Positions 1 through 49,340 of a DNA stretch of 49,340 nucleotides are shown one piece after another. Origin of the DNA: Candidatus Kapaibacterium sp. (GTDB lineage: Bacteria > Bacteroidota > Ignavibacteria > Kapaibacteriales > Kapaibacteriaceae); assembly GCA_018883125.1 (NCBI GenBank), contig VEQR01000017.1:1-49340 (forward strand), written 5' to 3'. Position 1 is the first letter of the stretch, and every line of letters begins with the position of its first letter. The translations under genes were made by a program, and so were the position numbers. The notes under the pieces are model-generated. The model worked only from the letters and a program-made list of their open reading frames with translations, made no database searches and was not told where the DNA came from.

Positions 1-467
1 CCTTCAACTGGCAGGTGGCGAGCCATTTCACCGTTACCGTTCCACTGCTGAAGCGTAGAAACCGAGATCGGTGTCTTTGCTTCGACGGCAATGCCAAAAC
101 CAGTCTTTGTTTCCGACTGGGTGTGCATGTATGCGATGGAAATAGGCACCTTGAGGACCTTGTTCGCCTCAAGTGTGTATTCCTTGTCCATACGCGGACC
201 TTCATTGATCGCCGACGGCGTCATCACACGAACCTTCGTCTTCGTGCGAGAAGAGATCAAAAGCATCATCGGCTGCGCCAATGGTTGCTCCGATGGGCTA
301 GCCCATACCTGTGGGAAAGCCACCATGTAGCGACGGCCTTCGGAAAGTACCATCGTACCGCGCTTTTCCGACGTCTTCGTGTCGTTCGCGGTGGCGTTGC
401 CAATGCAGGTAAGAGCCATCAGGATGAGGGCAGCTACACGCATTGAAAAAGTGGATGCAAGTCTCAT
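1..467 (-). CDS. Secreted IgGFc-binding-like protein, N-terminal part (partial)
   Basis: Open reading frame entering from the left edge; only about 155 N-terminal residues are present. It begins with a signal peptide (basic start, then a hydrophobic stretch ending near CIGNATA). The mature part reads RRYMVAFPQVW, then MMLLISSRTKTKVRV, and later a WNGNGEMARHLPV segment. This is the pattern of the IgGFc-binding-protein-like N-terminal domain of large Bacteroidota surface proteins, and it resembles the start of the 1335-residue protein at 3917-7924. The ATG at 467 is chosen because AAGGAGG lies just upstream; an in-frame ATG at 443 is an alternative. By analogy the full protein is probably long and surface-exposed, perhaps T9SS cargo, but the C-terminus is outside the window. 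Function unknown. Confidence 0.7.
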   Translation of the reverse strand, partial: MRLASTFSMRVAALILMALTCIGNATANDTKTSEKRGTMVLSEGRRYMVAFPQVWASPSEQPLAQPMMLLISSRTKTKVRVMTPSAINEGPRMDKEYTLEANKVLKVPISIAYMHTQSETKTGFGIAVEAKTPISVSTLQQWNGNGEMARHLPVE

Positions 468-519
468 GGACTTCCTCCTTGGGTGATAGAAATGGAGTAT
501 GATTGCCAAAATTCACGTT

Positions 520-535
520 CGTGCCCGGGGGCACG
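520..535. promoter_or_regulatory. GC-rich palindrome upstream of the left-edge secreted gene
   Basis: CGTGCCC and GGGCACG form a perfect 7-bp inverted repeat around two G residues. It lies about 50 bp upstream of the start codon at 467, in a 220-bp intergenic stretch (468-687) that otherwise shows nothing recognisable. It could be an operator or a hairpin in the 5' leader. No regulator can be assigned. Confidence 0.3.
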
Positions 536-687
536 ACTCTAGAAAATAACCGAAAATTTCTTTCGTGCAACGTTGCTTTGGGAGTTTTTTAAGGAATGTG
601 GACAATAATCCTTGTGTCGAATCCGCTGGCAACAAATGAAAGACTACGTCAGACAGAAAAGGTTACATGAAGAAGGGGGCTAAAATT

Positions 688-1635
688 TCATTTTTTGAGC
701 GTTTTTCGAACGTACTTATCCACCGGCACCTCAAGGGGCATACAGAGGAGAACCAGAAAGCCCCCTACGAGAAGATCGACAACGTAATGATATCGCAGGT
801 ACACCGTCCCGAAAATCAGACTTCCTCCGATAATCAGAAACACATATCTATATCGACTTTTGAACCGGAATGCCAGAGCAATATTTACGAGCGTAAGCAT
901 AGTATGGCCGCTCGGCATGCAGTCACGATTCACCACCGACGTCGGATCAGCAACGCCTTTTACAACGCCGCCACCCACGTTGATGATATTTCGGAGCATG
1001 TCGGTTATCCATACACCTGGGAGTTCCTGACTGGTTAATGCGAAGTCGTGGATGGTAAAACGCGGCCCGATGGCCGGAAGGCAGAAGTACAAGAGGTACG
1101 AGATGAAGAACATGAACGTCATCATCCGCGCAAACTGTTCTACACGTTCAAGATCACCACGGTACCAGAGCTCAAGGGCATGCCCAACGGGCAAGAGGTA
1201 GAAGATGAAGTAGCAGAACTGCAGATACTCTGTTAGCACCGGGTGGGCAAACTGATACAGCCACACGGTGGGATCCACACCAAACAAAGCCCTGTCAGCC
1301 GCAATGAGCCACGTATCATAGTCGTGGGGATGAACGACGGGTACAAAAAGGTGTGTCTGGTCATATAGCATGTAGATGACCGGCACCACGTAGAACAGCC
1401 GGACGAAACGAATTGCCGATGAATCCGTGAGTCTTGTGAGAACAATCGTACTGGCGATAAGGGTTAGCACAAGGACGTTCGTCCACACAGTAGTGGCACT
1501 TCCGTGAATCCATTGATGCAGAACGATTGCCAGAATGCTGTAGAGTGCCAGCATAAGACTTGTGTAGAGGTCTGCAGAGTTCCAATCCTTGGCAATGATC
1601 TTGCCGATCTCGCGAAAGCTGACCCGGCTGTTCAT
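688..1635 (-). CDS. PAP2-superfamily membrane phosphatase/phosphotransferase
   Basis: A 315-residue integral membrane protein with about six hydrophobic segments. The PAP2 (type 2 phosphatidic acid phosphatase) signatures are visible: GPR near residues 190-192, PSGHT at 241-245 with the catalytic-type His, and RYHYVVD at 281-287 with the second His. The layout, with motifs in the C-terminal third after a long multi-span N-terminus, resembles the inositolphosphotransferase (AUR1/PAP2_3-like) branch more than small undecaprenyl-diphosphate phosphatases. It probably dephosphorylates or transfers lipid phosphate groups at the inner membrane; the substrate cannot be read from sequence. The start codon overlaps the rsmA stop by 4 bases, so it is probably the last gene of the HIT-rsmA-PAP2 operon. 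Confidence 0.82.
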   Translation of the reverse strand: MNSRVSFREIGKIIAKDWNSADLYTSLMLALYSILAIVLHQWIHGSATTVWTNVLVLTLIASTIVLTRLTDSSAIRFVRLFYVVPVIYMLYDQTHLFVPVVHPHDYDTWLIAADRALFGVDPTVWLYQFAHPVLTEYLQFCYFIFYLLPVGHALELWYRGDLERVEQFARMMTFMFFISYLLYFCLPAIGPRFTIHDFALTSQELPGVWITDMLRNIINVGGGVVKGVADPTSVVNRDCMPSGHTMLTLVNIALAFRFKSRYRYVFLIIGGSLIFGTVYLRYHYVVDLLVGGFLVLLCMPLEVPVDKYVRKTLKK

Positions 1636-2483
1636 AGCGTTACTCCGGGCGGGCTATTTCGAACCAAATGCGTGGTTTGAATCGATCGATAGATTCGACC
1701 TAACACGTCAGGAGAGCACTCCTCAGCGCGCGCCCGAGACAAGTCGATACCACAGTGCAGAGAATCCTCGCGCAGCGGTACAGTATTTCGACCCGACCAG
1801 GCGGCAAGTGCATTGGTCATCACCTTGCGTCGCTGACTAAACGCAGACCGCACGAAGTCCATAAACTCCCGTTGAGGCAATCCGTCAGCCGTACCATTGA
1901 GAAGATCAAATCGCACAACCGAAGATGTTACCGCCGGACGGGGAAAAAACGATCCAGGCTGCACATGAAACATGAGCTTTGCCGACCCATAGAGCCAGCT
2001 GGCAACCGAGAGTATGCCATAGTCTTTCGAACCGACATTGGCCACACAGCGGCGCGCAACCTCTCGCTGCATCATGAATACCGCGCGGGATACGTCAAGA
2101 CGCTGGTCGAACATCCAAAACAGTAAGGGGCTGGTGATCGCATAGGGAATGTTTCCGATGATACAGCGGTGATCCCTTTGCTCGTCTGCCAAGATGTCGG
2201 CGACACGTGCCGTCAGCGCATCACCCTGGACGATGCGCACTCGACCGGATCGCACCCATGGTTGATCACGCAGGAACTCCACCGCCCGAGCATCAAGTTC
2301 GACCGCTGCTATCTTTTTGGCCGGTGAATCCACAAGATGCGTCGTTAACGCCCCCTTCCCCGGACCGATCTCGACGACCGAATCTTGCGGGGTCAGCTGC
2401 AAAGCTCCGACGATGTTTCGGGCTATGCCGACGTCTGTCAAAAAATTCTGACTGTATCGACGCTGAGGCGCAAAGGAGCTCAC
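1632..2483 (-). CDS. rsmA: 16S rRNA (adenine1518/1519-N6)-dimethyltransferase RsmA
   Basis: RsmA (KsgA) dimethylates the two adjacent adenines in the 3'-terminal helix of 16S rRNA late in small-subunit assembly, using S-adenosylmethionine. The 283-residue length is normal. The sequence shows SQNFL at residues 11-15, the SAM-binding EIGPGKG loop around 38-44, the acidic VELDARA strand near 61-67 and the catalytic NIPY motif at 111-114. Loss of this enzyme gives kasugamycin resistance in E. coli (established). The gene overlaps the HIT gene upstream and the PAP2 gene downstream by 4 bases each, so translation is probably coupled. Confidence 0.95.
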   Translation of the reverse strand: MSSFAPQRRYSQNFLTDVGIARNIVGALQLTPQDSVVEIGPGKGALTTHLVDSPAKKIAAVELDARAVEFLRDQPWVRSGRVRIVQGDALTARVADILADEQRDHRCIIGNIPYAITSPLLFWMFDQRLDVSRAVFMMQREVARRCVANVGSKDYGILSVASWLYGSAKLMFHVQPGSFFPRPAVTSSVVRFDLLNGTADGLPQREFMDFVRSAFSQRRKVMTNALAAWSGRNTVPLREDSLHCGIDLSRARAEECSPDVLGRIYRSIQTTHLVRNSPPGVTL

Positions 2484-2986
2484 AATCCCACCTGCCCATT
2501 CAATCCAATTGCCTCAGTGACCCTTTGCCATGTGTCTTCAAGTTTCTCCGATGCCACCTTAACGTTTGCCACAACGGGCATAAAGTTGGTGTCACCATCC
2601 CACCGTGGTACAACATGTACGTGGCAGTGATCTGGTACGCCTGCACCGGCGGCTGAACCGAGATTCATCCCAATATTCAAGCCATGCGGCTTATAGACGT
2701 GAGTGACGGCTCGGCTGGCAAGGCGCACGGATTGCATCAGGCACGCATAAGTGATGTCATCAAGGTCCAGAAGATCACCGTTATGGGCCTTCGGAGCAAC
2801 CAGAAGATGTCCGCTCGAATACGGATACTTGTTCAAAATGATCACCGAGTGCTCGGCGATATGGACGATGCCACGTTCCTGGGACACATGGTCATGTTCA
2901 ACAGCCTGACACAAAAAGCATGAGGCGCTGTCAGCGTCAGCCTGCGTCACGTACTGCCGCCGCCAAGGTGCCCAGAGATTCTTCAT
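2480..2986 (-). CDS. HIT-family nucleotide hydrolase/phosphorylase
   Basis: A 168-residue histidine-triad protein. The triad HCHVHVV is at residues 120-126, and the substrate-binding strand NKYPYSSGHLLVAPKAH precedes it. A CxxC pair at 23-26 with downstream His residues may bind zinc, as in diadenosine-polyphosphate-type HIT proteins. The opening MKNLWAPWRRQYV is typical of the Ap4A-phosphorylase-like branch. It is likely to cleave dinucleoside polyphosphates or nucleoside phosphoramidates in the cytoplasm; the exact substrate is not determined. First gene of the operon with rsmA and the PAP2 gene; its stop overlaps the rsmA start by 4 bases. Confidence 0.88.
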   Translation of the reverse strand: MKNLWAPWRRQYVTQADADSASCFLCQAVEHDHVSQERGIVHIAEHSVIILNKYPYSSGHLLVAPKAHNGDLLDLDDITYACLMQSVRLASRAVTHVYKPHGLNIGMNLGSAAGAGVPDHCHVHVVPRWDGDTNFMPVVANVKVASEKLEDTWQRVTEAIGLNGQVGL

Positions 2987-3037
2987 TCGTCCTGCAGCTC
3001 AATTTCGAAATGGGGCTCAACAGGTCTCCAAAATAGC

Positions 3038-3062
3038 GATGCCCACTCGGAGAGTGGGCATC
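3038..3062 (-). terminator. Rho-independent terminator after the outer-membrane barrel gene
   Basis: Perfect 11-bp inverted repeat GATGCCCACTC/GAGTGGGCATC with a 3-nt loop. On the minus strand the stem is followed by GCTATTTTGG, a short T tract, which fits termination of the gene ending at 3093. The plus-strand side has no T tract. Confidence 0.75.
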
Positions 3063-3092
3063 AGATCGTTGACGATGAGTTGTGGCGGGCGC

Positions 3093-3905
3093 TTACAGTG
3101 CAAAGCGCACGTCGACGCCAACCTGGAGAGCGTTGACACGGAGATTGTCCGCATCGCTCAGCTTGGTCACACCAAAGTTGTAATACGCACAAGGAACAAC
3201 GAGAATGCGTCCAACAGTGATCTCATATTGCACGCCAGCCTTGATGGCAAGACGCATGGTCGAGTGTCCTGGAATGTCATCCTCAGCCGTGATAGCAGTG
3301 CGACCAAAATTCTCGTACTTCGTTCCTGGCTTTTCTTTGAACACAGCGTTTGATGGCGAAATCAGGTTCATTCGCTGGATGCGCTGTACGCCAGAAACAA
3401 ACCCAACCGTTGGGCCGACAACAACGCCAAAGTTCGAATTGAACAGGTTGAGCTTATAGATCAGCTCAATGTCGAATGTCGAGTATTGGATGTCCGCCGT
3501 GTGCTCAACTTCGGAGAACACAACGTTGCCAGTGGATGAATCGATCGATGGGAGGATATCACCGCCCTGTTGGAAGAAGGCCGGAAACGTATTGTACACA
3601 GCGCGCCCAATGATCGACGACTTCGATTCACGCGGCTTACCGAGCAAATATTCGAATGAGATACCGGCGTAGTAACCGTTCTTCGTGCCACCTGTAAAGG
3701 TTGGGCAAAGAACATCGCCGGACACAGACTGGAAACTCGACGAGTGCAATGAGTTGTTGTAGCCGAAGACCGGTCCCACGTAAATACGCGGGGCACGACG
3801 TGCCGGCTGCAGAGGCGTTGCACGCGCGCCAATTTCCTGCTGGGCCAGCAGGGATGACGTCGCAAGGAAGAACACTGCAAGGACTGCGGAACTAATTTGC
3901 CTCAT
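3093..3905 (-). CDS. Outer-membrane beta-barrel protein
   Basis: A 270-residue exported protein. Residues 1-22 form a Sec signal peptide (hydrophobic AVLAVFFLATSSLLA, cleavage before QQE). The mature part alternates short polar and aromatic strands (GPVFGYNNS, YYAGISFEYLLG, YSTFDIELIYKLNL, PTVGFVSGVQ, MRLAIKAGVQYEITVG) and ends in VGVDVRFAL with a near-terminal Phe, as expected for a small outer-membrane barrel. It has no informative catalytic motif. It lies 11 bases downstream of the 1335-residue T9SS protein on the same strand and is followed by a clear terminator at 3038-3062, so the two may be cotranscribed. Role unknown. Confidence 0.7.
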   Translation of the reverse strand: MRQISSAVLAVFFLATSSLLAQQEIGARATPLQPARRAPRIYVGPVFGYNNSLHSSSFQSVSGDVLCPTFTGGTKNGYYAGISFEYLLGKPRESKSSIIGRAVYNTFPAFFQQGGDILPSIDSSTGNVVFSEVEHTADIQYSTFDIELIYKLNLFNSNFGVVVGPTVGFVSGVQRIQRMNLISPSNAVFKEKPGTKYENFGRTAITAEDDIPGHSTMRLAIKAGVQYEITVGRILVVPCAYYNFGVTKLSDADNLRVNALQVGVDVRFAL

Positions 3906-3916
3906 ACTCGATTGCC

Positions 3917-6900
3917 CTAGTTGACGATGATGATGTTCGTGACCTCGACCCCGTATTCATGGCTGACAACGAGCCTGTAGACCCCAGATGCCAGATTAGA
4001 ACATGAGAAATTACAATGTTGACTGCCCTTTTGCAAAGACAAATGTTCCGATAGTGGAAAATGTTGTCCAGAGAGGGATTCAAGCCAGACGCGTGCGTGC
4101 GTTGCTACGGAGGCTGTAACACGAACCGAAAGACTCGACGCGAATGGATGCCCAAGTGGCTCGACGAAGACCCCGGGGCGAGTGCCAACTTCTACCATTC
4201 GCAGTCGTGAACCACATGGATCAACACGAAACTCCTGAGCTGGAGACGCGCTTTGCCGGAAGCACGGTGTGCCATCCAGAACGGCGATGCATTCCCGGGC
4301 GTCAGGATCGTTCCAGATCATCGTGCCATAGAGTCGGCCCGTTAGCTTCCATGGCCCTGGTACCTGATCTCGCAGTCGGATCAGAATAGCCCCTTGGCTT
4401 TGAGTTATCTCGGCATCAACCTTGCGGGTGACGCCATTGCGTTCGAGATAGACGCTCGTTGAATCGCTGACATCCACCACGAACCGATCTCTCTCGATCA
4501 ACAGATGCATTGCCGGCTGAACTGGCACAGCCTGAACGTCCGGCAGAATGGCTTCCGTGGTGATCCAGGCAGGCCCGGCCGTCAATAGCGGCGCTCCAAG
4601 TATCTGCATCGAAACCGACGCGTAGCCGGACTCTACAACTACCTCAACGGAATCGGAGTAGACATTCCCGGCGGAATCAATAACGCCAAGCGTCACCATA
4701 TACGGCGTGAGCGTGTCCCATTGCATCGTGACGGTATCTGACCAGCTCTGACCTGGATCGATGTAACGGGGCTTGGCAGTACCGTCAAGGTTGCCGAAGA
4801 CCGATATCCCAGAGGATCGAGCAACGAGATACACGGAGTCAATGACTGCGCGCGCTGTTCCGTCATTCCTGATGGAAAGGATCACGGGCTCGTCGGTACA
4901 TGCTCGGACACGCAGTTTCGTCTTGACCGCAACAACCGGACGCGCCTGAGGAAGCGGCACGCCAACCACGAGCAAACGGAACCTGGTATGTTCATGAACT
5001 CCGGGCTGGGGTGATGCGTCGTGTTCAATGTCGATCGTACATACATGGCGCCCCAAGCGCCCAGGCGTGAAGGAAACAACATCGCTCAGGATCGACATCA
5101 ACGGTATTGACCTGCCAGCAAGTCCTCGAAGCGATTCGGGGATCGTGAATGCCGATGAATCCGGGCCGACGATGGTGACAGAATACACCTTCAAGTCGGT
5201 ATTTCCACGGTCAAATCCGGTTGACACCAGTCCTGCGAGACTATCACGGGTGGTATTCACCACCACGGAATCAAAGTCGATATCGCGGACAAAGATGTCC
5301 GGCATAATGCCAACACCCCGGAACTCAATGGTGACCGGAGCATGCTGACTCCAGTCGATAGCGATTGGCACAACGTGTCGAAGGGTACCGCGTTGATTGG
5401 GCCGGAAGGAAGCAGAAACCAGCACCGAATCCCCCGCCGCCATGCGAGCCCCCTTCACGAGCTTATCGGAACTCACGATCAGCGACGCGGGTAAACCACT
5501 CAGATCGCCGGTCGCCACGCACCATCCGCTGCCGGTGTTCCGAATCCAGAACGTGGTGTCATTCACGCTCCCAAGACGGCGTTCTCGCCAATCAATGATG
5601 ATGGACCCAACCTGTGGCCGAACACCCCGAGCTCTGTAGGTGAGAATCGCCTCGTCTGACTGATCCGAGACAACCGAGTCCCGTCGCAGTGCCGCGCCCT
5701 CGCGACGAGCCACGAAGCAGACGTCAACCCAGAGCGTATCTCCGGGACCAATGAATCTTGGCAGACCGAGACGTGCGGTGTCAACAACGAAACTGGTGTC
5801 GATTCGCGTTGAGACAAGCTGCTCAACATCCACAGGTTTGTCACCACCGTTAACGATAGCCACCCTGCCACACGCCGTGTCACCGAGTCGAACGTCGCCC
5901 AGATCGATAGAGTCGCCCTTGAGACTGGCACTCAGACGTGTCTTCGCAAAAATGTTCCTCGTAAGACCACATGGAAGCTGAATGACGATGGTCGCGGCCA
6001 TGGCCGTTGAGTCTGCCCACTGGGTGGCGCATATCGTCACAAACGCTGAGTCTCGAGGACGAATAGCAAAGCTGCCCTTTGGACTTGCCACCACGAATCG
6101 CTGATTTCCCTGCACCAACAGTGACTTAATGAAGACCGGTGTGGAATCCCGGTTTCGCACCACGATCGTTGTGCATCCCTGCCGACCTCGACGTGCATCG
6201 ATGAGCACATCGCGGGCGACGTCGATCGATGGTGCGTCGTATCGGTATAGCCACTCGCGACCATTGCCGCGGTCATCATACGCCTGAATAACGATCTGCG
6301 CATCCTTGGTCAGGTCACGGACGATCGCGTCAAAATTGACGGTACCGAATGAATCAATGGGATTCGAAATGGTCCATTGATAGTTGAATGTGCTCGCGCC
6401 GACGACGGTAACATCCTTCAAGTGGGCCGAATCCTTTGAGACATCGGCAATGCGACCAGAAACAGTTCCACAGTCAAGAGTCAGTTCGTAGACAGGGGGC
6501 GTAATATCCCGCCGACGAATGGGATCAAAGGCAATGCCGACAAGATTCGCATACGAATCGGCATCGGACGTCCCATACATCACGGCACTGAATGTGCCCG
6601 AATCACACGTCATTAGGAACGACCCCTCCTGCAACCGCACCTGCGCCCAATGAATGGTTGTACCGGGCACAACCTGGTTAGCGAGCTGCGGTGCAAGCGA
6701 AAGCGCAGACCTGGCCCCGATCATGAGCGAAGGCAGAGCTTCCGGAGTGGCAAGGAGATTGATAAAATAGTAGAATCTCTGGCTGGCATTCGAAGCAACG
6801 CGCTCGAGTGTTGGAAACCGGAAGAGCGACTCATTGACGTACTGCTCGATGGGAGGTGCGATGACCATTGCAGGGTCACAGTTTGTTTGCACGCCATTCT

Positions 6901-7924
6901 GACTCGACATGTGCTGCACCAGAAAGAACGGGTCGGGCGAGCTCCAGGAGGCAGGCTCGGCAAGGCTGGTATCAACGTAGCTTCCGATGTTCGGGAGATT
7001 CCACGTCCTTGTTCCCAGGCGGGTCGTCACGGTAACAGTCTGGTTCGGCATCGAGGCCATGATCCTCAGAACGTCTGGCCTGCCGCTCAGAGCAAAGGGC
7101 GCGGTGGCATAGGACTTGCCCCATTTTGTTGCCGGCGGAAGCTGTTCGACAAGATGGTCCTTGGAGGATCCGGAGTCCAGGGGAATACTCGAGCGCATAT
7201 GCCCGGATATGAGCGCCACGGGTTTACTCGAGGTGATCGATGAACCTGTTAGATCGTCCTTGCCGTAGGCCGTGGGTTTGGCCTGGACGAGATAGCAATC
7301 ACCGCGGTTGAGGATTACCGACGCCATCGTGTTGGGCGCTACACCCGCCATGGTCGTGGTCGTTGGAGTGATATCCACCTGTGTGCCATCCTCGACGGCC
7401 ATGACCATGAACTCCCCGCTTCGCAGCATGGTGGAGGTTGGATTTCTATTCCGCTTGTACCGGTCAGAAGGGCGGTTGATGCTGTAATACTGCGTCCCGA
7501 GATGCCGAATGGGAATTGCCGCGTAGGTATCGGTAGACTGCGCCAACGTGTTGAGAACGTAAACAACGATGGGCACATCCGAGGTAATGAAGAGAGACTT
7601 CCTCTGCGGCACTTCCGATGCGTTGTTGACGTGATACACGTGAACAGACTCAACATGCACCGAATTGGCCGGCACGGTAACGATCGATTCACCGGAGAAC
7701 GGCGACGAAATGCGCACCGTAGCATCGAATTGCGAGGAGATGAATATCTGCAGGCGTGGATCGATCCCCACTTCAAGCAGTTCGTTCTGCATGAAGCCAA
7801 CGATGAACGACGTTCCTTCGAGTGACGATGCACCTCGTCGCGGCAATACTCTCTCAACCTGAGCCGCAACATGCAGGCTGTTGAGGAGGCAAAAAATGGC
7901 GACGATGAGTGGAAGGGGCTTCAC
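3917..7924 (-). CDS. Giant T9SS-exported surface protein with IgGFc-binding-like and ASH-type repeats
   Basis: 1335 residues. A signal peptide (residues 1-21, ending AAQ) is followed by an IgGFc-binding-protein-like region (about 35-460; GTSFIVGF, LQIFISSQFDATVRI, PIVVYVLNTL, YGKDDLTGSSI). An Ig-like segment follows, then several hydin/ASH-type modules (about 580-1010) marked by phrases such as NGGDKPVDVEQL, IRNTGSGW and FRPNQRGTLRHVV. The last 80 or so residues form a T9SS type A sorting domain (PLGHPFASSLSVRV, then SGVYRLVVSHEYG). It is inferred to be exported through the outer membrane and attached to the surface. No enzyme motif is seen. The gene at the left edge has a similar N-terminus. 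It starts 30 bases after the stop of the OstA-like gene. Confidence 0.8.
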   Translation of the reverse strand: MKPLPLIVAIFCLLNSLHVAAQVERVLPRRGASSLEGTSFIVGFMQNELLEVGIDPRLQIFISSQFDATVRISSPFSGESIVTVPANSVHVESVHVYHVNNASEVPQRKSLFITSDVPIVVYVLNTLAQSTDTYAAIPIRHLGTQYYSINRPSDRYKRNRNPTSTMLRSGEFMVMAVEDGTQVDITPTTTTMAGVAPNTMASVILNRGDCYLVQAKPTAYGKDDLTGSSITSSKPVALISGHMRSSIPLDSGSSKDHLVEQLPPATKWGKSYATAPFALSGRPDVLRIMASMPNQTVTVTTRLGTRTWNLPNIGSYVDTSLAEPASWSSPDPFFLVQHMSSQNGVQTNCDPAMVIAPPIEQYVNESLFRFPTLERVASNASQRFYYFINLLATPEALPSLMIGARSALSLAPQLANQVVPGTTIHWAQVRLQEGSFLMTCDSGTFSAVMYGTSDADSYANLVGIAFDPIRRRDITPPVYELTLDCGTVSGRIADVSKDSAHLKDVTVVGASTFNYQWTISNPIDSFGTVNFDAIVRDLTKDAQIVIQAYDDRGNGREWLYRYDAPSIDVARDVLIDARRGRQGCTTIVVRNRDSTPVFIKSLLVQGNQRFVVASPKGSFAIRPRDSAFVTICATQWADSTAMAATIVIQLPCGLTRNIFAKTRLSASLKGDSIDLGDVRLGDTACGRVAIVNGGDKPVDVEQLVSTRIDTSFVVDTARLGLPRFIGPGDTLWVDVCFVARREGAALRRDSVVSDQSDEAILTYRARGVRPQVGSIIIDWRERRLGSVNDTTFWIRNTGSGWCVATGDLSGLPASLIVSSDKLVKGARMAAGDSVLVSASFRPNQRGTLRHVVPIAIDWSQHAPVTIEFRGVGIMPDIFVRDIDFDSVVVNTTRDSLAGLVSTGFDRGNTDLKVYSVTIVGPDSSAFTIPESLRGLAGRSIPLMSILSDVVSFTPGRLGRHVCTIDIEHDASPQPGVHEHTRFRLLVVGVPLPQARPVVAVKTKLRVRACTDEPVILSIRNDGTARAVIDSVYLVARSSGISVFGNLDGTAKPRYIDPGQSWSDTVTMQWDTLTPYMVTLGVIDSAGNVYSDSVEVVVESGYASVSMQILGAPLLTAGPAWITTEAILPDVQAVPVQPAMHLLIERDRFVVDVSDSTSVYLERNGVTRKVDAEITQSQGAILIRLRDQVPGPWKLTGRLYGTMIWNDPDARECIAVLDGTPCFRQSASPAQEFRVDPCGSRLRMVEVGTRPGVFVEPLGHPFASSLSVRVTASVATHARVWLESLSGQHFPLSEHLSLQKGSQHCNFSCSNLASGVYRLVVSHEYGVEVTNIIIVN

Positions 7925-7953
7925 ATCGCGTCGATGTTACGACAATTCAGCGG

Positions 7954-9243
7954 TTAGCGCAATAGAGCCCGTCGAGACAGGCAGGGCACATACTGAGGCC
8001 GGCCATCGGGAATTCGGACTCCGGGCAGAAGGAATTCTGGCTCACGATCGCGCACAAGCCGCTCCGGATGACTCTCCCCGCTCACACCTCCCAACCAGAC
8101 GACGTCGGTGACCTCATCGGAGATGATGCCCGCCTCGATAGAGTCGGCGGCGACCTTGGCCAGCCCCTTTCGCTCGCCCGATTCCTTCCGAAATGTGATA
8201 CTTACGGCATCGCCGTTGGCACGAAGAGTGCGTACGGTATCAGAGACAAATCGCATTACGATTGTGTTTCCCGATATCTGATCGAATCGCACAGGTAACA
8301 GCGTGTCGGATGGTGACAGAAGTACGGCCTTGCCTGTTCCGGTAACCGTTCTCAATTGGCGGTCCTTCGATTCAGCGGTGATTGTGTCGGCCTGCAGAAC
8401 AGACGAGTCCGACCAGACCGTTGGTGATTCGGTCAGGAGAATGATGCCGGCGGCATCATTGTAGTGCAACACTCCGGAAGTCGAAGCCGTAGAGCCGCGT
8501 ACCATACGCACATTACCGGTTGCGACGAGCAGCGACGCAGACTCGCCCTGTGACGTCGGCCGCGATTGAAGTTTGTCGCCGGAGATGTATGTCGTGTCAG
8601 CAGAATCAACGGAGTCCGCCGACCATGACCAGGCCTGCGCCGCACCGATCAATTCGATCGAACGTCCAGCGGCGTCCCTCCGTGCCACGTTGGAGCGAAA
8701 CCACGCGTTACCTGCCGAATCCAAGATCTGCACGTTTCCGCGAGCAAGCATGGTGTCTCGATCCCGGTCATACTCCAGAGAATCGCACCAGATCCGGACG
8801 CTGTCATCAATCGCGCGAACATCGCGTTGGAACGACGCCAGTCGCCGCCGTAGGTCATACGACCCCGCCTTGCTGGTAACCACAACGTCCTTCTGCTGAA
8901 CCCGGATACCATTCGCTGCTGTCGCAATCGATGTAGCCCCTTCATAGGTGATTGCCGGAGCAGAGATTGTAAGATCCCCCTGCCGAATCTCCACCGAACC
9001 GGTGAGCTCGACGCTGTTTCGCGCAACGTCGTGGAGAACTTTATGGCAGCGCCCTGTCACGTTTCCTTGGGCAAATCGCACGTTACCGATGAATGTCCGT
9101 ATGGCTGACCCCATCGGTCCGGTTCCCACAAGACTGTCAGCATGTTCGAGAATGATCGGAATCTCCGGTCCAACGGCGTCCTGCGCAGATAGCCTTGGCA
9201 CAAGAGCCAGCGACGTGAATATGATGAGAATTACATGAATCAT
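7954..9243 (-). CDS. OstA/LptA-like LPS-transport periplasmic protein
   Basis: About 429 residues. A signal peptide (IHVILIIFTSLALVPRLSAQ) precedes repeated OstA-type beta strands: RTFIGNVRFAQGNV, SVELTGSVEIRQGDLTI, DRDTMLARGNVQILD, SLLVATGNVRMVRG. Families of this kind (OstA-like in Bacteroidota) form a beta-jellyroll bridge carrying lipopolysaccharide across the periplasm; that role is inferred here. The frame stays open upstream to 9663, but that part is antisense to hflX and lacks signal-peptide logic, so the ATG at 9243 is preferred. TAGTTTTG (TAnnTTTG type) sits on this strand at 9257-9250, almost against the start, which would give a very short leader. Divergent from hflX with only 28 bases between start codons. 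Confidence 0.72.
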   Translation of the reverse strand: MIHVILIIFTSLALVPRLSAQDAVGPEIPIILEHADSLVGTGPMGSAIRTFIGNVRFAQGNVTGRCHKVLHDVARNSVELTGSVEIRQGDLTISAPAITYEGATSIATAANGIRVQQKDVVVTSKAGSYDLRRRLASFQRDVRAIDDSVRIWCDSLEYDRDRDTMLARGNVQILDSAGNAWFRSNVARRDAAGRSIELIGAAQAWSWSADSVDSADTTYISGDKLQSRPTSQGESASLLVATGNVRMVRGSTASTSGVLHYNDAAGIILLTESPTVWSDSSVLQADTITAESKDRQLRTVTGTGKAVLLSPSDTLLPVRFDQISGNTIVMRFVSDTVRTLRANGDAVSITFRKESGERKGLAKVAADSIEAGIISDEVTDVVWLGGVSGESHPERLVRDREPEFLLPGVRIPDGRPQYVPCLSRRALLR

Positions 9244-9271
9244 ACCACCCAAAACTACGCCACGCACCAAC

Positions 9272-10624
9272 ATGCAGACCATGAACCGTACTTTTGCTTT
9301 GTTCTTCTCACCACGAGGTACTGTGCACGACGTTGGAGTTCTACCCAGAGAGCGGGCGATCATCGCCGCTGTTATCCGCAAAGGGGCCGACCCGGTCACC
9401 GTGGAGGAACATCTCGACGAGCTGGAAATGCTCCTCGATACGGCCGGAGCGGATGTTGCCGGACGCCTGACGCAGGAACGCGACAGGCCGGACATCTCGA
9501 CGGCGTTCGGGAAGGGAAAAGTTGAAGAACTGAAAGAGCTCGTTGAATCAAACAACGCCACCTCGGTTGTTTTCGATGATGAACTTTCCCCTGCCCAGGT
9601 GCGCAACCTTGAAGAAGCGCTGAAGATCAAGGTACTTGACCGCAGTGGCGTGATCCTCGACATCTTCGCAGCTCATGCACGGACGGTCGAATCCCGAACT
9701 CAGGTGGAGCTGGCGCAGCTCGAGTACCTTCTTCCCCGCCTTACGCGCATGTGGACCCACCTGTCGAAGCAGTTTGGCGGTATCGGCACGAAGGGGCCGG
9801 GAGAAACCCAAATCGAAACAGACCGTCGGATGTATCGCACCAGAATGCAGCGACTGAAAGAGAAGCTGAAAGAGATCGACGTCCAACGAGTCGTCCAGAG
9901 GAAGGGGCGAGAAGGGCTACCTCGGTTCGCCCTGGTGGGATACACCAATGCCGGCAAGTCATCACTGATGCGCGTGCTGACGAAGGCCGATGTCTACGTT
10001 CAGGATCAGCTCTTTGCCACCCTGGATACCACGGTACGTACGTTCGCTCTTCCGTCGGGGCAGAAAGCGCTGGTCTCCGATACCGTAGGCTTCATTCGCA
10101 AGTTGCCTCCGCAGCTTGTTGCGTCCTTCCGATCAACGCTCACCGAGACCCTCGAAGCCGATATTCTCTTGCACGTGGTCGACATCAGCAATCCTCATTA
10201 CCGTGAACAGATGGCGGTTGTTGAACAAACGCTGAACGACCTTGGAGCATCAGACACTCCCGTGATCGTCGTGTTCAACAAGATCGACGTTCTTGATGAT
10301 CATGCAACCATGGACGACGCCGAGGCCGAAAGTCCCGGTTGCGTTTTCGTCAGTGCCCATCGTGGACTGAATATCGATCGGCTCCTTCATGTCATGCAGT
10401 CCACCTACGAGGAATCGGCGATCCTTCGACTCCTGCGCATCCCGTATGAGGAAATGAATGTCGTTGCTCGTCTCTACGGCGAAGTCGAGGTGCTTCGTCG
10501 AAGCGATGAAGATTCCGCAGTATTATTGTCGGTCCGTGTGCCGGCAGACCAGCTAGCCCCCTTCACTGCTCGCTACCGGCGGTACGTCACAACCGAACAA
10601 CCCTCTCAACCAACGGCACTTTGA
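9272..10624 (+). CDS. hflX: Ribosome-associated GTPase HflX
   Basis: HflX is a GTPase that binds the 50S subunit and splits stalled or stressed ribosomes. In 450 residues the N-terminal HflX domain carries the linker GGIGTKGPGETQ (169-180), then a long helical stretch. The G domain follows, with GYTNAGKS (P-loop, 223-230), DTVGF (G3, 270-274) and NKID (G4, near 347). The start is uncertain: ATG at 9272 or 9281, or a later GTG at 9322, since family conservation begins near ERAIIAAV. It heads a plus-strand run through a small membrane protein to recN. Confidence 0.94.
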   Translation: MQTMNRTFALFFSPRGTVHDVGVLPRERAIIAAVIRKGADPVTVEEHLDELEMLLDTAGADVAGRLTQERDRPDISTAFGKGKVEELKELVESNNATSVVFDDELSPAQVRNLEEALKIKVLDRSGVILDIFAAHARTVESRTQVELAQLEYLLPRLTRMWTHLSKQFGGIGTKGPGETQIETDRRMYRTRMQRLKEKLKEIDVQRVVQRKGREGLPRFALVGYTNAGKSSLMRVLTKADVYVQDQLFATLDTTVRTFALPSGQKALVSDTVGFIRKLPPQLVASFRSTLTETLEADILLHVVDISNPHYREQMAVVEQTLNDLGASDTPVIVVFNKIDVLDDHATMDDAEAESPGCVFVSAHRGLNIDRLLHVMQSTYEESAILRLLRIPYEEMNVVARLYGEVEVLRRSDEDSAVLLSVRVPADQLAPFTARYRRYVTTEQPSQPTAL

Positions 10625-10631
10625 GAATACT

Positions 10632-10796
10632 ATGGCTGCCCTTTGGATACTGGCACTTATCCTCATCACCTACGTCGTCACGATTATCGTGATCTACGTT
10701 GGCCAGGAGGTACATACTCTCGCCGCGGCCCTGTTGCTGGCGATCTGCGGATACAGCGCGTACAAACTTTTCCAATCGCGACTCACCCGCCTGTGA
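10632..10796 (+). CDS. Small two-helix membrane protein (54 residues)
   Basis: A short frame between hflX (stop at 10624) and recN (start at 10825), read from the ATG at 10632. The product is almost entirely hydrophobic: a first helix spans about residues 3-24 and a second about 27-45, joined by a GQEVH turn, with a basic tail (KLFQSRLTRL). Spacing of 7 bases from hflX and 28 bases to recN suggests cotranscription. No family recognised. Coding status rests on position, start/stop spacing and the coherent two-helix hydrophobicity. Confidence 0.55.
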   Translation: MAALWILALILITYVVTIIVIYVGQEVHTLAAALLLAICGYSAYKLFQSRLTRL

Positions 10797-10824
10797 TAAC
10801 CTTGGCATATAAGGACCATTCGCA

Positions 10825-12516
10825 GTGCTTCGACGACTGACCATCCACGGTTTTGCTCTGATCGATTCGATCGATCTCGACTTCCATTCCGGTATGACGG
10901 CACTGCTTGGCGAAACCGGTGCCGGCAAGTCTATCATCATCGACGCTCTGGCCGCTGCGATGGGCGAACGTGTCTCCGCAGAGCTCGTTCGCAAGGGGGC
11001 TCGCAAGGCCGTCATCGAGGCAACGTTCGACGTGCGTTCTCGCGATGCGGCGGCGGCCTTTATCCGTGAGCACGAGTGGCAATGGGATTCAGATGAGCTT
11101 GTGCTACGGCGCGAGATTCCCTCATCGGGTGCATCCCGATGCTTCGTCAACGATACGCCGGCTCAGTCAGCCCTTGTGCGCGAGTTGTCGGCACTTTTGA
11201 TCGACGTGCATGGTCAGCACGACACGCACGGTCTCTTGTCGCCGGCCCATCACATCGGTGCATTCGACGCATTTGCTCTCGAGTCTGATGCCGACCGTGA
11301 GGTGATGTCGCTCCGCTGGAAGGAACTTGTTGATGCCCGACGCCATCGTGACGATCTGGTTCGCAGATCACTTGATGCTGATGCCGACCGAGCCAGACTG
11401 CAGTTCATACACGATGAGATCGCCTCGATCAGCCCCCTGCCGGGTGAAGACGAACAAATCGGCGCGGAGCTCCGACGAATCGAGGCTGGAGAGCACGTGC
11501 TTACGTTGGCAAACTCGGCCCGCGAGGAACTTTACACGGCAGACACCAGTGCATACGATCTTATCCGGCAGGCGGTTGAGGCGGTGCGTCAGCTGCGACA
11601 ATACGATCCTTCAATGGATGGCGTGATAACGGATCTCGAATCGGCAATGATTGTTTGTAAGGAAGCCGCTGCGAGCGTCTCTCTCCTTGCTGATGCTGAT
11701 GATAGAGATCCACAGCGTTTGGAGGATATGCGTCAGCGTCAGGCAGCGCTACAGCGGCTAATTCGTAAGTATGGATCCCTCGACAACGCCATCACCAAGC
11801 TGGCCACGGTCAGTGCAGAACTGCACGTGGTGGAGCATCTCGATGACGCAGTGCGCGAGGCCGACATGCTTGTTCAAAACGCCGAACAACTTGCCAAGGG
11901 TCTGGCCACAGAGATCTCAAAGCGTCGTAGGTCTGCAGCAGTTGTCTTCGGAGAGATGGTCACGCTGAGCCTACAGGAAATGGGTATGCCGGCTGCAGTC
12001 TTTCATGTTGGCATTGAGCCTGTTGAGCTTGGCCCGTCGGGGATTGACCGAGTTGAATTCATGTTTGCTCCAAATCCGGGAGAGCCGCCGCGTGCCCTCT
12101 CGAAAATCGCCTCCGGTGGAGAGCTCTCCCGCGTTATGCTGTCACTGAAGAGAGCTCTGCTGCAGAAGATTCCTACCGGCACGGTGGTGCTTGATGAGAT
12201 CGATACCGGCATCAGCGGTCGAGTGGCACGCACCGTTGGCCAGGTAATGCAGCAGATCGCCGTCAATCAGCAGGTGATCTGCATCACTCACCTACCGCAA
12301 ATCGCCTCGCTTGCCGATCAATTCGTGCGCGTAACGAAGTCATCGGATAACGGGACGACAACGGTGACCGCCGCAGCCATAGATCCGGTTCAGGCACAAC
12401 ACGACGTGGCAATGCTTCTCAGTGGCACGGACGTGACAGACGCCGCACTGGCCGGAGCAAAAGAACTTATGCAACGTCCATCGCTAAGCGCACGAAGCAC
12501 TCGAAAGGGAGCATAA
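10825..12516 (+). CDS. recN: DNA repair protein RecN
   Basis: RecN is an SMC-like ATPase acting early in recombinational repair of double-strand breaks. The 563-residue protein has the N-terminal head MLRRLTIHGFALIDSIDL, Walker A GETGAGKS at 29-36, a central coiled coil (about 150-360), the ABC signature region KIASGGELSRVMLSLK, and Walker B VVLDEIDTGISG. The start is GTG at 10825: it gives the family's usual N-terminus and AAGGACC lies 8 or so bases upstream. It is followed 5 bases later by the HD-domain gene. Confidence 0.95.
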   Translation: MLRRLTIHGFALIDSIDLDFHSGMTALLGETGAGKSIIIDALAAAMGERVSAELVRKGARKAVIEATFDVRSRDAAAAFIREHEWQWDSDELVLRREIPSSGASRCFVNDTPAQSALVRELSALLIDVHGQHDTHGLLSPAHHIGAFDAFALESDADREVMSLRWKELVDARRHRDDLVRRSLDADADRARLQFIHDEIASISPLPGEDEQIGAELRRIEAGEHVLTLANSAREELYTADTSAYDLIRQAVEAVRQLRQYDPSMDGVITDLESAMIVCKEAAASVSLLADADDRDPQRLEDMRQRQAALQRLIRKYGSLDNAITKLATVSAELHVVEHLDDAVREADMLVQNAEQLAKGLATEISKRRRSAAVVFGEMVTLSLQEMGMPAAVFHVGIEPVELGPSGIDRVEFMFAPNPGEPPRALSKIASGGELSRVMLSLKRALLQKIPTGTVVLDEIDTGISGRVARTVGQVMQQIAVNQQVICITHLPQIASLADQFVRVTKSSDNGTTTVTAAAIDPVQAQHDVAMLLSGTDVTDAALAGAKELMQRPSLSARSTRKGA

Positions 12517-12521
12517 CAACA

Positions 12522-13151
12522 ATGGACATGTTCTCCGATCCGATGATGCCTGCCTATAATCGGCGAAGTCTCACTTCGGATGAGCTTCGGTCACGCATTC
12601 TTGAGCACGGCGATGCGATAGCCATGAATCGCATCATTGATGCCTACGAAATGGCGCGGTCCGTGCATGCTGACCAAGTGCGAAACGACGGCACACCATA
12701 CTTCGATCACATCGCCCGATCGGTGCTGATCCTGATGGATGAACTCCGTTCATACGATACCGACCTTGTGATCGCCTGTTTCCTGCATGATGTGCTGGAA
12801 GACTCGCAAACGGTCACGCGTGAAGTGCTCGAATACAACTTCGGATCCTACGTTGCCTATATCGTGGACACTCTCACGAAGGACCTGGACTCGGCAAAGG
12901 CAGACCCCGACCGCATCGATCTGTACTATGCCGAACGCCTTCGCAAGGCGAGTGAAGACTGCCTACTCATTAAGCTATCCGCGCGGCTCGATAATTTTCG
13001 ATGCCTTTCATTCAATCTGAAGAAGAATCCACTGGTTTACGTTGCCAATACGTTGGAACGCTACGTGCCGATTGCCGAAGCGTCGGTAAATGAGCGACTG
13101 CAACGAGTAGCCTCACTACTGAGACATGAGGCCAATACGGTTCTTGGATAG
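12522..13151 (+). CDS. RSH-type HD-domain hydrolase (MESH1/SpoT-HD-like)
   Basis: 209 residues made of one HD domain of the RelA/SpoT hydrolase type, without synthetase or TGS domains. Visible motifs are VRNDGTPYFDHI (His63 aligned with the first metal ligand), ACFLHDVLED (His89-Asp90, Glu93-Asp94), and NFGSYVAYIVDTLTKD. By family it would hydrolyse (p)ppGpp or a related nucleotide using Mn2+. One oddity: the usual LADRLHN motif reads LSARLDN here, so the metal-ligand Asp position is Ala154 while an Asp appears three residues later. Activity or substrate may therefore differ. Cotranscribed with recN upstream and the IMPase-family gene directly downstream (stop and start abut). Confidence 0.75.
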   Translation: MDMFSDPMMPAYNRRSLTSDELRSRILEHGDAIAMNRIIDAYEMARSVHADQVRNDGTPYFDHIARSVLILMDELRSYDTDLVIACFLHDVLEDSQTVTREVLEYNFGSYVAYIVDTLTKDLDSAKADPDRIDLYYAERLRKASEDCLLIKLSARLDNFRCLSFNLKKNPLVYVANTLERYVPIAEASVNERLQRVASLLRHEANTVLG

Positions 13152-13946
13152 ATGCAACTACTGAACAGCAAACAGCTGCTTGAGTCAGCTCTCGAAGCGG
13201 CACATCTGGCCGGTGAACTGCTTCGATTGGGCTTCAATTCAGCCAAGTCGATCTCCTCGAAGGAGGGACGTCACAATCTTGTGACGGAATTTGACCTTGC
13301 CAGCGAAACACGGATCATGGAGGTTCTCCGCCATAGAACGCCGGGCAGTACTATGCTCACCGAAGAGAGTGGTCTGCATGCTGGCTCTGGTGATCTTGTG
13401 TGGGTGATAGATCCACTTGACGGAACGGTCAACTTTGCTCATGGAATCCCGATCTTTTGCGTCTCTATCGCTGCGGTTGTGTCAGGAGAGATCATTGCCG
13501 GCGTCATCCATCAGCCCCTTACCAATGAAACGTTCACATCGGTTCGTGGCCAAGGAAGCCTTGCTAATAATCGCCGCATGCAGGTATCCGAGACGGATAG
13601 CCTCTCCGACAGCATTCTCGTAACGGGCTTCCCCTACAACGTGGAGAACAATCCCCTACAGTGCATTGACCAGTTTGCCCGGATTGTTGGCACGGGGCTC
13701 CCTATTCGCCGCCTCGGAAGTGCCGCCCTTGATCTGGCCTACGTCGCTGACGGACGCTTTGACGGGTACTGGGAAGTGGCGCTGCACCCGTGGGATATGG
13801 CTGCCGGGGTCCTGATGGTGACGGAAGCCGGCGGAATGGTCAGTCATTATAGTGGTCGCGGGTTTGTTCTCGGAGAAGACTCGATCGTAGCTACAAACGG
13901 GCGCATTCATCAACAGCTTGTTGCTGCCCTGGAGCCTGTTGCATGA
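13152..13946 (+). CDS. Inositol monophosphatase-family phosphatase (SuhB-like)
   Basis: A 264-residue Mg2+-dependent phosphatase of the IMPase/FIG superfamily. Metal-binding motifs are present: LTEES (Glu71), DPLDGTVNF (Asp87, Asp90) and HPWDMAAG near 210-217. Members act on inositol-1-phosphate, fructose-1,6-bisphosphate, PAP or histidinol phosphate, and SuhB also has an rRNA-transcription role in E. coli; the sequence alone does not settle which applies. It starts on the base after the HD-gene stop and overlaps dapF by 4 bases. Confidence 0.88.
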   Translation: MQLLNSKQLLESALEAAHLAGELLRLGFNSAKSISSKEGRHNLVTEFDLASETRIMEVLRHRTPGSTMLTEESGLHAGSGDLVWVIDPLDGTVNFAHGIPIFCVSIAAVVSGEIIAGVIHQPLTNETFTSVRGQGSLANNRRMQVSETDSLSDSILVTGFPYNVENNPLQCIDQFARIVGTGLPIRRLGSAALDLAYVADGRFDGYWEVALHPWDMAAGVLMVTEAGGMVSHYSGRGFVLGEDSIVATNGRIHQQLVAALEPVA

Positions 13947-14737
13947 CGATCCACCACATGAGCGGTGCCGGGAACCGTTTCCTCATGGTCGATGACCGCG
14001 AACTTCATTGCTTTGATGACGTCATGACACCCGATCAGGTCTCGGATCTCTTTGCGAAGAACGCCCGACCCGATGCTGCACCCTTTGAGGGACTGCTCCG
14101 CATGCGCCAGATTGATGGCGCGCAGTGTGTGACTGATTTCTACAACCCCGACGGCAGCCGTGGCATGTTATGCGGGAATGGGGCTCGCTGTGCTGTACGA
14201 TATGCCATCGATCACGGCGCGTCAGCGCATAGCACACTATCGTGCTTGTTCAACGGCACCAGCTACACAGCTCGCCTCTACCATGATTCAACTATTGGCA
14301 TCATGCTGCCAACTCCAGCCCAAGTTCGGTACTTCCCCATCGGCACACTTGAGAACGTGCAGATTCCCGTCTGGTACGTCGATGTCAGGAGTGATCACGT
14401 TGTGATCGAAGCACCGCGTGATGACGCAAATCCCATCGTCAGCATTCTTCGCCATCATGCCGATTTCCCACGCGGTGTAAACGTGAACATGCTTGAGCGG
14501 ATCTCTCCGGACATAGCGCGGCTGGCCACGTTCGAACGAGGTGTCGAAGCCATCACCCAAGCTTGTGGTACGGGAGCGGTAAGCACTGCCGTTACTCTGT
14601 GGATGCGCGATCCGTCGATAACGCGATTTACGATCGTTCCTCCTAGTGGCCGCGAACTCGTCGTGACGATATTTGCCGACGCTGGGCACATTGATTCCAT
14701 TGAACTTCGTGGAGACGCTGTCTATGACAATACGTGA
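13943..14737 (+). CDS. dapF: Diaminopimelate epimerase
   Basis: DapF interconverts LL- and meso-diaminopimelate, the step before lysine decarboxylation and the source of meso-DAP for peptidoglycan. The 264-residue protein has both catalytic cysteine motifs: MLCGNGARC (Cys near 77) and ACGTGA (Cys near 213). The N-terminal motif is HHMSGAGNRFLMVDD, with GAGN in place of the common GLGN. It overlaps the upstream phosphatase by 4 bases and the downstream M20 gene by 14 bases. Confidence 0.93.
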   Translation: MTIHHMSGAGNRFLMVDDRELHCFDDVMTPDQVSDLFAKNARPDAAPFEGLLRMRQIDGAQCVTDFYNPDGSRGMLCGNGARCAVRYAIDHGASAHSTLSCLFNGTSYTARLYHDSTIGIMLPTPAQVRYFPIGTLENVQIPVWYVDVRSDHVVIEAPRDDANPIVSILRHHADFPRGVNVNMLERISPDIARLATFERGVEAITQACGTGAVSTAVTLWMRDPSITRFTIVPPSGRELVVTIFADAGHIDSIELRGDAVYDNT

Positions 14738-15890
14738 ACACATCGATTCGATCTATCCGTGGATGGTGGATCTGCGCCGTCACTTTCACCGAAATCCTGA
14801 ACTCTCGTTTCAGGAATTCGAAACGGCAGAACGTATCTCATCAACGCTCGGCTCACTCGGTATTGAGCACACACCAATTGCCACCACCGGCGTAGTAGCA
14901 CACATCGGCTCGGGAGATCGATGCATTGCACTACGTGCCGATATTGATGCGCTTCCCATCGACGAAGAAACTGGTCTCGATTATGCGTCAACGCGCCCGG
15001 GCGTTATGCACGCCTGCGGTCACGACACCCACACAACGATGCTTCTGGCCGCGGCCCGGATTCTGAAGGAACGCGAACACGAGCTCGGCGGCGTCGTAAA
15101 GCTGTTGTTTCAGCCCGGTGAGGAGAAGGTGCCGGGAGGTGCTAGTATCATGATCAGCGAAGGGGCATTGCAGAACCCCACTCCGGAGATGATCTTCGGT
15201 CAGCATGTAGATCCGGACAGTTCATTCGGCAAGGTATCCTTCGTTTCCGGACCCATGCTGGCGTCAGCAGACGAGCTGTATTGGACCATTCGTGGATTCG
15301 GTGCCCATGCCGCACAGCCCCATCTCGGCCGCGACCCGATTATGGCCGCAACGGGTTTGGTACATCACCTGCAGACCCTCATCACAAAGAGACGAAATCC
15401 CCTACATCCGGGCGTATTGACCATTACGGCCATCCACGGTGGTTCGGCAACCAACATCATTCCCGACATTGTCGAAATGAAGGGCACCCTGCGATCGTTC
15501 AGCAACGAGTGGCGTGAACAGGCCTGGGAGTTCCTCACGGAACAGACACAAGCCTACTGCAAGCTTCATGGTTGTGACGGCGTGCTGGATATCTCCAAGG
15601 GCTACCCGCCGCTTACCAATAACGAAAGTGCAGTTGGCTTCGCTCGGCGTGTGGCGGCATCAGTGATCGCATCAGAAGACATCCTTGATTTCGAACCAAA
15701 GATGTGGGCCGAAGATTTCGCCTATTATTCACAGCAGATGCCGGCCTGCTTCTGGATGCTCGGCGGACGTCCGATGGAACTCGACAAGATGCCGGGCCTG
15801 CACAATCCACGGTTTGCGCCAGAGGAACAGTCCATGAAGATTGGAGCGACGCTTCTGGCCGAAACAGCACTCCAGTACTTCAAGGCCTGA
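14724..15890 (+). CDS. M20-family amidohydrolase (N-acyl-amino-acid/N-acetyl-DAP deacetylase type)
   Basis: A 388-residue zinc/manganese amidohydrolase of the M20D branch. Motifs: ALRADIDALPI, HACGHDTHTTMLL (metal ligands), FQPGEEKVPGGA (catalytic and metal Glu), the dimerisation-domain segment GFGAHAAQPHLGRDP, and a C-terminal HNPRF His. The ATG at 14724 (preceded by GGAGACG) gives the usual N-terminus REHIDSIYPWMVDLRRHFHRNPEL; the frame is open further upstream inside dapF. Because it overlaps dapF by 14 bases, removal of an acetyl group from N-acetyl-diaminopimelate is a sensible hypothesis, but general N-acyl-amino-acid hydrolysis fits equally well. Confidence 0.85.
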   Translation: MTIREHIDSIYPWMVDLRRHFHRNPELSFQEFETAERISSTLGSLGIEHTPIATTGVVAHIGSGDRCIALRADIDALPIDEETGLDYASTRPGVMHACGHDTHTTMLLAAARILKEREHELGGVVKLLFQPGEEKVPGGASIMISEGALQNPTPEMIFGQHVDPDSSFGKVSFVSGPMLASADELYWTIRGFGAHAAQPHLGRDPIMAATGLVHHLQTLITKRRNPLHPGVLTITAIHGGSATNIIPDIVEMKGTLRSFSNEWREQAWEFLTEQTQAYCKLHGCDGVLDISKGYPPLTNNESAVGFARRVAASVIASEDILDFEPKMWAEDFAYYSQQMPACFWMLGGRPMELDKMPGLHNPRFAPEEQSMKIGATLLAETALQYFKA

Positions 15891-15906
15891 CGATCCGACG
15901 TCAGGC
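15885..15906. terminator. Hairpin spanning both stop codons of a convergent gene pair
   Basis: GCCTGACG and CGTCAGGC form a perfect 8-bp stem around a 6-nt loop. The left arm contains the TGA of the M20 amidohydrolase (15888-15890) and the right arm contains the stop of the metallophosphoesterase (15901-15903, minus strand). There is no strong T tract on either side, so bidirectional termination is plausible but not proven. Confidence 0.5.
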
Positions 15907-17208
15907 AAGCCCCTTATCGACAGGCGCTGATCGCAGTGTAAAAACGGTGATCTCCGGTGGGATACCGATGCGAAGGGGCGGCCCTACGGTGCCGATCCCT
16001 CGGTTGACGTAGAGTTGCTGTGGGCCCTTGGTGTACAGGCCGGCCCACTGCTTGTAGATGTGCTGTGCCGGACTCCATTCGAGTCCAAGAAATTGAACAC
16101 CAAACTGGCCGCCATGGGTATGACCCGAGAGCATCACGTCAACTTGGGCCTGACCGACAACTTCCTTGTCCCAGAACGTGGGATCGTGTGCCAGAAGAAT
16201 CACCGGATCCTCCGGGCCAACACCATCGAGTGCCGTGCCGAGTCGTGCAAAGGTCTGACGGAATCCGGTGTTGTCTGTTCCGGCGACCACGATCGATGCA
16301 GAACCGTTTCCGATCCGTCGATGCGAGTTCACCAAAAGGTCCACACCCATTGCGCGAATTCCACGGACCAGATCAGCGTGCTCTTCTGGAGTGTTGTAAT
16401 GATCATGATTGCCAAGGGAGGCAAGCACGCCGTGTGGTGCCCTGAGCCGCTCTAGCTCTCCTGCAATGAGCTTCAATTCATGGGGCTTTTGATTCACAAA
16501 ATCACCGGTGATGACAATCGCATCCGGACGTTCAGACTCAAGGATCCGTCGCACCTCCTGAAATGGCCGATGATCGGGGAACGACCCCGCATGGATGTCC
16601 GAGATCTGTGCAATTCGCATACCATCCATGGCACGTGGCAACCGATCAATAACAAGGTCAACACGATACGTCTGAAAGTCATAGAGCGTACTCCACATGC
16701 CCCTTCCCACTAGAACAAAGGGGACGGCGGACATTGACCATGCCGCCGTGCCGAGGAATTCTCGACGAGATCGTTGCTGTGTGCTTGCTGTTGTTTCATC
16801 CACAGCCTTGTCTGCGGACGCGATAGCAATCTGTGATCGGTTCTGCACTGCGATCGTCTGCCTGGCAGGTTGTTTCCGAATGCGCCCAAGCAGATTTTGA
16901 CCAAGCCTAAATGCATCGCGGACAAGCAGGATGAAGGCAATACCAAACTTTGGCAGGTACCACAGAGAGACCAACCCCAGCAGTGTCACATCAAAGCCAT
17001 CCATGCGGAAGAAGTGCCGACGCAGCAGCATCGTAACAAGCAGTCCGAACACAACCACCGCAACGACAAATGGCACGCGGTACCACCAGCGATTCAGGTT
17101 GCGCTTCCGTGCGAACGATGTCCAATGAGAGAGGACGTAAAGGTCAAGTAGAAGAAAAACGGTGGCGAGCGTCGCACCGAAGAGCAGCATATTCGGTTGT
17201 TGATTCAT
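15901..17208 (-). CDS. Membrane-anchored metallophosphoesterase with an internal Tat-like motif
   Basis: 435 residues. Three hydrophobic segments (about 7-27, 44-62 and 72-97) are followed by a basic linker, then SRREFLGTAAW (147-157) and another hydrophobic stretch. That second element resembles an internal twin-arginine signal. The C-terminal half is a calcineurin-like phosphoesterase with all metal motifs: DIHAG, GDFVNQ, GNHDH, LLAHDP and SGHTHGGQ. Relatives include YkuE-like and LpxG-like enzymes that cleave phospho-lipids or UDP-diacylglucosamine; the substrate here is unknown. It is last in the operon after the UPF0598-hotdog gene (4-base overlap) and converges on the M20 gene. Confidence 0.85.
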   Translation of the reverse strand: MNQQPNMLLFGATLATVFLLLDLYVLSHWTSFARKRNLNRWWYRVPFVVAVVVFGLLVTMLLRRHFFRMDGFDVTLLGLVSLWYLPKFGIAFILLVRDAFRLGQNLLGRIRKQPARQTIAVQNRSQIAIASADKAVDETTASTQQRSRREFLGTAAWSMSAVPFVLVGRGMWSTLYDFQTYRVDLVIDRLPRAMDGMRIAQISDIHAGSFPDHRPFQEVRRILESERPDAIVITGDFVNQKPHELKLIAGELERLRAPHGVLASLGNHDHYNTPEEHADLVRGIRAMGVDLLVNSHRRIGNGSASIVVAGTDNTGFRQTFARLGTALDGVGPEDPVILLAHDPTFWDKEVVGQAQVDVMLSGHTHGGQFGVQFLGLEWSPAQHIYKQWAGLYTKGPQQLYVNRGIGTVGPPLRIGIPPEITVFTLRSAPVDKGLA

Positions 17209-18104
17209 CCCGAGTGGTCAGGGTCGGCATCAGGCCGCAATTGGAGGAACAATGCCTCGGCTTCAGCAATCAGAGACTGATCATCCACCGAGCGAACCTC
17301 CCCTCTGACGAACTGCTTGCGTCCTTGTTGCGATTCGATCCATGACCGCACCTCGTACTCGTGTCCGATGCGCATGGGACGACGGAAATTGACCAGTAGT
17401 CGCGCCGTTGGAGCACGAATTCCGGCCGCGCTTAACGCCTTTCCCATGGTCTCATCAAGGAGCAACGAAACGAAACCACCATGCGTTGTCCCGAGAGCCC
17501 CCTGCATGCGTTCATCGGGCCTGAGCCACGTGCGCACGACATGGTCGTGACGATCTCGCAGAAATGTCAAGCGAAAGGAAAATGGATTCGCCTGTCCGCA
17601 TCCGACGCAGTGGTTCTCCGGTTTCGGTCGAAGAATCTGCATGCGTTCGCTCAGCGAAATGGGCAATACAGGGGTCACACAGCGGTCTCCCGGGTACCGA
17701 AAGGCAGCAAAGGGGCCCCATGGTTCGATGTTTTGAGCGATTTCGACGGCAACGTGAGGCACGAGTCTGCCGCGTTCCCCAACAGGTGCCCAGTGGTAGA
17801 GAATACCTTCGTCGGAGTATGACAACTTCTCTGGGCTGAAGGCAGAGGAAAGAGAATGCCCATACTCGAGTCGTCCATCTCGGAAACTCGTATAGACGAT
17901 CGGCGTATCCTGCACCCGAAGGTAGTTCATCTCTTCGCCACATCTCGACACAAACGGGTAGTCCGGATAATCCGGATTCGCTGTCGGGGCTAGCCGACGG
18001 AAGAAAAAGTCCAAAAACCACGGGTCATCCTGAACAATACCATCAAGCGTCAGCACACCGCGTGCATCGAGCTCATAGTAGTATTCGCGGCTGACCATGA
18101 TCAC
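17205..18104 (-). CDS. UPF0598 (DUF4505) domain fused to a PaaI-type hotdog thioesterase domain
   Basis: 299 residues, two domains. Residues about 5-150 match UPF0598/DUF4505, the family of the human mitochondrial protein C8orf82: REYYYELDARGVLTLD, FFFRRLAPT, YPFVSRCGEEMNYLRVQD, GILYHWAP. Residues about 160-290 form a hotdog thioesterase domain: HCVGCGQANPFSFRLTF, then the active-site segment THGGFVSLLLDETMG and LLVNFRRPMRIGHEY. The hotdog domain would hydrolyse an acyl thioester (acyl-CoA or acyl-ACP); the UPF0598 domain has no established function. The gene begins on the base after the argS stop and overlaps the metallophosphoesterase gene by 4 bases. A second ATG lies two codons in. Confidence 0.8.
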   Translation of the reverse strand: MIMVSREYYYELDARGVLTLDGIVQDDPWFLDFFFRRLAPTANPDYPDYPFVSRCGEEMNYLRVQDTPIVYTSFRDGRLEYGHSLSSAFSPEKLSYSDEGILYHWAPVGERGRLVPHVAVEIAQNIEPWGPFAAFRYPGDRCVTPVLPISLSERMQILRPKPENHCVGCGQANPFSFRLTFLRDRHDHVVRTWLRPDERMQGALGTTHGGFVSLLLDETMGKALSAAGIRAPTARLLVNFRRPMRIGHEYEVRSWIESQQGRKQFVRGEVRSVDDQSLIAEAEALFLQLRPDADPDHSG

Positions 18105-19748
18105 CTACATGCGCTCCGGCGTGGTAACGCCCAGAATGAGCAGACCGTTTCGCATCGCACGCCTTGTTACATCGGCCAGAAGCAGTCGAGCAGCCTCAAG
18201 AGCCGGCTCAGCTCCAAGGATCCGGCAGTCGTGGTAGAAGTTGTGATAGGCGCCGGCCAGATCGCGTAGGTACTCTGCGATGACGTGCGGCTCCAAATTC
18301 TCACAGGCACGCTCCACCGTGGCGCGCATCCGGGAGAGCTGCGCAATGAGCTCGATCTCCCGCGGATGCACCAGCACCGACAGATCAGACTGATGGTTGA
18401 TGGCAAGCCCCTTTTCTTCGGCCTTCTTGAGAATCGAACAGATACGGGCATGGGCATACTGAAGGTAGAAGACCGGATTCTTATCCCCTTCCTCCTTGGC
18501 CAATCCAAGATCAAACTCGAGGTGAGTTCCAACTGCGCGCATGATGAAGAAGAAGCGTACGACGTCTGCGCCAACTTCTTCGATGAGTTCGTCGAGCGTA
18601 AATGACTTGCCGCTGCGTTTTGAGAACTTGACGATCTCGCCGTTCTCCACGAACGTGACCATCTGGTGGATAACAACACGAAAGCGTTCAGTATCGAACC
18701 CGAGCGCCTTCACTCCGGCCAGCACATCCGGAACTGTGGCAATGTGATCGGCCCCAAAGACGTCGATCACAACGTCGAAACCGCGCACAAGCTTGTCACG
18801 ATGATAGGCAATGTCGGGGAGGCGATATGTCGGCTCTCCCGTCGACTTCACGATCACCTTGTCCTGCTGACTTCCAAGCTGCGTTAACGCGAACCAGGTC
18901 GCCCCGTCCTTCTCATATACCAAGCCGCGCTCCCGCAGATCTTCGATCGTATCGCGAACCTTTCCGGTAGTGTAGAGCGAATCCTCGTTGTAGTAAACAT
19001 CATGATGAATATTCAGCGCAACCAATGTCCGCTTAATAGAAGCAAAGCACCATTCTTCTCCACGTTTACGGCAATAGGCAAGTGCTTCTTCTTCCGACAT
19101 CTCACGAACGGCATCAGCGTGGTCGCGCGCTATCTGCGTGGCGATCTCGGCGATGTACTCACCGTGATAGCCATCCTCAGGAAACGGCACGTCGTTGTTG
19201 CCGAGGGCATGCTGAAGACGCACATAGATGCTGCGTCCAAGCATGTTCATCTGATTACCGGCGTTGTTGAAGTAATATTCCCGGGTTACTTCATAACCGC
19301 ACCAGGCATAAAGGTTCGCAAGCGTGTCCCCTACCGCACAATTCCGACCATGTCCGGCATGTAAGGGGCCAGTGGGATTTGCACTGACATACTCAATGTG
19401 CATGGTGCGCCCGGCTCCGGCATCCGATCGGCCGATGTGATCACCAAGACCATCGAGGTCCTTCACCATGGCATGGTAGACAGCATCGCGGAACGTGACG
19501 TTAATAAATCCGGGACCAGCAACTTCGACCCGCTCAACGAGCTCCGACTTTTCAATGCCGTCAACGATCTCCTGGGCAAGAACGCGTGGCTGCTTGCCAA
19601 GTTTTTTGGCATGCATCATGGCAATGTTCGTTGACAGGTGCCCCTGGCCGTCTTGCTTCGGAACTCCAAACGGTATAGGTCCATCGATCTCAAGTCCAGC
19701 GGCCGCGGCCGCGCGATGGAGCTGTGCTTCGATGTATCGCTGCATCAT
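18105..19748 (-). CDS. argS: Arginyl-tRNA synthetase
   Basis: Class I synthetase charging tRNA-Arg. The 547 residues include the N-terminal Add-1 domain (GPIPFGVPKQDGQGHLSTN), the HIGH-type motif in SANPTGPLHAGHGRN, the KMSKS-equivalent KFSKRSGKSFTLDEL, and a C-terminal DALR anticodon-binding domain ending in LGVTTPERM, the usual ArgS terminus. Length and order are normal. It overlaps rsfS by 4 bases upstream and abuts the UPF0598-hotdog gene downstream. Confidence 0.96.
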   Translation of the reverse strand: MMQRYIEAQLHRAAAAAGLEIDGPIPFGVPKQDGQGHLSTNIAMMHAKKLGKQPRVLAQEIVDGIEKSELVERVEVAGPGFINVTFRDAVYHAMVKDLDGLGDHIGRSDAGAGRTMHIEYVSANPTGPLHAGHGRNCAVGDTLANLYAWCGYEVTREYYFNNAGNQMNMLGRSIYVRLQHALGNNDVPFPEDGYHGEYIAEIATQIARDHADAVREMSEEEALAYCRKRGEEWCFASIKRTLVALNIHHDVYYNEDSLYTTGKVRDTIEDLRERGLVYEKDGATWFALTQLGSQQDKVIVKSTGEPTYRLPDIAYHRDKLVRGFDVVIDVFGADHIATVPDVLAGVKALGFDTERFRVVIHQMVTFVENGEIVKFSKRSGKSFTLDELIEEVGADVVRFFFIMRAVGTHLEFDLGLAKEEGDKNPVFYLQYAHARICSILKKAEEKGLAINHQSDLSVLVHPREIELIAQLSRMRATVERACENLEPHVIAEYLRDLAGAYHNFYHDCRILGAEPALEAARLLLADVTRRAMRNGLLILGVTTPERM

Positions 19749-20152
19749 ACGTCGGCTGCCTTTCGGGACTTTACCGTGGTGGACTTAGCGGCACCGGCTT
19801 CGGTGAGCGTGTAGGCCTTTGCATCGCCCCACAGGCGCTCGAGTTTGTAGAACTCTCTGGCCGAGCCCAGCATCACGTGAACAACCACATCGAAGTAGTC
19901 AAGAATCACCCACGTGGATGTGCCTTTACCCTCGTGATTCGGGTATCCGAACCCCATCTTCTTCAGGGTGTCTTCGATGCTGTCCGTAACGGCCTTGATC
20001 TGGGCCTCGGAGTCCACCGTCACGATGACGAAGAAGTCAGCCGGAGGCGTATCGACCGTTGTCAGATCGAGAATAAGAATATCGTGCGCCTGTTTTTCCT
20101 GGGCCAATCTGGCACAGAGAACGGCTCTTCCTTTGGTGCTGCGGGGTTTCAC
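19745..20152 (-). CDS. rsfS: Ribosome silencing factor RsfS
   Basis: RsfS (YbeB/Iojap family) binds ribosomal protein L14 and blocks subunit joining when nutrients are scarce. In 135 residues the core is clear: HDILILDL, DFFVIVTVDSEAQIKAV, and STWVILDYFDVVVHVM followed by FYKLERLW. A lysine-rich tail of about 20 residues follows. The start is GTG at 20152, a few bases downstream on this strand of a telomere-like repeat tract (20159-20199) that would lie in its leader. Its stop overlaps the argS start. Confidence 0.92.
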   Translation of the reverse strand: MKPRSTKGRAVLCARLAQEKQAHDILILDLTTVDTPPADFFVIVTVDSEAQIKAVTDSIEDTLKKMGFGYPNHEGKGTSTWVILDYFDVVVHVMLGSAREFYKLERLWGDAKAYTLTEAGAAKSTTVKSRKAADV

Positions 20153-20158
20153 TGGGGT

Positions 20159-20199
20159 AGGTTTCAGGTTTTGGGTTTTGGGTTTTAGGTTTTAGGTTG
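20159..20199. repeat. Telomere-like G/T repeat tract (AGGTTTT/GGGTTTT units)
   Basis: Five near-tandem 7-base units of the type RGGTTTT between the LytR_C stop (20216) and the rsfS start (20152). On the transcribed minus strand it reads as C/A-rich units of the ACCTAAA and ACCCAAA type, immediately ahead of rsfS. Similar tracts occur at 31088-31122 and 49324-49340. Confidence 0.8.
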
Positions 20200-20215
20200 T
20201 ACAGGGTCGGTCGTG

Positions 20216-20683
20216 TTAATCGCGGAACGGTTCGAGTTTGTCGAGATCAGAACCCAGGATGACGGATGCCTTCAAAAAACGCATCGAATCGATCTCGGCA
20301 CTCACGAGAGTATCGGCGATTCCGAGCACCCGTGCAACTTTGAGGGCCGACTGCCTATCGCCAACGCGATCGACAACAGTTGAGCGGCGGGGTCGGTCGT
20401 TAGATGTCGATATCTCCACGACATCGAATCCTCGCTTCCGGAAGAATTCGAGAGCAGTTTTGCCAGCCCCCTTCCGACCAGAAGAATTAACGACCTCCAG
20501 CTGGATCGCACTGCGCGGGTCAGCATCATCGGTAAGGGGCGAGACAGGCGGGTGTAAGAGACGCCAGAGCAGTGAGCCGAGCAGAACAAGGACGACGCAA
20601 GCTCCGAATCCGACGGCAGCCCAGCCCAGAATACGAGTCCCACCACTGGGTATGGAGCGTCCGAAGAACGTCATGCGAATCAC
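20216..20683 (-). CDS. LytR C-terminal-domain membrane protein
   Basis: 155 residues: one N-terminal transmembrane helix (about 17-43, ILGWAAVGFGACVVLVLLGSLLW) and an extracytoplasmic LytR_C domain (about 60-150; IQLEVVNSSGRKGAGKTALE, RRSTVVDRVGDRQSALKVARVLGI). LytR_C domains often accompany LCP cell-wall ligases; here the domain stands alone, with no LCP domain in the window. It sits between tRNA-Ser and rsfS on the same strand. The frame opens with GTG at 20683, but the ATG at 20674 (MTFFGRS) is equally possible; neither has a clear ribosome-binding site. Function unknown. Confidence 0.78.
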   Translation of the reverse strand: MIRMTFFGRSIPSGGTRILGWAAVGFGACVVLVLLGSLLWRLLHPPVSPLTDDADPRSAIQLEVVNSSGRKGAGKTALEFFRKRGFDVVEISTSNDRPRRSTVVDRVGDRQSALKVARVLGIADTLVSAEIDSMRFLKASVILGSDLDKLEPFRD

Positions 20684-20703
20684 TCACGATCCATGTGTTG
20701 TTG

Positions 20704-20790
20704 CGGAAAGGGCGGGATTCGAACCCGCGGTACCGTTGCCGGCACACACGCTTTCCAGGCGTGCCAATTCAACCACTCTTGCACCTTTCC
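20704..20790 (-). tRNA. tRNA-Ser (anticodon GGA)
   Basis: Class II tRNA read on the minus strand. The acceptor stem GGAAAGG pairs with CCTTTCC, with discriminator G at 20704. The anticodon arm is CACGC-CTGGAAA-GCGTG, giving anticodon GGA (codons UCC/UCU). A long variable arm is followed by the T arm GCGGG-TTCGAAT-CCCGC. The 3' CCA is not encoded (the next bases are CAAC). TATATT lies about 9 bases upstream and could be its promoter -10. Confidence 0.95.
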
Positions 20791-20895
20791 GAAGCGGCAA
20801 TATACGCACGGATGCGCTCACGGGGATGGAAATGGTCGGCAGAGGCCAAGCAGGTCAACACTGACATTTTGCGACACTTGACATTCGATTTTTCG

Positions 20896-20903
20896 TAGAT
20901 TTG
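20896..20903 (+). promoter_or_regulatory. Candidate -7 box (TAGATTTG) upstream of the LD-carboxypeptidase gene
   Basis: TAGATTTG fits the Bacteroidota -7 consensus TAnnTTTG and lies 44 bases before the ATG at 20947. TTGACA occurs at 20878-20883, nearer than the usual -33 spacing. The region 20791-20946 is divergent between tRNA-Ser and this gene, so a promoter is expected here. Confidence 0.45.
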
Positions 20904-20946
20904 TCGGTTGGAAAAGACTGTACTTCAAGGGACTTACGAGCAAAAC

Positions 20947-21978
20947 ATGGACCGACGCTCCTTTGTCACATCGGTGGCTTCTTCAGCCGCGGCACTTGCC
21001 GCCGGCGGAGCGGCGCCGTTGGTGGCTCGCGAGGGTGGCAGTGCTCCATTGGCACGGGTACTGCCTCGCGGCATTCGAGCTGGCTCAACGGTCGGAATCG
21101 TCTGCCCTGCCAGCGGGGCATCAATGCAGGACATCTCCGACTTTGCCGGACTTTGCCGGGAATGGGGCGTGCGCGTAAAGCTCGGCAAGAACATTTCTCG
21201 TCGAAACGGCTATTTGTCTGCACCCGACGAAGATCGTGCGAGTGAACTGATGGGCTTCATCGAGGATCCGGAGGTCGATGCCGTTGTCTGCGCTCGAGGG
21301 GGCTACGGGGTGATGCGGATCCTGCCGATGCTCGATTTCACTTCGATACGCCAGGCCGGTAAGATCATCATGGGATTCAGCGACATCACCGCTCTGCTGA
21401 TTGCCGCCAACCAGCTCAGTGGTATTGTCACATTCCATGGCCCTGTTGCCTCATCGACATTTGACCCATTCACAGTGCAGTCATTGCAGGACGTGGTCCT
21501 CACCGAATCAACCACCAATCTGACGACGTTCAGCAACAACCGACTGACGGTGATCAAAGACGGCGTTGCACAGGGCAAGCTTACCGGCGGCAATCTTGCG
21601 CTGGTGGTAAGCACGCTTGGCACAAAATTTGAGATCGACACCACAGATGCGGTCCTCTTTTTGGAAGAAGTCAACGAAGAGCCCTTCCGAGTGGATCGGA
21701 TGCTTACCCAGCTCTGGCTGGCTGGTAAACTCCAAGCTGCCAAAGCCATCGCGCTGGGCAACTTTCGCGATTGTGAAGCGCGGGGAACGTCGATCACCGG
21801 ACCGTCGTTCACGCTCAGTCAGGTCTTTCAGGAGCGCCTTGCATCGCTTGGAATCCCGGTGGTGTATGGACTCCCGTTTGGTCACGTCAAGAGCAAGCTC
21901 ACCCTGCCCCTTGGCGTAAATGCAGAGCTCAACGCTACCGATCGTACGTTCAAGGTCTTGGAGCCCGCGGTCGTCTAG
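20947..21978 (+). CDS. Tat-exported LD-carboxypeptidase (LdcA/S66 family)
   Basis: S66 peptidases trim the terminal D-alanine from murein tetrapeptides during peptidoglycan recycling or remodelling. From the ATG at 20947 the product is 343 residues. It opens with the Tat signal MDRRSFVTSVASSAAALAAG, so it is probably periplasmic rather than cytoplasmic like E. coli LdcA. Family motifs are present: CARGGYGVMRIL, IIMGFSDITAL (nucleophile Ser), LFLEEVNEEPFRVDRM (Glu) and GLPFGHVKSKLTLPLG (His), giving a complete Ser-Glu-His triad. The frame extends to a TTG at 20908, but that would bury the Tat signal. Confidence 0.87.
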   Translation: MDRRSFVTSVASSAAALAAGGAAPLVAREGGSAPLARVLPRGIRAGSTVGIVCPASGASMQDISDFAGLCREWGVRVKLGKNISRRNGYLSAPDEDRASELMGFIEDPEVDAVVCARGGYGVMRILPMLDFTSIRQAGKIIMGFSDITALLIAANQLSGIVTFHGPVASSTFDPFTVQSLQDVVLTESTTNLTTFSNNRLTVIKDGVAQGKLTGGNLALVVSTLGTKFEIDTTDAVLFLEEVNEEPFRVDRMLTQLWLAGKLQAAKAIALGNFRDCEARGTSITGPSFTLSQVFQERLASLGIPVVYGLPFGHVKSKLTLPLGVNAELNATDRTFKVLEPAVV

Positions 21979-22062
21979 CAACCGACTGTAACCTATTCGA
22001 ATTTCCCACGTTCTATCTGTCAGAATCGCATGAAACTGTCGCACAACTTTCGAGGAATCATC

Positions 22063-25000
22063 ATGCATCACATGCGCATGAACCTTGTCGTCGCTCTTGC
22101 CCTTGTGGCATCAGTGGTAACGGCCTCGGCACAGTCGTTCAACGTCTATGGGGTTAACACGCTCGCGTTCCCCAAGATTACTGTCGACTACGTCGCTTTC
22201 GATGCCACGGGCACTCCGATCACCGACCTAAAGGCATCGGATTTTCGCCTGTCGGAGACCCCTCAGGGTGGTGCGCCTGTCGATCTAACGGCAAGTGTCA
22301 CTCATGACTGTAAAGATCAGCAGACCGATCCGGAGGCGAGCATTGTGATCATCCTCGATCGCTCGTTTTCCATGGATGACATCGACCCTGATGGTCGCAA
22401 GCGATTTGATTATGCGAAGGACGCCATAAAGGCCTTCGTGAATCAGATAAAATTCGTTGGTGAAACTCGAGTGTCTCTGGTCACATTCTCGGGTACGATT
22501 GAAACGACAGTGGAATGGGCAAGTTCGGGCCAGCCGATCATCGATTCATTGAAGCTGATGAAAGTACTTACAAACACGAATTACGTGCTTCCGTTTGAAG
22601 ACCCATCGCGAAATATCTACGATCTGTTCAAAAAGCGTCCGGCGAATATTCCGAGGTATGTGTTCTTCCTAACAGACGGCCACCCGAATCCGGGCATTGA
22701 TGTTGTCTCATCAACGAAGAGCGAATCGAAGTTCGTGGACAGCAACGTAAAGAAGATGTTGTCGATGGGCATTCGCTTTTATAGCGTAACAATCTTCGAA
22801 CCCACTACTCATTGGACTCTCGAAGCGATGGCGAAGGGAACCGGGGGCAAGTCTATCGTGACCCAGGAAAAGAAACTTGTTGACATTCTGTCGTACCTTG
22901 CTCTTGAGACCCAGATCAAGAAGATATGCCGCATCACGTGGGTTTCGCCATACACATGCACGGAACAGGGGCGCAGCCGGACTGCCCAGATAACGATGCT
23001 TCGAGGAAATAATCCAACGGCAAACGTTCCCCTTGTAACTCCGCCCACCAGCGTGGCGAGCGTGGAGATCAGCGATCCGGTGCTCTTCTGCGGTGACCCG
23101 GCTCCAAATCAGGCGTCGTTTGCCAACGTGACACTGACTGCCAGAGGAGCCACGTTCGCGGCGACTGGGCAGAGTATTGCGCCGTCGACGTACTTCAAGG
23201 TTGTTGACTGGAACTTCCCGCTGAATCAGACGGCATTCACTCCGTTCAATCTCCCTCCCGGTGGTACGCGCACCATTCGTGTGCAGTTCACCCAGGGAGC
23301 AGCACAAACATTCCGTCAGGCCGAGCTGTCCTTTACTGGCTTCCCATGCCCTCCGAAGGTTACCCTAGTAGGAGGTACTGGTGTTGTGCTTCTTCAGTCT
23401 CCAGTAGGGGGCGAAACATTCTCGACGTGCGACTCGATCCTCATTAAGTGGGCCGGTGTGCTGCCCACTCAGCCGGTTAACCTCGAATATTCTGACGACG
23501 GTGGAGCAACGTGGAAGTCAATCAACCCCAATGCCACCGGACTGGTGTACAAATGGGTAGCTCCGCGTGCCGGTGTGAACTACAAGGTTCGCGTCAGTGT
23601 ATCGCCCACGCGTCAGTTTGCATGGGCCACGCAACTCGGTGGTTTCGGGAACGAAACGCCAACCTCAGTTGCCGTGGTGCCCAGTGGGATCAAGGTTCTG
23701 GCGACAGGTTTCTTCGAAGGGAATACCAAGTTCGGCAATACCACACAAGCCGGTGCAGCCGGCAACATTGACGGTTACTTCGTCGAGCTGGACTCAGACG
23801 GAAAGATCATCGACCCTTCGAAGGTGATGCTTCTGGTTGGCACAGCTTCGAACGAAGAAAAGGTGGTTGGCTGCGTTGTGGACAACAAGGGCAATTATTA
23901 CGTCGGCGGATACTTCTCGAGTCCAGCTGTAACGTTTGGACCATATTCGCCAACTCGCGGTCCGCTCGACACTCGCAACTACTTCCTTTTCAAGTTTGAT
24001 TCGACCGGTCGCCTGGATTGGCAGGCAGGTTCTAAGGGCACCAACACTCAGAAGAGCCACGCCCTGCTCACCGATGTCGGCCTTCGATACGATGTTGCTG
24101 GCAATGTCGAAGTGATCGCTGCCGGCAAGTTCCAACGATACATCGAGGTTGGTATCGATCGCTCCGGTGCGATCGCCCGTTCGTCTGCCTTCCCAGACAA
24201 TTCCGACCGGGATTTCTACGCCTTGTACGATTCCCAGGGCTACCCACGATTCTTCCAGGGCACAAAGCCTACAACGGGCACGGGGCTCATCTATCAGAGC
24301 AAAACGGCAACCGATAGGCTCAACTTCACCTACGAAACCGGCGATTACATCGGTCCAAAGACGTTCACTCCGCCGGACATTACGATCGGAAACAATTCGG
24401 GCCCAGGTTCAAAAGACGTATATGTGACGAAGAACGGTGCGGCACCGGCATCAAGCGACGTGTCGAAGACCGTGTTCGCCGTGAAGTCGCCAGTGCTTGA
24501 ATTCCGTCCATCGAATAAGATCACCTTTGCCTCTGTCCCTCAGGGTCAGACTGACTCGCGCACTTCGCAGATCGTTAATACAGGCAACTTCGACGTCACG
24601 ATCAAGGATGTTCGCATCGCCGGTGCCAATGCAGCGGATTTCTCTCTCGCAGGTAAACTCATCGGCCAACTCCTAGCCGTCGGCAAAACGCTCGCCGTTG
24701 AGGTGGTCTTCACACCTACGGGCACGGGCGCAAGAACAGCACTCCTTGAGGTCATCGGGTCCTGCGGCTCCCCTATTCAGCTTAGCCTCGAAGGTGTTGC
24801 CTCAGCCCCTTGCTTGGTTGAGAGCATTCCGCTTGCCAATCAGGGTAAAGTGCCATTGAGTCAGCCACGGCAGATGAAGATCACGTGTATGCTGAAGAAT
24901 GTAGGACCACTGCCGATCAACGGAAATCTTACAGTCATCACTCCTGACCCAGATATCGCCCTGCGCAATGGTGGGCCTTTCACCGTTGCACCAGGGGCCT

Positions 25001-26787
25001 GCCTTGATGTTGATATCGATGTCAAGGCCGCTACGCCGGGAGTCAAGCAGATCAAGCTTGGCTATGGACTTCCTCTCGAACTCTGCGGCGATGTTCAGTC
25101 TTCGATAAAGGTGGAGATCGTAGAGCCACGGGTGATCATCGACACCGTGGACCTTGGACGTATTCGCCTGTTGACGCCAACGAACGGCACCATCAAGGTT
25201 TCGAATTTGAACACCGAAGAGGCAGAGATCGCTTCGATCACGGTGGTGGACCCTACAAATCCGAACTTTGCCTTCACAGTGCCAGCACCGAAGAAGCTTG
25301 CGCCCGGAGAAATCGTCAATATCCCCGTTGTGTACACTCCGCAGACGCGAGGCGCCCACACTGCAAATGTCACAGTGGTGATCAAGGGTAAAGAGAGTTC
25401 GCCACTGATCGGTCTGGCCAAGGGCTTCGGATTCCTTCCTGCAATCAAGGCGGTCGGTTACAAGTTTGCGCCGTGGACCATCTCAACTACGTCTCCTGAG
25501 AATGGCAAGGTTGTGATCACAAATACCGACAGTGAAAGCCCCCTGCGCATCGAGTCCATCACCTTTGAGTCGGCAGCTCCAGCTGGAGTGTTCACGCCGA
25601 CCATTCCAGGCATGCCGATAACGATCCAGCCGGGTGCTGCACCATTGGAGATCCCCGTTACCTTTACACCACAGATCGTGGGTAACAACTCCGTGCGTGT
25701 CCGGATCACTCACGATGCCAAGACGGGACCGGGTGCAGTTCCACCATACGCCGATACGGTTGTGCTTGTCGAAGGCGACGGACGTGATCCTTCGTCGCTC
25801 AAGCCACTGACGTTCGCTAAAACGCTCACTTGCGCAACGCGGACGCAGACGTTTGACATCACGAACTCCAGCGCGCAGTTCGACCTGTCGTGCCAAGCCC
25901 CTGTCGGCACCGGCGATGTTGCCGCTTTCACTCTTGATCAGACGACCGGCTTTGTTCTCAAGCCAGGCCAAACCAAGACGATCACCGTCACATTCCAACC
26001 ATCGGCTGTCGGACAGGTCTCCGCCACGTACACGATACCGAATGATCAGAGCTTGAAGCTTTCCATCAGCATGTCTGGCGAAGGCATCACAACGCCGGTC
26101 GGCTTCACCTTCGGATCGATCACCGAAGGAAAGATTGGACAGTCCACGAATCTCCCGATCAACGTATCCTACAACTCTGCCGACTTCGCCGGTGCAACGC
26201 CCACATCGTTCAGTCTTTCAATGACGCACGACGCAACGGTCATGAAGTTCAAGGGGCTTGTTGCCCAGCAGAATGGCTGGACGTTTGTTCCGACACCGTC
26301 GGCTGGTCGGTTGGACGTTGCGGCCACTTCGGCCACTGGCGCACTAGCGCAGGGCTTGTTCGTTACGCCATCTTTTGATGTCTATCTGAATGCAGATTCT
26401 GCCTTGCCGGTCAAGCTCACGGTAACGACTCCGCTGACGTGTATCGTCCCGGTTGGAAGCCAGTCGAGCGTTAGAATGGAATCGGTCTGTTTTACGAACG
26501 GACGCCTTGTCGACTTCGGCGCTGCGCTGCCAGGCTTGGCCAATCCACGCGGCAACCCCGTGCGCGACGTCGTGACTATTCCATACTCGACCGGTCTAAC
26601 ACTGTCCACGTCCTTCCAGATCGTCAACGCCCTCGGCACAGTCGTGCTTGAAGTTCATAGTCCGGTTGTTCCTTCCGGCGAATATGTTCTCGAGGCAGAC
26701 GTCAGCGGTCTTTCGAATGGACTATATTTCATCCGCATGATCAGTGGTCCGTTTACCGCCACTACATCGTTCAACGTTATCCGATAA
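22063..26787 (+). CDS. Giant VWA/ASH-repeat protein with T9SS sorting domain
   Basis: 1574 residues from the ATG at 22063, which has GAGGAA a few bases upstream; the frame also opens at 22030. A signal peptide ends near ASAQS. A VWA domain follows (about 90-275) with MIDAS DRSFS. Then come an Ig-like module around [15 protein letters not shown], a segment resembling beta-propeller repeats ([19 protein letters not shown]), and at least four hydin/ASH modules (about 810-1360; e.g. [35 protein letters not shown]). The end is a T9SS type A domain ([12 protein letters not shown], then [10 protein letters not shown]). Inferred cell-surface protein with metal-dependent adhesion; no enzymatic site seen. 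Followed by a strong terminator. Confidence 0.85.
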
Positions 26788-26810
26788 TCAACCGCCTACC
26801 GACTTTCATG

Positions 26811-26849
26811 GCGGGCGGCTTCCTTCGGGGAGCCGCCCGCTTCGTTTTT
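26811..26849 (+). terminator. Rho-independent terminator after the VWA/T9SS gene
   Basis: GCGGGCGGCT/AGCCGCCCGC form a perfect 10-bp stem with a 10-nt loop, followed by TTCGTTTTT. It lies 24 bases after the stop at 26787 and ends 40 bases before the aldolase start. Confidence 0.9.
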
Positions 26850-26888
26850 GTAGTTTTGCACCCACTGTTCCCCACATCGAGGATGACT

Positions 26889-27953
26889 ATGATCGACCGC
26901 ATCGTGAGTGCTCTCGGAGCGCAAGCCCCCTACCTGCTGGACCATACCAGCACCACCATTCCGCGCGAATCGATCACCGTTCCGTCTCCGTCATCAGTGA
27001 CCGACGTTTTCGGAGCATCCGATCGCAACAGCAGAGTGCTTGTGAATCTTCAGCGCATCCACTCTACCGGACGCTTGGCAGATACGGGCTATGTCTCCAT
27101 CCTTCCCGTTGACCAAGGCATTGAGCATAGTGCCGGCGCTTCGTTTGCCAAAAACCCCATCTACTTCGATCCCGCTCGCATCGTCGAGCTCGCAATCGAA
27201 GGGGGCTGCAATGCTGTTGCCTCCACATTTGGAGTCCTCGGGAATGTGGCTCGCACCTATGCTCATCACATACCGTTTGTGGTGAAGATCAATCACAACG
27301 AACTGCTGACCTACCCCAACAAGTTCGATCAGGTCCTCTTCGGAACCGTGCGTCAGGCGCACGACATGGGTGCAGCCGCCATTGGTGCAACGATATATTT
27401 CGGCTCAGCCGAAAGCGCTCGCCAGATCGTTGAAATCTCGCAGGCATTTGCCCTGGCTCACGAGCTTGGCATGGCAACGATCCTCTGGTGCTATCTGCGC
27501 AATCCTGCCTTCAAGGCAGATAAAGACTACCATGTTGCTGCGGATCTTACCGGCCAGGCCAATCACCTCGGTGTCACGATCGGAGCCGACATCATCAAGC
27601 AGAAGCTGCCGGAGAACAACGGTGGTTTCAAGGCGCTGAACATGGGTGGATCGAGCTATGGCAAGTTGGACAATCGCATGTACACCGAACTCGCATCAGA
27701 TCATCCTATCGACCTCTGCCGGTATCAGGTTGCGAACTGCTACATGGGACGTATCGGGCTCATCAATTCCGGCGGAGCCTCGGGAGACAACGACATGGCC
27801 GAGGCAATTGCAACAGCGGTGATCAACAAGCGCGCTGGCGGCATGGGGCTGATCTCGGGTCGTAAGGCCTTTCAGCGTCCGATGGATGAGGGAGTTGAAC
27901 TTCTGCACGCCATTCAGGATGTCTATCTCTGCCAGGACGTAACGATCGCCTGA
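26889..27953 (+). CDS. Class I fructose-bisphosphate aldolase (DhnA/FbaB type)
   Basis: 354 residues. Catalyses reversible cleavage of fructose-1,6-bisphosphate to the two triose phosphates through a Schiff-base lysine. Family segments: [50 protein letters not shown] (a Lys is available here), [14 protein letters not shown], and [15 protein letters not shown] with [15 protein letters not shown] (phosphate binding). The longest frame starts at 26808 but would cross the terminator hairpin; GAGG at 26879-26882 sits 6 bases before the ATG at 26889, so that start is chosen. Its stop shares one base with the ABC-exporter start. Confidence 0.9.
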
Positions 27954-29713
27954 TGTCCGATACCTCCAAACGCAGTGGCGCGCTCTCGGAGCTGCGACGT
28001 CTTGTTCCGTATATCAAGCGCTATAAGACTCGCACGTATCTCGGGCTGGTCTTTATCACGCTGTCCAACATCTGCTCGACAACCGTTCCACACGTTGTTG
28101 GCACAACCATCGATACCCTGAAGCTCCCCGGAAACCATTCCGGCGATGTCCCATGGCTCATCACACAGATCCTGCTGCTAACCATCGGGAGTGGGTTCTT
28201 CATGTTCTGCACGCGACGAACCATCATCGTGATGTCCCGCCGCGTCGAAGAAGATCTTCGTAACGACTTCACCAATGCTCTTCGCACGCAGCCGGCAAAA
28301 TTTTTCCATGATCGGTCCACCGGCTCGTTGCTCGCCCACTTCTCGAACGACATCGGCTCGGTGCGTGAATTCATCGGTCCGGCCATCATGTATACAGCCA
28401 ATACGATCACCACGTTTGCCTTCGCCCTGTCGTGGATGGTCAATCTCAATGGTTGGCTCTCAGCAGCAATCCTCATCCCTGTGCCGCTTGTTGCCACGTT
28501 GACGTATCGCCTTGGACGTAAGATCCACGCGAACTACCGCACGGTGCAGGAGCACTACGAGCACATCACCACACATGCGCAGGAATCAGCCTCGGGAATC
28601 CGCGTTATCCGTGCGTATGCAAGGGGCGAGGAAGAGGCCCAACGCTTCGATGAGCTCAGTCGAGACTACTACCGGAAGAACATGCGCCTAGCAAGGGTTC
28701 AGTCTCTCATGATGCCCGGTATGACGGTGCTATTCAACCTCAGCTACGTTATCGTGATCGGCTTTGGCGGATGGTTGGTGTCGACCAATAAGCTCACCGT
28801 GGGAGAGCTGACGCAGTTCTTTATCTATCTCAATCAACTGCTGTGGCCGATCGCTGCCATCGGCTGGGTAACGGGTATGATCCAGCGCGGTGCGGCATCG
28901 ATCGGACGTCTCGGGGCGATCATTGATGCCCCCTCAACAGTAGTTTCTGGCAGCAACGCCATGCCTGACGTTGATGGCGACGTTGAGTTTCGCAATGTCA
29001 CCCTTGCGTATGATGGGCAAACGCCTGTGCTGAGCAATGTGTCATTCCGAATCGAAAAGGGACAGAGCCTCGGTATCGTGGGCTCGGTCGGCAGTGGTAA
29101 ATCATCGATCATCGGATTGCTGCCGCGGATGTATGATGCCTCGGCCGGCGCGGTATTGATCGACGGCATCGACGTGCGAGACGTTACACTCTCCGACCTA
29201 CGGGCAAACATCGCCGTGGTACCGCAAGAGTCGTTCCTCTTCAGCGAGACCATCCGCGAGAACATTCGATTTGGCCGTCCAACAGCTTCGGATGACGAGG
29301 TGCGGCGTGCGGCGGAGATCGCGCAACTGCCAACAGATATCTCCACCCTGCCTGATGGCTTCGATACCGTTGTTGGAGAACGGGGCGTAACTCTTTCCGG
29401 AGGTCAAAAGCAACGGACCTCGCTCGCACGGGCCATCGTGAGCGATCCGAAGATCCTGATTCTCGATGATGCTCTTTCTGCGGTTGATGCCTCAACAGAG
29501 GACCGAATTCTCTCCGGACTCGACGACGTCATGCGCGGACGCACGACGATCATCATCTCCCATCGCATTTCAACGGTGCAGCGGTGCACAAACATTCTTG
29601 TGCTGGACCACGGTCGAGTGGTCGAACACGGCTCGCACGCCGAGCTCCTTCAGCGCAAGGGTCAGTATTTTGACATGTACGAACGCCAACAACTTGAACA
29701 GCAGCTCTCATGA
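27953..29713 (+). CDS. MsbA-like ABC exporter (fused permease/ATPase)
   Basis: 586 residues. An N-terminal six-helix type 1 exporter domain (about 20-320) is followed by the nucleotide-binding domain: Walker A VGSVGSGKSS, Q-loop VVPQESFLFSETI, signature LSGGQKQRTSLARAI, Walker B ILILDDALSAVD, and H-loop ISHRIS. Half-transporters of this type act as homodimers or heterodimers and export lipids, lipid A or drugs; the substrate cannot be inferred. It shares one base with the aldolase gene and overlaps the cystathionine beta-synthase gene by 4 bases, although the three products have no obvious common pathway. Confidence 0.92.
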   Translation: MSDTSKRSGALSELRRLVPYIKRYKTRTYLGLVFITLSNICSTTVPHVVGTTIDTLKLPGNHSGDVPWLITQILLLTIGSGFFMFCTRRTIIVMSRRVEEDLRNDFTNALRTQPAKFFHDRSTGSLLAHFSNDIGSVREFIGPAIMYTANTITTFAFALSWMVNLNGWLSAAILIPVPLVATLTYRLGRKIHANYRTVQEHYEHITTHAQESASGIRVIRAYARGEEEAQRFDELSRDYYRKNMRLARVQSLMMPGMTVLFNLSYVIVIGFGGWLVSTNKLTVGELTQFFIYLNQLLWPIAAIGWVTGMIQRGAASIGRLGAIIDAPSTVVSGSNAMPDVDGDVEFRNVTLAYDGQTPVLSNVSFRIEKGQSLGIVGSVGSGKSSIIGLLPRMYDASAGAVLIDGIDVRDVTLSDLRANIAVVPQESFLFSETIRENIRFGRPTASDDEVRRAAEIAQLPTDISTLPDGFDTVVGERGVTLSGGQKQRTSLARAIVSDPKILILDDALSAVDASTEDRILSGLDDVMRGRTTIIISHRISTVQRCTNILVLDHGRVVEHGSHAELLQRKGQYFDMYERQQLEQQLS

Positions 29714-31071
29714 ACGTCCAATCGTCGGTTCTTGACCTCATCGGTCGCACGCCCCTTATCCGTCTGAATACTCTGACTCGTGACATCAAGGCAACGGTCC
29801 TTGTCAAGCTCGAGTCGCGCAATCCCGGTGGCTCGATCAAAGACCGCATCGGCATTGCCATGATCGAAGATGCCGAGCGATCCGGACGTCTGAAGCCAGG
29901 TTCGTTGATCATTGAACCAACCAGCGGAAACACCGGTATTGGCTTGACCATCGCCGCACGATTGAAGGGGTATCCGTGCCTGCTCGTCACCACCGACAAG
30001 GCATCCGTTGAACGCGTCCGATATATCAAGGCGTTAGGGGGCGAAGTGCTGATCATGCCGAGTGCGGCCAAGCCAAGCTCACCCGAGTACTACGTCAATA
30101 CGGCCCAGCGTCTTGCCGGCGAGATCCCGGGAGCGGTGATCCTGAATCAGTATGATAATCCTGCCAATGCCGATGTGCACGAGCGCACAACCGGACCCGA
30201 GATATGGCAGGATACGGATGGCAAGGTCACACACTTCATCGCCGGTATGGGAACAGGTGGCACGATCAGCGGAACAGCGCGCTATCTGAAAAAGATGAAT
30301 CCGAACATCAAGGTCATCGCCGGCGATCCGGTCGGATCGTCATTGAAGGTCTACAAGGAGACCGGACGTCTCATTGAATCACTCCCCTACCTCATTGAAG
30401 GGGTTGGCCAGGACCGACTGCCAGACAACCTCGATCTGAGCCTCGTTGATGAGATCATCAACGTAAATGACAAGGAAGCATTCTCGATGGCCCGCCAGCT
30501 GGCCCGCCAGGAAGGGATCTTCTGCGGGGGCTCTTCAGGAATGAATGTTGCGGCAGCTTTGCGCGTAGCAGCAACGCTTGATGAAGATGCCGTTGTCGTT
30601 GTTATCATCTGTGACACCGGCGAGCGTTACCTCACCAAGCATCATTCTGATGAGTGGTTGGAAGAAAAGGATCTTCTGGATCGTGAGCGCATCACGGTGC
30701 GCGATGTCGTGTCTGCCAAGCGCTCCCGCGGAACGCTGCCATCTGTTGTGAGCATCCCACCTGCTGCAACGGTATCGGAAGCTCTAGCTCTAATGAGCTC
30801 GCACGAAGTGAGTGACGTGCCGGTACTTGATGGCGAATCTATCCACGGCATGGTACGCGAAGCTAGGCTGATGTCTGCTGTGATCAACAATCGCGAAGTG
30901 ATGTCAGACAGCGTTACCACGATCATGGAACCGGCATGTCCGGAGGTAGACGTCCACAACGACGTACAGACGGCCATCCAGCTGCTCCGCAATGCTCCCC
31001 TAGTGGCCGTTACCGAGTTCGGACGCATCAGCGGCGTGCTAACACGTCATGATGTACTTGAGTATCTGTAA
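29710..31071 (+). CDS. Cystathionine beta-synthase
   Basis: 453 residues. The PLP-dependent domain (1-320) has NPGGSIKDRIG with the Schiff-base Lys44, EPTSGNTGIGLTIAARLKG, the phosphate-binding GMGTGGTISG loop, and FCGGSSGMNVAAALR. A pair of CBS domains follows (about 335-453; PSVVSIPPAATVSEALALM and ISGVLTRHDVLEYL). This architecture is that of cystathionine beta-synthase rather than plain cysteine synthase. It condenses serine and homocysteine, or makes cysteine or H2S from related substrates; the CBS pair may sense adenosyl compounds. Downstream lies the repeat region 31072-31505. Confidence 0.88.
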   Translation: MNVQSSVLDLIGRTPLIRLNTLTRDIKATVLVKLESRNPGGSIKDRIGIAMIEDAERSGRLKPGSLIIEPTSGNTGIGLTIAARLKGYPCLLVTTDKASVERVRYIKALGGEVLIMPSAAKPSSPEYYVNTAQRLAGEIPGAVILNQYDNPANADVHERTTGPEIWQDTDGKVTHFIAGMGTGGTISGTARYLKKMNPNIKVIAGDPVGSSLKVYKETGRLIESLPYLIEGVGQDRLPDNLDLSLVDEIINVNDKEAFSMARQLARQEGIFCGGSSGMNVAAALRVAATLDEDAVVVVIICDTGERYLTKHHSDEWLEEKDLLDRERITVRDVVSAKRSRGTLPSVVSIPPAATVSEALALMSSHEVSDVPVLDGESIHGMVREARLMSAVINNREVMSDSVTTIMEPACPEVDVHNDVQTAIQLLRNAPLVAVTEFGRISGVLTRHDVLEYL

Positions 31072-31087
31072 GGATGAGAACGGGTGA

Positions 31088-31122
31088 TAGGTTTTGGGTT
31101 TTGGGTGATGGGTTTTGGGTGA
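31088..31122. repeat. Telomere-like GGTTTTGG tract
   Basis: Two adjoining GGGTTTT-type units, then GTGAT and a further GGGTTTT unit, between the cystathionine beta-synthase stop and the heptamer array that begins at 31125. It is the same repeat type as at 20159-20199. Confidence 0.75.
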
Positions 31123-31124
31123 CG

Positions 31125-31519
31125 TCACTCGTCACTTGTCTCTCGTCACTTGTCACTTGTCACTCGTCTCTCGTACCCCGGGCCAAGGCCCGGGGCTATT
31201 ATGGATGGCTTCGTCACTTGTCACTTGTCACTCGTCTCTCGTACCCCGGGCCAAGGCCCGGGGCTATTATGGATGGCTTCGTCACTCGTCACTCGTCACT
31301 TGTCACTCGTCTCTCGTCTCTCGTCTCTCGTACCCCGGGCCAAGGCCCGGGGCTATTATGGATGGCTTCGTCACTCGTCTCTCGTCACTCGTCTCTCGTA
31401 CCCCGGGCCAAGGCCCGGGGCTATTATGGATGGCTTCGTCACTCGTCACTCGTCACTTGTCTCTCTTTCCCCGGGCCAAGGCCCGGGGCTATTAGGGACG
31501 TGCGGTCACTTGTCACTAG
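31125..31519. repeat. Nested tandem array: heptamers TCACTYG/TCTCTCG alternating with a 40-bp hairpin unit
   Basis: Five copies of a 40-bp unit begin at 31174, 31242, 31331, 31399 and 31467 (the last is truncated at about 31497). Each unit starts with a perfect hairpin (CCCCGGGCC, AA, GGCCCGGGG) and ends with CTATTATGGATGGCTTCG. Between units lie runs of 7-base elements (TCACTCG, TCACTTG or TCTCTCG): seven before copy 1, then 4, 7, 4 and 4. The unit spacing is therefore 68, 89, 68 and 68 bases. Two more heptamers (31506-31519) overlap the end of the reductase gene. The array is open in all three plus frames because the units lack stops, so the frames there are repeat artefacts. This fills the 434-bp gap 31072-31505. 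Confidence 0.95.
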
Positions 31520-32330
31520 GCTTATACCACGTTAGGTCCACAGCGTCTTCACCACCGTCAACGCCGAGAACTTCGCCGTTGATCCAGTAGGCATTGTCTT
31601 GCACCAGCAGTCGAAGAACATTCGCAATGTCCTCCGGTGTAGTCAGGCGGTGGTACGGATTGCGCATAAGCGCATTATTCATGATCACGTCGTTGCCGGG
31701 GATCTTGGACAGGGCCGGTGTGGCCGTGACTCCCGCACGGATCGTGTTGGCCGTTATGCCGTGTGGAGCAAGTTCCAAGGCGAGTTGACGGCAATACGCC
31801 TCCATTGCTGCCTTTGCAGCTGATACCGCGCCGTACATCGGCAGCACGCGTGACGCGCCGGCACTGGTTAGCCCAACGATTCGTCCGCCGCGGTCCATAA
31901 GCCCCCTGCGAACAAGGTCTTGCGTGTAATAGATGATCGAGTTGGCCATCACGTCCATGGTCATCTCAAGATTCTTCTGTGAGATGGCATCGCCGGCGTT
32001 GTCAGCAATGAACGGCTTGAGTGTTCCAAAGGCCAGCGAATGCAGCATCAGGCGAACGGTTGAACCGGGATTGGCATCGAATTCGGCACGAATACCATCC
32101 ATCACCTCAGCGCGACGGTCGGAATCGGCGGCGTTGACGTTAAAAAACAGATGCCGCACACCCAGTGCCGAAAGCTCCGACTTCAGCTCTTCAACCTGCT
32201 TCATACCGGCCGCCCGATCAAGGTGCACACCGATAATGTGCAGGCCCTCCTGGGCCATTGCCAACGCAGCTGCGCGACCAAAGCCACTGGAGACACCGAG
32301 AATTAGAGCGTAGTGCTGGGAGGATGCCAT
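31506..32330 (-). CDS. FabL-like enoyl-ACP reductase (SDR family)
   Basis: 274 residues with a Rossmann fold. The nucleotide loop is GVSSGFG (classical GxxxGxG), the active-site region reads SAGASRVLPMYGAVSAAK, and LMLHSLAFGTLKPF matches the HSxAF segment of enoyl-ACP reductases. Tyr and Lys are separated by six residues (YGAVSAAK), the YX6K pattern of FabI/FabL rather than the YX3K of ordinary SDRs. With a classical glycine motif, FabL is the better fit. It would reduce trans-2-enoyl-ACP in the last step of fatty-acid elongation using NAD(P)H. The last codons (Ser-Asp-Lys-stop) are encoded by heptamers of the adjoining repeat array. Confidence 0.72.
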   Translation of the reverse strand: MASSQHYALILGVSSGFGRAAALAMAQEGLHIIGVHLDRAAGMKQVEELKSELSALGVRHLFFNVNAADSDRRAEVMDGIRAEFDANPGSTVRLMLHSLAFGTLKPFIADNAGDAISQKNLEMTMDVMANSIIYYTQDLVRRGLMDRGGRIVGLTSAGASRVLPMYGAVSAAKAAMEAYCRQLALELAPHGITANTIRAGVTATPALSKIPGNDVIMNNALMRNPYHRLTTPEDIANVLRLLVQDNAYWINGEVLGVDGGEDAVDLTWYKPSDK

Positions 32331-32372
32331 ACTGATGTTATCCAGAGATGATGAAGCAAAAGGACGGCAAAA

Positions 32373-33014
32373 CTATGGCTTTTGACGCAGGAAGTAATAC
32401 GGACCTTTGACTGCACCCCAGACCTGGTCGCCCTTAGCCGTATATCCCCTGTCCCAACTTGCAATGATTTTGTCGGCGATCTGCACCTCCGACGTTGCGT
32501 ACGATGCGCCTCGAATATCGCTCGAACATGCCGTGCCGTGCGTGCCGCCGAGGAACTTGAACTCATCGCGCTGCAGATATACCTCGCAGCCCCTTCTCAG
32601 CGTTAGGTCCACCGGAGAAAGGTCCGCCACCAGCGACGGATCTTTCCAACCGCCGATCACACGCTTGGCGTCCTTCCACGCGTAGACGACGAGCTCGATC
32701 ATGTTCTCTTCGACACGCTTGATATTATACACTCTCTGACGATAAGGGGCTTGGGGCGATGTTGCCATCGCCTGCTCTACGATCATCCAGATCCCATCTG
32801 TTCGGTCATTCCAAATTCGACTCATGTGCAGGTCGACATGGAAGTAGGCCGTGTCGACGGTAGACTGACGTTGACTAGAGAACGATCCGGAGAGCCATTT
32901 GACCAATGAATCAAGGTCTTCATCAGCCGCAGCGCTGAGCGTTGACGCTGAAAATGAGAACATGATTACCAAGATGGCAGTGCCGAGCCCCCTGCCAAGT
33001 GTCCGAGCTGTCAT
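32373..33014 (-). CDS. CpcT/CpeT-family protein, exported
   Basis: 213 residues. A signal peptide (about 1-28, hydrophobic TAILVIMFSFSASTLSAAA) precedes a CpcT/CpeT fold: LVKWLSGSFSSQRQS, YFHVDLHMSRIWND, GIWMIVEQAMA, PYRQRVYNIK, and later a CEVYLQRDEFKFLGGT segment with KGPYYFLRQKP at the end. In cyanobacteria these proteins attach bilins to phycobiliproteins. No phycobiliprotein gene is in the window, and the protein appears periplasmic, so a lyase role is unlikely and another small-molecule-binding role is possible. Its start overlaps the mutL stop by 4 bases. Confidence 0.75.
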   Translation of the reverse strand: MTARTLGRGLGTAILVIMFSFSASTLSAAADEDLDSLVKWLSGSFSSQRQSTVDTAYFHVDLHMSRIWNDRTDGIWMIVEQAMATSPQAPYRQRVYNIKRVEENMIELVVYAWKDAKRVIGGWKDPSLVADLSPVDLTLRRGCEVYLQRDEFKFLGGTHGTACSSDIRGASYATSEVQIADKIIASWDRGYTAKGDQVWGAVKGPYYFLRQKP

Positions 33015-34783
33015 GACAACCTCTTATCAAGTTCTTCGAAGGATATCATCGTAAATGTTGGCTGCCCGAACGGAGTATGGTGCGTGATATTGCACTGACG
33101 GAGCTGCCGCACGAGACCTTCGGCACGCTCAGGATTCATGCCGGTAATGCTGCGCCGTGCATACTGACGCGACAGATTGGCCACGATCGTCTCGTGACGA
33201 TTCAGCACCGGAGCCGACTCTACCTCGGTCATTGCTTGGATGAGCTCGTCGATCACAACGTGCTCTTCACCCGGCGCAATCACTGATGGAACGGCAGAGA
33301 TGGTAACGATACCATCATAAACATCGAGCACAAAGCCCGATGACCTAATGAGTTCCGAATGCTCCTCTATGAGCGCCGCGCGCCTGGCATCAACGGCGAT
33401 TTCCACCGGAAACAACAAGGTTTGTGGCACAACACTGCCGTTGGACTGCGCCATGATCTGCTCAAAGAAGACCCGCTCTGCAGCGGCAACGGGGCGCACC
33501 ACCATGATGCCATTCGGCATCATGCAAATGATTCGTTCAGACGACGCATGCAGCACGGTTCCGGAGTCTTCCGGCGCCGGAATTGGCGCAAACAGAGCGT
33601 CGTAGCCCTGCCGATGGGCAATCGTGAATCGTGGCGACGAAGTCGTCATGGGGCGATCGAAATCCGGCACGCGCTGAGGCAGGATCTCACCCGTTAGCCG
33701 ATTGACAACCATACCGCCACCATCGGGGGTAGATGGCAGCGACCGCAACGGGTTGGAGGCGATCGAAACGTTGGACAGTACCGGAGGAATGATGTGGGCG
33801 GCCGATAATGCCCGCATCACGGAATCCTGCAGTAGCAGATACACGGAGCGTTCATCGTCAAACTTCACCTCGTGCTTCTGCGGATGCACGTTCACATCCA
33901 CTCGCTCGGGATCGACGTCCAAAAACAGCGCAAACACCGGAAACTCCCGATCGTTGATCAAATGCTCATACGCTTGATTGACAGCATGAGCCAACGATCG
34001 ACTCTTGATCGGACGTCCGTTCAAAAACAAGAATTGTCCGCCCCGGTTCTGTCGAACAGCATTCTCCCGACCAACGTATCCGCGCACTGCGATACCATTG
34101 TCCAAGGATTCCACTTCCACGAGCGAGCGTTGCGCGTCAAGTGACAGCACCCGTGCAACGCGCGTCGGCAGATCGGACGGTGCAAGATCAAAGATCCTTG
34201 TTGGGCCGTCGTAGAAGACGAAGCGAACCGATGGTCGGGATAGTGCGAGGGTCTGCATCGTTTCGCTGATATAGCGGAACTCTGTGAGGTCGGACTTGAG
34301 AAACTTCCGACGTCCGGGCACGGAGGCAAAGAGCTGCCGCACAAGAATCTGCGTGCCAACATCGTTAGCAGCCGGAGCAACGGCAAGGGGCTTCCCGGGT
34401 TGCGATGTGAGCGTCCAGCCAAGTTCCGAATCGCGGCTGCGCGTGCGCACCTCTACATCCGCCACTGCCGCAATCGACGCCATAGCCTCGCCACGAAATC
34501 CCAGTGTGGCAATGCGATGGAGATCTTCCTCGGTTCGAATCTTACTGGTCGCATGACGCACAAGACAGAGCTCAAGGTCCTCGCGCGACATACCGGATCC
34601 ATCATCGATGACGTGGATCAGGTTCTTGCCAGCCCCCTGCACAACAACCGTTACCGACTCGGCACCCGCATCGATGGAGTTCTCGACGAGTTCCTTCACC
34701 ACAGACTCGGGTCTTTGTACCACCTCACCAGCAGCGATCTGGTTGGCAATGAATTCAGGAAGGATGTGAATGCGGCCGGCCAT
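33011..34783 (-). CDS. mutL: DNA mismatch repair protein MutL
   Basis: MutL links MutS mismatch recognition to strand excision. From the ATG at 34783 (family-typical opening GRIHILPEFIANQIAAGEVV) the product is 590 residues. GHKL ATPase motifs are complete: ELVENSIDAG, HVIDDGSGM, ATSKI and GFRGEAMASI. The C-terminal dimerisation domain lacks the usual endonuclease signatures: the DQHAxxE position reads RPVAAAE, ACR reads ARR, and CPHGRP reads TPFGQP. The frame is open upstream to 34960, but that part overlaps the CrtC-like gene. Its start lies 2 bases after that gene's stop; it overlaps the CpcT-like gene by 4 bases. Confidence 0.93.
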   Translation of the reverse strand: MAGRIHILPEFIANQIAAGEVVQRPESVVKELVENSIDAGAESVTVVVQGAGKNLIHVIDDGSGMSREDLELCLVRHATSKIRTEEDLHRIATLGFRGEAMASIAAVADVEVRTRSRDSELGWTLTSQPGKPLAVAPAANDVGTQILVRQLFASVPGRRKFLKSDLTEFRYISETMQTLALSRPSVRFVFYDGPTRIFDLAPSDLPTRVARVLSLDAQRSLVEVESLDNGIAVRGYVGRENAVRQNRGGQFLFLNGRPIKSRSLAHAVNQAYEHLINDREFPVFALFLDVDPERVDVNVHPQKHEVKFDDERSVYLLLQDSVMRALSAAHIIPPVLSNVSIASNPLRSLPSTPDGGGMVVNRLTGEILPQRVPDFDRPMTTSSPRFTIAHRQGYDALFAPIPAPEDSGTVLHASSERIICMMPNGIMVVRPVAAAERVFFEQIMAQSNGSVVPQTLLFPVEIAVDARRAALIEEHSELIRSSGFVLDVYDGIVTISAVPSVIAPGEEHVVIDELIQAMTEVESAPVLNRHETIVANLSRQYARRSITGMNPERAEGLVRQLRQCNITHHTPFGQPTFTMISFEELDKRLS

Positions 34784-34785
34784 AG

Positions 34786-35781
34786 CTACGAAGATACCAC
34801 CCATGGCAGTCGCAGAAAGGGGCGTATCCATGCCTTCGAAAGACGGCTTACGTCCATGTATTCGGACATACCCAACCCTGCTTCTGCGCCATCGATACGC
34901 CATCGGCTTATGTATCGCTGATAGAATGGGCCGTCCTCGCACACGCGTGCATTCAGGCACTCTGCGCTGACGAGGTTACCCTTGGAATCGCGACCGCTCA
35001 GGATGATGCGCTGATGATACCGAAGTCCCATCATCGACAACCGTGGTCGCTGGAGTGTGATGCTAACCTCACTGAACTCCTCAACATTTCCGTCGTCGAG
35101 AACTCGTCCAAACCAGCTCGTCTCATCAGCTGAACGTTTCGTCACAAGGTACACAAGCGTTTGATGCTCCGTGTGGAGTCGGCCCCAATACCAGTCACGA
35201 AAGTCAACCGCCATAGCCCGCGCACCCATGTTGTGATCATGATAGGCGATTGCGCAGAGGTCTCTGGTAACAACCTCCCCGTGTGCCTCATGAATCTGGA
35301 TATTCACTGTGGCACGCGATCGTGGTGCGGCAAGGATCCAAGCGTGAGGATCATCGATGATGTCTGGGGCATGTGCTCTACAGCTACCAACGTTCATCGT
35401 CACGGCAACACGTGCCCTGCGTCCATCATTACCACACGGCGCGTCAATGGTCATCTTTAGCACCTCGTCAGTGAGGCGAAGCTCAGCGCCCGGCATCGAA
35501 ACATGAACATCATCACCAGCAAAGCAACAGCGATCCAAAGGATGTCCGCCAAAGGCAAAGGCAATGCGCACACCGCGATGATAGATACTTAGAGCATAGC
35601 CCCCTTGAAGATCCGAGGGGTTGGCAAGATAGTCTGGTGACATTGGCATGCCTCTGAAGAGGATCATCACAACGCCCCATTCGCCTGATGAATCAAGCGC
35701 ATCAGTGTACCACCACTCATAGGTTCCCGGCCCGTGGAGCATGTGGCAATGGTCATGCTGAAGTCCCGACAGAATGCGCAT
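34786..35781 (-). CDS. CrtC/AttH-like carotenoid hydratase-family protein
   Basis: 331 residues resembling carotenoid 1,2-hydratase (CrtC)/AttH lipocalin-like proteins. The opening motif GTYEWWYTDALD is near residue 18, the segment AYHDHNMGARAMAVDFRDW with WYWGRLHTEHQTLVY is near 178-213, and the body is beta-rich. CrtC adds water to the psi-end of acyclic carotenoids. No signal peptide is obvious. The gene diverges from a carotenoid-type glycosyltransferase 60 bases away, supporting a pigment role (hydroxylation followed by glycosylation), though AttH-type proteins of other function share the fold. First gene of the run to mutL, CpcT-like and FabL-like. Confidence 0.7.
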   Translation of the reverse strand: MRILSGLQHDHCHMLHGPGTYEWWYTDALDSSGEWGVVMILFRGMPMSPDYLANPSDLQGGYALSIYHRGVRIAFAFGGHPLDRCCFAGDDVHVSMPGAELRLTDEVLKMTIDAPCGNDGRRARVAVTMNVGSCRAHAPDIIDDPHAWILAAPRSRATVNIQIHEAHGEVVTRDLCAIAYHDHNMGARAMAVDFRDWYWGRLHTEHQTLVYLVTKRSADETSWFGRVLDDGNVEEFSEVSITLQRPRLSMMGLRYHQRIILSGRDSKGNLVSAECLNARVCEDGPFYQRYISRWRIDGAEAGLGMSEYMDVSRLSKAWIRPFLRLPWVVSS

Positions 35782-35841
35782 ATCAGTAAGTGCCCATGAG
35801 GCCGCAAAGCTACCGAATCCCGATGGTTCGTAGCTTGGTGC

Positions 35842-37053
35842 ATGGGTTCAATGTTCGACTGGTTTTCTGCCGTTGCCGGCACGACGTCATCGTGGTACGC
35901 CATGCTCTGGTGGCTATCGGCTTCGGCCTTTGGAGTGTGCTGCGTGCTGCTGTCCATCAGCATCTTCAACCTTCTGCGGTTTGCCCGGCTGCCGCGGGTT
36001 GAGAATACGGGCGACGTGACGCAGACATCGGTCGCTGTTCTTATTCCTGCCCGGAACGAAGAGCGCTGCATCGAAGCCTGCGTGCGTTCAGCATGCACGC
36101 AGACGCATCGCAACCTCGAAGTGATTGTCCTCAACGATGCCTCCACGGACTCCACAGGCGCTATACTGGAGCGTTTGACGAAGCAGTTCGCCAACCTGCA
36201 CGTGATCAACGGGAGCCCCCTTCCCGAGGGATGGGTCGGCAAGTCGTGGGCATGCCATCAACTGTCACAGGCAACCTCTGCCGATGTACTGCTGTTTACC
36301 GATGCCGACACGGTTCATCAACCGGATACAGTCGTACGATCAATCGCCTTTCTTCGGCGTAATGATCTGGCAATGTTCTCGATGGTTCCCTACCAGGTGC
36401 TGTCCTCGTTCGGGGAACATGCGGTGATTCCGATGGTGCATGTGTTGTACTTCTCCTATCTGCCGAATAGTCTCATCATGAGTAATCCGCGCGTGTCGCT
36501 TTCAGCTGCCAACGGACAGTTCATGTGCTTTACAAGGAGAGGCTATGAGACCATTGGCGGACACACCGCCGTCTGGAACTCACTTGTCGAAGATGTCTTT
36601 CTTGCCCGTGCGGTAAAAGCATCGGGCCAGCGCATTGCCTTGGTCGACGGCACGGATGCTGTGTCCTGTCACATGTACACGGGCGCAGCGGAGGTCACAC
36701 GAGGCTTTTCCAAGAACATGTTCCCGGCCACACAGTACAACCTTCCGGTGACGCTGCTATTTCTCGGTCATCTGTTGCACACCTACGTGCTGCCCGTTGG
36801 CGCACTCATCGCCGCATATCGCTGGTCAGACACCACAATGATGCTCACATCGTCATTTGCGCTTCTGGCCGCCGGTATGATTCGTCTCATGATCGGCGGA
36901 CGCTTTCGCATGCCGCTCTGGCATGCCGTCATTCAACCTGTCACCGCACTCTGGACCATCATGATCGGTATCAACTCCATTCGATGGGCATATTCATCGC
37001 AGGGGTCTCAGTGGAAGGGGCGAAGTTACGCGCGCAAAGGACCTGGCACATGA
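35842..37053 (+). CDS. Membrane GT2 glycosyltransferase (CrtQ/CruC/HpnB-like)
   Basis: 403 residues: an N-terminal helix (about 17-45), a cytoplasmic GT-A domain, and two to three C-terminal helices (about 300-385). GT2 motifs: VAVLIPARNEERCIEACVRS, VLNDASTDSTG, LFTDADTVHQPD (DxD) and the acceptor-site segment LVEDVFLARAVKASG (EDxxLA). The tail WKGRSYARK matches the WKGR-Y end of CrtQ/CruC-type carotenoid glucosyltransferases. It probably transfers a sugar to a hydroxylated or carboxylated isoprenoid. The divergent CrtC-like gene supports a carotenoid acceptor. The start at 35842 is favoured by frame, with an in-frame ATG at 35851. It overlaps the next gene by 4 bases. Confidence 0.82.
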   Translation: MGSMFDWFSAVAGTTSSWYAMLWWLSASAFGVCCVLLSISIFNLLRFARLPRVENTGDVTQTSVAVLIPARNEERCIEACVRSACTQTHRNLEVIVLNDASTDSTGAILERLTKQFANLHVINGSPLPEGWVGKSWACHQLSQATSADVLLFTDADTVHQPDTVVRSIAFLRRNDLAMFSMVPYQVLSSFGEHAVIPMVHVLYFSYLPNSLIMSNPRVSLSAANGQFMCFTRRGYETIGGHTAVWNSLVEDVFLARAVKASGQRIALVDGTDAVSCHMYTGAAEVTRGFSKNMFPATQYNLPVTLLFLGHLLHTYVLPVGALIAAYRWSDTTMMLTSSFALLAAGMIRLMIGGRFRMPLWHAVIQPVTALWTIMIGINSIRWAYSSQGSQWKGRSYARKGPGT

Positions 37054-37460
37054 ATCAACGTCCCCGCAATGACCGATGGATGGACCTTCTCTTGCTGCGC
37101 ATGCGGGAGCCCGTAGATGCGGTGGACAGGCCCTACTACACGACCGGTTCCATTGTGACCGCCGCCATGATCCGAGTGGCACTGCTTGGGCTTATCTGCA
37201 TTGCCCTTGCACAGGTTGCAGATGCGACAATTGTCTGGTGGACGGCCATGCTGAGCCTGTGGGGACTGGGGATCTACCCGGCGTGGCTTCAGCATCAGGC
37301 CTTTCATGAAACTGTCGAACGGATCACAGTTGGTACACTCTGCGGAGCATGCCGGTACTTCAACGAAACGAACCAGCTGTGCACGATCATGGACGTCCAT
37401 GTAACGTCCGAGGAGCCCCCTTGCGAAGGTGAGGGCTGGGAACCGCTGGAGAACGCCTGA
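37050..37460 (+). CDS. Small two-span membrane protein with a four-cysteine motif
   Basis: 136 residues from the ATG at 37050, which overlaps the glycosyltransferase stop as ATGA. Two hydrophobic helices (about 35-55 and 60-80) are followed by a soluble tail with Cys98, Cys101, Cys111 and Cys125 (CGACRYF, then QLCTIMDVHV, then PPCEGEGWEP). The CxxC-x9-C-x13-C spacing suggests a bound metal such as zinc or iron. No family recognised. Translational coupling to the glycosyltransferase suggests a partner role in the same membrane pathway. It converges on the GWxTD gene with 2 bases between stops. Confidence 0.65.
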   Translation: MNQRPRNDRWMDLLLLRMREPVDAVDRPYYTTGSIVTAAMIRVALLGLICIALAQVADATIVWWTAMLSLWGLGIYPAWLQHQAFHETVERITVGTLCGACRYFNETNQLCTIMDVHVTSEEPPCEGEGWEPLENA

Positions 37461-37462
37461 TG

Positions 37463-38830
37463 CTAGCGTGTATCGGTGATCGTCTTCAGTCGGTACACAC
37501 CGTCGGTACTGACCTCGAACTCATAGGTCTTGCGAACACCGCTGCGATAGGTCCATGTCTCGACGGATGCTCCCGAGCGTGAGAGTTTCTTGTCGATCTT
37601 GGTTGGCCGACCAAAAAGAATGTACACCTTCCCGCGATCGGTAAACACACCATCGGGCTCGATCACCGACGAGAACGCGATCGACGCATGATCAACGCGA
37701 GTGTAGTACTCGGCCAAGCGCTCGTTGTAGGCCGTTACCGGCGTTGGGTCCATGCGGCGCCACCACGACATTAGGCGTTCCCGATTCTGCACATCTGATC
37801 CCTCTTTGAGCGAATCAAGTTGATCTTCCGGACAGACGTAGACGAGAGCGTCAATGGCATAGCGGAGTGTGCGTAATGACTGTGGTATGAACTCCCATTG
37901 CACTTGGAACGGAAACTCGATGGTATCCTTTCCCCCTTTCCGGACGATACGCACGAGGTAGTTACCGGGGACCAACTGAGGCGCGTCGATCGGAATCATG
38001 ACCATTGGCATACCTGAACCTGGCGTCTGCTCCAGTACCAGTTGAGCTGCGCGATTGGATTCAAACTGCCCTCGGATGGTGACGTCTGCGCGTGAGCGAA
38101 CCGTGCCGGAGTAATCGGCATCGATCCACCAACGGATGTCCTTCGGACCATACGGCATCTGTCGAATGGTGTAGTCGTACGTGGCACCGCCGGAGTCGGC
38201 CGTGATGAAGACCGCCGTGCAGGTCTTACTACCAAAAGGCACCGTTCGGTTGAAGACAAGGGGCTCAATGGTCCAAGAAGCCCCTTGCTTGCGCTCGAGT
38301 CCAATGAATCCCGTTGCCTTCAGGGTCTTCGATCGTGGTGTGAAGGATATCGGCGACAATGTGACGGAGCGCTTATTTGCATCACGCTGTGAAAGCGTCT
38401 CAAGGATCACACGATATGTTCCGGGAGCAAGGCCAACTCGGCAACTGCCGTGGTGCATAGCAGCACGATCAATCGATTCCTCATAGGAATTCACGTAGGC
38501 CGTGTCCTTGAATCGCACACGCGAGCGGATCACTCCGATCGAGTCACGAACCTCTACACTGAGTGTGAACTCCGCAGAGTAGTTCCCTGCATTGTTCAAC
38601 ATGTCGGTAACTCGGGTAAAGGTCAGTGCATCATGGGCAACCCGAAAGCTCACGAAGAGATCGGCCGAGTCCATCGATGCACGCGGCACCATCATAACGT
38701 CGGCGTAAAGTCGCTCCCCGGCTTCGCCTGCCAGAGCCTTTTGAACCCGATTGCCCGCCTGTGCCATCAGCGTAATGCATGATGCGGCAAAGGTCAGGAC
38801 GGCAGCGATGATCATGCGTTGAATCATCAA
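37463..38830 (-). CDS. GWxTD-domain exported protein
   Basis: 455 residues with a signal peptide (about 1-24, AAVLTFAASCITLMAQA). The N-terminal two-thirds is beta-rich. The C-terminal GWxTD-type domain (about 330-455) shows MSWWRRMDPTPVTAYNE, LAEYYTRVDHASIAF, then DGVFTDRGKVYILFGRPTKI and VETWTYRSG. GWxTD proteins are widespread in Acidobacteria and the FCB group; their function is not established. It overlaps ruvX by 4 bases, so it is probably cotranscribed with ruvX and the histidine kinase. An alternative start is one codon in, at 38827. Confidence 0.85.
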   Translation of the reverse strand: MMIQRMIIAAVLTFAASCITLMAQAGNRVQKALAGEAGERLYADVMMVPRASMDSADLFVSFRVAHDALTFTRVTDMLNNAGNYSAEFTLSVEVRDSIGVIRSRVRFKDTAYVNSYEESIDRAAMHHGSCRVGLAPGTYRVILETLSQRDANKRSVTLSPISFTPRSKTLKATGFIGLERKQGASWTIEPLVFNRTVPFGSKTCTAVFITADSGGATYDYTIRQMPYGPKDIRWWIDADYSGTVRSRADVTIRGQFESNRAAQLVLEQTPGSGMPMVMIPIDAPQLVPGNYLVRIVRKGGKDTIEFPFQVQWEFIPQSLRTLRYAIDALVYVCPEDQLDSLKEGSDVQNRERLMSWWRRMDPTPVTAYNERLAEYYTRVDHASIAFSSVIEPDGVFTDRGKVYILFGRPTKIDKKLSRSGASVETWTYRSGVRKTYEFEVSTDGVYRLKTITDTR

Positions 38831-39294
38831 TGTTCGCTCAATGGTTGTGACGATCGAAGTTCTTCGAGCACGCCGTCGAGGATCACGGCAGCGGCAAACT
38901 GATCCTTGACGCCACGCTGCTGACGTTGTTTCTTCTTCATCCCCGAGCGGATCATCCGCTGCCGAGCTTCCTGAGTTGAGAATGCCTCGTCGACCTCGAA
39001 GACCGGGATCGACACATGCTCTCGAACGCTGCTGATAAACGTCAATGCGGCCTCAATGATCGGTGTGCTACGGTCGTCGTGAAGACGCGGCACGCCGATG
39101 AGCAGTGCCTCGGTGCGCTCGGTTGTGATCCGGCGATGAAGCTCATCCAGCACCTGAGGCGTGTTGTCGATGACGGGGCGCGTAGAAACGATGATATGGA
39201 GTTCATCACAAACGGCAACGCCGATGCGCTTGAGACCAAAATCCAGCGCCATGAGTCGTTTGCCGCGGAGAGATTGTCGTTCATCCGACGTCAC
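38827..39294 (-). CDS. ruvX: RuvX/YqgF-family nuclease
   Basis: 155 residues. RNase H-like fold with MALDFGLKRIGVAV (catalytic Asp18), LLIGVPRLHDD, FEVDEAFSTQEA (acidic residues) and KDQFAAAVILDGVL (C-terminal Asp). Family members process 16S rRNA 3' ends and/or resolve branched DNA; the choice cannot be made from sequence. It overlaps both neighbours by 4 bases. Confidence 0.9.
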   Translation of the reverse strand: MTSDERQSLRGKRLMALDFGLKRIGVAVCDELHIIVSTRPVIDNTPQVLDELHRRITTERTEALLIGVPRLHDDRSTPIIEAALTFISSVREHVSIPVFEVDEAFSTQEARQRMIRSGMKKKQRQQRGVKDQFAAAVILDGVLEELRSSQPLSEH

Positions 39295-41606
39295 GAGACC
39301 TGCTCCGCCGCTAATGAACGGATCTTGTCCTTCGGCTCCATGCCGTGTGGAATGCGGAAGACGACCTGCGTGCCCCGTCCGGGTTCGCTTGTCACGCGGA
39401 TCGTTCCACCATGAAGCTTCGTCACGTGGTGCATGATCATTGTTCCAATTCCATGGCCAGACCCATCATTGGATGTGCTGAAGTATGGCTTCATCATATT
39501 GGCCATTGTCTCGGGATCCATGCCCACACCGGTATCACTGACGGAAATAAAAACGTTGGACCGATCAAACCAGGTTGAGATCTCTACCGTACCTGGCTGA
39601 TTCCGAAGAGCTTTGATCGCATTCTCTACCGCATTGCGGACGGCACGCGAAAGCTTCATCCGGTCAGCCTGCATGAGCGTACCACGGAGCTTCATGGAAA
39701 ACGTCACATGCGGGAACATTGCCGGATCGAATTCATGCCGCACCTCAGTGCAAAGCTCGGCACTGTGAACCGTTGTGCGCTGAAAGACATCCGAGCGCGC
39801 AACACCAAGCAGGTCGCGAACACGATCGATCAGCACACCAACCTGGAACAGGATGCGACGGCGGCGTTCATCATCACCCGTACCGTCCACGCCGCGAAAC
39901 TGTTCGGCATTCAATCGGATCGTTGAGAGGTTCGTCTGCATGTCGTGAGCAAGCTGCGCCCAGTTCACGAGACGCCGCTGCTCAAGCGTTTCCGTAATGT
40001 CGATGCCCGAGAACAACATGCCGCGCGATGACCCCAAGGTACCGAGGATGGGCGTTGAGCTTATCATGTACTCCTTTGTCTCGTCGGCTCGAGACATTGT
40101 GATACGATCTGTATGTGATTCTCGCGAATGACGGACCCTGTCAATGAACTGCCGCAACTGCTCGAGTCCCGGCTGTGACATATACGATTCGAACATTCGC
40201 CCCATCGGAACATCGGTCGTGATGCGGAGCAACGAAGCCGCACGATCGTTCACCCGAACAAGCCGACCGTTCACATCGATGAAGACTACAATTCCGGCTC
40301 CGGGCGTATCGATGATCGCCTCAAGAAACCGACGCTGGCGCCTGTAGACAAAGAAGAGAGCACCGAGACTTATCACGAAAAGTGCCGGGATCACCGTCCG
40401 CAACAGTGCATCCCAGGATCGCGACACAAACCAGAGCGGCTGATTGATCTTCTGCAAAGAAATTGAGAACGACGGTGAACGTATCAGCAGTTCATTATCT
40501 GCACCTCGGAGTTCAGCACGTTCCGGTACAGCGGTAGAGAGCGTATTCCGTGCGAGTATCTCGCCCGTAGATCGCACCAGGGCAATTCCACCAGAGAAGA
40601 TCGCAACAATGGTGTCTCCGAATGCTCGAAGCATCCTCGGTGAACCGTAGTCACCGGGGATCACGGTTCCGGCAGGCATTCGTTCGAGGGATAAGGCAAG
40701 GGGCATGCAGACGATCTCTGGACGTCCACTGCGCGTGGTCAACACGGCAAGCATCCGTGCGCCATCCCGCTGAAACGCCGTCACACGTGATTCGTCAACG
40801 GTCAGTGAGCGCGTCAGAACAGATTCGTTGTCGAGGTCAAGCACGGTAAGGACGCAGCCACTGGCTTCAGCCAGAGAGGAATACAGGATCACGCTCGAGC
40901 CAACCTGTTCCATGCGCGAAACCTCGGCCATGGGAACCATGTGAGAGCTTACAATGCGCATTGTCGAGTCTGTGCGCGCAAGAAAGGCAACCGGACCTAG
41001 CCGATACGCGAAGACAACTCCCTGGCCACGATGTGAGGAAACAAATCCGGCGGCGAAGACTCCCTGCTCAATGAGCTGTGAGGTAAAGCTAATCCGAACA
41101 GCATGAATCATGTCGTAGCTGGCATCCTCTGCTGTGCCGGTAACAGCATACAAGGCATCGCCAACCAGCACGAGTGCTCTGGTGCCATTCTCACTGACTT
41201 CCATCCGCACGGCTACGTGCCCCGCTGTGCCCTGTACTCTGCTCAGCCGAACATCGTCGACAATGGTTTTAGTACCATCTGCGGTGAGCAGTCGCAACAG
41301 GATGTCGGCATCACGACGATGCACGACGAGTATGCCGACATGGAAGAATGCCGCATCGAGGACGTTCAGCGTCTGTGCGCATTCGACGAATGTCCGTTGC
41401 TTGGCATCGAACACCGCCAACGTCGACGATGATGCATCCCACGCCGGACGAGGATAAATGATCAGACGTCGAGACGTATCACTCGGTGAATCAACGCGGC
41501 GGCCCTGCCATGTTCCACCCACAACATATCGCAGCGGTTCGCCAGCATCGGCACGCAGCTCAAGCGTACCGATGATCAGGAGCAGAACTGCGACGAACAA
41601 TCTCAT
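39291..41606 (-). CDS. Sensor histidine kinase with periplasmic propeller-like domain and PAS
   Basis: 771 residues. An N-terminal signal segment (1-19) and a long extracytoplasmic region (about 20-405) of repeated strands resemble a beta-propeller. One transmembrane helix (about 408-428, VIPALFVISLGALFFVY) follows, then a PAS domain (about 435-540; GAGIVVFIDVNGRLVRVND) and the H-box WAQLAHDMQTNLSTIR (His near 554). The HATPase domain has NAVENAIKAL (N-box), SDTGVGMDPETM (G1), GHGIGTMIMHHV (G2) and GRGTQVVFRIP. No response regulator lies next to it. It overlaps ispF and ruvX by 4 bases each. The ligand is unknown. Confidence 0.88.
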   Translation of the reverse strand: MRLFVAVLLLIIGTLELRADAGEPLRYVVGGTWQGRRVDSPSDTSRRLIIYPRPAWDASSSTLAVFDAKQRTFVECAQTLNVLDAAFFHVGILVVHRRDADILLRLLTADGTKTIVDDVRLSRVQGTAGHVAVRMEVSENGTRALVLVGDALYAVTGTAEDASYDMIHAVRISFTSQLIEQGVFAAGFVSSHRGQGVVFAYRLGPVAFLARTDSTMRIVSSHMVPMAEVSRMEQVGSSVILYSSLAEASGCVLTVLDLDNESVLTRSLTVDESRVTAFQRDGARMLAVLTTRSGRPEIVCMPLALSLERMPAGTVIPGDYGSPRMLRAFGDTIVAIFSGGIALVRSTGEILARNTLSTAVPERAELRGADNELLIRSPSFSISLQKINQPLWFVSRSWDALLRTVIPALFVISLGALFFVYRRQRRFLEAIIDTPGAGIVVFIDVNGRLVRVNDRAASLLRITTDVPMGRMFESYMSQPGLEQLRQFIDRVRHSRESHTDRITMSRADETKEYMISSTPILGTLGSSRGMLFSGIDITETLEQRRLVNWAQLAHDMQTNLSTIRLNAEQFRGVDGTGDDERRRRILFQVGVLIDRVRDLLGVARSDVFQRTTVHSAELCTEVRHEFDPAMFPHVTFSMKLRGTLMQADRMKLSRAVRNAVENAIKALRNQPGTVEISTWFDRSNVFISVSDTGVGMDPETMANMMKPYFSTSNDGSGHGIGTMIMHHVTKLHGGTIRVTSEPGRGTQVVFRIPHGMEPKDKIRSLAAEQVS

Positions 41607-42073
41607 ACACTCTGCACTTCACAGATGACAAAGGCGTGAACGCCTTCCTTGCGTCCAACGTATCCCATGCGTTCGCTGGTGGTGGCTTTCACGGCAACGC
41701 GTTCCATTGGCAGTCCGCAGAGCTGCGCAATGTTCTCGCGCATCTGCTGCTTATAGGGCAGGATCTTCGGTGACTCCAGCACAAGCGTGCAATCAACGTT
41801 CACGATGCGGCAATCGGATGATCGCACAAGCTGCACAGCATGTTCAACGAACTGGTTGCTGGCAGCCCCCTTCCACCGTGGATCTGTGTCGGGGAAATGC
41901 TCTCCGATATCGCCCAGGGCGAGCGCTCCGAGAAGTGCATCGACCAGGGCGTGAAAGACCACGTCGCCGTCGCTGTGCGCAACGGTCCCATGCGGTGACG
42001 GAATGTCAACGCCCCCAAGGATAAGGGGGCGTCCGGGCTCGAGACGATGAACGTCAAATCCAAAACCTACCAT
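41603..42073 (-). CDS. ispF: 2-C-methyl-D-erythritol 2,4-cyclodiphosphate synthase
   Basis: IspF closes the cyclic diphosphate in the MEP isoprenoid pathway. From the ATG at 42073 it is 156 residues, the usual length; the frame is open upstream to 42184, inside the divergent xseA. Motifs: GFGFDVHRL (Asp7 and His9, metal ligands), GGVDIPSPHGTVAHSDGDVV, ALGDIGEHFPDTD, and KATTSERMGYVGRKEGV. An 8-bp inverted repeat (42009-42016 with 42025-42032) lies within its early codons. It shares an isoprenoid theme with the CrtC-like and glycosyltransferase genes 5 to 7 kb to the left. Its stop overlaps the kinase start. Confidence 0.95.
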   Translation of the reverse strand: MVGFGFDVHRLEPGRPLILGGVDIPSPHGTVAHSDGDVVFHALVDALLGALALGDIGEHFPDTDPRWKGAASNQFVEHAVQLVRSSDCRIVNVDCTLVLESPKILPYKQQMRENIAQLCGLPMERVAVKATTSERMGYVGRKEGVHAFVICEVQSV

Positions 42074-42116
42074 GGCGCAATTTACGGTCTGCGGCGAATG
42101 TCGATCTTTGCCGAAC

Positions 42117-43367
42117 ATGAATGAGCAACCAGTCAGCGTTTCCGAACTAACCCATGCCATCAAGGGGCTCCTTGAAGTTGGCATCGGTGAGGTTGTTGTG
42201 GTGGGTGAAATCTCGAACTATAAGCACCACAGTTCCGGACATCGCTACTTTACGCTGAAGGATGCCGACGCCCAGATCCCGGGTGTCATGTGGAAATCCA
42301 GAACGCTGAGATTCACCCCGCAGGATGGCATGCGGGTTGTGGTCCACGGACGCCTGAGTGTATTTGCACCTCAGGGCAAGTATCAGATCGACTGCACCCT
42401 CATGGAGCCCGAAGGCATAGGAGATCTGCACAAGGCCTTTGAACAGCTCAAGGAAAAGCTCCGGGCCCTCGGATATTTTGATCCTGCCCGCAAGCGCCCC
42501 CTACCTCGTCCTATTCGTCGTGTCGGAATCGCTACCTCACCCACCGGAGCGGTGATTCGGGACATGCTCACCACCATTGGCCGACGCTTCCCGGCGCTCG
42601 AGGTGGTGTTCCGTCCGACTATTGTGCAAGGGGGCGAGCAAGCCTCACGGGATATCTCCAATGCCATCGCAGAGCTTAACCGGCAGGACGTGGACGTGAT
42701 CATCGTTGGTCGCGGCGGTGGATCCCTCGAAGACCTCTGGTGCTTCAATACCGAAACGGTTGCCAATGCGATTCTCAATAGCGGTGTTCCGGTCATCTCT
42801 GCGGTCGGTCATGAAACCGACGTAACGATCTCGGATTTTGTGGCCGACGTGCGTGCTCCAACTCCCACGGCAGCAGCCGAGCTGGTCACACCGATCACGG
42901 CCGACGATCTCCTTCGCGGCATCGATGCTCTGCGTGAGAGAATGATCTCGGACATCAGTGGTACAATTTTGAACCTTCAGCAGATTGCCAATTCGTTTAC
43001 GGATGGGCGCGCAGCACGACGTTTGACAGAGCGGATCAACATGCGGTCGCAGAGAATCGACGACCAGACAACGCGACTCTCTCGGACAATACTTCAGAGT
43101 ATCAATATGCGCCGACTCCGCATCGACCATACAGCGGCATTGCTCGTGAGCCTTCATCCGCTCTCGCCACTGCAGCGGGGATACGCGGTGATCGCACGCA
43201 ACGGCATGGTGATCAACGCAAGTGATCCGATCGATCCGGGCGATGAGATCGAGATCCGACGTCAGCACGATGTGCTTGCTGCAACGGTTCAGAGTGTTCA
43301 TCAACGTGAATCAACAACGGGAACATCCCATGGCAACGACCAAGGACACAAAGCAGAAACCACTTGA
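42117..43367 (+). CDS. xseA: Exodeoxyribonuclease VII large subunit
   Basis: XseA is the catalytic subunit of an ATP-independent single-strand exonuclease used in mismatch repair and recombination. From the ATG at 42117 it is 416 residues. The OB-fold runs about 5-105 (SVSELTHAIKGLLEVGIGEV, GEISNYKHHSSGHRYFTLKD). The catalytic domain has GIATSPTGAVIRDM, VIIVGRGGGSLEDLW and SAVGHETDVTISDFVAD, and a coiled-coil C-terminus precedes LSPLQRGYAVI. The frame opens at 42072, where it would overlap the divergent ispF start. Its end overlaps xseB by 38 bases. Confidence 0.94.
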   Translation: MNEQPVSVSELTHAIKGLLEVGIGEVVVVGEISNYKHHSSGHRYFTLKDADAQIPGVMWKSRTLRFTPQDGMRVVVHGRLSVFAPQGKYQIDCTLMEPEGIGDLHKAFEQLKEKLRALGYFDPARKRPLPRPIRRVGIATSPTGAVIRDMLTTIGRRFPALEVVFRPTIVQGGEQASRDISNAIAELNRQDVDVIIVGRGGGSLEDLWCFNTETVANAILNSGVPVISAVGHETDVTISDFVADVRAPTPTAAAELVTPITADDLLRGIDALRERMISDISGTILNLQQIANSFTDGRAARRLTERINMRSQRIDDQTTRLSRTILQSINMRRLRIDHTAALLVSLHPLSPLQRGYAVIARNGMVINASDPIDPGDEIEIRRQHDVLAATVQSVHQRESTTGTSHGNDQGHKAETT

Positions 43368-43542
43368 GGAACAGCTCAAGCGTCTCGAAGAGATCGCCAC
43401 GCTTCTTGATCGAGGGGAAGCCCCGATCGATGAACAATTACGCTTATACGAAGAAGGGATGCAGCTGGCCGAATCTTGCCGCGCCTATCTGGAAAACGCC
43501 GAACTCAAGGTTCGAACGCTTGCTGGGGACGACATCGCATAG
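43330..43542 (+). CDS. xseB: Exodeoxyribonuclease VII small subunit
   Basis: 70 residues from the ATG at 43330: a helical hairpin typical of XseB (EEQLKRLEEIATLLDRGEAP, then YEEGMQLAESCRAYLENAEL). Several XseB copies bind each XseA. The frame could begin at 43222, but that segment is xseA read in another frame and lacks XseB similarity. The 38-base overlap with xseA indicates coupled translation. Confidence 0.92.
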   Translation: MATTKDTKQKPLEEQLKRLEEIATLLDRGEAPIDEQLRLYEEGMQLAESCRAYLENAELKVRTLAGDDIA

Positions 43543-43585
43543 CCCGTAGTGAATGCGATGTCCGCAGGTATTGCACCGAGGGATG

Positions 43586-44563
43586 TCACTCCTCGCGAGC
43601 CGGACGCATCATGAGCATCCGGACGGATTCTTCGGCATCGGCTTGGCCAAGCAGAATCTTCGACACACGTTCCGTGATCGGAAGTTCAACACCCACAGCA
43701 GAGGCAAGTTCGAGCGCGGCCTGCGTAGTTGGCACACCCTCGGCAACGGCCGACATCGTGGCAAGGATCTGATCTAACGTCTCTCCACGTCCGATGCGCT
43801 CTCCAACAGCCCGATTACGAGAGTGCCTCGACGTACACGTCACAAAGAGATCGCCAAGCCCGGCCAGTCCAAAGAACGTCTGTGTATCTGCACCGAGGGC
43901 TACACCAAGACGCGTGATCTCCGCGAGTCCGCGCGTGATCAATGCCGCCTTGGTATTGTCTCCCATTCCAAGTCCGTCAACAATTCCCGCAGCGATCGCG
44001 ATGACGTTTTTCAGCGCTCCGCCGATCTCCACGCCAACAACATCGTCGCTGGCATACACGCGAAAGGTTGGGGTCATAAGGATCGACTGGACCTGGCCCA
44101 CGACGTGCTTGTCGCGTCCAGCACACACAACCGTTGTTGGCATGCCACTGATAACCTCCTCGGCATGGCTCGGTCCGGAGAGCACCACATAGGATCTCAT
44201 GGAGGGGGCTACATGCTGCAGCACTTCCGAGACGCGCAGGTGGGTTCCGCGCTCGATCCCCTTGGCAAGGTTGACGACGATCGACCCATTGACAACATCA
44301 CTGGTCACCGTCGAGCGAACGAACTGCGTCGGCGTGGCATTGATGATGACATCACAGCCAATGAGGTCTTCCTTGATAACCGTTGCACTCACCGCATCGG
44401 ACAGCAGCGCACCGGGAAGGAACCGACTGTTTCGTCGGTGAGCATTGATCTCGTCAACAACCTCCTGCTCTCGCGCCCATATCAGTACCGACGGACAGTT
44501 CCCGGCGGCCACGTGCGCAATTGCCGTGCCCCAGGCTCCGGCACCAAGAATCCCAACCTTCAT
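43586..44563 (-). CDS. gpsA: Glycerol-3-phosphate dehydrogenase [NAD(P)+]
   Basis: GpsA reduces dihydroxyacetone phosphate to sn-glycerol-3-phosphate for phospholipid synthesis. The 325-residue protein has the nucleotide-binding GAGAWGTAIAHV at the N-terminus, NLAKGIERGTHLRVSEV, VLSGPSHAEEV, a GGALKNVIAIAAGIVDGLG catalytic-lysine segment, and NTKAALITRGLAEITRL. It overlaps plsY by 4 bases and supplies the acyl acceptor used by PlsY. Confidence 0.96.
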   Translation of the reverse strand: MKVGILGAGAWGTAIAHVAAGNCPSVLIWAREQEVVDEINAHRRNSRFLPGALLSDAVSATVIKEDLIGCDVIINATPTQFVRSTVTSDVVNGSIVVNLAKGIERGTHLRVSEVLQHVAPSMRSYVVLSGPSHAEEVISGMPTTVVCAGRDKHVVGQVQSILMTPTFRVYASDDVVGVEIGGALKNVIAIAAGIVDGLGMGDNTKAALITRGLAEITRLGVALGADTQTFFGLAGLGDLFVTCTSRHSRNRAVGERIGRGETLDQILATMSAVAEGVPTTQAALELASAVGVELPITERVSKILLGQADAEESVRMLMMRPAREE

Positions 44564-45252
44564 GAGTGCTGATGCTTGCGACGCAGGACCATAAACCGGT
44601 GGAATCGGTGCTCTGTTCCCTCGCGCAGGCGCTTGAGGTTCGACCGGTGGGCATAAAGAACCATAAGCGACAAGGCGATCAGAAAGCAGATGAGTGTTAG
44701 GTAGCCATCGATCTCAACATGCAGAACGTTGCGTCGGACGAACATCGTGATGGGAATCACCACGGCAGCCACAATCGATCCAAGAGAGACGTATCCAAAC
44801 GATCCCAGCAGTAGCAGGAACACCATGGCGGCAATGGCAAGCTCAACCGGAGCAACAGCGATCAGCATCCCCATTGACGTATTGATACCCTTGCCACCCC
44901 GAAAGCCGGCGAACACGCTCCACATGTGACCAACCACTGCCGTAACGCCGGCAATCAGCCGAACCACCGTCGAATCCTCGAATGGGGTGTGATTCTCAAA
45001 CGGCATTTGTGTGTCGAAAAATGAGGCCACAAGCAGAACCGGAACAAGCCCCTTGGCAATGTCAAGGATCTGCACGGCCAAACCGGCCTTCCAACCCAGG
45101 TTACGGTACACATTGGTGCTGCCAAGGTTGCCGCTGCCGAGCGTGCGAACATCAACACCGTAGAAAAGCTTTCCAATGATCAGTGCAAAAGGCATGGCAC
45201 CGATCAGATAGCTCTGAACGATGATAATCACCAGTCGCAGCAGTGGGTCCAT
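44560..45252 (-). CDS. plsY: Glycerol-3-phosphate acyltransferase PlsY
   Basis: PlsY transfers an acyl group from acyl-phosphate to glycerol-3-phosphate to form lysophosphatidate. From the ATG at 45252 (AAGGGAAG upstream) it is 230 residues with about five to six membrane helices. Motifs: GSGNLGSTNVYRNLGWKAG, GHMWSVFAGFRGGKGINTSMG, and a C-terminal HRSNLKRLREGTE segment. The frame is open upstream to 45342, but the ribosome-binding site and family length favour 45252. Paired with gpsA. The 148-bp intergenic stretch 45253-45400 separates it from the ClpB-like gene and must hold divergent promoters; no clear box is visible. Confidence 0.95.
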   Translation of the reverse strand: MDPLLRLVIIIVQSYLIGAMPFALIIGKLFYGVDVRTLGSGNLGSTNVYRNLGWKAGLAVQILDIAKGLVPVLLVASFFDTQMPFENHTPFEDSTVVRLIAGVTAVVGHMWSVFAGFRGGKGINTSMGMLIAVAPVELAIAAMVFLLLLGSFGYVSLGSIVAAVVIPITMFVRRNVLHVEIDGYLTLICFLIALSLMVLYAHRSNLKRLREGTEHRFHRFMVLRRKHQHS

Positions 45253-45400
45253 TCGGCACTTCCCTTTCGTAACAAACGCCGCCAAAATACACACTTGCGC
45301 CAACATCGCGATAGCTCGGTGGAGGTGAAGCCGTGATACCATAGAGATAGGTCTTATTCGTCTTTGGGTGGCGTTAATTCACACTCTACTGAACGACCAC

Positions 45401-46747
45401 ATGGCAGACGACATTCGACTGGCCACAAAGCGACGCCTTGAGGAGATCGACCGCGAGCTCTCAGAACTGCGCACGCAACATTCAGCTCTCAAAGCACGCT
45501 GGGAGCTTGAGAAGCAGCACATCCAAGAAATCCGAGCAACGAAGGCGGAGATCGAAGACGTCAAGGTGCGCGCGGCCGATGCTGAACGTGTAGGTGACTA
45601 CGGTACGGTTGCCGAACTCCGCTATGGAAGAATCCTTGAACTGGAAAAGAAGCTCGCCGCGGCGAATACCGAACTCGAGTCCGTGCAAAAGGACTCAGCG
45701 CTGCTGAAGGAAGAGATCGACGACGCCGATATTGCCGAGGTCGTGGCTAAGTGGACAGGTATTCCCGTTAGTAGGATGCTCGAATCGGAGCGAACGAAGC
45801 TGCTTTCCATGGAGCATCGCCTGCATGAACGTGTGATCGGTCAGCACGAAGCCGTAGTGGCAGTATCCAACGCCATTCGTCGCTCTCGAGCCGGGCTGCA
45901 AGACGCAAAGCGACCAATCGGTTCATTCGTATTTCTCGGATCAACGGGCGTCGGCAAAACCGAGATGGCACGAGCCCTGGCGGAGTTCCTGTTCGATGAT
46001 GATGCCGCCCTTGTGCGTATCGATATGAGCGAGTACATGGAAAAACATTCTGTGGCCCGGCTCATCGGTGCTCCTCCGGGATACGTCGGATACGAGGAAG
46101 GGGGCCAGCTGACCGAGGCTGTTCGACGCCGGCCCTACTCGGTTGTTCTTCTCGATGAGATCGAAAAGGCCCATCCGGATGTGTTCAACGTCCTGCTCCA
46201 GTTGCTTGACGACGGGCGACTCACTGATGGTCAGGGCCGGGAGGTCGACTTCAAGAATGCGATAATCATCATGACCTCGAACCTTGGTTCGGAACTCATG
46301 CAGGACCGGCTTCTCGAGGTGACCGAAGAAAACCGCGATGAGATCACCTCTCAGATGCGACTTGAGATCATCGACCTGCTCAAACGGCGCCTTCGACCCG
46401 AGTTTCTCAATCGTATTGACGAGATAATCCTGTTTAAGCCCCTTGTCCCATCGGAAGTCCAGAGGATCGCCGAGCTGCAGATCGCCGACGTTGCCGCACG
46501 CATGAAGGGGCTGGGCATCGACCTCGTTGTAACGCAGGAATGTATGGACTGGCTTGGTAAACGAGGCTATGATGTGCAGCTCGGGGCCCGTCCACTCAAG
46601 CGGGTGATTCAGCGATACGTTACTGATCCACTTGCTTTGCATGTGCTTGGTGCGGATGTTCGTGCCGGTGAACAGGTAACGGTTGATGCCGACGACACGG
46701 GGCGGATATCGTTTGCGTTCACTGCGCCCGACGAACAACCATCCTGA
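45401..46747 (+). CDS. Short ClpB-like AAA+ ATPase: partial M-domain plus NBD2 only
   Basis: 448 residues from the ATG at 45401 (a GTG start at 45368 would add 11). It aligns with the second half of ClpB/Hsp104. It starts inside the coiled-coil middle domain (RLEEIDRELSELR, LKARWELEKQHIQEIR, AAELRYGR-like VAELRYGR), then LLKEEIDDADIAEVVAKWTG and the whole second ATPase domain: Walker A GSTGVGKTE, pore loop APPGYVGYEEGGQL, Walker B VVLLDEIEKAHPD, sensor-1 MTSNLGSE, arginine-finger region RRLRPEFLNRID and sensor-2 GARPLKR. The N-domain and NBD1 are absent and no remnant is found in the 148 bp upstream. The frame is intact, so it looks like a real short form or a 5'-deleted gene. Confidence 0.88.
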   Translation: MADDIRLATKRRLEEIDRELSELRTQHSALKARWELEKQHIQEIRATKAEIEDVKVRAADAERVGDYGTVAELRYGRILELEKKLAAANTELESVQKDSALLKEEIDDADIAEVVAKWTGIPVSRMLESERTKLLSMEHRLHERVIGQHEAVVAVSNAIRRSRAGLQDAKRPIGSFVFLGSTGVGKTEMARALAEFLFDDDAALVRIDMSEYMEKHSVARLIGAPPGYVGYEEGGQLTEAVRRRPYSVVLLDEIEKAHPDVFNVLLQLLDDGRLTDGQGREVDFKNAIIIMTSNLGSELMQDRLLEVTEENRDEITSQMRLEIIDLLKRRLRPEFLNRIDEIILFKPLVPSEVQRIAELQIADVAARMKGLGIDLVVTQECMDWLGKRGYDVQLGARPLKRVIQRYVTDPLALHVLGADVRAGEQVTVDADDTGRISFAFTAPDEQPS

Positions 46748-46755
46748 CGCACCGC

Positions 46756-48345
46756 ATGAACGCCATCCTTCTCCTGCTGGCATCGATCATTTTCACCCTC
46801 TCGGCAATGGCCCAGGACATTTCAACAGGACCTGGGCTGCCGCGTTCGGAATCCCGCAGCAGCTATATGCGCGGAATGCAATCGGATCCGTCGATCCCGG
46901 CTGCTCGGCTAAGGGTGATGGGAATCGATGAATCCACGGCCGGTGAAGTGCGGGCAACGATCATTGCCCTGGATGCCGAAGGGAACCTACTCCCGGTCTC
47001 GCTCGACCGGATGCCGATTATTGCCGAGGTTGCCTGCAGGGGCGCAAACCCATCACAGTTTGCAATCAAGATGATCAAGGCAGCGAATGCAGAGATGAAG
47101 CCTCAGTCGGTGAGCATGTTTGTGATGTGCGACAACTCAATGCTCTCGGGCACACTGACGCGCGATGTTACGTTGAGTCTTCAGAGGGGGCTTGCCGGTA
47201 TCAGTGATGACGATATGATCGGCGTGGGTGTTTACAACCAAACGTTTACCACCGTTCTGCCGATGGGCCCGGCATCTGAGCTCAACGCCAATTTCAAGCT
47301 TGAAGATGTGCCAATGGCCGACGGACTCTCGTCGCTGTACAGTGCATCACAAAACGCCTGCCGCATCCTATCAAACTCGCCCGAGCGTCGAGCCCTGGTC
47401 ATCGTTACGGCAACACCTGATAATGCCACGCCCTTCAGCACCACGATGGATGTTGTACGTCTGGCTCGTGATGCACGCATACCGGTGTTCGTGATACGCG
47501 TCGGACTTGAAGCGGCAGGCCAGCCCCTTCGCTACATCACCTCATCAACTGGTGGACGCATCTACACCGTGCAACCGGATGAGACGAATGCCATCGGCGA
47601 TATCGTCCGCGAGATACTCTACGCCCAGAAGTGGTCAACGGAGGTGTCCGTGCAGGCCGATGTGCAGGACTTCGTCAACTGCGAAACCCCATGGCTGCGC
47701 CTGCGCCTGGAATCAGAGTCTACCTCATTACCGATCGTCGATTCGATCGCGCTCACACCACTCGATATGTCGATCGAGACCAACCCATCGATCGTTGCCC
47801 TCTTCAGGGACACAACCGATACAGACCTGCGTGAATACTATCAGTCACTGCTTGTCATCAGTGAAGTACTGTCCCAGAACCCGGCGATGAGCATTGAGCT
47901 GGTTGGGCACGTCAGCAGCGATGTTGGACCCAACGCCGATGCACGGGCTCTCGATCGTGCGAAACAGGTCCGCTCATTCCTCATCGCCAACGGTGTTATC
48001 GCATCGCAGATCATCGTGCGCTCCGAAGGAAGCCGTAAACCTCGATATTACTTCCAGACAGACGGCACACGGCGTCTGCTGAATAACCGAGTCGAGGCGC
48101 AAATCATCGTTGACGGAAAGGCAAGTCATACGATCACCGTTGAGCAGGTCGACAACGAGCAGACCGCTATGCTGCGCCTGAAGCAGTGGAAGGACCGCAA
48201 GCTGAACGCCTATTATGAACCGGTCCTCGAGGATGGCATGACCCGTTATCGCATCAAGCTCTGGGGTTTTTCAAGCCTTGCTGAGGCCAAGAATGTGGCA
48301 ACGGACATCAAGAAGTACAAGCCGACGTACTCCATCGTCGAATAA
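46756..48345 (+). CDS. Exported VWA/OmpA/SPOR envelope protein
   Basis: 529 residues with a signal peptide (about 1-20, ending AMAQ). A VWA-like domain follows (about 100-290) with a degenerate MIDAS, DNSML, where DxSxS is usual. An OmpA-type peptidoglycan-binding domain lies at about 355-455 (SIELVGHVSSDVG, RALDRAKQVRSFLIANGV, LLNNRVEAQI). A C-terminal SPOR-like domain (about 462-529; YRIKLWGFSSLAEAKNVATD) would bind denuded glycan strands. It is inferred to anchor to peptidoglycan in the periplasm. It starts 8 bases after the ClpB-like stop, so the two may share a transcript. Convergent with trxB. Confidence 0.78.
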   Translation: MNAILLLLASIIFTLSAMAQDISTGPGLPRSESRSSYMRGMQSDPSIPAARLRVMGIDESTAGEVRATIIALDAEGNLLPVSLDRMPIIAEVACRGANPSQFAIKMIKAANAEMKPQSVSMFVMCDNSMLSGTLTRDVTLSLQRGLAGISDDDMIGVGVYNQTFTTVLPMGPASELNANFKLEDVPMADGLSSLYSASQNACRILSNSPERRALVIVTATPDNATPFSTTMDVVRLARDARIPVFVIRVGLEAAGQPLRYITSSTGGRIYTVQPDETNAIGDIVREILYAQKWSTEVSVQADVQDFVNCETPWLRLRLESESTSLPIVDSIALTPLDMSIETNPSIVALFRDTTDTDLREYYQSLLVISEVLSQNPAMSIELVGHVSSDVGPNADARALDRAKQVRSFLIANGVIASQIIVRSEGSRKPRYYFQTDGTRRLLNNRVEAQIIVDGKASHTITVEQVDNEQTAMLRLKQWKDRKLNAYYEPVLEDGMTRYRIKLWGFSSLAEAKNVATDIKKYKPTYSIVE

Positions 48346-48373
48346 TCCGGCTTTGTCCGCACCTTTTGTTTGC

Positions 48374-49321
48374 TCAGCCGGCGTGCTGGGCTTCGAGCCA
48401 GCGTTCGGCATCTATCGCCGCCATGCAGCCAGATCCTGCAGCAGTGATGGCCTGGCGGTACACGCTGTCCTGTGCATCACCGCAGGCGAATACGCCCGGG
48501 ATGTTGGTGACAGATGACTTGCCAATGGTTGTGATGTAGCCTACATCATCCATATCGAGGAGTCCCGCAAACAGATGCGTATTCGGCTGATGTCCGATGG
48601 CCACAAATGCGCCATCGGCTTCAATGTCCTGCACTGCACCGCTCACGATATCACGCACACGCAGATGCGTGAGCTTTTTCATTCCGGCGTCGGTCGTCAC
48701 GCCAACATATTCGTCGACAACGCTGTTCAAAAGGAACGAGATCTTCGGATTACTGCGAGCCCTGTCAAGCATGATCTTCGACGCGCGGAAGTCTTCCCTA
48801 CGATGGACGATCGTCACCGATTCGGCAAACCGTGTGAGATAGTTCGCTTCCTCCATTGCCGTATCGCCCCCTCCAACAACGAATACGCGCTGACCTCGGA
48901 AGAAGAACCCGTCGCAGGTGGCACAGGCGCTAACACCGTAACCCATGTACTCGCTCTCACCCGGCACCCCCAAAAGCTTGGCCGTTGCACCGGTGGCAAC
49001 GATCACTGCGTCTGCAGTGGTGACCTCGCCGCGTTCGTTGGTTAGGGAAAAGGGGCGAGCAGAAAAGTCAACCTTCGTGATCATCTCGTAGCGAGACACC
49101 GCACCAAAACGATGGGCCTGCTTGCGGAAGACCTCCATAAGCTCCGGCCCCATGATGCCGTGCTCAAAGCCAGGATAGTTCTCTACTTCAGTGGTGATGG
49201 TTAGCTGTCCACCCGGCTGCGTACCCTCAAAGATCGTTACACCAAGATTGGCACGACTGGCATAGAGTGCAGCAGTAAATCCGGCAGGTCCGGAACCGAT
49301 AATAGCGATGGTGGTGTGCAT
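48374..49321 (-). CDS. trxB: Thioredoxin reductase
   Basis: 315 residues. FAD- and NADPH-dependent disulfide reductase regenerating reduced thioredoxin. It shows the FAD site IIGSGPAGFTAALYASRANL, redox-active CATCDG, NADPH site VVGGGDTAMEEANYL with HRREDFRASKIM, and the C-terminal FAD segment GVFACGDAQDSVYRQAITAAGSG. Length and order are normal. A GGTTTTGG-type sequence starts 3 bases upstream of its ATG. Confidence 0.96.
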   Translation of the reverse strand: MHTTIAIIGSGPAGFTAALYASRANLGVTIFEGTQPGGQLTITTEVENYPGFEHGIMGPELMEVFRKQAHRFGAVSRYEMITKVDFSARPFSLTNERGEVTTADAVIVATGATAKLLGVPGESEYMGYGVSACATCDGFFFRGQRVFVVGGGDTAMEEANYLTRFAESVTIVHRREDFRASKIMLDRARSNPKISFLLNSVVDEYVGVTTDAGMKKLTHLRVRDIVSGAVQDIEADGAFVAIGHQPNTHLFAGLLDMDDVGYITTIGKSSVTNIPGVFACGDAQDSVYRQAITAAGSGCMAAIDAERWLEAQHAG

Positions 49322-49323
49322 GA

Positions 49324-49340
49324 CAGGTTGCAGGTTTTGG
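49324..49340. repeat. G/T-rich tract at the right edge (AGGTTGCAGGTTTTGG)
   Basis: Start of what looks like another AGGTTTT/GGGTTTT tract, immediately upstream of trxB on the minus strand, cut off by the window edge. Its position relative to trxB parallels the tract ahead of rsfS. Confidence 0.45.

What the first reader, a model, noticed from the sequence alone, without database searches (positions are those of the whole stretch)
45401..46747. ClpB variant reduced to part of the M-domain plus the second ATPase domain
Seen: an intact 448-residue frame begins inside the ClpB coiled-coil and continues through a complete NBD2 with all AAA+ motifs; the N-domain and NBD1 are missing and the 148 bases upstream hold no remnant. 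Known: full ClpB is a two-ring disaggregase in which NBD1 and the M-domain contact DnaK. Inference: this may be a single-ring disaggregase or unfoldase, or a subunit that mixes with a full ClpB elsewhere. Linkage to a VWA/OmpA/SPOR envelope gene is unexpected.
Basis: partly seen in the sequence, partly recalled or inferred. Interest (0 to 1): 0.58.

Follow-up and report, generated by a model that had tools for sequence, protein, structure and literature searches.

The report
A heat-shock disaggregase in two pieces
The short ClpB gene in this window is one half of a normal protein-untangling machine whose other half is encoded elsewhere in the genome, and the same two-gene arrangement recurs in related bacteria and in green sulfur bacteria.

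Summary
In detail: window 45401-46747 is an intact 448-codon frame holding most of the ClpB M-domain and all of NBD2, without the N-domain and the core of NBD1. The genome has no full-length ClpB, but an unlinked 433-aa gene supplies the missing part (ClpB profile 1-431; this frame is 430-848). ClpB is therefore split into two proteins.

The split is conserved. Of 60 genomes sampled from the window's order, 58 have the C-half and 53 the N-half, none fused. It recurs in four other families of the class and in three families whose tested members carry the green-sulfur FMO protein. Every junction that could be read lies at one spot, the tip of M-domain motif 1. Both halves are under purifying selection, and 117 of 130 genomes of split families have both.

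Most likely the two chains assemble into an ordinary two-ring, DnaK-linked disaggregase of twelve chains. This is inferred, not shown. The single-ring idea, and mixing with a full ClpB, are not supported for this genome. One fission or several is unresolved. My paper searches found no description.

The parts
45401..46747 (+). C-half of split ClpB (448 aa): M-domain helices L2-L3, end of NBD1, complete NBD2
45404..45592 (+). codons of predicted long helix 2-64 (M-domain L2), which starts where the partner protein ends
   Evidence: AlphaFold2 model of the C-half, mean pLDDT 84.2; junction listing
45599..45685 (+). codons of predicted helix 67-95 (M-domain L3, motif 2, the DnaK-docking end); includes the equivalent of E. 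coli Tyr503 (Tyr75)
   Evidence: role of motif 2 from PMC4023160 (passages)
45911..46426 (+). NBD2 AAA_2 core
   Evidence: Pfam PF07724 residues 171-342
46451..46684 (+). ClpB D2-small domain
   Evidence: Pfam PF10431 residues 351-428
45357..45362 (+). TTCGTC promoter-like element 44 nt before the start codon; also found before N-halves and clpC in relatives
   Evidence: chosen by eye, function inferred
46756..48345 (+). VWA/OmpA envelope gene 8 bases downstream; frequent neighbour of the C-half in the order, possible operon partner (not part of ClpB)
   Evidence: Pfam OmpA 7e-10, VWA below its cut-off, no SPOR match; 10 of 11 other own-order loci

Best explanation
Window 45401-46747 encodes the C-terminal half of a naturally split ClpB. 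The N-terminal half (N-domain, NBD1 and M-domain helix L1; 433 aa) is a separate, unlinked gene at G000:C175:6252-7553. Shown: the two proteins together cover the ClpB profile end to end, with no full-length copy found in the genome; the arrangement is conserved in many relatives; both halves are under purifying selection and usually occur together. Inferred: each N-half pairs with one C-half through the L1/L2 helical hairpin of M-domain motif 1 and through NBD1, whose last segment after the M-domain lies in the C-half. Six such pairs form the usual two-ring hexamer (twelve chains). It threads aggregated proteins using NBD1 (from the N-half) and NBD2 (from the C-half), and DnaK recruits it through motif 2, carried by the C-half. 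The only covalent change is an open tip on motif 1.
For: Own genome: N-half profile 1-431, C-half 430-848, no match over the ClpB cut-off. Order sample: C-half in 58 of 60, N-half in 53 of 60 genomes, no fused frame among them (some in pieces). Single-contig genomes G014, G024 and G057 carry the halves 2.1, 0.32 and 0.34 Mb apart (linear coordinates), so this is no assembly error. Class sample: 51 of the 127 genomes with a match belong to split families (f1, f2, f3, f9, f13, f15, f19, f22), 76 to families with full-length frames. Families f33, f35, f48: N-half in 34 of 34, C-half in 32 of 34 and as fragments in the other two. No genome of the class sample showed two ClpB matches at the thresholds used. 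Same break site wherever it could be read. dN/dS 0.03-0.10 in nine C-half pairs, 0.00-0.05 in seven N-half pairs. Co-occurrence over 130 genomes of split families: both 117, C only 6, N only 2, neither 5, Fisher p 3e-5; the two N-only genomes hold C-half fragments, and in the 124 genomes rated at least 90% complete p is 0.0002-0.002. dnaK found in 20 of 20 genomes tested, 18 over the cut-off. Covalent linkage of the two NBDs is not needed for chaperone activity in ClpB: title of Beinker 2005, seen as reference 21 in PMC4239642, whose text says T. [quoted passage not shown]
Against: No experiment; no complex could be predicted with these tools. Six genomes (G001, G007, G009, G011, G049, G099) show only the C-half; G001 and G011 are rated 100% complete. 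G001 also has only a partial dnaK, so its assembly has gaps, but a C-half acting alone in some of the six is not excluded. Two C-halves look broken: G024 is read in two frames and G112 has an in-frame stop. The laboratory T. thermophilus split leaves the M-domain on NBD1, not mostly on NBD2 as here. Overall conservation of the M-domain helices is the same in split and full-length forms, so it gives no independent sign of a new interface.
Confidence: 0.86

Rival explanations
1. The C-half works alone as a single-ring (NBD2-only) unfoldase, like animal Skd3/CLPB, and the N-half has its own job.
For: Single-AAA human CLPB chains match the NBD2 part (7ttr, 7us2, 8zr0); six genomes show the C-half without the N-half, and none firmly the N-half alone.
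Against: Exact complementarity at one profile position, both halves absent together in 5 genomes (two of these are only 67-80% complete), the same break in separate lineages, NBD1 divided between both chains. No ankyrin domain.
Confidence: 0.08
2. The two halves are joined after transcription or translation (split intein or trans-spliced RNA), giving a normal ClpB.
For: Unlinked halves with an exact junction are what such systems produce (general knowledge; no call supports it).
Against: N-halves stop 1-15 residues after the conserved Glu431, and C-halves (nearest ATG taken as start) begin about 6-14 residues before the conserved Arg12, leaving no room for an intein; no Rfam family, hence no known intron, at the gathering threshold in five loci from three genomes.
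Confidence: 0.03
3. Assembly error, pseudogene, or recent deletion of clpB.
For: The genome is a 199-contig assembly; G024 and G112 C-halves look broken.
Against: Same state in single-contig genomes and in dozens of species; dN/dS mostly near 0.05 or lower.
Confidence: 0.01

Closest known systems
ClpB / Hsp104 disaggregase (TIGR03346)
   Same: The halves match complementary parts of the profile (683 and 624 bits); N-domain, NBD1, M-domain and NBD2 are all present between them.
   Different: Two polypeptides from unlinked genes, each below the 1232-bit cut-off; motif 1 of the M-domain has an open tip.
Laboratory split of T. thermophilus ClpB (Beinker 2005; only its title seen, in a reference list)
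   Same: Two ATPase halves as separate chains, which by the title retain chaperone activity.
   Different: That cut leaves the M-domain on NBD1 (construct name NBD1-M); here most of the M-domain goes with NBD2, and the split is natural.
Chlorobaculum tepidum ClpB 1 and ClpB 2 database entries (recalled from Swiss-Prot, not checked here)
   Same: Probably the two halves of the same split form.
   Different: Recalled as two numbered 'probable chaperone protein ClpB' entries, not as a described two-gene machine.
Human mitochondrial CLPB/Skd3
   Same: Single AAA+ domain homologous to ClpB NBD2.
   Different: Ankyrin domain (abstract of PMC9934407, listing) instead of an M-domain; no separate NBD1 chain (recalled).

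Membership tests
ClpB disaggregase | N-domain and NBD1 | tested here: met
   Met by the partner gene at G000:C175, profile 1-431; not met by the window protein alone
ClpB disaggregase | ClpB-type M-domain coiled coil | tested here: met
   L1 at the end of the N-half, L2 and L3 in the C-half
ClpB disaggregase | NBD2 with D2-small domain | tested here: met
ClpB disaggregase | Single polypeptide above the family cut-off | tested here: not met
   625 against 1232 bits; 0 over the cut-off in the own genome
ClpB disaggregase | Hexameric two-ring assembly, DnaK-dependent disaggregation | not testable with these tools
   Only the presence of dnaK was tested: 20 of 20 genomes, 18 over the cut-off
Skd3-type single-ring disaggregase | NBD2 only, with N-terminal ankyrin repeats | tested here: not met
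   No ankyrin match; M-domain present
Split intein / trans-splicing | Intein or intron sequence flanking the junction | tested here: not met
   (five loci for the intron test)

The most novel reading that the evidence does not exclude
Probability: 0.2. Interest if true: 0.78.

Novelty: new variant of a known kind. Interest (0 to 1): 0.62.

Why it matters
ClpB is normally treated as one chain with two coupled motors. Here nature has made a separation like the one biochemists make in the laboratory, at the regulatory tip of the M-domain, and kept it through an order and in green sulfur bacteria. It offers a natural system for asking whether the two rings must be covalently coupled. It may also correct surveys that count ClpB as missing: one paper says only one Chlorobi species has this protein (PMC1887533, passages), whereas all 34 sampled genomes of the three FMO-type families (FMO tested in 12 of them) have the N-half and, at least in fragments, the C-half.

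Tried and rejected
Second full-length clpB in the genome: none. A complete ClpC (C13) is present. Split intein or trans-splicing: no sequence for it. Recent deletion or misassembly: rejected by relatives and single-contig genomes.

One fission or several: not settled. The quick tree (87 rows, 52 split) needs 3 changes of state, and its starred branches force 2. Holding the 40 split rows of the own class together gives a likelihood 8.7 units higher than the free search found (p-AU 0.756). Holding all 52 together costs 24.3 units but is not rejected (p-AU 0.181). A FastTree of the C-part alone, with 15 named loci added, gave 6 changes, 3 forced. Synteny: gpsA lies near the C-half in loci of f1, f4, f8, f10, f13 (2 of 3) and f35, and in 0 of 20 full-length loci, but not in the f33 and f48 loci; gene order differs, so it only hints at common descent.

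Junction conservation: some residues beside the break are more uniform in split forms (N-half L428 52 of 52; C-half R12 in 50 rows), others are less so (N-half Q420), and the mean entropies are alike (helix L1 0.64 against 0.68, L2 1.63 against 1.66). I place no weight on it.

CIRCE-like and sigma-32-like sites: none and 7 weak (3-mismatch) hits in 126 upstream stretches. The TTCGTC element was picked by eye after seeing the sequences, so its p value (4e-16) is inflated, and the f1 genomes are related; outside the order it is nearly absent (1 of 63 stretches).

Of 80 named loci, 70 are full length and 10 short; eight of the ten are cut at a contig end or broken in the N part, and only L030 and L031 show this split.

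Full report
What is there. The frame at 45401-46747 is intact, starts with ATG, and encodes 448 residues that match ClpB from profile position 430/431 nearly to the end. NBD2 is complete. ClpB chains, E. coli's first, are among the closest solved structures by sequence and fold. The AlphaFold2 model (mean pLDDT 84.2) shows two long helices (2-64 and 67-95) followed by NBD2.

The missing half exists elsewhere. A ClpB profile search of the window's own genome found no match over the family cut-off, but an N-half on another contig (C175, profile 1-431), this C-half (430-848) and a complete ClpC on C13. The N-half protein is 433 aa: N-domain, NBD1 and a final helix ending ...QLEIERQALLRETS. Its model has lower confidence (mean pLDDT 80.6) and matches ClpB, Hsp104 and ClpC chains.

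It is conserved. I searched 60 genomes, the own one included, drawn from the window's genus, family and order. The C-half is found in 58 of 60 (not in G010 and G022; in G015, G024, G033 and G041 in two pieces, in G005 cut by a contig end) and the N-half in 53 of 60 (not in G001, G007, G009, G010, G011, G022, G049). None is fused. In a sample of 139 genomes of the class, 127 have a C-part match: 51 belong to families where the frame is a half (f1, f2, f3, f9, f13, f15, f19, f22) and 76 to families with full-length frames (four of these cut: G073, G103, G157, G173). In a phylum sample of 138 genomes (133 with a match) the half form is also found in f33 (2 genomes), f35 (26, and 2 below the threshold) and f48 (4). 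Of these 34, twelve were tested for the FMO protein (PF02327) and all twelve have it, against 0 of 10 genomes of other families, so I take these families to be green sulfur bacteria and kin. N-halves were found in 34 of 34, C-halves in 32 and as fragments in the other two.

Same break everywhere. In every split pair whose junction could be read, the N-half stops 1-15 residues after a conserved Glu (ours is 431) and the C-half, taking the nearest ATG, starts about 6-14 residues before a conserved Arg (ours is 12). G020 and G112 could not be read. In full-length proteins the same place is a short link of variable length. By the alignment the C-half's residue 8 is E. coli residue 436, so the last conserved N-half residue corresponds to about E432 (the E. 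coli letters before 436 are recalled). K431 and E432 belong to M-domain motif 1, which touches motif 2 of the next subunit in the repressed state; E432A is a repressed mutant, and deletion of motif 1 deregulates ClpB (PMC4023160, passages).

Both halves look functional. dN/dS is 0.033-0.099 for nine C-half pairs and 0.000-0.049 for seven N-half pairs (many synonymous distances are near saturation and one is infinite). Pairwise distances of the N and C parts correlate at 0.82 in split and 0.87 in full-length rows, as expected of vertical inheritance. Against this, the C-half of G024 is read in two frames and that of G112 has an in-frame stop. In 130 genomes of split families, 117 have both, 5 neither, 6 only C and 2 only N; the two N-only cases have C-half fragments. 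Restricted to the 124 genomes rated at least 90% complete the association holds (p 0.0017, or 0.0002 with fragments counted). G010 and G170 lack both halves yet keep dnaK and clpC, which fits joint loss. The C-only cases may be gaps: G001 also has only part of dnaK. G011 is a better candidate for a real C-only state.

Gene neighbourhood. Full-length clpB lies near a gene of the dnaK family in 9 of 20 loci examined (one member checked as HSP70); no member of that family lies in the split-half loci. In the window's order the C-half is followed by a VWA/OmpA gene (21-32% identity to the window's) in 10 of 11 other loci, from eight families; f3 and f9 were not looked at. In family f22 both halves lie on one strand 5.8-7.6 kb apart in 8 of 8 genomes (coordinates), with five genes on the other strand between them in the four loci read. 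This looks like an interrupted gene, though it may be secondary.

Regulation. In family f1 a TTCGTC hexamer lies 15-75 nt before the start of 10 of 16 N-halves and 12 of 18 C-halves and before 5 of 6 f1 clpC genes. In one search it lies before 1 of 38 window genes (the C-half itself) and 7 of 164 other f1 genes as printed, two of which are N-halves. Seven of 15 genomes with both halves read have it before both. The own N-half has only a near match (TCCGTC). In the order's other families it is before 13 of 42 halves, elsewhere before 1 of 63. It resembles an ECF-type -10 element (recalled). It hints at co-regulation of the unlinked halves, but it was chosen after looking.

Mechanism. Since the M-domain is an insertion in NBD1 (PMC4239642, passages), a cut inside it leaves NBD1 built from both chains. 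The likely product is an obligate N/C pair, six of which form the two-ring machine. That separate chains can work is supported by a T. thermophilus study of which I saw only the title in a reference list. Assembly, stoichiometry and activity of the natural pair are inferred.

Known or new. Searches of the open-licence paper library for split ClpB, ClpB with Chlorobium, Chlorobaculum or Chlorobi, gene fission, and separate genes or domains showed no description in the listings (the listings were capped). I recall Swiss-Prot entries ClpB 1 and ClpB 2 of Chlorobaculum tepidum that are probably the two halves; not checked. A 2007 paper states that only one Chlorobi species contains ClpB (PMC1887533, passages), which the present data contradict if the FMO-type families are Chlorobi. 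I rate it a new variant of a known kind.

Noticed in passing
window 45357-45362; upstream of clpC in L002, L317, L320, L322, L324 (f1) and L315 (f19): TTCGTC promoter-like element shared by both clpB halves and clpC in the window's family, rare before other genes; possibly an alternative-sigma stress promoter.
   Followed up: partly
window 46756-48345 and L216, L217, L219-L225, L273: A VWA/OmpA envelope protein gene follows the ClpB C-half in eight families of the order, an unexplained chaperone-envelope pairing.
   Followed up: partly
L257, L259, L260, L342: In family f22 five genes on the opposite strand (one a PAS histidine kinase by Pfam) sit between the two clpB halves.
   Followed up: partly
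G010, G170: Genomes rated 97-100% complete that lack both ClpB halves but keep dnaK and clpC.
   Followed up: partly
G011 (L344): A divergent C-half (61% identity against 69-73% for most other genera of the family) in a genome rated 100% complete without a detectable N-half; a candidate for a C-half working alone.
   Followed up: no
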